Source: Halomonas sp. I5-271120 | GTDB taxonomy: Bacteria > Pseudomonadota > Gammaproteobacteria > Pseudomonadales > Halomonadaceae | Length of the DNA: 64,000 nt | Reading direction: 5' to 3' | NCBI RefSeq assembly: GCF_030553075.1 | Contig: NZ_CP130701.1 | Location: 1,240,001-1,304,000, forward strand | Part shown: piece by piece, positions 1 to 64,000 of the stretch | Layout of the letters: every line of letters starts with the position of its first letter | Position numbering within the stretch: the stretch's first letter is position 1 | Translations under genes and position numbers: made by a program | Notes under the pieces: generated by a model | Told to the model about the DNA's origin: nothing | What the model saw: only the letters and a program-made list of their open reading frames with translations | Database searches by the model: none

Positions 1-1146
1 ATTGATCTCCATCTTGCTGAAGGTGTTCAGCAGCTTGGCCATCAACACGCCGCAGGCGGTACCGATTGCGAAGGCGATGATGCCAAGACTCAGGATCCCC
101 AGGGTCTCGACGGCCAGGAAGCGATCCGCGATCAGCTTGGAGCCCACCGACAGGCCGAGGAAGATGGTCACGATGTTGATCAGCGCATTCTGTGACGTAT
201 CCGACAGACGCTCGACCACGCCGCATTCGCGCATCAGGTTGCCGAAGCAGAACATGCCGAGCAGCGGCGCGGCGTCCGGCAGGAACAGCACTACCAGGAT
301 CAACAGCACCAGCGGGAAGCAGATCTTCTCGAGCTTGGACACCGGCCGCAGCTGGGTCATGACGATCTGGCGTTCCTTTTCGCTGGTCAGCGCACGCATG
401 ATCGGTGGCTGAATCAGCGGCACCAGCGCCATGTAGGAATACGACGCCACGGCGATCGCCCCCAGCAGCTCAGGCGCCAGCAGACTCGACACATAAATCG
501 AAGTCGGGCCGTCGGCCCCGCCGATGATGCCGATGGCGGCGGCCTGCTTGAGCGAGAAGTCCATCCAGCCAAGTGAGGTCAGCCCCACCGCGCCGAGCAG
601 GGTGGCGAAGATACCGAACTGAGCCGCTGCCCCCAGAAACAGGGTGCGCGGATTGGCCAGCAGCGGACCGAAGTCGGTCATGGCGCCCACGCCCATGAAG
701 ATCACCAGCGGCGCGATGCCCGAAGCAATGGCCACGCTGTAGAAGTTGTAGAGCATGCCGTTGGTGAAGCCCACATCCTGAGCCACGTCCTGCGCGGCCC
801 GCACCAGGTTGGGTGCGGTATCGCCATGCACCACCGCGGCGATGGCATGACGCGTGGTCTCAAGCGACGCCGAAGGGTCCAGGTTCATGCCCAGCGCACC
901 GGCCATGCGCCCCAGCACTTCAGGAGTCGCCAGGTGCGCCGCCTGCTCGGCAGCGGACAGGGCAAGCCCGGCTTCGGGGATGTTGGCCAGTATCCCGCCG
1001 AAACCGATCGGCACCAGCAGTAGCGGCTCGAACTTCTTGTGGATCGCCAGGTAGAGCAGCAGCAGGCCGATGACGATCATCGCCGCCTGCCCAAGGCTCA
1101 GGTTGTAGAGTCCCGAGCCGTACCAGAGAGTCAGCAGTTTATCCAT
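1..1146 (-). CDS. oadB: Oxaloacetate decarboxylase beta subunit (sodium pump), 3' end outside window
   Basis: Integral membrane subunit that decarboxylates carboxybiotin and couples this to Na+ export. The minus strand is open from an ATG at 1146 to the window edge (382 codons, no stop seen); the family is about 430 residues, so some 50 are missing. The product starts [20 protein letters not shown] and is a series of hydrophobic segments. The family signature [16 protein letters not shown] is present; its Asp lies in the ion path in known OadB proteins. It sits 12 bp after oadA in the order oadG-oadA-oadB, as in known decarboxylase operons. The ribosome binding site is weak, so translation may be coupled to oadA. 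Confidence 0.93.
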
Positions 1147-1158
1147 GAATCGGCGCCC

Positions 1159-2973
1159 TTACAGGACGACCAGCGCATCACCCACGGATACGCTGTCGCC
1201 TTCTTTGACTTTGACCGCAGAGACCGTGCCGGCGCTTGCCGCGCGGATTTCAGTCTCCATCTTCATGGCCTCGAGAATGATCACCACGTCGCCCTCGGCG
1301 ACCTGATCGCCCGGCTTGACGTTGACCTTGAAGATATTGCCGGCGAGCGGCGCGCTGACGGTCTCACCGCTGGAGGCGGCCGGCGCCGCCGGGGCGGCGG
1401 CCTGACCGGCGTCATCCTGGGACTGAACCTGGCCGATTTCGCCCCCTTCAGCGACCTCGACCACATACTGCTTGCCGTTGACGGTAATAGTGTAGGTCTC
1501 GGGGCCCGCCGCCGGTGCCTCGCCGCCTGACTTGGCAGGAGCGCTGGCCGCCGGCACACCCGCCGCCTGGGCCTTGGGCGCTGGCTCGAAGGCATCGGGA
1601 TTGTCGCGGTTCTTGAGGAACTTGAGCCCGATTTGCGGGAAGAGCGCATAGGTCAGCACATCGTCGATGCGTCGCTCGCCGTCTTCCAGGCGAATATTTT
1701 CTTCCTTGGCCTTGGCCTCGAGTTCCTGGGTCAGGCGCTCGACCTCCGGCTCCAGCCGGTCGGCCGGACGGCAGGTGATTGGCTGCTTGCCTTCCAGCAC
1801 CCGCGACTGCAGGTCCTGGTTATAGCCCGAGGGCGCCGCGCCGTACTCGCCCTTGAGCAGCGCCTGGACCTCCTTGGAGATCGACTTGTAGCGGCTGCCC
1901 ATCATCACGTTCATCACCGCCTGGGTGCCGACGATCTGCGAGGTCGGGGTCACCAGCGGAATGAAGCCCAGGTCTTCGCGGACCCGAGGAATCTCGCTGA
2001 GCACGTCATCGAGCTTGTCGCCGGCGCCCTGCTCCTTGAGCTGGCCTTCCATGTTGGTGAGCATGCCACCGGGCACCTGGGCGACCAGGATCCGCGAGTC
2101 GATGCCCTTCAGCGAGCCCTCGAAGGCGGCGTACTTCTTGCGCACTTCGCGGAAGTAGGCGGCGATATCCTCGAGCAGCTCGAGATCCAGGCCGGTGTCG
2201 CGGTCGGTATCCTTGAGCATCGCCACCACGGACTCGGTGGGGCTGTGCCCATAGGTCATCGACATCGAGGAGATGGCGGTATCGATATTGTCGATACCCG
2301 CCTCGACGGCCTTCAGGGCAGTCGCCGTGGACATGCCGGTGGTGGCATGGCACTGCATATGGATGGGGATCGACAGTTCCCGCTTGAGCTTGGATACCAG
2401 CTCGTAGGCGGTATAGGGCGCCAGCAGGCCGGCCATGTCCTTGATTGCCAGGGAGTCAGCGCCCATGTCGGCGATCTGCTTGGCGAGCTCGACCCAGCCG
2501 TCGATGGTGTGCACCGGGCTCACGGTATAGGCGATGGTGCCCTGGGCATGGCCCTCGTTGGCACGCACGGCCTTAATGGCTCGCTCGAGGTTGCGGGGGT
2601 CGTTCATGGCATCGAAGACGCGGAAGACATCGACGCCGTTGGTGCGGGCGCGCTCGACGAACTTGTCGACCACGTCGTCGGCATAGTGGCGGTAGCCCAG
2701 CAGGTTCTGGCCGCGCAGCAGCATCTGCTGCGGCGTATTGGGCATCGCTTCCTTGAGGGCACGAATGCGCGCCCAGGGGTCTTCACCCAGATAGCGAATG
2801 CAGGCATCGAAGGTGGCCCCGCCCCAAGACTCCAGTGACCAGAAACCGACCCGATCGAGCTTCTCGGCGATCGGCAGCATGTCGTCCAGGCGCATGCGAG
2901 TGGCGAACAGTGACTGGTGGGCGTCGCGCAGCACCACGTCGGTGATGCCCAATGGGCGTCGAGTCTCACTCAT
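1159..2973 (-). CDS. oadA: Oxaloacetate decarboxylase alpha subunit (biotin carboxyltransferase)
   Basis: Cytoplasmic subunit that moves the carboxylate of oxaloacetate onto biotin. 604 residues, normal family length. The N-terminal TIM-barrel carboxyltransferase begins [20 protein letters not shown], with the metal-binding Asp at about residue 17 and the catalytic-lysine motif IKDMAGLL. A conserved PYC/OADA domain follows, then an Ala/Pro-rich linker (about 470-530) and a C-terminal biotinyl domain with EAMKMETEI; the biotinylated lysine is residue 571. The Ala/Pro linker is the usual swinging arm. The gene lies between oadG and oadB and the three form one complex. Pyruvate carboxylase subunit B is the nearest alternative, but the OadB and OadG neighbours decide it. 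Confidence 0.96.
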
Positions 2974-3067
2974 AACGGTTTATCCTTGTCTTTATCGATA
3001 ATTCTGTCTGGCAGGCGGCGAGGCTCCCGACCTGCTAGCGGCGTGGCGTGGCGTGACGTCCGCCGGC

Positions 3068-3310
3068 CTAGCGACGATGACGCTGGCGATAGCGGTGCAC
3101 GGCCGTGCTGATCACCACCATCAGATCATCATCCTGAGCGGCAGGCGCCGGCGCGCGCGCGGCTTCAGGCTTGGCCGGCACCGGCGCCCAGCGCGCGACC
3201 AGCTTCGACATGCCGGTGGTGGCGATGACCAGCACCGTCAGGAAGACGAAGACGAAGCCCATCCCGAACGCCATCAGCATCAGGCCTTCCTGCATCAGCG
3301 AGTCTTGCAT
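3068..3310 (-). CDS. oadG: Oxaloacetate decarboxylase gamma subunit
   Basis: Small membrane subunit (80 residues) that holds the alpha and beta subunits together. I chose the ATG at 3310 (MQDSLMQEGLMLMAFGMG) because AAGGGGA precedes it at good spacing; a longer open frame to 3376 has no such site. One membrane segment spans about residues 9-31, followed by a Pro/Ala-rich stretch and a basic tail (RYRQRHRR). OadG tails often bind zinc through His; here only two His are visible in the tail. First gene of oadGAB, divergent from dusC. Confidence 0.88.
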   Translation of the reverse strand: MQDSLMQEGLMLMAFGMGFVFVFLTVLVIATTGMSKLVARWAPVPAKPEAARAPAPAAQDDDLMVVISTAVHRYRQRHRR

Positions 3311-3412
3311 ATGAAATCCCCTTACTCGGTCGCGCCCAACCATGACTGTCCTGGGCATGCTATTCGACTGGTACAATAACCTGCCTGAACCTACCGATAA
3401 TGCAATGACACC

Positions 3413-4483
3413 ATGGTTGAGCAGAACGTAGTTAATTTACTACATGAAGGCCGCATCGGCCTAGCGCCCATGGAAGGCGTGATCGATGCCCATACCCGCG
3501 CCCTGCTCACCGAGCACCCAGGCTTCGACTGGACGGTGACGGAATTCGTGCGCGTGGTCGACGTGCGCCTGCCGCCGCGGGTCTTCTACAAGCACTGCCC
3601 GGAGCTTATTCAGGCGCCCGACTCCGCGCCTGGCCAGCCAAGGGTCATGACGCCCCATGGTATTCCGGTGCACCTGCAACTGCTGGGCTCGGATCCGGAG
3701 GCACTGGCCGCCAATGCGCGTCAGGCGGTGAGCCTTGGCGCGATCAGCCTCGACCTTAACTTCGGCTGCCCGGCCAAGACGGTCAATCGTCACGACGGCG
3801 GCGCTTCGCTGCTGCGCGACCCGCGCCGCCTCGAGCGGGCCGTGGCCGCGGTGCATCAGGCCGTGGACGGCGCCGTGCCGGTCACCGCCAAGGTGCGCCT
3901 GGGTTTCTCGGACCGCCTGCGAGCCCTGGACTGCGCGCTGGCCGCCGAGCGCGGCGGTGCCGCCTCGCTGGTGGTACATGCCCGCACCCGCGACGAGGGC
4001 TATCGACCGCCGGCCCACTGGGAGTGGATCGGTCGCATCCGTCATGCCCTGCGCATCCCGGTGATCGCCAATGGCGATATCTGGACGCTCGAGGACTACT
4101 GGAAGGCGCGCACCCTGTCCGGGTGTCCGGACGTGATGCTTGGCCGCGGCGCGCTCGCCGATCCCTTCCTGGCCCCACGCATCCGCCACTGGCAGCGCAC
4201 CAACGAGCGTCTGCCCGCTACCCCATGGGCGGTTCGTGCCGACATTCTTGCCACCTATGCTGCATTGCAGCGTAGCACACTCCCCGAGCGTGTCGTGGTC
4301 TCGCTGCTCAAGCAGTGGCTGAACCAGATGCGCGCCCGGGACCCGGAAGCCGCCGGCCGCTTTCAGGTGCTGCGCCGCGAGACTCGCCTGGATCCCTTCC
4401 TGGCCGGCCTGACCGCCAAGAGCGCACCGGCAGAGAGCACCTCTCTCAAGCAACGGCGGCCAGCCACCACCTTAGCCACCTGA
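3413..4483 (+). CDS. dusC: tRNA-dihydrouridine(16) synthase
   Basis: FMN- and NADPH-dependent reductase that makes dihydrouridine in the tRNA D-loop. 356 residues, somewhat longer than the roughly 315 usual for DusC; the excess is a C-terminal tail. The opening IGLAPMEGVIDAHTRALL is typical of the DusC branch rather than DusA or DusB. The catalytic Cys is residue 119 in LNFGCPAKTVNRHDGG, and VIANGDIW and MLGRGAL are the phosphate-binding strands of the TIM barrel. Stands alone, divergent from oadG and convergent with pxpC (7 bp apart). Confidence 0.9.
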   Translation: MVEQNVVNLLHEGRIGLAPMEGVIDAHTRALLTEHPGFDWTVTEFVRVVDVRLPPRVFYKHCPELIQAPDSAPGQPRVMTPHGIPVHLQLLGSDPEALAANARQAVSLGAISLDLNFGCPAKTVNRHDGGASLLRDPRRLERAVAAVHQAVDGAVPVTAKVRLGFSDRLRALDCALAAERGGAASLVVHARTRDEGYRPPAHWEWIGRIRHALRIPVIANGDIWTLEDYWKARTLSGCPDVMLGRGALADPFLAPRIRHWQRTNERLPATPWAVRADILATYAALQRSTLPERVVVSLLKQWLNQMRARDPEAAGRFQVLRRETRLDPFLAGLTAKSAPAESTSLKQRRPATTLAT

Positions 4484-4490
4484 ATCCGCC

Positions 4491-5453
4491 TCAGGCCTGC
4501 AGGGCGGCGAGAAAGCGTCGATAGTCACTCTGCGCCGCGCCCAGCGCCACCGGGGTAAGATGTACCGCCTGGCCGGGCTGGCACTGGGCAAGCCGTGCGC
4601 AGCCCAGGGGCGTCAGGGTGCCAAGCCTTGGATAACCGCCGACGGTCTGGCGATCATTGAGCAGCGCGATGGGCTGCCCGTCCGGCGGCACCTGCACGGC
4701 CCCTAGCGCAATACCCTCCGAGATCATGCTGGCGAGCCGGCATTCGAGCCTGGGCCCGGTAAGCCGCACGCCCATCCGGTCCGCCCGAGCATCGACCCGC
4801 CATTCGGCGTGAAAGGCACGGAATAGGCTCGGCCCGGTGAAGTCGGCGATCTGGGCGCCGGGAATCAGCCCCAGCACCGCCGGCGCCAAATAGTCGAGTC
4901 GCTCCTGCATCGGTACCGCTCGCGTCTCGCCGGGTGAGACGCCATCCACCGCATCGGCATCGACGCGCAGGGCCTCGCCCTCGACCAGCGGCGTGCCCGC
5001 TCCGGTGTGCCCGCCGAGCCCTTCACGGGTCACGCAGGCCAGGCTGCCAAGCACCGGCGAATCCTGAAAGCCACCGGGCACAGCCAGATAGGCACGCACC
5101 CCGGCCCGTGGAATACCGAAAGCCAGACGCTGCCCTTTATGCAGGGTAAAGGCCTGCCAGGGTGCCAGCGGCTCGCCGTCGAGAGTGGCGCTCAGGTCGG
5201 CGCCGCACAGCGCCAGACGAAGGTCCCGCTCGGCGATCAAGGTCAATCCGCCAAGGGTGATCTCGAGCACCGCAGCGCCCCAGGTATTGCCCAGCAGGTA
5301 ATTGGCCCAGGCGAAGGCGTGCAGGTCGGCAGGGCCGCCCTGGGTCACGCCCAGTCGGCGCACGCCGAATCGTCCGGCGTCCTGCAGGGTGGCCAAGGGT
5401 CCGGCTTTCTCCACGCGCAGTGCGGTGGCACCCGTCATCGACGTCTCGCTCAT
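4491..5453 (-). CDS. pxpC: 5-oxoprolinase subunit C
   Basis: With PxpA and PxpB forms the prokaryotic ATP-dependent 5-oxoprolinase, which opens pyroglutamate to glutamate. 320 residues, family length. The product has the KipA/allophanate-hydrolase-like fold signature: VEKAGPLATLQDAGRFGVRR, then GVTQGGPAD and a central LNDRQTVGGYPRLG. Older annotation calls this a biotin-dependent carboxyltransferase, but there is no biotin site. Its start overlaps the pxpB stop by 4 bp, which suggests translational coupling. Confidence 0.93.
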   Translation of the reverse strand: MSETSMTGATALRVEKAGPLATLQDAGRFGVRRLGVTQGGPADLHAFAWANYLLGNTWGAAVLEITLGGLTLIAERDLRLALCGADLSATLDGEPLAPWQAFTLHKGQRLAFGIPRAGVRAYLAVPGGFQDSPVLGSLACVTREGLGGHTGAGTPLVEGEALRVDADAVDGVSPGETRAVPMQERLDYLAPAVLGLIPGAQIADFTGPSLFRAFHAEWRVDARADRMGVRLTGPRLECRLASMISEGIALGAVQVPPDGQPIALLNDRQTVGGYPRLGTLTPLGCARLAQCQPGQAVHLTPVALGAAQSDYRRFLAALQA

Positions 5454-6172
5454 GGGCGGGCCTCCTGACTCGAGGCGACTGGACGGGCATCGCCGCCCAG
5501 GCGTTCGAATGCGGCTCGGTCCACAGGCTTGAAGTGCACCCGATCGCCGACCTGCAGGTAGCTCTGCTCCCCGCGATGCTGATCGAAGAGCGTGAGCGGC
5601 GTGCGCCCGATCAGGTTCCAGCCCCCGGGCGACTGGCGCGGATAGGCGGAGGTCTGGCGCCCGGCCACCGCCACGCTACCGGCCGGCACCCGCTGACGCG
5701 GGGTGTCGAGCCTGGGCATTTCAAGGCGCTCATCGAGACTGCCCATGAAGGCGAAGCCTGGCGCAAAGCCCAGCGCGAAGACCCGGTATTCATGGCCTGA
5801 ATGCAGCTCGATCAGCGTCTGGCGATCAAGCCCGGTGACGGCCATCAGGCGTTCAAGCTCGGGGCCAACACTCTCGTCGTACCAGACCGGAACCTCCTTG
5901 ATGGCACCTGCTGCTGCCCCCTCGTCCGGACGCAGGTCGGCGAGAATGTTCGCCAACCGCGCGCGGGCCTCTGCTGCCGTGAGGCGCGCGGCGTCATAAT
6001 GAACCAGCAGGGTGGTATAGGACGGCACCAGATCGACCAGCGCCGGCCCGAAAGCGTCTTCACAGCGACGACACAGGGCCATCAGCCACGGCATATTGGC
6101 TTCATCGATGGTGTCGAAGAGACGGACCAGCCAGGCATCGACGCCGGCATTCTCGAGACGTGGCAGCCTCAT
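5450..6172 (-). CDS. pxpB: 5-oxoprolinase subunit B (KipI-like)
   Basis: Partner of PxpC in the 5-oxoprolinase complex; homologous to the Bacillus kinase inhibitor KipI. 240 residues. Visible signatures are [20 protein letters not shown] near residue 45 and the C-terminal [16 protein letters not shown] ... [18 protein letters not shown] ... [10 protein letters not shown], which is the cyclophilin-like core. The start overlaps the pxpA stop by 4 bp and the stop overlaps the pxpC start by 4 bp, so the three genes are one tightly coupled unit. Confidence 0.93.
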
Positions 6173-6924
6173 GAAGCGGCCTCGATATCCGTGAGGGCCT
6201 GGCGAATGGCCTTGACCGCGGCGATCGATTCCGGATTGTCACCGTGAACGCAAAGGGTATCGGCTTCGAGCACCAGCTCACTGCCATCGGAGGCGGTGAG
6301 GGGCGAACCGATGGCGATTCGCCGCGCCTGATCGATGATCACCTCGGGGTCGTGATGCACGGCCCCGGGCTCGCGGCGGCTGACCAGGCGCCCCTCGGCA
6401 TCGTAGGCGCGATCAGCGAAGGCTTCGAGCCACAGGGTGAGATCGTGCTCGGCGGCCAGGGAGCGAGCCGCCGAGGGATCGCGGGTCGCCATTACCATCA
6501 ACGGCAAGTCGGCATCGAAGGCGCGCAGCGCCCGCATCACCGCAGACAGCTTGTCCGGGTCGCGCATCATGTCGTTGTAGAGCGCACCGTGGGGTTTCAC
6601 GTAGCCCAGGCGCGCGCCCTCGGCGCGGCACAGCGCAGCCAGCGCGCCGATCTGGTAGAGCACCAGATTCTCGATTTCCTCGCTCGAGCAGGCGATTGAG
6701 CGGCGACCAAAACCGACCAGGTCGGGATAGGCCGGGTGCGCCCCGACGGTGACGCCATGGGCAGCGGCCAGGCGGACCGTTGCGCGGATGGTATCGGGGT
6801 CCGAGGCATGGAAACCGCAGGCCACGTTGGCCAGGTCGACTACCGGCATGACCTCATGATCGAGCCCCATTTTCCAGGGGCCGAAGCTTTCGCCCATATC
6901 GGCATTAAGCAGTAGTCTGGTCAT
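6169..6924 (-). CDS. pxpA: 5-oxoprolinase subunit A (LamB/YcsF family)
   Basis: Component of the 5-oxoprolinase complex with a polysaccharide-deacetylase-like barrel. 251 residues. The N-terminus [17 protein letters not shown] and the motifs [37 protein letters not shown] and [10 protein letters not shown] are diagnostic of YcsF. First gene of pxpABC. AGGACTCC lies before the ATG. A candidate promoter with two direct repeats is just upstream (6953-6981), suggesting a dedicated regulator that is not encoded in this window. Confidence 0.95.
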
Positions 6925-6952
6925 TGGAGTCCTCTCTTGTTGAATTTTTGTT

Positions 6953-6981
6953 ATGACAATTTATAGACAATTTATCGTCAA
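6953..6981 (-). promoter_or_regulatory. Candidate pxpABC promoter with tandem operator-like repeats
   Basis: On the minus strand, TTGACG (6976-6981) and TGTCAT (6953-6958) are 17 bp apart, 29 bp before the pxpA start. Two exact copies of GACAATTTAT (plus strand, 6955-6964 and 6966-6975) are 11 bp apart, one helical turn, and fill the spacer and part of the -10 element. That placement suits a repressor. The area is AT-rich against a GC-rich background. The -10 match is only 4 of 6. Confidence 0.4.
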
Positions 6982-7419
6982 ATTGCCAGCAAAAGACAGA
7001 ACACCCCTAGGCGAATACTTATCTCCTTGGGTAACAATCTTTCTACCCACCCAGCCACGGGGTTCTCGCGCCCGACAGCTCTTGTGGACATGGATGACCA
7101 GACACCATTGGTCACTGGCCCTGCACGATGACACTTAGCATGCGCCAAGGCTAAGGGTCATGGATAGGGCTTTGGCTGGGGCTTTAAGACAGGGTTTTGA
7201 CTAGCGGCATGGATAGAGCCGTCGTCGAAAGCCCGGCTGCGAAGAGCAATCCAGGATAGGCCCGTGGACAGGATCAGGAAAGATCGGCAAAAAAAGGCGC
7301 CGTACGCGATTGCGACGACGCCCGAAAAGATCAAGACCGAGCCACCAGACAGGGCTGGCAACGCTGGGATCGATATCAAGAAATGCGGAGGCGCTCGGGC
7401 TACCGACAGTAGCGAGGCC
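6982..7419. other. Intergenic stretch without a supported gene
   Basis: About 440 bp between the pxpABC promoter and the tRNA terminator. The only open frame of note (minus, 7158-7427) begins with a GTG inside the terminator tail and has no ribosome binding site. I see no tRNA, repeat family or strong hairpin here. Confidence 0.6.
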
Positions 7420-7452
7420 AAAAACACGAAACCCGCCCTCGAGAGGACGGGT
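7420..7452 (-). terminator. Terminator of the tRNA-Ser/Arg/Arg transcript
   Basis: Minus-strand hairpin AACCCGTCC-TCTCGA-GGGCGGGTT followed by TCGTGTTTTT, starting 6 nt after the last tRNA-Arg. One mismatch in the stem. Confidence 0.8.
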
Positions 7453-7457
7453 TGAAA

Positions 7458-7534
7458 TCTGGCGCGCCCGGGAGGATTCGAACCTCCGACCCTCTGATTC
7501 GTAGTCAGATACTCTATCCAGCTGAGCTACGGGC
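7458..7534 (-). tRNA. tRNA-Arg(ACG), copy 2
   Basis: 77 nt including an encoded CCA (7458-7460). Acceptor stem GCGCCCG/CGGGCGC, D-arm AGCTCAGCTGGATAGAG, anticodon loop CTACGAA with anticodon ACG (read as ICG), T-arm GGAGGTTCGAATCCTCC. Identical to the copy at 7624-7700. The order alaS-csrA-tRNA-Ser-tRNA-Arg matches the serV-argV region of E. coli. Confidence 0.97.
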
Positions 7535-7623
7535 GCGTATCGGGTAGTACTCGTGTTGGAAGGGCGACAATCTAAGCCACAACCAATATCCGGCGAGAAA
7601 ATGCTTTCACGCTGGAGGGAAGA

Positions 7624-7700
7624 TGGCGCGCCCGGGAGGATTCGAACCTCCGACCCTCTGATTCGTAGTCAGATACTCTATCCAGCTGAGCTACGGGCGC
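7624..7700 (-). tRNA. tRNA-Arg(ACG), copy 1
   Basis: Identical over 77 nt to the copy at 7458-7534, with encoded CCA at 7624-7626 and anticodon ACG. The 89-bp spacer between copies shows no hairpin of note. The copies are probably processed from one transcript that begins before tRNA-Ser. Confidence 0.97.
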
Positions 7701-7756
7701 GTGCTTATGCATTACATCTTCGTTGTGCTGATGTTACTGCGACGCATCACAGTTAA

Positions 7757-7849
7757 TGGCGGAGAGAGAGGGATTCGAACCCTCGATGAGGCTATAAACC
7801 CCATACTCCCTTAGCAGGGGAGCGCCTTCAGCCACTCGGCCACCTCTCC
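7757..7849 (-). tRNA. tRNA-Ser(GCU)
   Basis: 93 nt including CCA (7757-7759). Class II tRNA: long variable arm after the anticodon stem, anticodon loop CTGCTAA with anticodon GCT, T-arm GAGGGTTCGAATCCCTC, acceptor 5' strand GGAGAGG. First tRNA of the cluster, 18 nt from the candidate -10 element. Confidence 0.97.
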
Positions 7850-7867
7850 CTCATCAACACGGCGCGT

Positions 7868-7897
7868 ATGTTACCGTTTCTGAAGGTGTTTGTCCAA
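7868..7897 (-). promoter_or_regulatory. Candidate promoter of the tRNA cluster
   Basis: Minus-strand TTGGAC (7892-7897) and TAACAT (7868-7873) with an 18-bp spacer. The following discriminator ACGCGCCG is GC-rich, as in stringently controlled stable-RNA promoters. tRNA-Ser begins 18 nt downstream. Confidence 0.55.
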
Positions 7898-8112
7898 CCC
7901 TTCGGGCAACTTTTTTGCGCTTACCATGACCAGATCACGTCTGAGACTCAGGACGAACGCTGAACCACGGTTTACCGGGCCTTGAGTGTTTTACAACCAC
8001 CACTCCTGCAACCCAGCGGCGATAGCCTACCACACTTTATCGGCCACCGCTTCCCATGCAGGCACCTTCTTCACACCCGACTCTGACAGCGGTTCGGGTG
8101 CCGCCGGGGGAT

Positions 8113-8313
8113 TTACAACAACGATTCCTGCTCGCCGTCTTCCTCGGTCTTCTCGCGCTGGATGCGCTGATAGATTTCTTCACGGTGTACTGCGACATCT
8201 TTGGGAGCATTCACGCCAATGCGTACCTGATTCCCTTTCACGCCCAGCACAGTCACGGTGACTTCATCACCAATCATCAAGGTTTCGCCAACACGGCGGG
8301 TCAGGATGAGCAT
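8113..8313 (-). CDS. csrA: Carbon storage regulator CsrA/RsmA
   Basis: Homodimeric RNA-binding protein that binds GGA motifs in mRNA leaders and controls their translation. 66 residues. The start at 8313 gives the canonical [12 protein letters not shown] and has AGAAGGAGA upstream; a longer frame to 8400 adds 29 unrelated residues. The RNA-binding residues Leu4, Arg6 and Arg44 (VAVHREEI) are all present. Lies between lysC and the tRNA cluster, the alaS-lysC-rsmA order of Pseudomonas. The CsrB/RsmZ-like RNA at 18495-18664 is the likely antagonist. Confidence 0.98.
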
Positions 8314-8376
8314 GACCGATCTCCTTCTCAGACTTCTTGCAACGGGATATGCACGCTTATGTCCAAGCGAGGCAAG

Positions 8377-8405
8377 ATTATGCGCGACACACGGCTTCAA
8401 GCCAA
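8377..8405 (-). promoter_or_regulatory. Candidate csrA promoter
   Basis: Minus-strand TTGGCT (8400-8405) and CATAAT (8377-8382), 17-bp spacer, 63 bp before the csrA ATG. A hairpin without a T-run (8446-8470; TGGCCACC/GGTGGCCA) lies between lysC and this promoter and may end the lysC transcript. Confidence 0.42.
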
Positions 8406-8512
8406 ACGCCCTTCCATTGCGACGCCGCTCACCACCCTATGAGTGTGGCCACCACCAAAGGCGGTGGCCATCACTATAGCGTAGTGAAAGTGGTCGGCGT
8501 CACCAGCGGCGA

Positions 8513-9766
8513 TCACTCTTGCTCGATGTCATCCTTGTCCAGGCCGAAGGCTTTGTGCAGGGCACGTACCCCAAGCTCCATGTGTTTCTCGTCGATGACC
8601 ACGGAGATCTTGATTTCGGAGGTGGAGACCATGCGGATGTTGATGTTCTCGTCGGCCAGCACGCGGAACATCTTGGCGGCAACGCCTGCATGGGAGCGCA
8701 TGCCGACACCGACCAGCGAGACCTTGGCGATATTATCGTCGCCGCGCAGCTCACCGCCGCCCAGGTCCGGAATCACCTGATCCTTGAGGATCTTCATGGT
8801 CTGCTTGTAATCGCCCTTGCCGACCGTGAAGGTGAAGTCGGTGTAGTCGCCGGCCGGCGCAACATTCTGCACGATCATGTCGATTTCGATGTTGGCATCG
8901 GCGATCGGCCCGAGGATCCGCGAGGCCACGCCCGGCACGTCCGGGGTGTTGAGCAGGGTGAGCTTGGCTTCGTTGGCGGTAAAAGCGATACCGGAAATCA
9001 GCGGTTCTTCCATGGAATCCTCTTCGTCATCTGAGTCTGCAATGATCAGGGTGCCGTTACCGCCGTCCTCGAAGCTCGAGAGCACGCGCAGCGGCACGTT
9101 GTACTTGCCGGCAAATTCGACGGCACGAATCTGCAGGACCTTAGAACCGAGACTTGCAAGCTCGAGCATCTCCTCGACGGTGATGGTCTCGAGCCGGCGC
9201 GCCTTGGAGCAGACCCGCGGGTCGGTGGTATAGACGCCATCGACATCGGTGTAGATCTGGCACTCATCGGCCTTTAGCGCCGCGGCCAGCGCCACGCCGG
9301 TGGTATCGGAACCGCCACGACCGAGGGTCGTGATGTTGCCTTCCTCATCGACGCCCTGGAATCCGGCCACCACGACCACCTGGCCATCATCCAGATCGGA
9401 CTGGATCTCGTCGGTCTCGATACGCTGAATGCGCGCCTTGGTGTAGGCACTGTCGGTCTGGATGCCGACCTGGGCACCGGTGTAGGAGGTCGCCGGCACA
9501 CCCAGCTTCTGCAGGGCCATGGCCAGCAGCGAGATGGTCACCTGCTCGCCGGTGGAGACCAGCATGTCCAGCTCGCGCGGGGTCGGCTCGTCGTTGATCT
9601 GACTGGCCAGATCGACCAGACGGTTGGTCTCGCCGCTCATCGCCGAAACCACCACCACGATCTGATGACCGTTGTCGCGGAAACGTTTTACCTTCTCGGC
9701 CACAGCCTTGATGCGCTCGACCGAGCCCACCGAGGTGCCACCGAATTTCTGTACGTATAGCGCCAT
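8513..9766 (-). CDS. lysC: Aspartate kinase
   Basis: Phosphorylates aspartate, the first step toward lysine, threonine, methionine and, in halophiles, ectoine. 417 residues; the start at 9766 gives MALYVQKFGGTSVG with AAGG upstream, and the longer frame to 9847 is rejected. The kinase domain (1-250) has KFGGTSVG at 7-14 and TLGRGGSDTT; two ACT domains follow, indicating feedback control as in Pseudomonas LysC. Lies between alaS and csrA. The lysine-sensitive monofunctional form is likely, since no homoserine dehydrogenase domain is attached. Confidence 0.97.
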   Translation of the reverse strand: MALYVQKFGGTSVGSVERIKAVAEKVKRFRDNGHQIVVVVSAMSGETNRLVDLASQINDEPTPRELDMLVSTGEQVTISLLAMALQKLGVPATSYTGAQVGIQTDSAYTKARIQRIETDEIQSDLDDGQVVVVAGFQGVDEEGNITTLGRGGSDTTGVALAAALKADECQIYTDVDGVYTTDPRVCSKARRLETITVEEMLELASLGSKVLQIRAVEFAGKYNVPLRVLSSFEDGGNGTLIIADSDDEEDSMEEPLISGIAFTANEAKLTLLNTPDVPGVASRILGPIADANIEIDMIVQNVAPAGDYTDFTFTVGKGDYKQTMKILKDQVIPDLGGGELRGDDNIAKVSLVGVGMRSHAGVAAKMFRVLADENINIRMVSTSEIKISVVIDEKHMELGVRALHKAFGLDKDDIEQE

Positions 9767-9823
9767 ATGCGATTGCCTTGAAGTGAAAGGGTGAAAGGAA
9801 AGCGCCGTTTGTCGGACGCGCAA

Positions 9824-9861
9824 ATAATAAGGGGGTCCGGGCAACACTGCCCGCGACCCCC
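9824..9861 (-). terminator. Terminator between alaS and lysC
   Basis: Minus-strand hairpin GGGGGTCGCGGGCA-GTGT-TGCCCGGACCCCC followed by TTATTATTT, 8 nt after the alaS stop. A strong stem; read-through into lysC may still occur, because the intergenic gap is only 102 bp and no clear lysC promoter is visible. Confidence 0.72.
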
Positions 9862-9868
9862 TGTGAGC

Positions 9869-12478
9869 TTAGCCCAGCTGAGCCTCGACCCAGGCCGGCA
9901 CACTGGCCAGGGCCTCGGGGAGGGCTGAGGGATTACTGCCCCCGGCCTGCGCCATGTCGGCGCGGCCGCCGCCCTTGCCGCCCACCTGGGCGGCGACGTG
10001 TTTGACCAGATCGCCGGCCTTGAGACGCCCGGTCAGGTCGTTGGTCACACCGGCGATCAGACTGACCTTGCCACTGTCGGCATCGGCCACCCCGAGAACC
10101 ACCACGCCGGAACCCAGCTTCTGCTTGAGCTGGTCCATCACGGTTCGCAGCTCCTTGCCGGACACGCCCTCGAGCTGCTTGGCGAGCAGGCGAACACCGG
10201 CGATGTCCTGCGCTTCGCTCAGCATGTCGTTTCCGGCACTCGATGCGAGCTTGGCCTTGAGGCGTTCAAGCTCTTTCTCGAGGCCGCGATTGCGTTCGAG
10301 CAGCGACTCGACGCGGCTTTCGACCTGCTCGGGCTTGGCCTTGAGGCGCTCACCGACCCGCGCCAGCTGGGCCTCCTGGCCCTGGAAGTAGGCCAGAGCC
10401 GCCTCGCCGGTGATGGCTTCGATGCGGCGCACGCCGGAGGCGATGCCGGTCTCGGTGACGATATGGAAGCAGCCGATATCACCGCTGCGCGCCACATGGG
10501 TGCCGCCGCACAGCTCCACCGAGAAGTCGTCGGCACCGATGGTCAATACCCGCACATCGTCAGCGTACTTGGCCTCGAACAGCGCCGCGGCGCCCTTGGC
10601 CTTGGCCTCATCGAGGGTCATGTTCTGGATCTGCGTCGGCGCATTGGCCAGCACCTGGGCGTTGACGATGGCCTCGACTTCGGCGAGCTCCTCAGGCGTC
10701 ACGGCCTCGAGGTGGCTGAAATCGAAGCGCAGCCGCTCGGCGCTGACCAGTGAGCCCTTCTGCTGGACATGCTCGCCGAGCACCATCCGCAGCGCCTTGT
10801 GCAGCAGGTGAGTCGCCGAGTGGTTGCGCACCGTGGCGGCACGCAAGCTGGCATCGACCGTCGGCGTTACCGTGGCGCCAATCTTGAGGCTGCCCTCGAT
10901 CATCAGTCCCTGGTGCAGGTGGTGACCGGCCTGCTTCTGGGTATCGGTGACCTGGAAGCGGCCGCCGTCGACCACGAGGTAGCCGGTATCGCCCACCTGG
11001 CCGCCGGACTCGGCGTAGAAAGGCGTGCGGTCGAGCACCACCACACCCTTCTGGCCTTCTTCCAGTGCCGCCAGTTCGTTGCCCTCTGTATCGACCAGCG
11101 CCGTGATCTTGGCCTCGTCCTCGAGGCGATCATAGCCGGTGAAGGCGGTCTCGCCCTCGAGCTCCAGGGTAACGCCGTAGTCGGCGCCGAACTGGCTGGC
11201 CGCCCGAGCCCGCTCGCGCTGCGCTTCAAGCGCCGCCTTGAAACCGGCCTCGTCGAGAGAAACGCCGCGCTCGCGGCAGACGTCGGCAGTCAGGTCATAG
11301 GGGAAACCGTAGGTGTCGTAGAGCTTGAACACCGTCTCGCCGGGCAGCACGTCGCCATTGAGGGCGTCCAGCGCCTCGGTCAGCAGCCCCATGCCGTGAT
11401 CAAGGGTGCGTGCGAACTGCGCTTCTTCCTTGGCCAGCACGGTCTCGATCTGAGCGCGTGCCTGGCGCAGTTCCGGATAGGCATCGCCCATCTCGGCGTC
11501 CAGCGCCGCTACCAGCGTATGGAAGAAGCTGCCCTTGGCGCCAAGCTTGTGGCCGTGGCGCACCGCGCGACGAATGATCCGGCGCAGCACGTAGCCGCGA
11601 CCTTCATTGGACGGCAGAACGCCGTCGACGATCAGGAAGGCGCAGGAGCGGATATGGTCGGCGATCACCCGCAGCGACGGTGCGCTGGTATCAGTGTGAC
11701 CGGTCGCCTCGGCAGCAGCCGTCAGCAGGTTCTGGAACAAGTCGATCTCGTAGTTCGAGTGCACGCCCTGCATCACGGCGGCCACCCGCTCGAGGCCCAT
11801 GCCGGTATCGATGGACGGCTTGGGCAGCGGGTTCATGTTGCCCTGAGCGTCGCGATCGAACTGCATGAAGACCAGGTTCCAGATCTCGATGTAGCGATCG
11901 CCGTCTTCTTCCGGGCTGCCGGGAGGGCCACCCCAGACCTCGGGGCCATGATCGAAGAAGATTTCCGAGGACGGCCCACAGGGACCGGTATCACCCATCT
12001 GCCAGAAGTTGTCCTCGTCGAGCTTGGAGAAACGCTCGGGGTCGATGCCGATCTCGTCTTTCCAGATGCGCTCGGCTTCATCGTCGCTTATGTGGACGGT
12101 GACCCACAGCTTGTCCTTGGGCAGCCCTAGGCGCTCGGTCAGGAAGGTCCAGGCGAACTGGATGGCTTCGCGCTTGAAGTAGTCGCCGAAGCTGAAATTG
12201 CCGAGCATCTCGAAGAAGGTGTGGTGCCGAGCGGTGTAGCCGACGTTATCCAGGTCGTTGTGCTTGCCACCGGCGCGCACGCAGCGCTGGGCCGAGGTGG
12301 CGCGCACGTAGGGACGCGGGTCGCGCCCCAGGAAAACATCCTTGAAGGGCACCATGCCGGCGTTGGTGAACAGCAGGGTGGGGTCGTTGTCCGGCACCAG
12401 CGAGCTGGACGGCACGTTGGAATGTCCCTGCTCTTCGAAGAAGGTCAGAAAGGCCTGTCTGATCTCTGCGCTTTTCAT
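9869..12478 (-). CDS. alaS: Alanine--tRNA ligase
   Basis: Charges tRNA-Ala and hydrolyses mischarged Ser/Gly-tRNA-Ala. 869 residues, close to the 875 of E. coli. I chose the ATG at 12478, giving [20 protein letters not shown], the standard N-terminus; the frame is open to 12547 but adds 23 atypical residues. The class II catalytic domain occupies about 1-440, the editing domain has [11 protein letters not shown] and the C-terminal pair CGGTH, which together form the zinc/editing site, and the C-Ala domain ends the protein. Downstream of recA-recX as in E. coli. Confidence 0.98.
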
Positions 12479-12613
12479 ATCTAGTCCGTGGCGATAAGCG
12501 TGTTGACGCTGCGGGCGAGCGGCCGCCGAGGCGGACCGACACGGCACGCCGGTGTCGTCGCAAACCTTGGAGTATAACGAGTCGGCGGGAAACTTTCAGG
12601 GGGGAAGCGCGGG

Positions 12614-13111
12614 CTAGTCGACCTCGGGGGCGTCCCAGGCATGGGCCAGGGCATATTTGAGCTGGTCGAAGTCAAAGCCACGGCCGGCAAGAAAACGCTC
12701 GCGCTTGGCGCGTTCCTTGGGCGCGTCACCGGGACCACTGAAGCGCCGAGCGAGGGTCTCGGCGGCCAGCTGATACCAGTCGACTTCAGCATCTTCGAGG
12801 GCCTCATTGGCCATCTCGCGCCCCACGCCGCGCTGATCCAGTTCGGCGCGCACCTTGCGCGGCCCCTGGCCGCGCAAGGTGCGCGAGCGCACGAAGTGCT
12901 CGGCAAAACGCTCATCCGACTGCAGGCCCTGCTCGGCCAGGGCATCGAGGCAGGCCGCCACGTCCTCGTGAGCATGCCCCTTGGCTGACAGGCGGCTCTC
13001 GAGCTCGTGGCGGGAATACTCTCGCCGCGCCAGCAGTCGAATGGCGTCGTCACGGGGTGACGACTGATCGCCGCCCCCGCCGCGTGTCGCATTGCCGGAC
13101 TCGAACGCCAT
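12614..13111 (-). CDS. recX: RecA regulatory protein RecX
   Basis: Binds RecA filaments and limits their extension and ATPase. 165 residues, helical three-repeat family: AIRLLARREYSRHELESRL, then CLDALAEQGLQSDERFAEHF and VRAELDQRGVG. Begins 3 bp after the recA stop, so it is probably made by read-through of the SOS-induced recA transcript. The Gly/Ser-rich first 18 residues are poorly conserved and the true start could be slightly downstream. Confidence 0.95.
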   Translation of the reverse strand: MAFESGNATRGGGGDQSSPRDDAIRLLARREYSRHELESRLSAKGHAHEDVAACLDALAEQGLQSDERFAEHFVRSRTLRGQGPRKVRAELDQRGVGREMANEALEDAEVDWYQLAAETLARRFSGPGDAPKERAKRERFLAGRGFDFDQLKYALAHAWDAPEVD

Positions 13112-13114
13112 GGA

Positions 13115-14176
<1,062 letters not shown>

Positions 14177-14249
14177 GGATGGCCTCCTGGAGTCATCAAA
14201 GGGAAAACGATGAGTTCTGAATACTGGGTCTAAATACGGATAGCAAACA

Positions 14250-14265
14250 CTGTATGACTGCACAG
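14250..14265 (-). promoter_or_regulatory. LexA (SOS) box of recA
   Basis: CTGT-ATGACTGC-ACAG on the plus strand, a perfect CTGT-N8-ACAG palindrome, 74-89 bp before the recA ATG and about 60 bp past the pncC stop. Placement fits LexA repression of recA. Confidence 0.92.
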
Positions 14266-14325
14266 TATTATGGAGAAAAAAACCGGCCGCGCCTACCGCT
14301 CAAACAACTTTTCCTGAGTGGCCTG

Positions 14326-14835
14326 CTAGCCCTCGAGCCGAACGATCAGCCCAACCAGCGCCGCCCGCAGCGCCTGCTCGCGCACCGCGTGGCGATCACC
14401 CTCAAAGTGCCGACATACGGCCTCCTGGGCAATACTGTCGCCCCAGGCCAGCCACACCGTCCCCACTGGCTTGGCCTCGCTGCCGCCACCGGGGCCGGCC
14501 ACGCCGCTGATGGCGACGGCAAGGCTCGCGCCGCTATCGCGACAGGCCCCAGCTACCATGGCATTGACCACCTCGCGACTGACCGCACCATGCGTTTCAA
14601 GGGTCGCCTCCGGCACGCCCAGCTGGCGCGTCTTGGCCGCGTTCGAATAGGTCACGTAGCCGGTCTCGAAGTAGCCGGAGCTGCCGGCGATCTCGGTGAT
14701 GGCATGGGCGACACCGCCACCGGTACAGGACTCGGCGGCGGTTACCGACGCGCCTCGGGCCCGGCAGGCCTCGCCCAGCCGAGTGGCGAGCGTGAGCGTG
14801 TCAAAGGCCTCGAGGGCCTCAGTGTTCCCCATCAT
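14326..14835 (-). CDS. pncC: Nicotinamide-nucleotide amidohydrolase PncC (CinA C-terminal family)
   Basis: Deamidates NMN to nicotinate mononucleotide in pyridine nucleotide salvage. 169 residues, stand-alone C-terminal CinA domain. Motifs: TAAESCTGGGVAHAIT near residue 32 with the catalytic Ser, ETGYVTYSNAAKTRQLGV, and ISGVAGPGGGSEAKPVGTVW. GGGAGG stands before the double ATG. Upstream of recA as in E. coli (ygaD) and Pseudomonas; divergent from mutS. Confidence 0.95.
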   Translation of the reverse strand: MMGNTEALEAFDTLTLATRLGEACRARGASVTAAESCTGGGVAHAITEIAGSSGYFETGYVTYSNAAKTRQLGVPEATLETHGAVSREVVNAMVAGACRDSGASLAVAISGVAGPGGGSEAKPVGTVWLAWGDSIAQEAVCRHFEGDRHAVREQALRAALVGLIVRLEG

Positions 14836-15030
14836 CTTGCCTCCCTGACGGCTGGCGGAGCAATGCTCTCGGAATGGCGGGTCAGCGCCTGACGAGGCGC
14901 GCCTGAGCGGGTAGAATATCGCCTTTTGCCGGTCCCTGACGAGTCACCCGTCCAGGCGACGCCATGTCCTCGCTGTCACGTCCAGCCGCGCCCTGCAGCG
15001 CCACGCACGCCAGAGCAATCAAGGAAGCCC

Positions 15031-17640
15031 ATGACCCAGGCCAGCGCCCAGCACACCCCGATGATGAGCCAGTTCCTGAAGATCAAGCGCGAGCACCCCG
15101 AGGTGCTGCTGTTTTATCGCATGGGGGACTTCTATGAGCTGTTCTTCGACGACGCCAAGCGCGCCGCCGCCCTGCTCGACATCACCTTGACCCAGCGCGG
15201 CCAGTCGGCGGGCAAGCCGATTCCCATGGCGGGCGTGCCCTACCACAGCGCCGAGGGCTACCTGGCACGACTGGTCAAGGCCGGCGAGTCAGTGGCGATC
15301 TGCGAACAGATCGGCGACCCAGCCACCAGCAAGGGCCCGGTGGAGCGCAAGGTGGTGCGCATCGTCACCCCTGGCACGCTCTACGATGAGGCGCTGCTCG
15401 ATGCCAGCCGCGATAACCTGGTACTGGCCGCCTATTCGCGTGGCGAGACCTGGGGCATGGCCTGGCTGGAGCTGTCCAGTGGGCGCTTCAGCGTACTGGA
15501 GGTCGAGGGCGAGGCCGAGATGCTCGCCGAGGTCCAGCGCCTCGATCCCGCCGAACTGCTGATCGCCGACAGCCAGGACCTTCCGCCCTCGATTGCCGAG
15601 CGCCGCGGCCTGCGCCGCCAGAGCGACTGGCTGTTCGATCTCGAGTCCGCGACCCGCTCCCTATGCGACCAGTTCGCGGTACAGGACCTGCGCGGCTTCG
15701 GCTGCGCCCACCTCGAGGCCGCCATGACCGCCGCCGGGGTGCTAATCGACTATGCCCGTGACACCCAGCGCTCCCAACTGCCTCACGTTACCGCCATCGG
15801 CGTCGAGAACCGGGACGACGCCGTGGTCATCGACGCCGCCAGCCGGCGCAATCTGGAGATCGACACCAACCTGGGCGGCAACAGCGACAACACCCTGGCC
15901 AGCGTCCTCGACACCACCGCCACCGCCATGGGCTCGCGCCTGATGAAGCGCTGGCTGAACCGGCCGCTGCACGACCGCCCGCGTGTACTGGCCCGCCAGG
16001 CCGCCGTGGCGCTACTGCTCGACGACGAGGCCTTCGTGGCCCTGCGCGAGGATCTGAAAGCCATCGGCGACGTCGAGCGCATCCTGGCCCGCGTGGCGCT
16101 GCGCAGCGCACGCCCCCGCGACCTGGCCCGGCTGCGTGACGCACTGAACGCCCTGCCCGGCCTCGAGGCGAGCCTCGCAGGCTTCGACGAGGGCACCGCG
16201 CTCGACGAGCTCAGGCGCCATATCCGCCCTTATCCCGCGCTTGCCGAGACGCTCACCCGGGCACTGGTCGAGAACCCGCCGGTGGTGATCCGCGATGGTG
16301 GCGTGATCGCCACCGGATATGACGAGGAGCTCGACGAGCAGCGAGGCCTGGCCGAAAACGCCGGTGACTACCTGATCCAGCTGGAGACCCGCGAGCGCGA
16401 GCGCACCGGCCTGGCCGGCCTCAAGGTCGGCTACAACCGGGTGCACGGCTACTACATCGAGATCCCACGCGCCCAGGCTCGCGAGGCGCCGGCAGACTAC
16501 ATCCGCCGCCAGACGCTGAAGAACGCCGAGCGCTTCATCATCCCCGAGCTCAAGGAGTTCGAGGACAAGGCGCTGTCGGCCAAGTCGCGGGCGCTGGGTC
16601 GTGAGAAGCTCCTCTACGAATCGCTGCTCGACACCCTGGGGGCCGAGCTCGACGCCCTGCAGCAGACGGGCCGGGCGCTGGCCAGCCTCGATGTGCTGGC
16701 GAGCTTCGCCGAGCGAGCCCAGGCGCTCGACTTCGTGCGCCCGACCCTCACCGAGGCCCCCGGCATCAACATCCAGGGCGGGCGCCACCCGGTGGTCGAA
16801 CACGTCAGCGAGGCGCCCTTCGTGCCCAATGACCTGGCCCTGGACGACAACCGGCGCATGTTGGTGATCACCGGCCCCAACATGGGCGGCAAGTCGACCT
16901 ACATGCGTCAGGCGGCGCTGATCACCCTGCTGGCCCACACCGGCAGCTTCGTGCCCGCCGATGCCGCCGAGATCGGCCCGGTCGATCGCATCTTCACCCG
17001 CATCGGCTCCTCGGATGACCTGGCCGGCGGTCGTTCGACCTTCATGGTCGAGATGACCGAGACCGCCAACATCCTGCACAACGCCAGCGACAAGAGCCTG
17101 GTGCTGATGGACGAGATCGGCCGCGGCACCTCGACCTTCGACGGCCTGTCACTGGCCTGGGCCAGCGCCGAGCAGCTGACCCGCTCGCGGGCCTTCACGC
17201 TGTTCGCCACCCACTACTTCGAGATGACCGCCCTGCCCGATCAGGCACCGGGGGTCGCCAACGTGCACCTGACCGCCGCCGAGCACAAGGACGGCATCGT
17301 CTTCATGCATCGGGTGGAAGATGGCCCAGCGAGTCAGAGCTATGGCCTGCAGGTCGCCCAACTGGCCGGGGTGCCCCAGCACGTCATCGCCCGGGCGCGC
17401 GAGAAACTCGCCGTACTCGAACAGCAGGAAATCGACCAGGGCCAGCGCCAGACACCCCTGGCCGACCCGGCAGCAGACATCGGGTCGAGTGCGCCCCCCT
17501 CGGCAGCGGCGCCTCGCCAGGACGACCTGTTCGCCAGCACGCCACATCCGCTGCTCGACGAGCTGGCCGGCCTGGATGTCGACGGCCTGAGCCCACGCCA
17601 AGCCCTGGAACTGCTCTACGCCTGGCGGGAGAAGGTCTAG
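15031..17640 (+). CDS. mutS: DNA mismatch repair protein MutS
   Basis: Recognises mismatches and recruits MutL. 869 residues. The ATG at 15031 follows AAGGAAG; the frame is open to 14926 but the extra 35 residues are not family-like. The mismatch-reading Phe-x-Glu is F34-Y-E36 in MGDFYELFF. The ATPase domain has Walker [10 protein letters not shown] (615-623) and the Walker B region [17 protein letters not shown]. The C-terminal tail with a beta-clamp-like QDDLF and dimerisation helix is present. Followed by a GC-rich hairpin at about 17642-17665 without a T-run, a possible weak terminator. Confidence 0.98.
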
Positions 17641-17792
17641 AGGCCTGGGCAGAGACGCCCCAGGCGTGCGCACCAGACAAGCCGACCGTCAGCTGAACAG
17701 GGCGGCACGATCAACGGGGAAAGTGTCCGCAACGCAGCACAACAGGCATGGATTCATGCCGAAACGTTCTGCCCGCCGGCCGCTGCGATGAC

Positions 17793-17821
17793 TTGCTGGC
17801 CCTGCACGCCACGACTAGAAT
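17793..17821 (+). promoter_or_regulatory. Candidate fdxA promoter
   Basis: TTGCTG (17793-17798) and TAGAAT (17816-17821), 17-bp spacer, 124 bp before fdxA. A second TAGAAT follows at 17833 and a hairpin GCGGCTT/AAGCCGC lies in the leader at about 17842-17864. The rest of the 304-bp mutS-fdxA gap shows no gene. Confidence 0.35.
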
Positions 17822-17944
17822 ATTCGCCCATTAGAATGGCGGCTTCTAATGATCAAGCCGCTTATAACTAGACTAGGCAAACGACTCATTCAGGGACACG
17901 GCGCATCATCGATGCCCCTGACAGCTAACGATCGAGGAAGCCCC

Positions 17945-18268
17945 ATGACATTCGTCGTCACCGAGAACTGCATCAAGTGCAAGTACACCGACTGCGTGGA
18001 GGTCTGCCCGGTAGACTGCTTCTACGAAGGTCCCAACTTCCTGGTCATCCACCCAGACGAGTGCATCGATTGCGCTCTCTGTGAGCCCGAATGTCCTGCC
18101 GAGGCCATCTTCTCCGAGGATGAACTTCCTGAAGGCCAGCAGGAATTCATCGAGCTCAACGCCGAGCTGGCCGAGGTATGGCCGAATATCGCCGAGAAGA
18201 CAGACCCGCTACCCGACGCCGAGGAATGGGATGGCAAGAGTGGCAAGAAGGAACTGCTCGAGCGCTGA
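17945..18268 (+). CDS. fdxA: Seven-iron ferredoxin FdxA
   Basis: Small soluble electron carrier with one [3Fe-4S] and one [4Fe-4S] cluster, like Azotobacter FdI. 107 residues from the ATG at 17945, preceded by GAGGAAG; a longer frame to 17849 is rejected. By the FdI pattern, Cys9, Cys17 and Cys50 hold the 3Fe cluster and Cys21, Cys40, Cys43 and Cys46 the 4Fe cluster. The order mutS-fdxA-small RNA is that of Pseudomonas. Confidence 0.97.
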
Positions 18269-18304
18269 GACACGGCCATCGACGATGGCCAGGCGTGATC
18301 CACC

Positions 18305-18340
18305 AAAAAGGGCCGGCGAGAAATCGCCGGCCCTTTTTCA
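18305..18340 (+). terminator. fdxA terminator
   Basis: AAAAAGGGCCGGCGA-GAAA-TCGCCGGCCCTTTTT, a near-perfect symmetric hairpin with T-run, 37 nt after the fdxA stop. Confidence 0.92.
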
Positions 18341-18494
18341 TGCTGCTCCGTCCTGACTCGCGCTGAGCGCGCTGGTGATTGACGAAGAAGCGTCTAAACA
18401 CCGCTGCCATGCCATCAGAAAACGGGTCGAGTCGTCAGCTGCAGGACTTGTACGGCTCAACTTGCGTGCAGGCAAGCGTGTAAAAAACGGGCAC

Positions 18495-18518
18495 AAAAAA
18501 GGCGACCCGAAGGTCGCC
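18495..18518 (-). terminator. Terminator of the RsmZ-like RNA
   Basis: Minus-strand GGCGACC-TTCG-GGTCGCC followed by six T: 7-bp stem with a TTCG tetraloop. It defines the RNA's direction and 3' end. Confidence 0.9.
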
Positions 18519-18664
18519 CGCTCCTAGCCGTTCCTTGAGCATGTCCCTATGCTCGACTCCTGAGGTGACTTCCTTGCCCGGGAACGACTTCCTGTCGCAC
18601 CAGGCGCACCCGACTACCATCCCGTTGCATCCTGCCGGGAAAGCATCCTGCTTTCCCACATCCC
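18495..18664 (-). ncRNA. rsmZ: CsrB/RsmZ-family regulatory RNA (CsrA-sequestering)
   Basis: No gene explains this stretch, but the minus strand reads as an RNA of about 170 nt with some eleven GGA motifs, seven as AGGA, ending in a strong terminator. Several GGAs sit in hairpin loops: GGGAAAGC-AGGAT-GCTTTCCC (18637-18657), CGAC-AGGA-AGTCG (18585-18597) and GCAT-AGGGAC-ATGC (18539-18552). CsrA dimers bind exactly such loops. Position next to fdxA, on the opposite strand and after mutS, is the position of rsmZ in Pseudomonas aeruginosa (mutS-fdxA-rsmZ-rpoS); here eno replaces rpoS. The 5' end is inferred from a promoter-like pair at 18671-18698. RsmY or RsmX-type is possible; the synteny favours RsmZ. 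Confidence 0.88.
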
Positions 18665-18670
18665 AAGCAC

Positions 18671-18698
18671 ATTGTGGCAGCTATGACGGGGTTCTCAA
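18671..18698 (-). promoter_or_regulatory. Candidate promoter of the RsmZ-like RNA
   Basis: Minus-strand TTGAGA (18693-18698) and CACAAT (18671-18676), 16-bp spacer, predicting a start at about 18664. The -10 is weak, as expected for an activator-dependent promoter. The DNA upstream (about 18720-18815) is strikingly AT-rich, which may bind IHF or an H-NS-like protein. Confidence 0.5.
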
Positions 18699-18836
18699 GC
18701 CGGCCTAAGAGGGAGAAAACACCTTGCTCCTTATGTACTAGAAACCTAAAAACCATTTTTATCAGATACTTATAAAAAAACAAGCGTTTTAGAAGCGATC
18801 ATTTATTGATCAATGCCAAGTATATCGGGTGCAAGT

Positions 18837-18854
18837 TGTCGGTAATCTCTTACA
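18837..18854 (-). promoter_or_regulatory. GacA-like upstream activating sequence
   Basis: TGTCGG-TAATCT-CTTACA matches the GacA consensus TGTAAG-N6-CTTACA in 10 of 12 positions (right half perfect). Its centre is about 180 bp before the predicted RNA start, the distance I recall for Pseudomonas rsmZ genes. It lies on the far side of the AT-rich stretch. Confidence 0.7.
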
Positions 18855-18907
18855 AGCAATGAGGACATGAGGCGCACTCGCTCGAGCGCATACCATTGCC
18901 AGACACG

Positions 18908-18933
18908 AAAAAAGGCGCCCGCAGGCGCCTTTT
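18908..18933 (-). terminator. eno terminator
   Basis: Minus-strand AAAAGGCGCC-TGCG-GGCGCC-TTTTTT, 40 nt after the eno stop. Separates eno from the GacA-like box. Confidence 0.9.
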
Positions 18934-18972
18934 CGTCTTACCTTTTTTGTCATGTCACTGAGTATAGCGAGC

Positions 18973-20280
<1,308 letters not shown>

Positions 20281-20446
20281 TTATTATCGCTAAGCGTTGA
20301 TCCAGTCGGCGTGCCTGGAGGGAGTCACGGCTCCGCTCGAAAACGGTCTATCGACCACCGTCTTGTCAAAAACAGACGTCTATCGGGAACTGCATGCAAG
20401 AACTGAGGGGCTGACCTCCAGGCCGCCCCGACCACCCTCGAGTGGC

Positions 20447-22990
<2,544 letters not shown>

Positions 22991-23120
22991 TCAGAAGGCG
23001 CGGCAGGAAACCGCACCAGGATGGGACGACAGAATAGCAGAGTCGCCTTTACGGCTCAATTTGCCATCCGCCCCTCCTTGGCTCGCCGCCTGACCGAGGC
23101 CCTGGCGGCGAGCCTGTCGC

Positions 23121-24569
<1,449 letters not shown>

Positions 24570-24591
24570 TCAGGGCGGGGCCGATGGTGCA

Positions 24592-24636
24592 GCCCCGCCG
24601 GAACTCGGCTTATTCCGGTCGCCGCCGGGACTCGGC

Positions 24637-24663
<27 letters not shown>
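24592..24663 (-). repeat. 27-bp tandem repeat containing the gltB stop codon
   Basis: Two full 27-bp units (24637-24663 and 24610-24636) differ at two positions; a degenerate 18-bp third lies at 24592-24609. The first unit is the last nine codons of gltB, encoding AESRRRPE and TAA; the second repeats this in the same frame, stop included. It looks like slippage duplication of a gene end. Confidence 0.93.
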
Positions 24664-29088
<4,425 letters not shown>

Positions 29089-29542
29089 GGGCGCGCCTCA
29101 TCAATATTCAGTAGTCTTGTGTCCAGACGGCATTAACGTTATGTTTATTGGTTTTTCGTTATTTCCATATCGTTGCCAAGTGCCGTTTTCTGGCGCCGAA
29201 AAAGGCTAACCAGCATAGCCAGCCCCCTCTTCCGGCGCAATTCCCCACCCGCCTCGACGTCTGAAAAACCGCCGAAAAACGGCACCTTAGCGTATCTTCT
29301 GGGCAAAAAACCCTGACAGGTCAACCACTTGGCCCGTGTCCGCACGACTAGCTCATCAACATAGACTTTGGTCGCAAAAAGCCGCACAAGGGCATGCCAA
29401 TCATGCATAAGGCATGCGAGTTACTTTCTGCTTGTCGACAGCCTTTCATCGTTGGAGCGGTGCTCTAGGCCGCTCACTACCCAAGACTTGCCGATCATTT
29501 TTGTCGCCGATACAGCACAGGTCCAGCTACGAGCCCAGCCAC
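29089..29542. other. gltB upstream region; no gene seen
   Basis: About 450 bp between gltB and the aroB terminator. AT-rich near gltB (29100-29165), where its promoter should lie, but I cannot fix a -35/-10 pair. GGCATGCC and GGCATGC copies flank ATGC at 29393-29418. In Pseudomonas this position holds damX; no damX-like frame is present. The 87-codon minus frame 29145-29408 has no ribosome binding site. Confidence 0.6.
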
Positions 29543-29571
29543 AAAAAAGGCGCCCGTGAAACACGGACGCC
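29543..29571 (-). terminator. aroB terminator
   Basis: Minus-strand GGCGTCCGTG-TTT-CACGGGCGCC followed by TTTTTTG, 49 nt after aroB. Closes the pilMNOPQ-aroKB transcript. Confidence 0.9.
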
Positions 29572-29619
29572 TGATCATCAGCGTGGCGATAGACGCCCGC
29601 AGCCCCTGGCAGCGGCCCC

Positions 29620-30723
29620 CTAGCGACGGGGGAAGTCCGCCAGCAGCCTCTCGAGCATCTCGGCCGGGGTCGCATCGTGCAGGCAGGCATCACCGAGGCT
29701 TCGCAACAGCACCAGACGAAGCCGGGCGTCGATATTCTTCTTGTCCAGTCGCATCACGGTCAGGAAGTCCTCAACGCCCATGTCCTCGGGCGCCGCCAGC
29801 GGCAGGCCGGCAGCGGCAATGACCGCTGCCGCCCTCTCCACTTCGTCCTGGGTTAACCAGCCCAGACGCTGCGAGAGCTCGGCGGCCATCAACATGCCGG
29901 TACCCACCGCCTCGCCGTGCAGCCAGGCGCCATAGCCCTGGTGCGCCTCGATAGCATGGCCGAAGGTGTGCCCCAAATTGAGCAGCGCTCGGGCGCCCTG
30001 CTCGGTCTCATCGGCGGCCACCACCTCGGCCTTGATGGCGCAGCTTCTATAGATCGCCTCGCGCAGCGCGCCGCCGTCAAGGCCGCGCAGCACATCCATC
30101 CGCGCCTCGAGCCAGGCCAGGAACTCGAGATCGCGAATCAGGCCGTACTTGATCACCTCGGCGAGCCCCGCCGAGAGTTCCCGGGATGGCAGAGTAGCGA
30201 GAGTATCAGTATCGATCAGCACCGCCTTGGGCTGCCAGAAGGCGCCGATCATGTTCTTGCCTCGAGGGTGGTTCACCCCGGTCTTGCCCCCGACCGAGGA
30301 ATCGACCTGAGAGAGCAGCGTCGTCGGGACCTGAATGAAGGCGACGCCGCGCTGATAGCAGGCCGCGGCATAGCCCGTCATGTCACCGATCACGCCGCCC
30401 CCCAGGGCAATCAGGGTGCAGCGACGGTTGAAGCCGGCGGCCAGCAGGGCATCCCAGATGCGGGCCACCGACTCCAGGGTCTTGGTGTGTTCACCGTCCG
30501 GTAGTATCACCTCATCGACCTCGAGATCCTCGGGCAGCCCCCGCTTAAAGGCCTCGAGATAGAGCGGAGCGACCGTCTCGTTGGTGACGATCATCACCTG
30601 GCGACCGGCGAGATAAGGGGTGAGGGCATCGGGGCGACCCAGCAGGCCGGGGCCGATATGGATTGGGTAACTGCGCTCGTCGAGCGCCACGCTGAGGGTG
30701 CGAATAGCGGCGGATTGGGGCAT
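29620..30723 (-). CDS. aroB: 3-dehydroquinate synthase
   Basis: Second step of the shikimate pathway, NAD- and Zn/Co-dependent. 367 residues. Motifs: [33 protein letters not shown] (NAD site), [20 protein letters not shown], and the metal ligands in [12 protein letters not shown]. Follows aroK by 50 bp in the conserved aroK-aroB pair. The DAHP synthase that feeds it is 28 kb away in this window. Confidence 0.98.
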
Positions 30724-30773
30724 GGAAAAACTCGTTCAGAAGGGCTCGGTTAGGAGGTGCAGCAAGGGCCCCG

Positions 30774-31322
30774 TCAGGCCTTGCAGGACATCAGCGGGTC
30801 GAGCTGGCGACTCACGCGGCGCACGATTTCGCCAACCACCGCCTTGGGGCCGCGGCGATCGGTGCGCACCACCAGATCAGCGGTCGCCCGATACAGCGGG
30901 TCGCGGCGGGTGAACAGGGTGCGCAGCACCTCTTCGCGATCGTCTCGCTGCAACAGCGGCCGATTGCGGTCACGCGCGGTGCGCCTCAGCTGCTGCTCGA
31001 CGGTCGTGTAGAGATAGATCACCGTGCCGCGCTCGCGCAGCGCGCGGCGATTGGCTTCCCGCATCACGGCGCCGCCTCCGGTGGCCATGACCACGCCGGG
31101 GTACTGTGTCAGCTCGCCGATCACCTGCTGCTCGCGCTCGCGAAAGCCGGCTTCACCTTCCACATCGAAGATCCAGGGGATATCGGCACCGCAGCGTGCC
31201 TGAATCTCGTGGTCGCTATCGAAGAACTCACGGCGCAGCTCGGCCGCCAGCAGGCGGCCGATGGTGCTTTTACCGGCCCCCATGGGGCCGATCAGAAAAA
31301 AGTTGGGGAGATCGTCCTGCAT
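30774..31322 (-). CDS. aroK: Shikimate kinase
   Basis: Phosphorylates shikimate at O3. 182 residues. P-loop [10 protein letters not shown] at 11-20, the Asp of FFDSDHEI and Arg of GFREREQQV for shikimate binding, then [12 protein letters not shown] and the lid region [10 protein letters not shown]. The ATG shares its A with the TGA of pilQ (TGATG), so translation is probably coupled to pilQ. Confidence 0.98.
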
Positions 31323-33376
31323 CAGCGAAGGGCCAGCCTGTCCTCGAGAATCCTGGGAGTAATGAATACCAGCAACTCTACCTTCTCGTTCTGCTCTTGG
31401 GTATAGCGGAACAGCTGGCCGAGCACCGGCAGATCACCCAGGAAAGGAGTCTTGGCCAGACTGCGCAGCTCTTCGGTGGTGAGGATGCCGCCCAGCACCA
31501 CCGTTTCGCCGTTATCGACCAGCACCTGAGTCTCGATCTGGTTGGTGTCGATAGCCGGCGCACCGTCATAGCTCTGATCGGAGACGGTATCGTTGTTGAT
31601 GGCGAGATCCATGATCACCCGATTATCCGGCGTGATCTGCGGCGTAACCTCAAGTGACAGCACTGCCTCCTTGAACTCGGTGTTGGTGGCCCCGCTGGAG
31701 GTCGCCTCCTGGTAGGGGATCTCCTGACCCTGCTTGATGATCGCGGTGCGCTGATTGGCGGTGATCACCCGTGGCTGGGAGATGGTCTGGCTCTTGTTCT
31801 CGGTTTCCAGCGCATTGAGCTCTAGATCGAGCAGCACGTCACCGGACAGGTAGCCAAAGGAGAAGCTGGTCGAGGCGGTATTGGTGCTGCCCATATCGAC
31901 CGCCAGGCCACCGTTGCTGGCGACGCCGGTAGAGGCCCCGCTCAGGTTGGCTCTGCTGCCATTGCCCAACACGCCATTGATGCTATCGGTCGACGACATT
32001 CCCCAGTTGACGCCCAACTCCTGGGTGACGCCATCCCTCGCAATGACGATTCGCGCTTCGATCTGGACCTGGCGCACGGCGACGTCCAGCTTCTCGACGG
32101 TGCGCAGGATCTCGCGGATCTGTTCGGCGGTGTCTTGGATCAGCAGGGTATTGGTGCGCGCATCGACGCTGACGCGGCCACGCTCGGTGAGCAGGCCGAA
32201 GCCTTCGCCGCCACGTAGCAACTTGGCCAGATCGGCGGCCTTGGCGTACTTAACCTCCACGTATTCCGTGGTCAGCGGGGCGAGCACCTGCATCTGCTTT
32301 CGGGCCTCGATCTCCTGGCGCTCGATGTTGGCAAGCTCACTGGCGGGTGCCACCACGATCACATTGCCTTCGCGACGACTGGCGAGACCATGGCTCTTGA
32401 GCACCAGCTCAAGAGCCTGGTCCCAGGGCACGTCATCGAGATTGAGGGTGACTCGGCCACTGACGCTGTCGCTTGCCACCAGATTGAGACCGCTGACATC
32501 GGAGATGATGGCCAGCACGGCGCGCACTTCGATGTCCTGGAAGTTGAGGCTGATACGCTCGCCCTGATAGCTGGTACGCGCCTCCTCGCGATCCGCCTGT
32601 TCTTCTCGCGTGACGGGACGCGCTTCGACGATCAGCTGGTGGCCCTGGAGGGTCGAGAACATCGCATAGCTGCCCTGCGTGTCGATCGACAGGCGCACGC
32701 CATTGGCGACCCGGCTCGGCACGACACGCCTCATCGGCGTGCCGAAATCGGTGACGTCGAGCACCTGATCCTGAGCCTCAGGCAGCTCGACACCGGGAAG
32801 CTCGGCGATAATGCTATTACCCGACTCACGAACCCTAGAGGCAACCCCGGCGCGGTCGAAGTTGACCACCAGCCTTCCGGCACCTTCGACGCCGCGTTGG
32901 AAGTCGAAGCTGGAGATTTGCGGCTCACCACCGACGTCGTCAGTCGCAGAGGCCGATGAGGCTTGTTCATTCGCCGCGGCGGCCGCTCGCGAGACATCAC
33001 CGCCGATCACCAACTCGAGACGATTCCCGACCTGTCGGGTGCGATAGGCCAGCGGCGCGTCGAGATCGAACACCAGCCGCGTACGCGAACCTGCCTCCAG
33101 CGTGATCAGCCGATCGACCCCGGCCAGGCCAATCTCACGACGGCGCTCGGCGAGGCCGTTGGCGGTCTCGACCAGATCAATGCTCAACCGGGGAGGCGAA
33201 TCGAGCCGATAGCCGCGCACCTGGGGCACCTCGCCGTCGAAGCGCATGTCGACTTCCAGCTCACCGGCACTGCCCTGGCGAACCTCGAGCCCGGTCAGTG
33301 TCGACGCGGCCAGGGCCGTGGCCGGAAGCCCCCAGGCCAGCATGAATGCCAGCAATACGCGCATCATGATTTGCAT
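31322..33376 (-). CDS. pilQ: Type IV pilus secretin PilQ
   Basis: Outer-membrane ring through which the pilus passes. 684 residues with a signal peptide ending in ATALA-AS at about residue 24. Two AMIN domains (about 28-120 and 155-250), a secretin/TonB short domain ([21 protein letters not shown] is the start), an N-domain with KLLRGG, and the C-terminal secretin domain with VPGL-less but typical QIEARIV and the terminal VPxLGxIP-like [12 protein letters not shown]. Last of pilMNOPQ. No pilus regulators are nearby. Confidence 0.97.
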
Positions 33377-33424
33377 CGTCGTGTCCCTTGTTTCCTGCGT
33401 GGCACGGCCGTGTCTTCAGCCGAC

Positions 33425-34114
33425 CTATTTCGTTGTAGGGTCATCCAGCGTTAACTGACGCGTACGCTCGGTCCAGCCGCCGCGCCCATTGTTGACTACC
33501 TCGACAAGCTGCACGGAGCGCTCGGTGATACTGACGATGCGGCCATAATCGGCGCCCATGTGATCGCCGCTGGTCAGTCGATGCACTTCGCCACCGGGGG
33601 CCCGCACCAGCGCCGAGGGCCGATTACCCACACTCAAGGTACCCACCAGCATCAGCTTGTCGAGCGGATAGGCCTCCAGTGGATCCAATGGACGATCCGA
33701 ATCAGGAGCCAGTTCGCTGGAACCTTCGGGTGCCGCCTCGGGCGCTGCTTGACGGGCGCGAAAAGGGCTACGACGACTCGACTGATCGTAGTCTACGGCG
33801 GCGTAATGAGGCAGCTCGGGCACCGGCGGCAGCTCGACGCCACTGGGGTCGTCTCGCAGGCCGCCCAGTTTATTATCCAGCGCGGCGAGGTCGGGTTCGC
33901 TACAGCCCGTCAACGACAAGCCAAGAGCCAGCGACAGCGCGAAAGCCCGGGGCGCGAAAGCCTGAAGAAAGCACTCCCGCGACACCAGGCTTGCCCTCGA
34001 ACGCTCCTGCCACCGCTGCGATCGTTTCAGCACCGCCCACCCCTTTCGAAGGGAGGAACGGTGACAGAGGACGCGTAAGAAGGAGGCGGCATCCATATCC
34101 ATCCGCTGATTCAT
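33425..34114 (-). CDS. pilP: Type IV pilus assembly lipoprotein PilP
   Basis: Inner-membrane lipoprotein linking PilNO to PilQ. The lipobox is LTGC with Cys69 in the 229-residue frame; the PilP core has YPLDKLMLVGTLSVGNRPSALV. The ATG at 34114 overlaps the pilO stop by 4 bp but leaves an unusual, basic 68-residue segment before the Cys. A GTG at 34033 preceded by AAGGGG would leave 41 residues, and a GTG at 33985 would leave 24, a normal signal length and a typical total of about 185. The function is clear; the start is not. Confidence 0.9.
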   Translation of the reverse strand: MNQRMDMDAASFLRVLCHRSSLRKGWAVLKRSQRWQERSRASLVSRECFLQAFAPRAFALSLALGLSLTGCSEPDLAALDNKLGGLRDDPSGVELPPVPELPHYAAVDYDQSSRRSPFRARQAAPEAAPEGSSELAPDSDRPLDPLEAYPLDKLMLVGTLSVGNRPSALVRAPGGEVHRLTSGDHMGADYGRIVSITERSVQLVEVVNNGRGGWTERTRQLTLDDPTTK

Positions 34115-34746
34115 GGTGCCGCCTCCTTGTCACTCGCGTTAGCGCTAGGTGCATAGCTGTAGGTACGGGCCAGCATCGATAGCTCCAGTTGCTCGCTATC
34201 GTCGACCGGCGACAGGCTTAAGTCATGCAGCGTGACGATACGCGGCAGTGCCGCCACCCCGGCCAGGAAAGCGCCGATGCGGTGATACTCCCCTCGCACG
34301 CGAATGTCGAAGGGTCGCTCGATGTAGTGCTCCTTGGGCACCGGCTCACGCAGGCGAATCGCCTCGATGGAGAGCTGGTTGTCCAGGGCGGTCTTGCTGA
34401 TATCGTCGATCAGCGCAGGAATCTCGGCACCGCTGGGCAGCATTTCCAGCAGGCTATCGAGACGGGCATTGAGGGTGGCCACCTGCTCTTCCATGGCCGG
34501 TAGCCTCGCCGCCTGCGCGGCCTCTCGACCATAGGCAGTCAGCAGCTGCGTCTCTTCACGACGCGCTTGCTCAAGAGCCTCCACCTTGGGAGCCGCCAAG
34601 TACCAATCCATGGCAAAGCAGGTCAGCCCCAGCACCAGCAGGCAGCAGGCCAGCTGCAGTGACCAGGGCCAGCCACCCGCTTCCTTTATATCCAGCTCGC
34701 GCCAATCCAGCTCACGCAGGCGACGCCATTCGGCCGACAGGTTCAT
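34111..34746 (-). CDS. pilO: Type IV pilus inner-membrane protein PilO
   Basis: Forms the alignment complex with PilN and PilP. 211 residues: short cytoplasmic N-terminus, one membrane segment (about 27-47), coiled coil (about 55-100, LEQARREETQLLTAYGREAA) and a ferredoxin-like C-terminal domain with FDIRVRGEYHRIGAFLAGVA. Both ends overlap neighbours by 4 bp (ATGA), showing tight coupling with pilN and pilP. Confidence 0.96.
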   Translation of the reverse strand: MNLSAEWRRLRELDWRELDIKEAGGWPWSLQLACCLLVLGLTCFAMDWYLAAPKVEALEQARREETQLLTAYGREAAQAARLPAMEEQVATLNARLDSLLEMLPSGAEIPALIDDISKTALDNQLSIEAIRLREPVPKEHYIERPFDIRVRGEYHRIGAFLAGVAALPRIVTLHDLSLSPVDDSEQLELSMLARTYSYAPSANASDKEAAP

Positions 34747-35300
34747 GGCGTCTCCTCGACCGCCGCGGGCAAGCGCTGATCCACGCTCAGCGAAAAGCGC
34801 CTGCTTCCCTGCTCATCGCCCTCGACCTGCGACAGCACCGGCACGCCCAGCACCGACGCGGCCTCCAGGGCGCGCAGCTGATCAGAAACCTGGTAGTTAT
34901 CCTCGGCCACGCCATCTAGGCTAAGCCGCTGCCCGGCACGGGATAGTGTTGTGTAGTAGACACCTTCCTGGAGACTGGCGCTGAGAGCATTGAAGACACG
35001 CACGGTCTGCCCGCGTCCCTGTTGGAGCTGGCTGAAGACACCGATCTTGTCCCGTATGATGTCACGGCTCTCCTCGTCATTGTGCATATCCTGAATATCC
35101 TGCTTGAGCAGTACAGACTCGGAGCGGATATGCTCATTGCGCTGCTGCTGCACGGCCAGCTGATGATCGTAGTAGAACGTCATCACATAGCCGCCGCCCA
35201 GCCCAAGGGCCGCCATCAGCCCCAATGCCAGATTGAAACGCTTGCCGCGGCGTTCACGCTGCGCCTGGCGCCAGGGCAGCAGGTTGATTTCGATCCCCAT
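34743..35300 (-). CDS. pilN: Type IV pilus inner-membrane protein PilN
   Basis: 185 residues. The N-terminal INLLPWR motif (residues 5-11) is the segment that binds PilM. One membrane segment at about 23-43, then coiled coil and a ferredoxin-like fold. The stop overlaps the pilO start by 4 bp and the start overlaps the pilM stop by one base. Confidence 0.96.
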   Translation of the reverse strand: MGIEINLLPWRQAQRERRGKRFNLALGLMAALGLGGGYVMTFYYDHQLAVQQQRNEHIRSESVLLKQDIQDMHNDEESRDIIRDKIGVFSQLQQGRGQTVRVFNALSASLQEGVYYTTLSRAGQRLSLDGVAEDNYQVSDQLRALEAASVLGVPVLSQVEGDEQGSRRFSLSVDQRLPAAVEETP

Positions 35301-36358
35301 CAGCGCCCCCTCATGGCAAGTCCACAGGCGGTCAGCATGGCCGGCGCATCATTGGCCAGCGTCTGGGCATTGATGCGTGGGTTGACCTGCATGCGCCGAA
35401 TCGGGTTGGCATTCAGCACCTCCATGCCGGTTTCCTCGACTAGACGCTCCTTGAGTCCGGGAATCACGCTGGACCCACCGGCCAGCATCAAGCGATGCAC
35501 TTTTTCCTTGCGCCCCGCGGTATAATAAAGCTGCAGAGAGCGCCCGACCTGCTGGACCAGCGTCTCGATGAAGGGCATCAAGACGCTCCCGGCGTAATCC
35601 TCGGGCAATCCGCCGCGCTTCTTGGCAAGCCCCGCTTCTTCTAGGGTAAGCTCGTAGCGGCTGGCAATCTCATCGGTCAGACGCCGGCCGCCGAAGACGG
35701 TGTCACGGCTATAGACGATGCGCCCGCCCTTGAGCACATGGAAGGCGTTCATGTTGGCCCCGATATCGACCAGCGCCACGCACTCCTCGTCGCTGCTCGC
35801 CACCATTTGCTGCTGGAGCTCGCTAAAGGCGCGCTCCATGGCGAAGGTCTCGACATCGACCGCTGCGGGGGTCAGGCCGGCTTGAAGCAGCGCCTCGGTC
35901 AACTGGTTGACGTCTCGGTTGCGACAGGCCACCAGCAGCACGTCCTGCTGATCGGTATAGCGCTCATTGATACCCAGGCGCTGAAAGTCGAAGGAGACCT
36001 CGCTGAACGGAAAGGGGATATGCTTGTCAGACTCGAGTTCGATGCGGGCCTCGATTTCCTCATCATTGAGGGAGGCAGGCAGGATCAGTGTCTTGGTGAT
36101 GGCGGCGCTGGCAGGCACGGCGACGCAGGCGTCACGCGTGCCAGGCTGAGCCTGGACGACGGCGCGCTGCAGCGCTTCGGCGACGGCACCCATGTCACGA
36201 ATGCGCCGTTCGACCACGGTGCCCTCACGCAACGGCCGCACCGCATAACTTTCCACCCGGCGCTGACCGCGGACGTGCTTGAGCTCAATCAGCTTTACGG
36301 TCGCCGAGGAAATATCCACCCCGATCAAACCTTTTCCGGACTTTTTGAGCCTTTTCAA
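35300..36358 (-). CDS. pilM: Type IV pilus actin-like ATPase PilM
   Basis: Cytoplasmic FtsA/actin-fold ATPase that binds the PilN N-terminus. 352 residues. Phosphate-1 loop GVDISSATVKLIEL near residue 13, ALVDIGANMNAF for phosphate 2 and MLAGGSSVIPGL for the adenosine site. First gene of pilMNOPQ-aroKB, divergent from mrcA with a 246-bp gap. Confidence 0.97.
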   Translation of the reverse strand: MKRLKKSGKGLIGVDISSATVKLIELKHVRGQRRVESYAVRPLREGTVVERRIRDMGAVAEALQRAVVQAQPGTRDACVAVPASAAITKTLILPASLNDEEIEARIELESDKHIPFPFSEVSFDFQRLGINERYTDQQDVLLVACRNRDVNQLTEALLQAGLTPAAVDVETFAMERAFSELQQQMVASSDEECVALVDIGANMNAFHVLKGGRIVYSRDTVFGGRRLTDEIASRYELTLEEAGLAKKRGGLPEDYAGSVLMPFIETLVQQVGRSLQLYYTAGRKEKVHRLMLAGGSSVIPGLKERLVEETGMEVLNANPIRRMQVNPRINAQTLANDAPAMLTACGLAMRGR

Positions 36359-36503
36359 GGCTTCACCCCCAACTTAAGCCTACGTTGTCATCGTACCCAT
36401 GCATTAGTTGACTGCGCTGCACTTAGGTTAAAAAGCTCATACAGGCCAGCCTACATGATTCTGCGAATGCTAACACTTTAGGCGTCGTTCCAGGCCTTCA
36501 ACG

Positions 36504-36533
36504 CTGGTGACCTGACGCCCGGGTTCCTATAAT
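36504..36533 (+). promoter_or_regulatory. Candidate mrcA promoter
   Basis: A perfect TATAAT at 36528-36533 with a poor -35 (CTGGTG, 36504-36509, 18-bp spacer), 71 bp before the mrcA ATG. Confidence 0.42.
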
Positions 36534-36604
36534 ACTGCCCTCCATGGAAGTCTCGCTCTCAGCACCATCGCCCAGCCACCGTTCATCATGAGTACTACGT
36601 TTTC

Positions 36605-39118
36605 ATGAAGCTATTCAAAACGCTTGCCGCATCGGCGATATGGATCACGCTATCCCTGAGCGTATCCGGCGTCCTGGCCTTGGTCGGCGCCGCCCTGTAT
36701 TTCGCCCCTGGCCTTCCCGACGTGCGCCAATTGCAGGACTTCGAACTGCAGACCCCTCTGCGTATTTACACTCGCGACGACAAGCTGATCGGCGAATTCG
36801 GCGAGGAACGTCGTCTGCCAGTGAGCTATGACGAAATCCCCAAGGACATGATCGATGCCCTGCTCTCCGCAGAAGATGCCGGGTTCTTCGAGCATCCCGG
36901 CGTCGATCCCAAGGGGCTGCTGCGCGCCGCCACCGAGCTGGTCGCCAGCGGCGGCGACATTCAGTCCGGCGGTAGCACCATCACCATGCAGGTGGCCCGC
37001 AACTATCTGCTGACCCTTGATCGGACCTTTACCCGCAAGATTCGCGAGATCCTGCTGGCTCTGCAGATGGAACAGGTGCTGAGCAAGGAAGAGATTCTCA
37101 CCCTCTACGTCAACAAGATCTTCCTCGGCCACCGCTCCTACGGCATCGGTGCCGCCGCCGAGACGTACTATGGCAAGCCGCTCTCCGAGCTGAGCCTGGC
37201 CCAGACCGCGATGATTGCCGGCCTGCCCAAGGCGCCCTCGAACTTCAACCCGTTGGCCAACCCCGAGCGCTCGCTGATCCGCCGCAACTGGATCCTCTAT
37301 CGCATGCGCGAGCTTGGCCACATCGATGCCGAGCGCTACGAGACCGCCGTAAAGGCTCCGATCACCGCGCGTCGCTTCGCCACTCAGCTCGATGTCGACG
37401 CCGACTACGTGGCCGAAATGGCCCGCCAGTTCGTCGTCGATCACTATGACGACGCCTATACCGGCGGCTACAAGGTAACCACGACCCTCGACAGCCAACT
37501 GCAGCCGCTGGCCCGTCAGGCGCTGACCCAGGGACTGATCGAATACGATACCCGCCACGGCTGGCGAGGTGCCGAGGAAACCGACATCCCGGCAAGCCTG
37601 GTCGAAGCCCAGAATCGCACCCAGCGCAGCGGCCTCGAGGAAGAGCTATCTGAATCCGAGGTGCGCGAGACGGCTCGCCAAGCCGCCGAGCGCAGTCAGA
37701 CTCAGGTCAGCGGTATCGACGGCGACGTCAGCAACTGGCTGCGAGTTCTCGAGCGCACGCCGGCCTATGGGCCTTTGGAACCGGCCATCGTGGTCAAGAG
37801 TGAGGACCGCGAGATGCGCGTGCTCAGCCGCGACGGCAAGGCCATCACCCTGCCCTGGAGTGGCCTCGAGTGGGCAGACCCCTACCTCAGCCCCTACAGC
37901 CGCGGGCGGCCGCCGAGCTCAGCAGGCGATATTGCCGATCGCGGCTCACTGGTCCGCATCCTCGAGCAGGACGATGGCAGCTGGCGTCTTTCTCAGCTTC
38001 CCGCCGCCGAGGGATCGATCATCGTTCAGGACCCTGACAGCGGTGCAGTACTAGCCCTGCAAGGCGGCTTCAGCTTTGCCTCCAGCAAGTTCAACCGAGC
38101 TACTCAGGCCAAGCGCCAGCCTGGCTCAACCTTCAAGCCGTTTATCTACCTGGCTGCCCTGCAGCAAGGCGGCATGACGCCGGCCACGGTGATCAACGAC
38201 GCCCCGGTGGTCATGGAGTCCAATGACGGCCTGTGGCGGCCGGCCAACTCCGGCGGCGAGTTCCGCGGCCCCACCCGGCTACGCGAAGCGCTGGCGCAGT
38301 CACGCAACCTGGTGACCATCCGCATTCTGCGCACCATGGGGCTCGATAGCACCATCGATTTTCTGACCGGTTTCGGCTTCGCCAAGGACCAGTTGCCCAA
38401 CGGGCTGTCACTAGCGCTGGGCAGCGCCAGCCTGACCCCCTTGACCATGACCAACGCCTATTCGACGCTAGCCAATGGTGGTTTTCAGGTCTCGCCCTGG
38501 TTCATCAAGGAAGTCACCCGCGATGGCAAGGTCATCGAGAAAGCCGAACCGGCGGTTGCATGCCGCGACTGTTCGCCAGACGCCGAGCACGTCGAGCGCG
38601 ACGGCGAGAGCTATCCGCTGGCGCAGCGCGTCGCCGAGGAAAGCTCTGTCTATCTGCTGCGCAGCATGTTGCGTGACGTCATCGAGCACGGCACCGGCCG
38701 CCGCGCCCTGTCCCTCAACCGCGGCGATATCGTCGGCAAAACCGGCACCACCAACGACCGCCGCGATGCCTGGTTCGCCGGTTTCAATGAAGAGCTGGTG
38801 ACCACCGTCTGGGTCGGCAAGGACAACTACGACACCATCGCCGAGTATGGCGGCCAGGCCGCCCTGCCCATCTGGATGGATTTCATGGGCCAGGCCCTGG
38901 ATGGCCACGCCGAGAAGCAGCCCGAACGCCCGGATAACATCGTGACCGCGCGCATCGACCCGGCCACCGGCCAGCGACTGCGCGACGACCAGTCCGGCGG
39001 CATTCAGGAGATGTTCGTGGCCGGCAAGTTGCCGACGCTTGCGCCACGCAGCATCGACCAGGAGCTCGAATCACAGAGCGGCTCTCAGGGCACCGGCTCC
39101 TTTGACGCCATTTTCTGA
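36605..39118 (+). CDS. mrcA: Penicillin-binding protein 1A (bifunctional transglycosylase/transpeptidase)
   Basis: Polymerises and cross-links peptidoglycan. 837 residues. Membrane anchor at about 10-33, then the GT51 domain with catalytic Glu90 in SAEDAGFFEHPGVD and GGSTITMQVARN; an inserted OB domain; and the transpeptidase with Ser508 in GSTFKP, SQSRNLVT as the SxN motif and KTGTTND with Lys712. Note EDAGFF where most homologues have EDxxFY. Divergent from pilM as in Pseudomonas (ponA). The ribosome binding site before the ATG is poor. Confidence 0.97.
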   Translation: MKLFKTLAASAIWITLSLSVSGVLALVGAALYFAPGLPDVRQLQDFELQTPLRIYTRDDKLIGEFGEERRLPVSYDEIPKDMIDALLSAEDAGFFEHPGVDPKGLLRAATELVASGGDIQSGGSTITMQVARNYLLTLDRTFTRKIREILLALQMEQVLSKEEILTLYVNKIFLGHRSYGIGAAAETYYGKPLSELSLAQTAMIAGLPKAPSNFNPLANPERSLIRRNWILYRMRELGHIDAERYETAVKAPITARRFATQLDVDADYVAEMARQFVVDHYDDAYTGGYKVTTTLDSQLQPLARQALTQGLIEYDTRHGWRGAEETDIPASLVEAQNRTQRSGLEEELSESEVRETARQAAERSQTQVSGIDGDVSNWLRVLERTPAYGPLEPAIVVKSEDREMRVLSRDGKAITLPWSGLEWADPYLSPYSRGRPPSSAGDIADRGSLVRILEQDDGSWRLSQLPAAEGSIIVQDPDSGAVLALQGGFSFASSKFNRATQAKRQPGSTFKPFIYLAALQQGGMTPATVINDAPVVMESNDGLWRPANSGGEFRGPTRLREALAQSRNLVTIRILRTMGLDSTIDFLTGFGFAKDQLPNGLSLALGSASLTPLTMTNAYSTLANGGFQVSPWFIKEVTRDGKVIEKAEPAVACRDCSPDAEHVERDGESYPLAQRVAEESSVYLLRSMLRDVIEHGTGRRALSLNRGDIVGKTGTTNDRRDAWFAGFNEELVTTVWVGKDNYDTIAEYGGQAALPIWMDFMGQALDGHAEKQPERPDNIVTARIDPATGQRLRDDQSGGIQEMFVAGKLPTLAPRSIDQELESQSGSQGTGSFDAIF

Positions 39119-39160
39119 CCTCCAGCGACCCGGGGCGCCCCGCCCCGGGCATCGAGCATC

Positions 39161-40021
39161 ATGATTCCGCACCTCCCCCACAGCGACCGACACTGCCCGG
39201 ACGATCAAGCCCCGCGCCGCACAGGTCAGCCAGCGGGCGCAATACAGGAGCAGGCTGCGTCGCGGCCGTCCCGCCTACTGCAGCTCGTCCTGCTGACTGG
39301 CACCCTGGGAGCCGCTATCGCCAGCAGTCCTGTCATGGCTTATCCCTTTTACGCGCCGCCGAAAGCCAAGCCGGATGCACCGCCCCTCAGCGGCGATGCT
39401 GAACTGGGCTATACGCGCCTGAGCGGCAACACCAACAGCCAAACGCTGATCGCCAAGACACGGCTGGCCTGGCTCACCGGCGACTGGTTGCACACCCTTC
39501 GCCTGGAGGCCCGCACCGTCAGCGAAGACGAGGAAACCGAAGATGAGCACTACCTGGCCTCGTGGCGCGAACGCTACGACCTTAGCGGACCGCACTACCT
39601 GTTCGGCTTCACCCGCTGGGAGCGAGAGCGCGACAGCGGCTATGACCGTCAGCTGACCGCCATCGGCGGCTACGGGCGCCAGCTGCTCGATGACCCCGTT
39701 CATCAGCTGTCCCTGGAAGCCGGCCCCGGCTATCGCGATGACCGCGTCGAGGATCAGGCAAGCCAGCAGCTGCCGGTAGCCTATGGCGCCATGGACTATC
39801 GCTTCACCCTGTCCGACACCGGCTACTTTGAGCAGCAGATGTCGGTGGAAACCACCAGCGAGAACACCACCGTGCGCTCGCTGAGCGCCATCACCAGCAA
39901 GCTCACTTCACGTCTGGCACTGCGCCTGTCCCACGAGATCAAGCACAACTCTCAGCCTCCGGATAGCGCAGAAACACGCACCGACACCACCACCAGCGCC
40001 TCGCTGCAGCTGAGCTGGTAG
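39161..40021 (+). CDS. DUF481 (YdiY-like) outer-membrane protein
   Basis: 286 residues, 42 bp after mrcA. A hydrophobic signal (about 39-57) ends near VMA, after a long polar N-terminus of 37 residues; the true start may be later. The mature part alternates polar and aromatic strands, with the DUF481 opening GDAELGYTRLSGNTNSQTL, a central WRERYDLSGPHYLFGFTRWER, and a C-terminal Trp (LQLSW), the usual end of an outer-membrane barrel. Such proteins are salt-induced in some bacteria, but the function is unknown. Confidence 0.82.
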   Translation: MIPHLPHSDRHCPDDQAPRRTGQPAGAIQEQAASRPSRLLQLVLLTGTLGAAIASSPVMAYPFYAPPKAKPDAPPLSGDAELGYTRLSGNTNSQTLIAKTRLAWLTGDWLHTLRLEARTVSEDEETEDEHYLASWRERYDLSGPHYLFGFTRWERERDSGYDRQLTAIGGYGRQLLDDPVHQLSLEAGPGYRDDRVEDQASQQLPVAYGAMDYRFTLSDTGYFEQQMSVETTSENTTVRSLSAITSKLTSRLALRLSHEIKHNSQPPDSAETRTDTTTSASLQLSW

Positions 40022-40055
40022 TCGCTTTTTCCACGACCTCATCCCCCCAAACGCA

Positions 40056-40081
40056 ACACGCCGGCCCAAGGGCCGGCGTGT
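40056..40081. terminator. Hairpin between the convergent DUF481 gene and maeB
   Basis: ACACGCCGGCCC/GGGCCGGCGTGT, 12-bp perfect stem with minimal loop. No strong T-run on either side, but the position between convergent genes suggests a shared terminator. Confidence 0.6.
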
Positions 40082-40105
40082 GGTGAGCAGGGCGCGTCCT
40101 GTCAA

Positions 40106-41374
40106 TCAGTCGCCGTAGACGCCTTCCACGCTGGTCAGCGGATAGTGCGCCGGGTAGGGCTTACGCGCCACGCCGGTATCCACCGCCGCCTGAGCGACCG
40201 CCGAAGACACCCGGTCCAGCAGACGAGAATCCATCGGCGTGGGGATGATGTAGCCGCGACCGAACTCAAGGTGATCGATGTCGTAAGCCTTGAGCACCTC
40301 CTCGGTGACCGGCTCCCGGGCCAGGTCCTTGAGAGCGTGAACCGCCGCGACCTTCATTTCCTCGTTGATCCCGGTGGCACGCACGTCGAGGGCGCCGCGG
40401 AAAATGAACGGGAAGCCCAGCACGTTGTTGACCTGGTTCGGGAAATCCGAGCGACCGGTGGCAATGATCACATCGTCGCGGGCGGCCTTGGCGTCTGCAG
40501 GGTGAATTTCCGGATCCGGGTTGGAACAGGCGAAGACCACCGGGTTCGGGGCCATGGTCTTGAGCAGTTCAGGCGACAGCAGGTTGGGGCCGGACAGGCC
40601 CACGAAGACATCGGCACCATCGATGGCATCACCCAGGGTGCGACGCTCGGTCTCGGTGGCGAACATCGCCTTGTACTGATTGAGGTCCTCGCGGCCGCTG
40701 TGAATTACGCCCTTGCGGTCGAGCATGAAGATGTTCTCGGCCCGCGCGCCGCAGGCGACCAACAGCTTCATGCAGGCGATAGCCGCCGCACCGGCGCCCA
40801 GGCAGACGATGCGGGCGCTGTCCAGTGACTTGCCGGCGATATCCAGCGCGTTGAGCATGCCCGCAGCCGTGACAATGGCCGTGCCGTGCTGATCGTCATG
40901 GAACACCGGGATGCTGCAGCGCTCGACCAACGCCCGCTCAATCTCAAAGCACTCCGGGGCCTTGATGTCCTCGAGGTTGATGCCCCCCCAGGTATTGGCG
41001 ATACGCGCAACGGTATCGATAAAGGCCTGCGGACTTTCGGCATCGACCTCGATATCCACCGAATTGATGCCGGCGAACTTCTTGAACAGTACGCCCTTGC
41101 CTTCCATCACCGGCTTGCTGGCCAGCGGCCCCAGGTTACCCAGGCCGAGAATCGCCGAGCCATCGGAGACCACAGCTACCAGGTTGCCCTTACCGGTATA
41201 GAGATAGGCGTTTTCCGGGTCCTTGGCGATTTCACGACAGGGCTCCGCCACGCCCGGGCTGTAGGCCAGCGCCAAATGCTTCGCCGAGGTCGTCGGCTTG
41301 GTCAGCTCAACGGACAGCTTGCCGGGAATCGGATGGGAGTGGTAATCCAGTGCCGCTTGCTTCGGATCAGTCAT
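40106..41374 (-). CDS. maeB: Malic enzyme (short form)
   Basis: Oxidatively decarboxylates malate to pyruvate, probably with NADP. 422 residues from the ATG at 41374 (MTDPKQAALDYHSHPIPGK); a longer frame to 41446 is rejected. Motifs: YSPGVAEPC, VSDGSAILGLGNLG, FHDDQHGTAIV, CLGAGAAAIAC (dinucleotide fold) and FACSNPDPEI. It lacks the C-terminal phosphotransacetylase-like domain of E. coli MaeB (about 760 residues), like the Pseudomonas enzyme at the same locus. Confidence 0.94.
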   Translation of the reverse strand: MTDPKQAALDYHSHPIPGKLSVELTKPTTSAKHLALAYSPGVAEPCREIAKDPENAYLYTGKGNLVAVVSDGSAILGLGNLGPLASKPVMEGKGVLFKKFAGINSVDIEVDAESPQAFIDTVARIANTWGGINLEDIKAPECFEIERALVERCSIPVFHDDQHGTAIVTAAGMLNALDIAGKSLDSARIVCLGAGAAAIACMKLLVACGARAENIFMLDRKGVIHSGREDLNQYKAMFATETERRTLGDAIDGADVFVGLSGPNLLSPELLKTMAPNPVVFACSNPDPEIHPADAKAARDDVIIATGRSDFPNQVNNVLGFPFIFRGALDVRATGINEEMKVAAVHALKDLAREPVTEEVLKAYDIDHLEFGRGYIIPTPMDSRLLDRVSSAVAQAAVDTGVARKPYPAHYPLTSVEGVYGD

Positions 41375-41561
41375 GTCGCGTCCAGTGATGTCATATGAAG
41401 TGGCGCAAGAATATAGAAAAACGCCCGCCCCCACAACGCAAACCAAGTTGGCCTATTTTTCCAACTTTTATTGCGCGTTTGGTGCCAATCCCATCCATTT
41501 GCTGCAGTTTATACCTGACCTCTCACCCATAATGCACAGCTTATCTTTGACGACCCGCCAT

Positions 41562-41595
41562 AAAAAAGCCCGCCGCGGGACATCCCGGGCGGGCT
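41562..41595 (-). terminator. rpmE terminator
   Basis: Minus-strand AGCCCGCCCGGGA-TGT-CCCGCGGCGGGCT followed by TTTTTATG, 49 nt after rpmE. Confidence 0.9.
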
Positions 41596-41643
41596 CTGGT
41601 CCGGTCGGCGACCCAAGGGTCGCCGGCCTGGCGGCGTAAGCGC

Positions 41644-41859
41644 TTAGCCGCGCTTGACAGCAGCACCGAAACGCTTGTTGAAGCGCTCGACGCGGCCACC
41701 GGTGGTCGCCTGCTTCTGCTTGCCGGTGTAGAACGGGTGGCACTGCGAGCAAACGTCCAGATAGAACTCATGGTTCGCGGTGGAACCTACTTCAAAGGTC
41801 GCGCCGCAGCTGCAAGTGGCGGAGACCTTCTTGTAATCGGGATGGATACCTTGTTTCAT
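41644..41859 (-). CDS. rpmE: 50S ribosomal protein L31
   Basis: 71 residues. Zinc-binding (C+) type: Cys16, Cys18, Cys37 and Cys40 in TCSCG and [14 protein letters not shown] is the classic N-terminus. Divergent from priA, an arrangement shared with E. coli and Pseudomonas. No zinc-free paralogue is present here. Confidence 0.98.
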
Positions 41860-42070
41860 CTTGAAGCCTCATTGAGCGGTATGCCGCCACCTGATCCACT
41901 GCCAGGCACCGCATACGGGTTATGATCGCCCGCGGCCGAGTGGCCACGTCAACGAACCGGAATCCGCCGACTCTCTCACACGTTCTGGACCAACCCTCAA
42001 CGGGTGACCGGGAAACGAGAGCGAGGCCGCGGAGGGCGGTGATTCTAGCAGACCCAATCTCGGAGGCCAA

Positions 42071-44320
42071 TTGTCCGCCAGTGCTTCGTCGCTTCCCGAC
42101 GCTCCCCGCGTGCTGGGGGTTGCCGTACCCACCCCGCTGCGCCGCCTGTTCGACTACCTGCCCGGCCCCGAGACGCCGACCGGCGGCTGGCGACCCGGCC
42201 TGCGCGTCCAGGTCGCCCTGGGGCGACGCTCGGTCGTCGGCATCGTCATCGAATGTCGCGCCACCAGCGAGGTGGCGCTTGACCGCCTCAAGCCCATAGA
42301 GGCCTGTCTGGATGAAAGCCCGCTGCCCGCTGACTGGCTGTGGCTGACGCGCTTCACCGCCCGCTACTATCAGCATCCGCTCGGCGATACCCTGCAGCAG
42401 GCGCTGCCGGTGCTGCTGCGCCAGGGGCGTCCGCTCGAGGCTCGCACCCTGGAGCGCTGGCGGCTAAGTGCACAGGGCCAGGCGACCCAGGCCGCCGACC
42501 TTGGCCGGGCGCGACGCCAGGCCGAGCTGCTGGAGCTCTTGCGCCAGCACCCCCGAGGCCTGCCCACCGCCGCCATCACCGCCCAGCAATTCAGCCGCGC
42601 CCAGCTCACGGCGCTGCGCGACAAGGGGCTTATCGACTGCCTCGAGGAGCCACGCCTGGCCAGCGAGCCGCCGCGCCCGACGACCCTGCTCGCCGAACCG
42701 GCGCTCAACCTCAACCGCGAGCAGGCGGCAGCCCTCTCGACCCTGCACGAGGGCCTCGACCGCTATCACCCCTGCCTGCTGCATGGCGTCACCGGCAGCG
42801 GTAAGACCGAGGTCTATCTACAGCTGATCGAGGCGGTCATCCAACGTGGCCGCCAGGCCCTGATCCTGGTACCCGAGATTGGCCTTACCCCCCAGACCCT
42901 CGAGCGCTTTCGTCGCCGCTTTCGGGTGCCGGTGGTGGCGCTGCATTCCGGCCTCACCGATCACGAACGCCTGGATGCCTGGCTGGCCGCCATGAGCGGC
43001 CGCGCGCCGATCGTCATCGGCACCCGCTCGGCGATCTTCACGCCCCTGGCGAGCCCCGGGGTGATCATCGTCGACGAGGAACACGACGGGTCGCTCAAGC
43101 AGCAGGAGGGGCTTCGCTACCACGCCCGGGACCTGGCCGTGGCCCGCGCCCACCACCACGGCATCCCGGTGGTGCTGGGCAGCGCCACCCCGGCGCTGGA
43201 GAGCCTGGCCCAGGCGCGAAGCGGGCGCTATGCCCACCTGCGCCTGACCCAGCGCGCCAGCCGCCACCCGCCGGCGAGGCTCGAGCTGATCGACCTGCGC
43301 GGCCGCCCCCGCCAGGGCGGGCTGATCCCCGCGACGATCGACGCCATCCGCCAGACCCTCGCCGCCGGCCACCAGGTGCTGGTGTTCATCAATCGACGCG
43401 GCTTCGCGCCGACGCTGGCCTGCCATGCCTGCGGCTGGCTCGCCGAATGTGACCACTGCGACGCCCGCATGACGCTGCATCGTCAGCCACCGCTGCTGGC
43501 TTGCCACCACTGCGAGCGCCAGCAGCCGCTACCGCCGGCCTGCCCGACGTGCAAAAGCGGCGACCTGCGCCCGCTGGGGGCCGGCACCGAGCGCGCCGAG
43601 GAAAGCTTGGCCGCGCTCTTCCCGGAGGTGCCGGTGCACCGCATCGACCGCGACAGCACGCGACGCAAGAATGCCTTCGGCGAGGTGCTCACCGAAATCA
43701 AGCGCGGCGAGCCGAGCCTCTTGGTCGGCACCCAGATGCTCGCCAAGGGTCATCACCTGCCCCACGTCACCCTGGTGGTGGTAGTCAACGCCGATGCCGG
43801 CCTCTATGCCAGCGACTTCCGGGCCCTCGAGCACTCGGCGCAACTACTAACTCAGGTGGCCGGTCGCGCCGGCCGCGCCGCCCACCCGGGCCGCGTGCTG
43901 GTGCAGACCCTGCACAGCGACGACCCGCACCTGCGCCTGCTCGCCGAGCGCGGCTACGATGCCCTAGCCGATGCCCTGCTCGAAGAGCGCCGCGGCGCGG
44001 CCCTGCCGCCCTTCCGCTTCCTGGCTCTGACGCGTTTCGAGAGCGCCCGGGAAGCCGAGGCCATGGGGCTCGCCAAGGAGGCAGGGGAGGCGTTACGCGA
44101 GTGGCTGGCGACGCGGGGCAACGCCGTGACCTGCCTGGGCCCCGTGCCGGCGCCCATGGAGCGTCGCCAGAACCGCTATCATGTACAGCTGCTGCTCTCC
44201 GGCGCACAGCGCAGTCAGCTGCACGAAGCCAGCGCCTGGCTCGTGGCCTGGCTGGAGGCCTGCCGCGACGCCCGGCGGGTGCGCTGGTCGCTGGACATCG
44301 ATCCCCAGACCCTGGCCTAG
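42071..44320 (+). CDS. priA: Primosomal protein N' (replication restart helicase PriA)
   Basis: 3'-5' helicase that reloads the replisome at stalled forks. 749 residues. The start codon is TTG at 42071, preceded by GGAGG at 5-nt spacing, with no better ATG nearby. The N-terminal 3'-DNA-binding domain is followed by Walker A GVTGSGKTEVY, DEEHDGS (DEAH-type box) and the zinc-binding Cys pairs CHACGW, CDHCD, CHHCERQ and CPTCKSG. Divergent from rpmE and upstream of argS. Confidence 0.97.
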   Translation: MSASASSLPDAPRVLGVAVPTPLRRLFDYLPGPETPTGGWRPGLRVQVALGRRSVVGIVIECRATSEVALDRLKPIEACLDESPLPADWLWLTRFTARYYQHPLGDTLQQALPVLLRQGRPLEARTLERWRLSAQGQATQAADLGRARRQAELLELLRQHPRGLPTAAITAQQFSRAQLTALRDKGLIDCLEEPRLASEPPRPTTLLAEPALNLNREQAAALSTLHEGLDRYHPCLLHGVTGSGKTEVYLQLIEAVIQRGRQALILVPEIGLTPQTLERFRRRFRVPVVALHSGLTDHERLDAWLAAMSGRAPIVIGTRSAIFTPLASPGVIIVDEEHDGSLKQQEGLRYHARDLAVARAHHHGIPVVLGSATPALESLAQARSGRYAHLRLTQRASRHPPARLELIDLRGRPRQGGLIPATIDAIRQTLAAGHQVLVFINRRGFAPTLACHACGWLAECDHCDARMTLHRQPPLLACHHCERQQPLPPACPTCKSGDLRPLGAGTERAEESLAALFPEVPVHRIDRDSTRRKNAFGEVLTEIKRGEPSLLVGTQMLAKGHHLPHVTLVVVVNADAGLYASDFRALEHSAQLLTQVAGRAGRAAHPGRVLVQTLHSDDPHLRLLAERGYDALADALLEERRGAALPPFRFLALTRFESAREAEAMGLAKEAGEALREWLATRGNAVTCLGPVPAPMERRQNRYHVQLLLSGAQRSQLHEASAWLVAWLEACRDARRVRWSLDIDPQTLA

Positions 44321-44533
44321 GCATAGGCTCGGACTTGGTGCTGGGCCAGGGGCGCTGCGGGATTGCGCACCGTAGCGCAGCGCTTAATCTGTGAATTCAG
44401 GTTTAAAGCGCGGCGGCAATTGCCGATAATGCGCCATCACGCTGAGTTGAGCGACGCTAACTCGCCGGCCGGCGGCAAGCTCCTCGCCGTCATTCACGCC
44501 TGCCGGGCCAGGCAACAGGACATCAGGTTTTTC

Positions 44534-46219
44534 ATGAAAGACACCATCATTGCACTGCTCGAAGAGGCCCTGAGCGCCCTTCAGCAGCAGGGCGAACTGC
44601 CCCAGGACATCGCCCCGACCATCAAGGTCGACCCCACTAAGGACAAGGCCCACGGTGACTTCGCCACCAACCTGGCACTGATGCTGGCCAAGCCGGCGGG
44701 CAAGAAGCCCCGTGAGCTGGCCGAGGCGCTGGTCGCGGCTCTGCCGGCCTCTCCCGCAGTGAGCAAGACCGAGATCGCCGGCCCGGGCTTCATCAACTTC
44801 TTCGCCGCCACCGACGCTCTCGCCCAGGTGGTGTCGACCATCCTCGATACCGGCGACGCCTATGGCCGCTGCCTCGACGGCAAGGGCGAAAAGGTGCAGG
44901 TCGAGTTCGTCTCCGCCAACCCGACAGGCCCGCTGCACGTCGGCCACGGCCGTGGCGCGGCGATCGGCGACAGCCTGTGCCGCCTGCTCGAAGCGACCGG
45001 CTACGACGTGACCCGCGAGTTCTACTACAACGATGCCGGCGCCCAGATCAGCAACCTGGCGCGCTCCGTACAGTCCCGCGCCAAGGGGCTGACCCCGGAC
45101 GACCCGAGCTGGCCGGCCGACGGCTACCGCGGCGATTACATCCGCGATGTGGCAGAGAGCTACCTGGCCGGCGAGACCGTGCACGCCGATGACCGCCACG
45201 TCACCGGCGCCGCCGACCCCGACGATCTGGACGCCATCCGCGACTTCGCGGTGGCCTATCTGCGTCGCGAGCAGGACCTGGACCTCAAGGCCTTCGGCGT
45301 CGCCTTCGACGTCTACTTCCTCGAGTCCTCGCTCTACGAAGAGGCCAAGGTCGAATCCACCGTCAATACGCTGATCGAGGGCGGCCATACTTACGAGCAG
45401 GACGGCGCCCTTTGGCTGCGCACCACCGACTTCGGTGACGACAAGGACCGAGTGATGCGCAAGCAGGACGGCGGCTACACCTACTTCCTGCCCGACGTCG
45501 CCTACCACCTCGACAAGTGGCAGCGCGGCTTCACCCAGGTGATCAACGAGCAGGGCGCCGACCACCACTCCACGGTGACCCGGGTACGCGCCGGCCTGCA
45601 GGCCCTCGAAGCGGGCATCCCCAAGGGCTGGCCGGACTACGTGCTGCACCAGATGGTGCTGGTCACCCGCTCGGGCGTCGAGGTCAAACTCTCCAAGCGC
45701 GCCGGCAGCTACGTGACCCTGCGCGACCTGATTGACGAAGTCGGCCGTGACGCCACCCGCTACTTCCTGGCCGCGCGGCGTGCCGACTCTCAGTTGACCT
45801 TCGATATCGACCTGGCCCGCTCGCAGTCCAACGACAACCCGGTCTATTACATCCAGTATGCCCACGCCCGGGTATGCAGCGTGCTGCGCAAGGCCGCCGC
45901 CGAAGACCGCGACTTCCAGCACGACCTGGCGCTTGCGAACCTTTCCCTGCTCGAGACCGATCAGGAGAAGGCGCTGATGAACCGCCTGGCCCGCTACCCG
46001 GAGGTGGTGCGCATCGCCGCCGGCAATCGCGAGCCGCAGCAGGTTGCCCAATACCTGCAGGACCTGGCCGCCGATTTCCACACCTGCTACAACGCGGTGA
46101 AGGTGATGGTCGACGACGATGCCCAGCGCAACGCGCGCCTGGCACTGGGTATTGCGACCCGTCAGGTGATCCGCAACGGCCTCGACCTGCTGGGCGTCAG
46201 CGCCCCCGAGGAGATGTAA
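44534..46219 (+). CDS. argS: Arginine--tRNA ligase
   Basis: Charges tRNA-Arg. 561 residues from the ATG at 44534 ([16 protein letters not shown]); the frame is open to 44363 but the added 57 residues are not family-like. The N-terminal additional domain is followed by the HIGH motif as HVGH in [18 protein letters not shown]; the KMSKS counterpart is KLSKRAG. The anticodon-binding DALR domain ends the protein. The SPOR gene begins 3 bp later, so both are co-transcribed. Confidence 0.98.
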
Positions 46220-46222
46220 GCC

Positions 46223-46909
46223 ATGGCCGCACGCCAAGCCGCCAAACCCGCCAGCCGCAAGGGGGCGACGACCCGCAAGCGCGCCACACAGGCCAAGCGC
46301 CAAGCGCCCCGCGTGCCCGGCTGGCTGTGGGGGCTGGGTGGTCTGGTGGCCGGCTTCTTCCTCTCCCAGTACCTGCAGGATTCAGCGCCGGCACCACTGG
46401 CCAAGGTATTCAGCCGTCCCGCGGCCGAGCAGGCCGCACCGTCGGCCGACTCGGCGAAGGGCGAAACGGGAGGACAGGCGACCGGGGCCAGCGAGCCGCG
46501 CATGCCGACCTTCGAGTTCTATACCCTGCTGCCGGAATCCGAGGTCATCGCCCCGGGCGGCGAGTCCCAGGGCAACGCCTCGGCGGCGGCCAAAGACCCC
46601 ATCGCCGAGCAGATCTCGCGCCAGCAGGCGCAGAGTGCCGAGAACCGCCGGCCCACCGAGATTGCCGACGACGAGCGCTACATGCTGCAGGCCGCGTCGT
46701 TTCGTGACGCCTCGGATGCCCAGCGCCTGGCGGGAAAACTTAGCGACTTCGGGCTGATGGCCAGCATCAGCAAGGTCCAAACCGGGGACGGCGCCACCTG
46801 GCACCGAGTTCAGGTCGGCCCCTACGGCGACGCCCGCGAGCTCAACCGCGCCCAGGATCTGATGATCACCCAGGGCATTGAGCCGCTGACCATCCGCCTG
46901 CAGAACTGA
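46223..46909 (+). CDS. SPOR-domain membrane protein (FtsN-like)
   Basis: 228 residues: a very basic cytoplasmic N-terminus (about 1-30), one membrane segment (VPGWLWGLGGLVAGFFL, about 31-48), a low-complexity Ala/Pro/Glu linker and a C-terminal SPOR domain (about 153-228; YMLQAASFRDASDAQRLAGK ... VQVGPYGD), which binds denuded septal glycan. Topology and the argS-SPOR-hslVU order match the FtsN-type genes of this region in E. coli and Pseudomonas, so a division role is likely but not proven. Confidence 0.86.
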   Translation: MAARQAAKPASRKGATTRKRATQAKRQAPRVPGWLWGLGGLVAGFFLSQYLQDSAPAPLAKVFSRPAAEQAAPSADSAKGETGGQATGASEPRMPTFEFYTLLPESEVIAPGGESQGNASAAAKDPIAEQISRQQAQSAENRRPTEIADDERYMLQAASFRDASDAQRLAGKLSDFGLMASISKVQTGDGATWHRVQVGPYGDARELNRAQDLMITQGIEPLTIRLQN

Positions 46910-47120
46910 GCCGATCCGCGCAGCCGCAACGCCGCGCGTGGCCGCGGCGGCAGGCATCCACCTGCCGCCGCCTGGCCAAGGTTGAATTCCCCCTCCCCCG
47001 CCCACACCTTTCCTTCACGTTACCAACGATAGCTTTCATGGCGTCCGTCCGACCGCTCACCGCATCCCGGACGCCCAAGTCACCGGGAGTGTCATCGCTC
47101 CCACTACGGAGTCCTTCTCC

Positions 47121-47639
47121 ATGACCACGATCGTATCCGTACGCCGCGGCGACCAGGTCGCCCTGGCCGGTGATGGCCAGGTCTCACTGGGCAACACCGT
47201 CATGAAAGGCAACGCCAGCAAGGTGCGTCGCCTCTATCGCGGCCAGGTGCTGGCCGGTTTCGCCGGCGGCACTGCCGACGCCTTCACCCTGTTCGAGCGC
47301 TTCGAAGCACAGCTCGAGAAATACCAGGGCCACCTCACCAAGGCCGCTGTCGAACTCGCCAAGGAATGGCGCACCGACCGCGCCCTGCGCCGTCTCGAGG
47401 CGCTGCTGGCGGTGGCCGACAAGAACGCTTCGCTGATCATCACCGGCAACGGCGATGTCGTGGAACCCGAGCGCGGCATCATTGCCATCGGCTCGGGCGG
47501 CAACTATGCACTGTCCTCGGCCCGCGCCCTGCTCGAGAACACCGAGCTGTCGGCCCGTGACATTACCGAGAAGTCCCTGGAGATCGCCGGCGACATCTGC
47601 GTCTTCACCAACCACCACATCACGCTGGAAGAGCTCTGA
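47121..47639 (+). CDS. hslV: ATP-dependent protease subunit HslV (ClpQ)
   Basis: Threonine peptidase of the HslUV protease. 172 residues. After Met removal the N-terminus is [20 protein letters not shown] with catalytic Thr; [15 protein letters not shown] and [12 protein letters not shown] follow. hslU begins 3 bp after the stop. These genes are heat-shock controlled in E. coli; upstream, GTTGAA near 46980 and a C-rich stretch resemble a sigma-32 promoter only weakly, so I do not call one. Confidence 0.98.
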
Positions 47640-47642
47640 GCC

Positions 47643-48965
47643 ATGACCCAGATGACCCCCCGCGAGATCGTTCACGCCCTCGACCAGTTCATCATCGGCC
47701 AGCAGGACGCCAAGCGCGCCGTGGCCGTGGCGCTGCGCAACCGCTGGCGCCGCATGCAGCTCGATGAAGAGCTGCGCCAGGAAGTCACACCCAAGAATAT
47801 CCTGATGATCGGGCCGACCGGCGTGGGCAAGACCGAAATCGCCCGTCGCCTGGCCAAACTGGCCCGTGCGCCCTTCCTCAAGGTCGAGGCCACCAAGTTC
47901 ACCGAAGTGGGCTATGTGGGTCGTGACGTCGAGTCGATCATCCGTGATCTGACCGAGGCGGCGATCAAGATGGTTCGCGAGCAGGCCAAGGAAGAGGTCG
48001 GTCACAAGGCCGACGATGCCGCCGAGGAGCGCATCCTCGACGCCCTGCTGCCGCGGCCGAGGGGCAGCGAGTACGACAGTGCCCGGGACGACACCTCGAC
48101 CCGCCAGGTCTTCCGCAAGAAGCTGCGCGAGGGTCAGCTCGATGACAAGGAAATCGACATCGAGATCACCCCGCAGAGCGGTGGCATGGACTTCAATACC
48201 CCGCCGGGCATGGAGGAGATGGCAAGCCAGCTGCAGAGCATGTTCTCCAACATGAACAAGCAGAAGACCGAGACCCAGCGGGTCGCGGTCAAGGATGCCT
48301 GGAAGCTCCTGCGCGACGAGGAAGCCGCCAAGCTGGTCAACGAGGACGACATCAAGCATCGCGCCATCGAGGCGGTGGAGCAGCACGGCATCGTCTTCCT
48401 CGACGAGATCGACAAGGTCGCCAAGGGCCAGCAGGGCAGCGGCGGCGAGGTATCCCGCGAGGGCGTGCAGCGCGACCTGCTGCCGCTGATCGAGGGCTCG
48501 ACGGTCTCCACCAAGCACGGCATGGTCAAGACCGACCACATCCTGTTCATCGCCTCCGGCGCCTTCCATCTGGCCAAGCCTTCGGATCTGATTCCGGAGC
48601 TCCAGGGCCGGCTGCCGATCCGGGTCGAACTCAACGCCCTGTCGCCGGAGGACTTCCAGCGCATCCTCACCGAGCCGTCCGCCGCCCTGACCAAGCAGTA
48701 CCAGGCGCTGATGGCCACCGAGGGCCTCGAGATCGCCTTTACCGACGATGGCATCAAGCGCATCGCCGAGATCGCCTGGCGGGTCAACGAAGGCACCGAG
48801 AACATCGGCGCCCGTCGCCTGCATACCGTCATGGAGCGCCTGCTCGAAGACGCGTCCTTCAAGGGTGGCGACATGGAAGGCCCGCTGACCATCGACGCCG
48901 CCTATGTCGACTCCCAGCTCGGCGAACTGGCCATGGACGAGGACCTGTCGCGCTACATCCTCTGA
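47643..48965 (+). CDS. hslU: ATP-dependent protease ATPase subunit HslU
   Basis: AAA+ unfoldase that feeds HslV. 440 residues. Walker A GPTGVGKT at 57-64, pore motif GYVG in [11 protein letters not shown], the I-domain insertion, Walker [10 protein letters not shown] and the C-terminal RYIL tail that docks into HslV. Partner of hslV in a two-gene operon. Confidence 0.99.
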
Positions 48966-49043
48966 CCTGGCACGCTGGCCGTGGCCACGCCCTCGCGGCG
49001 GGCCGCGGCCAGCCCGCTTTGTGGATTCCTACAGGAGGCCGCC

Positions 49044-49427
49044 ATGAGCGTCCCGATTCCCTCACGCGTTCACTACCACAAGTCCGCCCGCGAGCTGGAG
49101 CTTGGCTACCCGAACGGCGACACCTACCGGTTGTCGATCGAGTATCTGCGCGTCTTCTCGCCCTCCGCCGAGGTGCGCGGCCACGGCCCCGACACCGCCG
49201 TGCTGCAGGTCGGCAAGAAGGATGTGGGCCTTGCCAACATTACCCCGGCCGGGCGCTATGCCCTGAAACTCTCCTTCGATGACGGCCACGACAGCGGCCT
49301 CTTCAGCTGGGACTACCTGTATGCTCTCGCCACCAACGCCGAGATCAACTGGGCGGACTACCTCAAGCGACTCGAGGCGGCCGGCGAGTCCCGCGAGCCG
49401 AAGAGCATCCAGTTCAAGGAGCTGTGA
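49044..49427 (+). CDS. DUF971 (gamma-butyrobetaine hydroxylase-like N-terminal) protein
   Basis: 127 residues from the ATG at 49044, with AGGAGG upstream. A single DUF971 domain: HYHKSARELELGYPNGDTYRL, SIEYLRVFSPSAEVRGHG and YALKLSFDDGHDSGLFSWDYL. Related domains occur in iron-sulfur or cofactor-linked proteins, but no function is established here. Found directly after hslVU in many gammaproteobacteria. Confidence 0.9.
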   Translation: MSVPIPSRVHYHKSARELELGYPNGDTYRLSIEYLRVFSPSAEVRGHGPDTAVLQVGKKDVGLANITPAGRYALKLSFDDGHDSGLFSWDYLYALATNAEINWADYLKRLEAAGESREPKSIQFKEL

Positions 49428-49515
49428 GGCAACCGCCGACCCGCAGCGCCGGTCGGCAGAACACCGTCGCCTATCGGGCGCCGCTCGAGTCCGTGACGGC
49501 AAAGACAAGGCCATA

Positions 49516-49542
49516 GCGGTGACGCTACAATGGCGTCACCGC
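49516..49542 (+). repeat. 10-bp inverted repeat with TACAAT in the loop, upstream of ubiE
   Basis: GCGGTGACGC-TACAATG-GCGTCACCGC, perfect arms. The loop TACAAT would be a good -10 element, with AAGACA (49502-49507) as a weak -35 at 18 bp. If so, the arms are an operator around the -10 of the ubiE promoter; otherwise a hairpin after the DUF971 gene. Confidence 0.6.
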
Positions 49543-49569
49543 CGGCCTCTTGCCGGCTCTCTTATTATT
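49541..49569 (+). terminator. Probable terminator after the DUF971 gene
   Basis: GCCGGC-CTCTT-GCCGGC followed by TCTCTTATTATT. It overlaps the preceding inverted repeat by two bases. Short stem, so moderate confidence. Confidence 0.5.
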
Positions 49570-49621
49570 GTGCGTGCCGCACCACGGGCACGGACTGATG
49601 TACTGACTGATAGGGATGCCC

Positions 49622-50368
49622 ATGGACAAGCGCACCACTCACTTCGGCTATCAGGAAGTCCCGGTCGACGAAAAAGCCTCGCGGGTCGCCGACGTCTTCC
49701 ACTCGGTGGCGGCGCGCTATGACGTGATGAACGACCTGATGTCCTTCGGCATCCACCGGGTCTGGAAGCGCCTGACCCTGGAACGTGCCGGCGTGCGTCC
49801 CGGCCACCGGGTGCTCGACATCGCCGGCGGCACCGGTGATCTGACCCTGAAGTTCTCGCGCCAGGTCGGCCCTCGCGGCCAGGTGATCCTCGCCGACATC
49901 AACGCCTCCATGCTGCGGGTCGGCCGCGACAAGCTGCTCGACCATGGCGTCGGCGGCAACGTCGAGTACGTGCAGGCCAACGCCGAGTGCCTACCCTTTC
50001 CTGACAACAGCTTCGACTGCATCACCATCGCCTTCGGCCTGCGCAACGTCACCGACAAGGATGCCGCCCTGCGCTCGATGGCAAGGGTACTCAAGCCCGG
50101 CGGTCGCCTTTTGGTGCTGGAGTTCTCCAAGCCCGATAACCCGCTGCTGTCGAAGGCCTACGACGACTACTCCTTCCATCTGCTGCCGAAGATGGGCCAG
50201 TGGGTGGCCGGTGACGCCGACAGCTACCGCTACCTGGCCGAGTCAATTCGCATGCACCCGGACCAGGAGACCCTCAAGGGCATGATGGAAGCGGCCGGGC
50301 TCGAGCGCGTCGAGTACACCAACCTGACCGGCGGCATCGTCGCCCTGCACCGAGGCATCAAGCTCTGA
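49622..50368 (+). CDS. ubiE: Ubiquinone/menaquinone biosynthesis C-methyltransferase UbiE
   Basis: SAM-dependent C-methylation of the ubiquinone ring. 248 residues. Starts [19 protein letters not shown] prefer the ATG at 49622 because AGGGA ends 5 nt before it, though an in-frame ATG at 49616 exists. SAM-binding [15 protein letters not shown], then [12 protein letters not shown] and the C-terminal [13 protein letters not shown] are typical. First of ubiE-ubiJ-ubiB; the stop shares a base with the ubiJ start. Confidence 0.97.
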
Positions 50369-51030
50369 TGATGGTCCTCGCCGGTTTCGAACGCACCCTG
50401 AACGCCCTGCTCGCCCGGGACCCTGCAGCGGCCACGCGGTTGGCCTCGCTCGCCGGCTCGCGCCTGCTGGTGCGCCTGGAGCGCCCGGCCTATGCGCTGC
50501 TGGTGAGCTTCGAGGCACATGGCCTGTCGCTCTCCCGAGGCGAGGGTCTGAGCGATGAAGACGCCGATGTGATCGTCGAGGCCGACAGCGAGGCCCTGGG
50601 TGAGCTGATCGGCGGCGAATCCGCCGAGCGTCTGATGTTCCGAGGACGCCTGGCGGTGCGCGGACGCGCCCAGGTACTCGAACAGGCCCGGGACCTGCTG
50701 CTCGACCTGGACTTCGACTGGGAGGGCGAGCTCGCCCACTGGCTTGGCGATAGGCCGGCCCACAGCCTGGCCGAGGGCATGCGCCGCCTGGCCCGCTGGG
50801 GCCTGCGCACCCGCCAGGAGCTGACCGCCGACATCGGCGAGTACGTCTTCGAAGAGGCCAAGCTGCTGCCCGGCCGCCATCAGCTCGAGGTGATGCGCGA
50901 CCAGCTTACCGCGCTCGAGATCGCAAGCGATCGCCTCGAGGCCCGGCTCGAGCGCCTCAGGCGACGCCTGGAAGCGCGCGGCCTGCCTGACGACAGGCGC
51001 GACGGATCGGCTGAGGAGCCCTGCCCATGA
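50368..51030 (+). CDS. ubiJ: Ubiquinone biosynthesis accessory factor UbiJ
   Basis: Lipid-binding scaffold of the soluble Ubi complex. 220 residues: an SCP2 domain (about 12-110, with [12 protein letters not shown] and [18 protein letters not shown]) and a C-terminal coiled coil rich in Arg/Leu/Glu (about 165-210). The start overlaps ubiE by one base (TGATG) and the stop overlaps ubiB by 4 bp. Confidence 0.93.
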
Positions 51031-52646
51031 GCCTGCGCCTGGCAAGGATTGGCTGGGTCATCACCCGATATCGCCTCGACACCCTGATCCCACGGGAGCG
51101 ACTGCCCTGGCCGCTGCGGGCGCTGCTCGCCCTCTCGCCGCTGCGGCTCTTCCCGGTGCGCGGCGAGCGCGCCGAGCGGCTGCGCCTGGCCCTCGAGGCG
51201 CTGGGCCCGATATTCGTCAAGTTCGGCCAGATGCTCTCGACCCGCCGCGATCTGCTACCCCCGGATATCGCCGACGAGCTGAGGCGCCTTCAGGATCAGG
51301 TGCCGCCCTTCCCCGGCGATCAGGCCGCGGCCCTGGTCGAGGAGGAGCTCGAGTGCCCGCTCGACGAGGCCTTCGCCCACTTCGATAAAACGCCGCTGGC
51401 GTCGGCCTCGATCGCTCAGGTACATGCCGCCCGGCTGCCCGATGGTCAGGAGGTAGTGGTCAAGATCATCCGCCCCGGCATCGAACGGGTCATGCGCCAG
51501 GACATGTCATTGCTCTACGCCGCGGCGCGCCTGCTGGCGAAGGTCCCTGAGGCCCGTCGCCTGCGGCCCCGCGAAGTGGTGGCCGACTACGAAGCCACCC
51601 TCTTCGACGAACTGAACCTGCATCGGGAAGCCGCCAACACCTCGCAGCTCAAGCGCAACTTCAAGGACTCGCCGCTTCTCTACGTGCCGGCAATCCACTG
51701 GCCGCTGACCCGGCGCCGGGTGATGGTCCAGGAGCGCATCCACGGCATTCCGGTGGCCGACATGGCCGCCCTCGAGGCCCAGGGCACCGATCTCAAGAAG
51801 CTCGCCGAACGCGGGGTGGAAATCTTCTTCACCCAGGTATTTCGCGACAACTTCTTCCATGCCGACATGCACCCGGGCAACATCTTCGTCGCCCACGGCA
51901 AGCCCCACGATCCTCAGTACATCGCCATCGACTGCGGCATCGTCGGCAGCCTGACCCGCGAGGACCAGGACTACCTGGCACGCAACCTGCTGGCCTTCTT
52001 CCATCAGGACTACTACGAGGTCGCGGCGCTGCATATCGAATCCGGCTGGGTCGGCGAGGGCACCCGCGCCAACGAGTTCGCCTCGGCGATCCGCTCGGTC
52101 TGCGAGCCCATTCTCGAGAAGCCGCTCAAGGACATCTCCTTCGGCCAGGTGCTGCTGGGGCTCTTCCAGACTGCGCGGCGCTTCAACATGGAGGTCCAGC
52201 CGCAGTTGGTGCTGCTGCAGAAGACCCTGCTCAACATCGAGGGCCTTGGGCGCCAGCTCTATCCGGACCTGGACCTGTGGCATACCGCCAAGCCGTATCT
52301 GGAGCGCTGGATGAAAGAGCGCGCCGGCCCCCGCGGGCTCTGGGAGTCGCTGCAGCGCCAGGCGCCGGAGCTGTCGCGCCAGCTGCCAGAACTGCCGGTG
52401 CTCGCCCACCAGGCACTTTCCCGGGTCGAGGCCGAACACAAGCAGCGCCACCGCCAGAGCGAGTCGCTCTCAGGCCTGCGCCGCCATGTGGCCGCCTCTG
52501 CCCGCGGCGCCCGGCGGCTGCGCCTAGGCGCGCTGCTGGTGGGCCTGGCCGTTGCCTGGCAGCCGCTGCTCGACTGGGCCGGCGAACAGCCCTGGCCGGT
52601 GCTGGTGGCGGCCGGCCTTGGCGTCCTGCTGCTCGCCTGGCAATAA
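51027..52646 (+). CDS. ubiB: Ubiquinone biosynthesis ATPase UbiB
   Basis: Atypical protein-kinase-like ATPase needed for ubiquinone synthesis. 539 residues. The defining KxGQ motif is KFGQ (65-68) in [16 protein letters not shown]; the Ala-rich nucleotide loop is [20 protein letters not shown] and the HxDxHPGN catalytic-loop version [10 protein letters not shown] follow. Two C-terminal membrane segments (about 493-539) anchor it. Last of ubiEJB. Confidence 0.98.
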
Positions 52647-52725
52647 GCCCCGCCGCGGACCAAAAGAGCATCACAGGCCACTGAATAATAAGATTTTTCG
52701 ATCCACTGACCCAGGAATGTCATCG

Positions 52726-53067
52726 ATGAGCGATATTCTCAACCAGCTCGCCGAGGTGCTCGACCAGCGCCGCCAGGCGGACCCCGGCACCAGCTATGTG
52801 GCCTCACTGCATCACAAGGGGCTCAACAAGATACTCGAGAAAGTTGGCGAGGAAGCCACCGAGACCCTGCTGGCAGCCAAGGATGCGGCTAATGGCTCAG
52901 AGAAGAACCGCGAGGCAGTAGTCGCTGAAACGGCCGACCTGTGGTTTCATAGCCTAGTGATGCTGTCGCATCTCGGGATTGACCATCAGGACGTGCTTGA
53001 TGAACTGGCACGTCGCTTCGGAATATCAGGGCTGGACGAGAAAGCCGCCCGCCCGACGGACGCTTAG
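52726..53067 (+). CDS. hisE: Phosphoribosyl-ATP pyrophosphatase
   Basis: Second step of histidine synthesis. 113 residues. [18 protein letters not shown], then [14 protein letters not shown] and [15 protein letters not shown] with the Mg-binding acidic residues. ATG at 52726 has AGGA at 9 nt; an in-frame ATG at 52717 lacks proper spacing. hisI, which precedes hisE in Pseudomonas, is missing, and no fused HisI domain is present. Confidence 0.95.
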
Positions 53068-53097
53068 GCCCAAGGGCCCATTGAAGGGAGAGACTCC

Positions 53098-53367
53098 ATG
53101 TTAGGTGGCATCAGTATCTGGCAACTCTTGATCGTGCTGGGCATCATCATCCTGGTCTTCGGCACCAAGAAGCTGCGCAACGTCGGCGGGGATCTTGGCG
53201 GCGCCGTGAAGGGCTTCAAGAAAGCCATGAACGACGGCGAGAAGGGCGAAGACGAGAAAAAGGAACAGGAAGACGCCACTCAACAGCGCGTCGCCCATGA
53301 CGAGACCGGCAAGACCTATGACGTCGAAGCCGAGACCAAGACGCAGGAACCGGACGAGCGCAAGTAA
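53098..53367 (+). CDS. tatA: Sec-independent protein translocase subunit TatA
   Basis: Forms the translocation pore for folded proteins. 89 residues: membrane helix (about 5-20, [18 protein letters not shown]), the [20 protein letters not shown] amphipathic helix, and a charged tail. GAAGGGAGA precedes the ATG. First of tatABC. Confidence 0.97.
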
Positions 53368-53373
53368 CCGCCC

Positions 53374-53837
53374 ATGTTCGATATCGGTTTCCTCGAACTG
53401 CTGATCATCGGCGTAGTCGGTCTGCTGGTCCTCGGCCCCGAGCGTTTGCCCAGGGCAGCGCGCACCGCGGGCCTGTGGATCGGCAAGATCAAGCGCACGG
53501 TCTCTGGCATGCAGCGAGATATCTCCGCCCAGCTAGAGGCCGAGGAGCTGCGCCAGAAGCTCGACGACCAGCAGAAAAAGCTCGACGCCAGCCTCAACAA
53601 GGTCAAGCAGGATGTCGAGCGTTACGCCGAGCCTGACAGGGTCGACGCTGGCCGCGCCAGTCCTGACAATGCCACGAACAATGCCACGGACGACGCCACA
53701 GACAAGCCCAAAGGCCAGCAGACCGACGACCGGGCTCGCCTGGACGCCGCCCCGGCTCAACGCCGTGACGAGGCCACAGCGACCTCAGAGGCCCCCCGTG
53801 AGGCGTCCGCGGACAGCGACAAGGACCAAAGCACCCG

Positions 53838-53841
<4 letters not shown>
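53374..53841 (+). CDS. tatB: Sec-independent protein translocase subunit TatB
   Basis: Part of the twin-arginine receptor with TatC. 155 residues: MFDIGFLELLIIGVVGLLVL membrane helix, GPERLPRAARTAGLWIGKIK hinge and amphipathic helix, coiled coil to about 95 and an acidic, Asp/Ala-rich disordered tail. Low-complexity repeats (NATNNATDDATD) in the tail. Stop overlaps tatC start by 4 bp. Confidence 0.96.
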
Positions 53842-55920
<2,079 letters not shown>

Positions 55921-55963
55921 CAGGAAGGGCGAGAGTGCCCTTCCTTGGCTTCCCGGAGGCAAG

Positions 55964-58171
55964 ATGGAAGACTCTCGCACCCCTGATACCGGCAGCACAC
56001 TGCCCGAGGCGCCTTTCGACGAGAACAGCTCCGCCGAAGCGCCACCGCTGCGGGTCAACCGGACCCGCACCGGCATTCAGGCCAAGGTGGTGCCCGATCC
56101 CGAGGCCGACCTCAGCGATCCGCGTCTGTACTTCAACCGCGAGCTGTCGCATCTGCAGTTCAACATCCGAGTGCTCGAACAGGCCCTCGACCCTTCGCAC
56201 CCGCTGCTCAACCGGGTGATGTTCCTGCTGATCTTCTCGTCCAATATGGACGAGTTCTTCGAGATTCGCGTCGCGGGCCTCAAGCATCAGCTGATGCTGG
56301 GCAACGACGATACCGGCGCTGACAGCCGCCTGCCCCGCTCGATCCTCGACGAGATTTCTCAGGTCGCCCATGCCCAGGTTGAGCGCCAGTACCAGATACT
56401 CAACGAACAGCTGATCCCGGCGCTGGAAGAAAAAGGCCTGCGTTTCCGTCGCCGAGGCGACTGGAGCGAAGCACAGGCCAACTGGGTCAAGGACTACTTC
56501 GAGGAAGAAATCGTGCCGGTGATCAGTCCGATTGGGCTGGACCCCTCTCACCCCTTCCCGCGACTGGTCAACAAGAGCCTCAACTTCATCGTCGAGCTGG
56601 AGGGCAAGGATGCCTTCGGTCGCGAGGGAGGGCTCGCCATCCTGCCGGCCCCGCGCTCGCTGCCCCGGGTGATCGCCCTGCCCGACGGGCTCTGTGCGGA
56701 AGGTTTTAACGAGTATGTATTCCTGTCCTCGATGATCCACGCCCATGCTCAGGAGGTTTTCCCGGGCATGCAGGTGCGGGGCTGCTATCAATTCCGCCTG
56801 ACCCGCAACGCCGACCTGGCGGTCGATCCGGAGGAGGTCTCCGACCTGGCCACGGCGCTGCGCGGCGAGCTGCTGGCCCGTCGCTACGGCAGCGGCGTGC
56901 GCCTGGAGGTCGCCGACAACTGCCCTGATGACCTGGCCGGCTTCCTGCTCAAGCAATTCGAGCTGGAGGAAGCCGACCTGTACCGGGTCAACGGCCCGGT
57001 CAACCTGACCCGCATGATGGCGGTGCTGAGTGATATCGACCGCCCTGAGCTTGGCTATCGCCCCTTCACACCCGGCGTGCCCAAGCCCCTCAACAAGAGC
57101 GGTAGCCTGTTCGACGCCATTCGCGATCAGGACATCCTGCTCCACCACCCCTTCCAGTCCTTCAAGCCGATCGAAGACCTGCTCGCCGAGGCCGCCCGAG
57201 ACCCGGCGGTACTGGCCATCAAGCAGACCCTGTACCGCACCGGCGCCGACTCACCGGTGGTCAGCGCTCTAGTCGAGGCGGCGCGCAACGGCAAAGAGGT
57301 CACGGTGGTCATCGAGCTGCGGGCCCGTTTCGACGAGGCCGATAACCTGACCCTGGCCTCAAGGCTGCAGGAGGCCGGCGCCATCGTCATCTACGGCGTG
57401 ATGGCCTACAAGACCCACGCCAAGATGATTCACATCGTGCGCCGCGAGAAGGGCGATCTTCGCTACTACGCGCACCTGGGGACCGGCAACTATCACTCCA
57501 AGACCGCCAAGCTCTACACCGACTACAGCCTGCTGACCGCCAACCCGACGCTCTGCGAGGACGTGCACAAGGTCTTCCAGCAGCTCTCCGGCATGGGGCA
57601 AGCTCGAAAGATCGAGACGCTACTGCACGCGCCCTTCACCCTGCATCCCAAAATGGTGGAGATGATCGACCGGGAAGCCAAGAACGCCGAGAAAGGCAAG
57701 CGCGGCCACCTGATCATCAAGTGCAACTCGCTGACCGAGCCGCAGCTGATCCGCGCGCTCTACCGCGCCTCGCAAGCAGGCGTCGAGTGCGACCTGATCA
57801 TCCGCGGCATGTGCTGCCTGCGCCCCGGCATTCCGGGTATTTCCGACAACATCCGGGTGCGCTCGGTGATCGGACGCTTCCTCGAGCACACCCGAGTGTT
57901 CTACTTCCACAACGGTGGTAAGCCAGAGGTATGGGGCTCGAGCGCAGACTTCATGGCCCGCAACATGTTCCACCGTGTCGAGACCTGCTTCCCCTTCCTC
58001 GACAAGAAGATTGCCGCCCGAGTGCGCAAGGATCTGGAGACCTACCTGGTCGACAACTGCCAGAGCTGGCTGTTGCAGTCAGACGGCAGCTACATCAAGC
58101 AGGAAGTCGGCGATAGCGCTCCGATCAGCGTCCAGGAGACCCTGCTCTACGCCTACGCGACCAAGGCCTGA
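55964..58171 (+). CDS. ppk1: Polyphosphate kinase 1
   Basis: Makes inorganic polyphosphate from ATP. 735 residues with the four PPK1 domains; the N-terminal 45 residues are extra and low-complexity. The first catalytic His is in [14 protein letters not shown], the second in [20 protein letters not shown], with [19 protein letters not shown] between. GGAGG precedes the ATG. ppx, often adjacent, is absent. Paired with hemB as in Pseudomonas. A hairpin GGAAGGGC/GCCCTTCC sits in the hemB-ppk1 gap. Confidence 0.98.
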
Positions 58172-58206
58172 CGAGACGAGATCAAGGCACACGCTCCCCA
58201 GACACA

Positions 58207-58234
58207 ACGACGCCGGGCCCTGGCCCGGCGTCGT
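58207..58234. terminator. Bidirectional hairpin between ppk1 and the DAHP synthase
   Basis: ACGACGCCGGGCC-CT-GGCCCGGCGTCGT, 13-bp perfect stem between convergent genes, without a clear T-run. Confidence 0.6.
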
Positions 58235-58249
58235 GGTATCTGCCATCCT

Positions 58250-58276
58250 CTCACCGTGTTACGTCAACACGGTGAG
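58250..58276. repeat. Perfect 11-bp inverted repeat over the DAHP synthase stop codon
   Basis: CTCACCGTGTT-ACGTC-AACACGGTGAG. One arm contains the last codons of the gene and its TGA lies at the loop edge. No T-run follows; role unknown, perhaps an RNA 3'-end stabiliser. Confidence 0.7.
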
Positions 58277-59433
58277 GCGAACCAGGCGTCCCGCAGTCGC
58301 TCGGCGGCGGTCGCCAGCAGGTGTTCGGTGGTGTCCCAGCCCAGGCAGGCATCGGTGACCGAGACGCCATAGCGCAGCGCGCCAGGCTTCAACGGCTGCT
58401 TGCCCTCGTAAAGGTGGCTCTCGAGCATCACCCCGACCAGACCGGCATCCCCGGCCAGGCGCTGGCCCAGCACATCGAGCAGCACCTCGCCCTGACGCCG
58501 GTGATCCTTGCGCGAATTGGCATGACTGCAGTCGACCATGATCCGTGGCGCCAGCCCCGCCTCCTGAAGCGCCCGGCGACAGGCCGCCACTTCCGGCGCC
58601 CGGAAGTTGGGCTCGCCATGACCGCCGCGCAAAACCACGTGGGTGTGGGGGTTACCCGGCGTGCGGCGCATCACCGGCCGGCCGTCGGCGGCGATGGCCG
58701 GATGATGATGAGGGTGGGCACTGGCGCGTATGGCATCGATGGCCACCTGAACGCCGCCATCGGTGCCGTTCTTGAAGCCGACCACGGCGCCCAGGCCGCT
58801 GGCCAGTTCACGGTGGATCTGGGATTCGGTGGTGCGCGCGCCGATCGCTGTCCAGGCCAGCAGATCATCGAGGTAAGGCGCGACCATCGGCTGCAGTAGC
58901 TCAGTCGCGACCGGCAGGCCCAGTTCCACGATCTCGCGCATCAACGAGCGGGACAGGGTCAGGCCGGTGGCCATGTCATCGGCACCCTCGAGGCCAGGAT
59001 CGTAGGCGAGCCCCTTCCAGCCCACCGTCGTGCGAGGCTTCTCGACATAGACCCGCATCACCAACAGCAGCCGGTCTTCGACCTGATGGGCCAACGCCGC
59101 GAGGCGCTCGGCGTAGTCACGGGCGGCCTTGGGATCATGGATCGAACAGGGGCCCACCACGACCAGCAGACGATCGTCGCGGCCATCGAGGATGGCGCGA
59201 ATGGCCTCGCGCTGCCCCTCGACCCGCTCGGCCAAGGCCTGCGACAGCGGCAGCTCACGACGCAGCTCGTCGGGGGTCGGCAGGGCGCTCTCTTCGAGCG
59301 TCAGGGCCGTGGCGGTATCGCCTTGGGTAGCAGTGTCCTGGGCACTGTCAGAAGCACCCTCAGCGACACTTTGGCAACTAGCTTCAGCACGACGTTCGGC
59401 AACAGGGTCAAGGGCAGAAAGACTGGCATTCAT
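58264..59433 (-). CDS. 3-deoxy-7-phosphoheptulonate synthase, class I (AroFGH family)
   Basis: Commits phosphoenolpyruvate and erythrose 4-phosphate to aromatic synthesis. 389 residues, about 40 more than E. coli AroG; the surplus is a low-complexity N-terminus (about 1-50). Motifs: VVVGPCSIHDPKAA, MRVYVEKPRTTVGWKG, PVATELLQP, VGFKNGTDG and IMVDCSHANSRKDH. The isoform (Tyr-, Phe- or Trp-inhibited) cannot be told from sequence. The upstream region (59430-59904) holds two small frames and a terminator, indicating attenuation. The ATG overlaps the preceding frame's TGA as ATGA. Confidence 0.96.
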   Translation of the reverse strand: MNASLSALDPVAERRAEASCQSVAEGASDSAQDTATQGDTATALTLEESALPTPDELRRELPLSQALAERVEGQREAIRAILDGRDDRLLVVVGPCSIHDPKAARDYAERLAALAHQVEDRLLLVMRVYVEKPRTTVGWKGLAYDPGLEGADDMATGLTLSRSLMREIVELGLPVATELLQPMVAPYLDDLLAWTAIGARTTESQIHRELASGLGAVVGFKNGTDGGVQVAIDAIRASAHPHHHPAIAADGRPVMRRTPGNPHTHVVLRGGHGEPNFRAPEVAACRRALQEAGLAPRIMVDCSHANSRKDHRRQGEVLLDVLGQRLAGDAGLVGVMLESHLYEGKQPLKPGALRYGVSVTDACLGWDTTEHLLATAAERLRDAWFASPC

Positions 59434-59603
59434 GGGGTAAGGCTCCGGCTAGGCGATTGGCGTCGAGTCGTATGGCCACCAAGAGCATGCCGGCCGGAGG
59501 TGGCGAATTGTGCCGACCGGGCGTCGCTAAATCGCCAATAGCCATACGCGCTCGCGTAGCGGGGCGATAGGGTCATGGCAAAAGCTGCGTGGCGGTCGAA
59601 CAT
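59430..59603 (-). CDS. 57-codon upstream ORF coupled to DAHP synthase
   Basis: Starts ATG at 59603 with AAGGAAG 7 nt upstream, the best ribosome binding site in this leader. The product begins MFDRHAAFAMTLSPRYASAY and has an aromatic cluster, YASAYGYWRF (residues 16-25), in a short, basic protein. The TGA overlaps the DAHP synthase ATG as ATGA, and the enzyme itself has no good Shine-Dalgarno, so its translation probably depends on this frame. Possibly a Tyr/Trp-sensing leader; no known family recognised. Confidence 0.6.
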   Translation of the reverse strand: MFDRHAAFAMTLSPRYASAYGYWRFSDARSAQFATSGRHALGGHTTRRQSPSRSLTP

Positions 59604-59659
59604 CGCGTGTCTTCCTTGTGGGCCTGAGGCCCGATGTATGAGTGACAAAGCGTCCAGAA

Positions 59660-59695
59660 ACGAAAACCCCCGGTCGGGTTGCCGACCGGGGGTTT
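59660..59695 (-). terminator. Attenuator terminator in the DAHP synthase leader
   Basis: Minus-strand AAACCCCCGGTCGG-CAAC-CCGACCGGGGGTTT followed by TCG TTTC, 14-bp stem, between the leader peptide and the second upstream ORF. Its loop and flanks contain GGCAACCC (59676-59683 region), complementary to GGGTTGCC at 59708-59715; pairing of these would break the terminator. Confidence 0.82.
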
Positions 59696-59742
59696 CAAGA
59701 CATCGGAGGCAACCCTGAGTGGGGCGTACCTCGCGGCGCGGG

Positions 59743-59904
59743 TCAGTAAGACCAGGCCGCCGGCACGCCGGCGCTAAACCAATAGCTCCAGAACCGTTGC
59801 CAACCGGCTGTTTCAATGCTTCCCTCGGTCTTGCACGCCAAGCACCGCACATCGCCTGAGAAGGCGAAGCGGGCAATGTTGGAAGCAAGCGAGAGATGGG
59901 TCAT
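59743..59904 (-). CDS. Aromatic-rich leader peptide of the DAHP synthase gene
   Basis: 53 codons from ATG 59904 to TGA 59743, too short for usual gene finding. The last 19 residues are WQRFWSYWFSAGVPAAWSY: four Trp, two Phe and two Tyr, far above chance, ending 48 nt before the attenuator hairpin. This is the layout of a transcription-attenuation leader. The ATG has a poor ribosome binding site; an in-frame ATT at codon 30, 5 nt after GAGG, would give a more typical 24-residue peptide, so the start is open. Minus-strand GGCAAC at the Trp35-Gln36 codons and GGCGTGCC at codons 46-48 can pair with downstream strands. Confidence 0.72.
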   Translation of the reverse strand: MTHLSLASNIARFAFSGDVRCLACKTEGSIETAGWQRFWSYWFSAGVPAAWSY

Positions 59905-59940
59905 GGTTATTCGGCTGTCTGTTGAGAGTTCTGATCAACG

Positions 59941-59970
59941 TTTCTAATGACTGAGTTTCTAATGACTGAG
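59941..59970 (-). repeat. Perfect 15-bp tandem repeat before the leader peptide
   Basis: TTTCTAATGACTGAG twice on the plus strand, with a looser third (CTTCAATGACTT) following. Lies 37 bp before the leader ATG, where the promoter should be, so it could be an operator or a slippage product. TTGAAG on the minus strand nearby is the only -35-like element. Confidence 0.85.
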
Positions 59971-59999
59971 CTTCAATGACTTGCTTCATCCTACACACC

Positions 60000-60024
60000 C
60001 TGACGGGCTTGGCAAGCCCGTCAG
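60000..60024. repeat. 11-bp inverted repeat between the 41-aa gene and the aromatic leader
   Basis: CTGACGGGCTT-GGC-AAGCCCGTCAG. Perfect stem, no T-run on either strand. May end the ubiD-fre-folM transcript. The 110 bp between it and the 16-bp repeats show no gene. Confidence 0.55.
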
Positions 60025-60134
60025 GGCGGGATACAGGCCTTGGACACTCGCCTTAGTTATTTGCCTTAGCCATTACGCTGTGCCGCTGGCCTGAGCCACT
60101 CGGCTAGCCAGCTGAGCCTGAATACCTGGCGTCA

Positions 60135-60214
60135 GTGCTTAGTCAAAATAGTGCTTAGCCAAGATAGTGCTTAGCCAGAATAGTACGTAGCTAAAATAGC
60201 GCTTAGCCAAAATA
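60135..60214 (-). repeat. Five tandem copies of a 16-bp unit, first copy spanning a stop codon
   Basis: Plus-strand units GTGCTTAGTCAAAATA, GTGCTTAGCCAAGATA, GTGCTTAGCCAGAATA, GTACGTAGCTAAAATA and GCGCTTAGCCAAAATA run without gaps. The last (60199-60214) contains the terminal codons Tyr-Phe-Gly-TAA of the 41-aa gene read on the minus strand, so the array grew from a gene end. Confidence 0.95.
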
Positions 60215-60328
60215 CTGAACCCAGCCAATGGTCGCCGGCAGGCCGGCCATGCCGACCAGCACAACGACTCCGAGGAACAGGGTCAGAAACCCCGACTCGT
60301 CTTTGAAGTTAGGATCATGCTCAGCCAT
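60203..60328 (-). CDS. 41-residue single-pass membrane protein
   Basis: ATG at 60328 with TGAGG 7 nt upstream. The product MAEHDPNFKDESGFLTLFLG continues with a hydrophobic helix (about 15-33) and ends PATIGWVQYFG. Soluble acidic N-terminus, one membrane span, short aromatic tail. It lies 41 bp after folM in the same direction. No family recognised; small membrane proteins like this often attach to larger membrane complexes, but nothing here identifies a partner. Confidence 0.75.
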   Translation of the reverse strand: MAEHDPNFKDESGFLTLFLGVVVLVGMAGLPATIGWVQYFG

Positions 60329-60369
60329 GAGTGACCTCACGGGATAGGGCGTCAGCCGATAGACAGAGT

Positions 60370-61083
60370 CTAGCGCAGGTGTCGCCCGCCATCGACCGGC
60401 AGGGTCACACCGGTCACAAAGCGGTTGTCGAGCAGGTAGCGCAGGCTCTCGTAGATCACCCCCGGCCCGGGGATCATCTGCATCGCCGACTTGGCTCGGG
60501 CCTTCTCGGCGTAGGCCTCATCGTCGCCCTCGTTGAGCATGATCATCGCCGGCGCGATACCGTTGACTTGGATGCGCGGCGCGTACATGGCGGCGAATGA
60601 CAGCGTCAGGTTGTCGAGCCCGGCCTTGGTCGCCGCATAGGCGGCGTGCTTCTTCGAGCCCTTGACCGCCACATAGTCGGTCATGTGCACGATATCGGCG
60701 AGCGGCTCGTCGCCGGCCTCAAGCAGGGCCTGAGCATGCAGGTTGAGCAGGTAAGGCGCCTGCATGTGCACCCGGAACAGGCGCTCGAAGTTGGCACCGG
60801 CATCGTCGCCGCGGCTGTCCGGCGCCCAGTCGCTGGCGTTGTGGACGATCGCCCGCAGCGCAGGCGTCGTTGCCTTGAGCCGTGAGATGAAGTCGAGGAT
60901 ACCGGCTTCGCTCGAAAAGTCTGCCGCCAGTGTGACGATGCCCTTCTCGCGCAGGGCCTCGAGCTCGGGGCGCTCACGCCGATAGCTGATGATGACGGGG
61001 TGACCGTCATCGATCAGTCGCTCGGCACAGTGGCGCCCCAGCCGCTGGGCGCCACCGGTGATCAGGATCGGGGCCGCACTCAT
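60370..61083 (-). CDS. folM: Dihydromonapterin reductase FolM
   Basis: Short-chain dehydrogenase that reduces dihydromonapterin to tetrahydromonapterin. 237 residues. Nucleotide motif ILITGGAQRLGRH has the TGxxxRxG pattern typical of FolM/pteridine reductases, followed by IVHNASDWAP, the catalytic YAATKAGLDN (Tyr-x3-Lys) and the FolM-like C-terminus LPVDGGRHLR. The start overlaps the fre stop by 4 bp. Tetrahydromonapterin serves as cofactor of phenylalanine hydroxylase in Pseudomonas; no phhA is present here. Confidence 0.9.
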   Translation of the reverse strand: MSAAPILITGGAQRLGRHCAERLIDDGHPVIISYRRERPELEALREKGIVTLAADFSSEAGILDFISRLKATTPALRAIVHNASDWAPDSRGDDAGANFERLFRVHMQAPYLLNLHAQALLEAGDEPLADIVHMTDYVAVKGSKKHAAYAATKAGLDNLTLSFAAMYAPRIQVNGIAPAMIMLNEGDDEAYAEKARAKSAMQMIPGPGVIYESLRYLLDNRFVTGVTLPVDGGRHLR

Positions 61084-61865
61084 GTCTCGCCAGCCCTCAC
61101 CAGGCTGCCCACGGTGGGCACCAGAGGATCACGCGGCGCATAGGCGAAGACATCAGAGAACACCCGCGAGGGCTCGAGCCCCAGCGAGGCCAGCACATCG
61201 ACGCAGGCATAAACCATGCCCGGCGAGCCGGACAGGTAAACGTCGTGGCCTGAGACGTCGACATCGTCCAGCGCCTCACCCAGTGCGGCGTCGATGCGAC
61301 CGACATGTCCCTGGATACGCGGGGCCGCAAAGTCGTCGCTCATGCCCTGCTCGCTGACCCCGTGGAAGGTCACGTTAGGGTGCCGGGTGACCCACTCCCG
61401 GGCCTGACTCTCAAGATAGAACTCGCGGCGCTCCTTGGCCGCCCACCACAGGTCGATCTCGCGCCCGGGATCGGCGTGCAGCGCCGCCTCGACGATTGCC
61501 TTCATCTGAGCGAAGCCGGTGCCGGCGGCAACCAGCAGCAAAGGACGGCTGCTGTCGGGATCAAGCACACAGTCACCACCCGGCAGGCGCAGAGTCAGTT
61601 GGGCGGCGTGCTGCATGAGCTCACGCAGGCGCGCCGAATTGGAGCGCTCGGGCCAGTGTTGGATATGCAGCTCGAGGGAGCCGTCATCGACATGGGCATT
61701 GGCGATCGAGAACGGCACCCAGGTGTCGTCGTCCAGCTCAAGCTCCAGGTACTGGCCCGGGGCATGTGCCATGGCCTCGGGGCGCCCTTCCAGGCGTACC
61801 CGGAAGACATCGGGATTGAGATCCTCCACCGCCGTTACTTGGCAGGTCAGGGTCCTTGCGGTCAT
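61080..61865 (-). CDS. fre: NAD(P)H-flavin reductase (Fre/LuxG-like)
   Basis: Reduces free flavins with NAD(P)H. 261 residues, slightly longer than E. coli Fre (233). Flavin-binding motif WVPFSIANAH replaces the usual RPFSxAS; the pyridine-nucleotide motif is LLLVAAGTGFAQMKAIVEAA, then DVYLSGSPGMVYACVDVL. Lies between ubiD and folM, as fre does beside ubiD in E. coli. It may supply reduced FMN for prenyl-FMN, the UbiD cofactor; ubiX is not in view. Confidence 0.9.
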   Translation of the reverse strand: MTARTLTCQVTAVEDLNPDVFRVRLEGRPEAMAHAPGQYLELELDDDTWVPFSIANAHVDDGSLELHIQHWPERSNSARLRELMQHAAQLTLRLPGGDCVLDPDSSRPLLLVAAGTGFAQMKAIVEAALHADPGREIDLWWAAKERREFYLESQAREWVTRHPNVTFHGVSEQGMSDDFAAPRIQGHVGRIDAALGEALDDVDVSGHDVYLSGSPGMVYACVDVLASLGLEPSRVFSDVFAYAPRDPLVPTVGSLVRAGET

Positions 61866-61878
61866 AAGCGCCTCTCGT

Positions 61879-61920
61879 GGTCAGGAGCGTAAGTCAGGAG
61901 CTTGGAATAAGTCAGGAGCG
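61879..61920 (-). repeat. Three copies of a short repeat over the ubiD stop codon
   Basis: GTCAGGAGC occurs at 61880-61888, 61893-61901 and 61911-61919 (13- and 18-bp spacing); two copies are preceded by TAA. On the minus strand each contains TCCTGAC, and the first is the ubiD stop (Arg-Ser-TGA). The unequal spacing makes it a looser array than at gltB or the 41-aa gene. Confidence 0.8.
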
Positions 61921-63405
61921 TGGAGCGGGGCCCGCCGGCAGGGTGATCCCGAGCTCGGCCCAGCGATCATCGACCCGCGACTTGACGGCCTCGTCCATGA
62001 CAATCGGCTCACCCCACTCGCGGTCGGTCTCGCCCGGCCACTTGTTGGTGGCATCCATGCCCATCTTGGAGCCAAGCCCGGCGGTGGGCGAGGCAAAGTC
62101 CAGGTAGTCGATGGGCGTGTTCTCGACCAGTACCGTATCACGGGCCGGGTCCATGCGAGTGGTGATGGCCCAGATCACGTCTTCCCAGTTGCGGGCATCG
62201 ATGTCGTCATCGAGCACCACCACAAACTTGGTGTACATGAACTGGCGCAGGAAGCTCCACACGCCCATCATCACCCGCTTGGCATGGCCCGGGTACTGCT
62301 TCTTCATCGTCACCACCGCCATGCGGTAGGAGCAACCCTCGGGCGGCAGATAGAAGTCGACGATTTCCGGGAACTGCTTGCGCAGGATCGGCACGAAGAC
62401 CTCGTTGAGGGCCAGGCCGAGGATCGCCGGCTCGTCGGGCGGCCGGCCAGTGTAGGTCGAGTGATAGATAGGGTCGCGGCGATGAGTAATGCGCTCGACG
62501 GTGAATACCGGGAAGTGCTCGACTTCGTTGTAATAGCCGGTGTGATCGCCGTAAGGACCCTCGGGCGCCATGTCGTCGGGGTAGATGAAGCCCTCGAGGA
62601 TGATCTCACTGGAGGCCGGCACCTCGAGAGCGGCATGGCCACACTTAACGAGTTCGGTGCGCGAGCCCCGCAGCAGACCGGCAAAGGCATACTCGGAGAG
62701 GGTATCCGGGACCGGGGTCACCGCGCCCAGAATGGTGGCCGGATCGGCGCCCAGCGCCACCGCGACCGGGAAGGGTTCGCCGGGATGGGCGGCCTGCCAC
62801 TCCTTGAAGTCCAGCGCCCCGCCGCGATGAGAGAGCCAGCGCATGATCAGGCGATTCTTGCCGAGCTTCTGCTGGCGATAGATGCCGAGATTCTGACGCT
62901 CCTTGTGAGGCCCCTTGGTGACCACCAGCGCCCAGGTGACCAGCGGCGCGGCATCGCCAGGCCAGCAGTGCTGGATGGGAATGCGATCGAGATCCACCGC
63001 CTCGCCTTCGAGCACCACCTCCTGCACCGGCGCCTTGCGGAGCACCTTGGGCCCCATGCTCATCACCTGCTTGAAGATCGGCAGCTTCTCCCAGGCATCA
63101 CGAAAGCCCTTGGGCGGATCGGGTTCCTTGAGGAAGGCCAGCAGCTTGCCAACCTCGCGCAGGGCACTCACCGACTCCTGCCCCATGCCCAACGCCACGC
63201 GCCGCGGGGTGCCAAACAGATTGCCCAGCAGCGGCATGTCATGACCCTTGACGTTCTCGAACAGGAGCGCCGGGCCGCCGGCCTTGAGGGTGCGATCACA
63301 GATCTCGGTGATCTCGAGGTAGGGGTCCACCTCGGCAGTCACCCGCTGGAGTTCTCCCTGCGCCTCCAGGGCGGCGATAAACTCACGCAAGTCCTTATAC
63401 TTCAT
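61912..63405 (-). CDS. ubiD: 4-hydroxy-3-polyprenylbenzoate decarboxylase UbiD
   Basis: Prenyl-FMN-dependent decarboxylation in ubiquinone synthesis. 497 residues from the ATG at 63405 ([22 protein letters not shown]); the frame to 63444 crosses the rho terminator and is rejected. Motifs: [33 protein letters not shown] and [17 protein letters not shown]; the conserved Glu-Arg-Glu site is covered by these. Downstream of rho on the same strand, head of ubiD-fre-folM. Confidence 0.97.
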
Positions 63406-63423
63406 GCGGTTGTTGCGCTCCCA

Positions 63424-63459
63424 AAACGACAAAAGGGGCAGCATAGCATGCCGCCCCTT
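63424..63459 (-). terminator. rho terminator
   Basis: Minus-strand AAGGGGCGGCATGCTATGCTGCCCCTT then TTGTCGTTTT, 50 nt after the rho stop. Imperfect stem with an 11-13 nt apical part. Confidence 0.8.
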
Positions 63460-63509
63460 GGACTGATTAACGGATCATGCCCGATTCACGTCGAGCGCAG
63501 CGGTCAGAA

Positions 63510-64000
<491 letters not shown>

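Follow-up and report, generated by a model that had tools for sequence, protein, structure and literature searches.

What occupies the gap between fdxA and eno in Halomonas sp. I5-271120? In the window, by which we mean the whole 64,000-nucleotide stretch of DNA analyzed here, the fdxA stop at 18268 and the eno stop at 18973 (minus strand) leave a gap of 704 bp, as read on both strands. A preliminary description of this sequence had placed an RNA of the CsrB/RsmZ type in a gap of about 700 bp, and the gap does hold a real, conserved, and previously unannotated gene. This gene of about 170 nt is located on the minus strand (18495..18664), contains 11 GGA motifs, and has a predicted 5' end about 7 nt past its -10 box. 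In the Csr/Rsm pathway, GacS phosphorylates GacA, and the GGA loops of small RNAs bind CsrA dimers, freeing mRNAs. The small RNA RsmZ combines repeated GGA loops with a terminator. We assign a probability of about 90% to the reading that the gene encodes the Halomonadaceae counterpart of rsmZ and csrB, a small RNA under GacA and IHF control that titrates CsrA; we infer its transcription, the binding of GacA and IHF, and the sequestration of CsrA.

The gene is flanked by the convergent fdxA (17945..18268, plus strand; NCBIfam NF045490 above cut-off) and by eno upstream on its own strand (18973..20268, minus; named from the protein sequence, with orthologues in relatives). A promoter-like TTGAGA-N16-CACAAT sequence is found at 18671..18698 (minus), and its counterpart is aligned in relatives, with variants such as CACACT and CAGAAT. 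The intrinsic terminator carries a UUCG loop (18500..18519, minus, with the U-tract running to 18495); all of its 8 pairs are formed in 100% of the cells in 30 aligned sequences. Scanning the gap returned one promoter-like site where 0.3 are expected and two terminator-like sites where 0.9 are expected. The promoter, the TTCG-capped terminator, an AT-rich stretch (18780-18741, 75-85% AT), and about eleven minus-strand GGA motifs had all been named in the preliminary description, and each of them is present. We counted 11 GGA motifs at 18664-18495 (minus), compared with shuffle means of 5.0 (single-base) and 5.9 (dinucleotide) for the same 170 nt; 11 of 5000 and 12 of 5000 shuffles, respectively, reach this number. 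The GGA count alone is unusual rather than unique, because two further places bring to three the number in the 64-kb window with at least 9 GGA per 170 nt, all on the minus strand. These two stretches, at about 46945-47163 and 48497-48710, may be coding.

It is hardly credible that the region represents an untranslated leader, a read-through product, or an unannotated peptide gene instead of a free small RNA. Such a reading can point to eno, which lies upstream on the same strand, and to mechanical minus-strand open reading frames of 74 and 78 amino acids that overlap the region. However, eno is followed by an inverted repeat with a T-run, GGCGCC-TGCG-GGCGCC-T6, likely its terminator (18908..18931, minus; read in the sequence, as the scan listed the plus-strand side only), and fdxA, the downstream gene, is on the other strand. 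The promoter-like site and the terminator are conserved among relatives, and the aligned RNAs measure 173-182 nt, with differences of single bases and compensatory changes in the stems.

We compared the locus with its closest relatives in an alignment (A1) of the best 30 loci from a DNA search; L031, L036, and L049 had been left out before the first alignment, and L032, L033, L035, L037, and L064 before A1. The promoter aligns, the GGA loops are conserved, and the stems change. The possibility that close relatives would keep no GGA loops or terminator, raised in the preliminary description, is not borne out: loops, terminator, and promoter are retained, and the GacA box is retained in most. 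Strong covariation is found in five helices of the 30 related sequences. Covarying pairs support hairpin 1 (18637..18657, minus), with a GGA in its loop at 18648-18646; a composite stem (18564..18610, minus) with outer GGTG/CACC and inner GCCTGG/CCGGGC pairings and GGAs at 18592 and 18573; and an inner hairpin (18584..18598, minus) with an AGGA loop at 18593-18590. Hairpin 4 (18537..18554, minus), which presents an AGGGAC loop, shows double changes in 5 of 6 pairs in A1. The claim of at least three hairpins with GGA in the loop thus holds for 18657-18637, 18598-18584, and 18554-18537, all within the conserved fold.

In the 37-pair structure, 94.8% of the A1 cells are paired, against 41-53% with the partners slid, a comparison in which the structure is favored, since we drew it on the sequence from the window, guided by an RNAalifold result. 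Double changes occur at 19 of 37 pairs, and the covariation score is 0.342 versus 0.194 +- 0.009 after shuffling. One of the five covariation measures, that of further pair types, was matched by 70 of 500 shuffles. The A1 loci are related to each other, so that the shuffle controls overstate independence. With diverged members added, in an alignment fitted to a covariance model, 93.5% of the cells are paired, double changes occur at 32 of 37 pairs, the score rises to 0.602 versus 0.220, and no shuffle reaches any of the five measures. Alignment A2 drew on 53 chosen sources, which gave 46 matches, 45 of them distinct.

In the fold supported by covariation, 10 of the 11 GGA motifs are unpaired. 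Six motifs are in register in every one of the 30 sequences, and the other five in 29, 26, 22, 10, and 8 of them, respectively; within four columns, a GGA is present in 26-30 of the 30 sequences for all eleven motifs. Conservation is higher in unpaired GGA columns than in other unpaired columns (0.94 versus 0.75, p = 4e-6). Folding of the lone sequence reproduces the consensus incompletely, with an unpaired probability of at least 0.7 for 5 of 11 GGAs and below 0.2 for three. A 253-nt stretch folds better than shuffled sequences (z = -2.28, with 3 of 200 equally good).

We then asked how known RNA families score at this place. At gathering scores, Rfam recognized three tRNAs only in the whole 64-kb window; at E values up to 10, 22 sub-threshold matches were listed for the region 18300-18990. 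The best-scoring of these, ar35 (26.8 bits, cut-off 45, 18301-18416), was set aside, as it covers the terminator side of fdxA. RF00166 (PrrB_RsmZ) matches 18601-18493 (minus) with 14.8 bits at E 0.58, below its gathering cut-off of 44 and behind several unrelated families, and because of this rank and E value we did not use it as homology evidence. In the whole genome, RF00166 gave no match at E <= 0.001 and RF00018 (CsrB, gathering cut-off 71 bits) none at E <= 1. As for the Rfam check suggested in the preliminary description, the RsmZ and CsrB models do not recognize the RNA. Since both score tests failed, we file the RNA in neither family; our Halomonadaceae covariance model describes a candidate new RNA family. 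We ran cmscan on 20 fdxA loci as a positive control. RsmZ was found in 9 of 9 Pseudomonas loci at 72-141 bits (nine taken from 20 fetched Pseudomonas-named loci), and was absent from the Atopomonas, three halomonad, and seven other fdxA loci. The placing of rsmZ beside fdxA in Pseudomonas, as given in the preliminary description, is seen in all nine loci scanned. Because the control finds rsmZ at the Pseudomonas fdxA, the halomonad RNA can be said to occupy the rsmZ place with a sequence that the model fails to recognize.

These scores bear on a second alternative, that the gene encodes some different type of conserved small RNA, such as an Hfq-dependent base-pairing RNA that is GGA-rich by chance. 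Some support comes from the loose Rfam list, where other small RNA families match below threshold, some with better E values than RsmZ. We nevertheless consider this very unlikely, given that the GGA loop columns are conserved above other loop columns while the stems change, that a GacA box and an IHF-like site lie at a spacing like that of rsmZ and csrB, and that fdxA is the neighbor, as for rsmZ.

How widespread is the RNA? In the DNA search, 83 of the 151 family genomes showed similarity; many of the matches cover RNA and promoter, and some the terminator only. Our covariance model R1, which spans 18670-18495 on the window's own RNA and scores it at 197 bits by construction (the sequence is included in the model), finds a match at E <= 0.01 in 122 of the 151 family genomes. 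In 111 of 151 the match reaches at least 51 bits, which leaves 40 of 151 without a strong one; the E values of the remaining 11 of the 122, between 1e-4 and 1e-2, are such as chance matches also have. Over the order, 18 of 293 genomes match at E <= 1e-4, among them 11 halomonads at 65-197 bits. The other seven, outside the family, score 26-34.5 bits and were rejected as homologues; fdxA, eno, and mutS are absent within the ~3 kb fetched. One of these outside matches overlaps a cspA thermoregulator, and two weak R1 matches in one genus overlap PhrS-like RNAs. Two genomes that share a genus have PhrS-type small RNAs above the Rfam cut-off (L194 1316-1576 and L195 1258-1518). Pseudomonas rsmZ loci score at most 21 bits with R1, and unrelated places reach as much as 34.5 bits; for this reason we do not treat R1 scores under about 35 bits, Pseudomonas rsmZ included, as homology. 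The window's own genome holds one strong R1 copy. Its next best match, at 20 bits, was rejected as a second RNA of this type, being within the range of matches at unrelated places.

Gene order is retained along with the RNA. The same convergent fdxA-RNA-eno arrangement is present at 30 of 30 close loci and at 18 of 20 diverged halomonad loci chosen from the R1 match list (L213 has a 2.1-kb gap); the other two have eno only within the stretch. Among named Halomonadaceae loci, R1 matched 6 of 9, with no match on L031, L036, and L076. In the Salinicola loci L031 and L036, fdxA and eno are separated by only 108 and 228 bp without the RNA, and L217-L219 resemble them, with gaps of 100-228 bp and the RNA absent. 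These short gaps of the Salinicola type apparently reflect loss of the RNA. Copy number varies as well: three R1 copies lie in the fdxA-eno gap of Larsenimonas L049 (3492-4216), seemingly identical with L192 2143-2867, and three in that of L193 (1952-2667). Cobetia L064 carries two RNA copies (3520-4245), the second scoring 24 bits and preceded by a perfect GacA box. In L226 (genome G067), a perfect GacA box and 10 GGA per 170 nt were seen in the 1000 nt beyond fdxA, read antisense to it, where R1 gives no match; this stretch may be a still more diverged form of the halomonad RNA.

We next turned to the control region. The GacA box TGTAAGAGATTACCGACA, of the form TGT-N12-ACA, is located at 18837..18854 (minus), deviates by 2 mismatches from TGTAAG-N6-CTTACA, and is centered at -181.5 from the predicted start at 18664, much as in the preliminary description, where such a palindrome lay about 180 bp upstream. 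The own genome contains 21 such places compared with 36 for a reversed control pattern, and we rejected the box from this genome alone as evidence. As it is no rarer there than the control, its weight comes from the relatives. Of the 38 RNA copies in halomonads, 31 are preceded within 260 nt by a box with at most 2 mismatches, where shuffles give 0.29 on average and never more than 3. Counted from model base 1, the box mostly starts between -182 and -187, and 21 of the 38 copies have 0-1 mismatch. The box is perfect in L027, L028, L030, and one L064 copy; the seven copies with no box of at most 2 mismatches are L006, L025, L026, the three of L049, and one of L064. In the nine Pseudomonas rsmZ loci, the box starts at -180 to -192, always with at most 2 mismatches. 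The diverged loci L197, L198, L205, L207, L208, and L211 show 3-5 mismatches. Four of these, L197, L205, L207, and L208, all belong to genus g15 and keep the RNA with no box under 4 mismatches in the gap, which suggests that the RNA of this genus is under another regulator.

In 7 of 38 copies (L008, L013, L014, L027, L028, L030, and L032), a second, degenerate box with 2-3 mismatches was seen, its start exactly 22 bp ahead of that of the main box. In the window, a tandem box was rejected, as that place has 8 mismatches where the 7 copies have at most 3. Excerpts of PMC4682653 place a TGTAAG half-site 16 bp ahead of the csrC box in E. coli, which gives the same start-to-start distance as between the two halomonad boxes.

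Between box and promoter, the AT-rich stretch overlaps an IHF-like site, TAAGTATCTGATA (18760..18772, minus), at a distance of 82 bp from the GacA box, counted from the box's first base. The site at 18772-18760 shows 1 mismatch to the IHF consensus. At most 1 mismatch is found between box and promoter in 23 of 30 halomonad loci versus 5.2 expected from dinucleotide shuffles, in 18 of the 23 at -102/-103; the same search in Pseudomonas gave 7 of 9 loci versus 1.6 expected, all 7 at -107/-108. With at most 2 mismatches allowed, a site begins 80-83 bp past the box in 27 of the 30 halomonad loci, in 8 of the 10 diverged loci, and in 7 of the 9 from Pseudomonas, compared with averages of 0.99, 0.29, and 0.42 and maxima of 7, 2, and 4, respectively, for other offset windows. 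Sites were first sought in both orientations, and the single orientation and the 80-83 bp range were chosen afterward; as they were picked from those loci, the counts of 27 of 30 and 7 of 9 are not an independent test. The 10 diverged loci were new to the IHF count, 9 of them already known to have a GacA box. In E. coli K-12, the csrB box is at -191, and a sequence that matches the IHF consensus exactly begins 89 bp after the box, at -102. Excerpts of PMC3985676 report that the corresponding AT-rich stretch of P. aeruginosa binds MvaT, 56 bp past the GacA site. Judged from its sequence, the halomonad control region may be bound by IHF, by an H-NS-like protein, or by both.

The protein partners are encoded in the same genome. 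CsrA, the presumed target, is encoded at 8113..8313 (minus; NF002469, 121 bits, cut-off 73; PF02599), just where it had been claimed. A GacA protein is found at C1:68267-68896 (286 bits, cut-off 280) with receiver and LuxR-type DNA-binding domains. The best GacS/BarA match is a 919-residue kinase, which at 642 bits falls below the BarA cut-off of 890 and has the domain order HisKA-HATPase-receiver-Hpt. CsrA, GacA, and the GacS-like kinase, the conserved GGA loops, the control sites, and the fdxA neighbor together support the original proposal of a CsrB/RsmZ-type RNA. In the mechanism we envisage, a GacS/BarA-type kinase would phosphorylate GacA, which in this form would occupy the box centered at about -182. 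IHF would bend the DNA at about -100 and so bring the GacA box to the promoter. The RNA would be made from its own promoter and ended at its own terminator, and could then present up to about ten GGA motifs, binding CsrA dimers and titrating them away from mRNAs.

Does the RNA share its ancestry with rsmZ? We regard it as the positional and promoter-level counterpart of rsmZ and its probable functional counterpart, and by score it is not an RF00166 member. A CsrA sponge of independent origin could have arisen at the halomonad fdxA locus, with the same function and a different ancestry, and the RNA bodies indeed fail to align significantly (at most 21 bits for R1 on Pseudomonas, 14.8 for RF00166 here). 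This seems unlikely to us, since neighbor and strand are the same as for rsmZ, the start of the box falls between -180 and -192 in Pseudomonas and mostly between -182 and -187 in halomonads, and the 80-83 bp from box to IHF-like site is common to both. Common descent with Pseudomonas rsmZ is thus likely, as argued from neighbor, strand, and promoter layout and not from similarity of the RNA sequence.

A more far-reaching version of this reading appears evenly balanced to us: that the RNA belongs to a sponge class specific to Halomonadaceae with its own covariation-supported fold, is maybe the only CsrA sponge of the genome, and owes its expression to an ancient module with fixed spacing, made up of GacA box, IHF site ~82 bp on, and promoter, common to Pseudomonas rsmZ and, at 89 bp, to E. 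coli csrB, the promoter being still recognizable where the RNA has changed beyond recognition. The notion of an only sponge is based on genome searches with R1, RF00166, and RF00018 and on a GGA count after the other 20 GacA-like places. These were rejected as sponge loci, with at most 6 GGA per 150 nt in the 330 nt past each box, in both directions. Our comparison suggests that the promoter layout outlasts the RNA sequence. If this is true, promoter-anchored searches could find missing gammaproteobacterial CsrA sponges, and the layout of GacA box and IHF site makes it possible to look for CsrB-type RNAs overlooked by sequence models.

Halomonadaceae include the bioplastic producer H. bluephagenesis (excerpts of PMC13101641). 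For Halomonas anticariensis, a 2020 review lists GacS/GacA for quorum sensing, exopolysaccharide, and biofilm, with the small RNA given as "unknown" (PMC7366521). The RNA described here is a concrete candidate for this Halomonas GacS/GacA small RNA and is found in most sampled family genomes. In titles and the beginnings of abstracts in the open literature, partly the best 10 of 97 and the best 8 of 3,163 matches, none reported a CsrB/RsmZ-type RNA in Halomonadaceae; an earlier in-silico prediction is possible. A 2006 paper reportedly predicted CsrA-regulating small RNAs in silico.

Finally, we compared the halomonad RNA to known systems. In Pseudomonas, rsmZ lies just past fdxA on the opposite strand in 9 of 9 loci, and the halomonad RNA likewise adjoins fdxA. 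Both share a GacA box at about -180 to -192, and 7 of the 9 Pseudomonas loci have the IHF-like site 80-83 bp past the box, as in halomonads. Unpaired GGA motifs are also mentioned for RsmZ in excerpts of PMC2375449. The two RNAs differ in length (about 170 nt versus 133 positions in the RF00166 model), in RF00166 score (14.8 bits versus 72-141 for the Pseudomonas loci, cut-off 44), and in the -10 region, which is CACAAT-like in halomonads and TAGTAT, TACTAT, or TAATAT in Pseudomonas. Moreover, eno adjoins the halomonad RNA, whereas no eno match is found in the Pseudomonas loci (flanks to 3 kb). Azotobacter is listed with multiple copies, RsmZ1-7, in a table of PMC7366521; set against this number from the review table, L193 and Larsenimonas L049 also have multiple copies, three each, whereas the window's own genome has a single strong R1 copy. 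E. coli CsrB is annotated with 369 nt and lies between syd and yqcC (MG1655), compared with about 170 nt between fdxA and eno here, and its box-to-IHF spacing is 89 bp versus 80-83 bp in halomonads. According to excerpts of PMC4682653, the UvrY box of csrB is centered at -183/-182, and CsrB is about tenfold lower without IHF. The halomonad RNA resembles E. coli csrB in both positions, with a box center at about -182 and a match to the IHF consensus at about -100.
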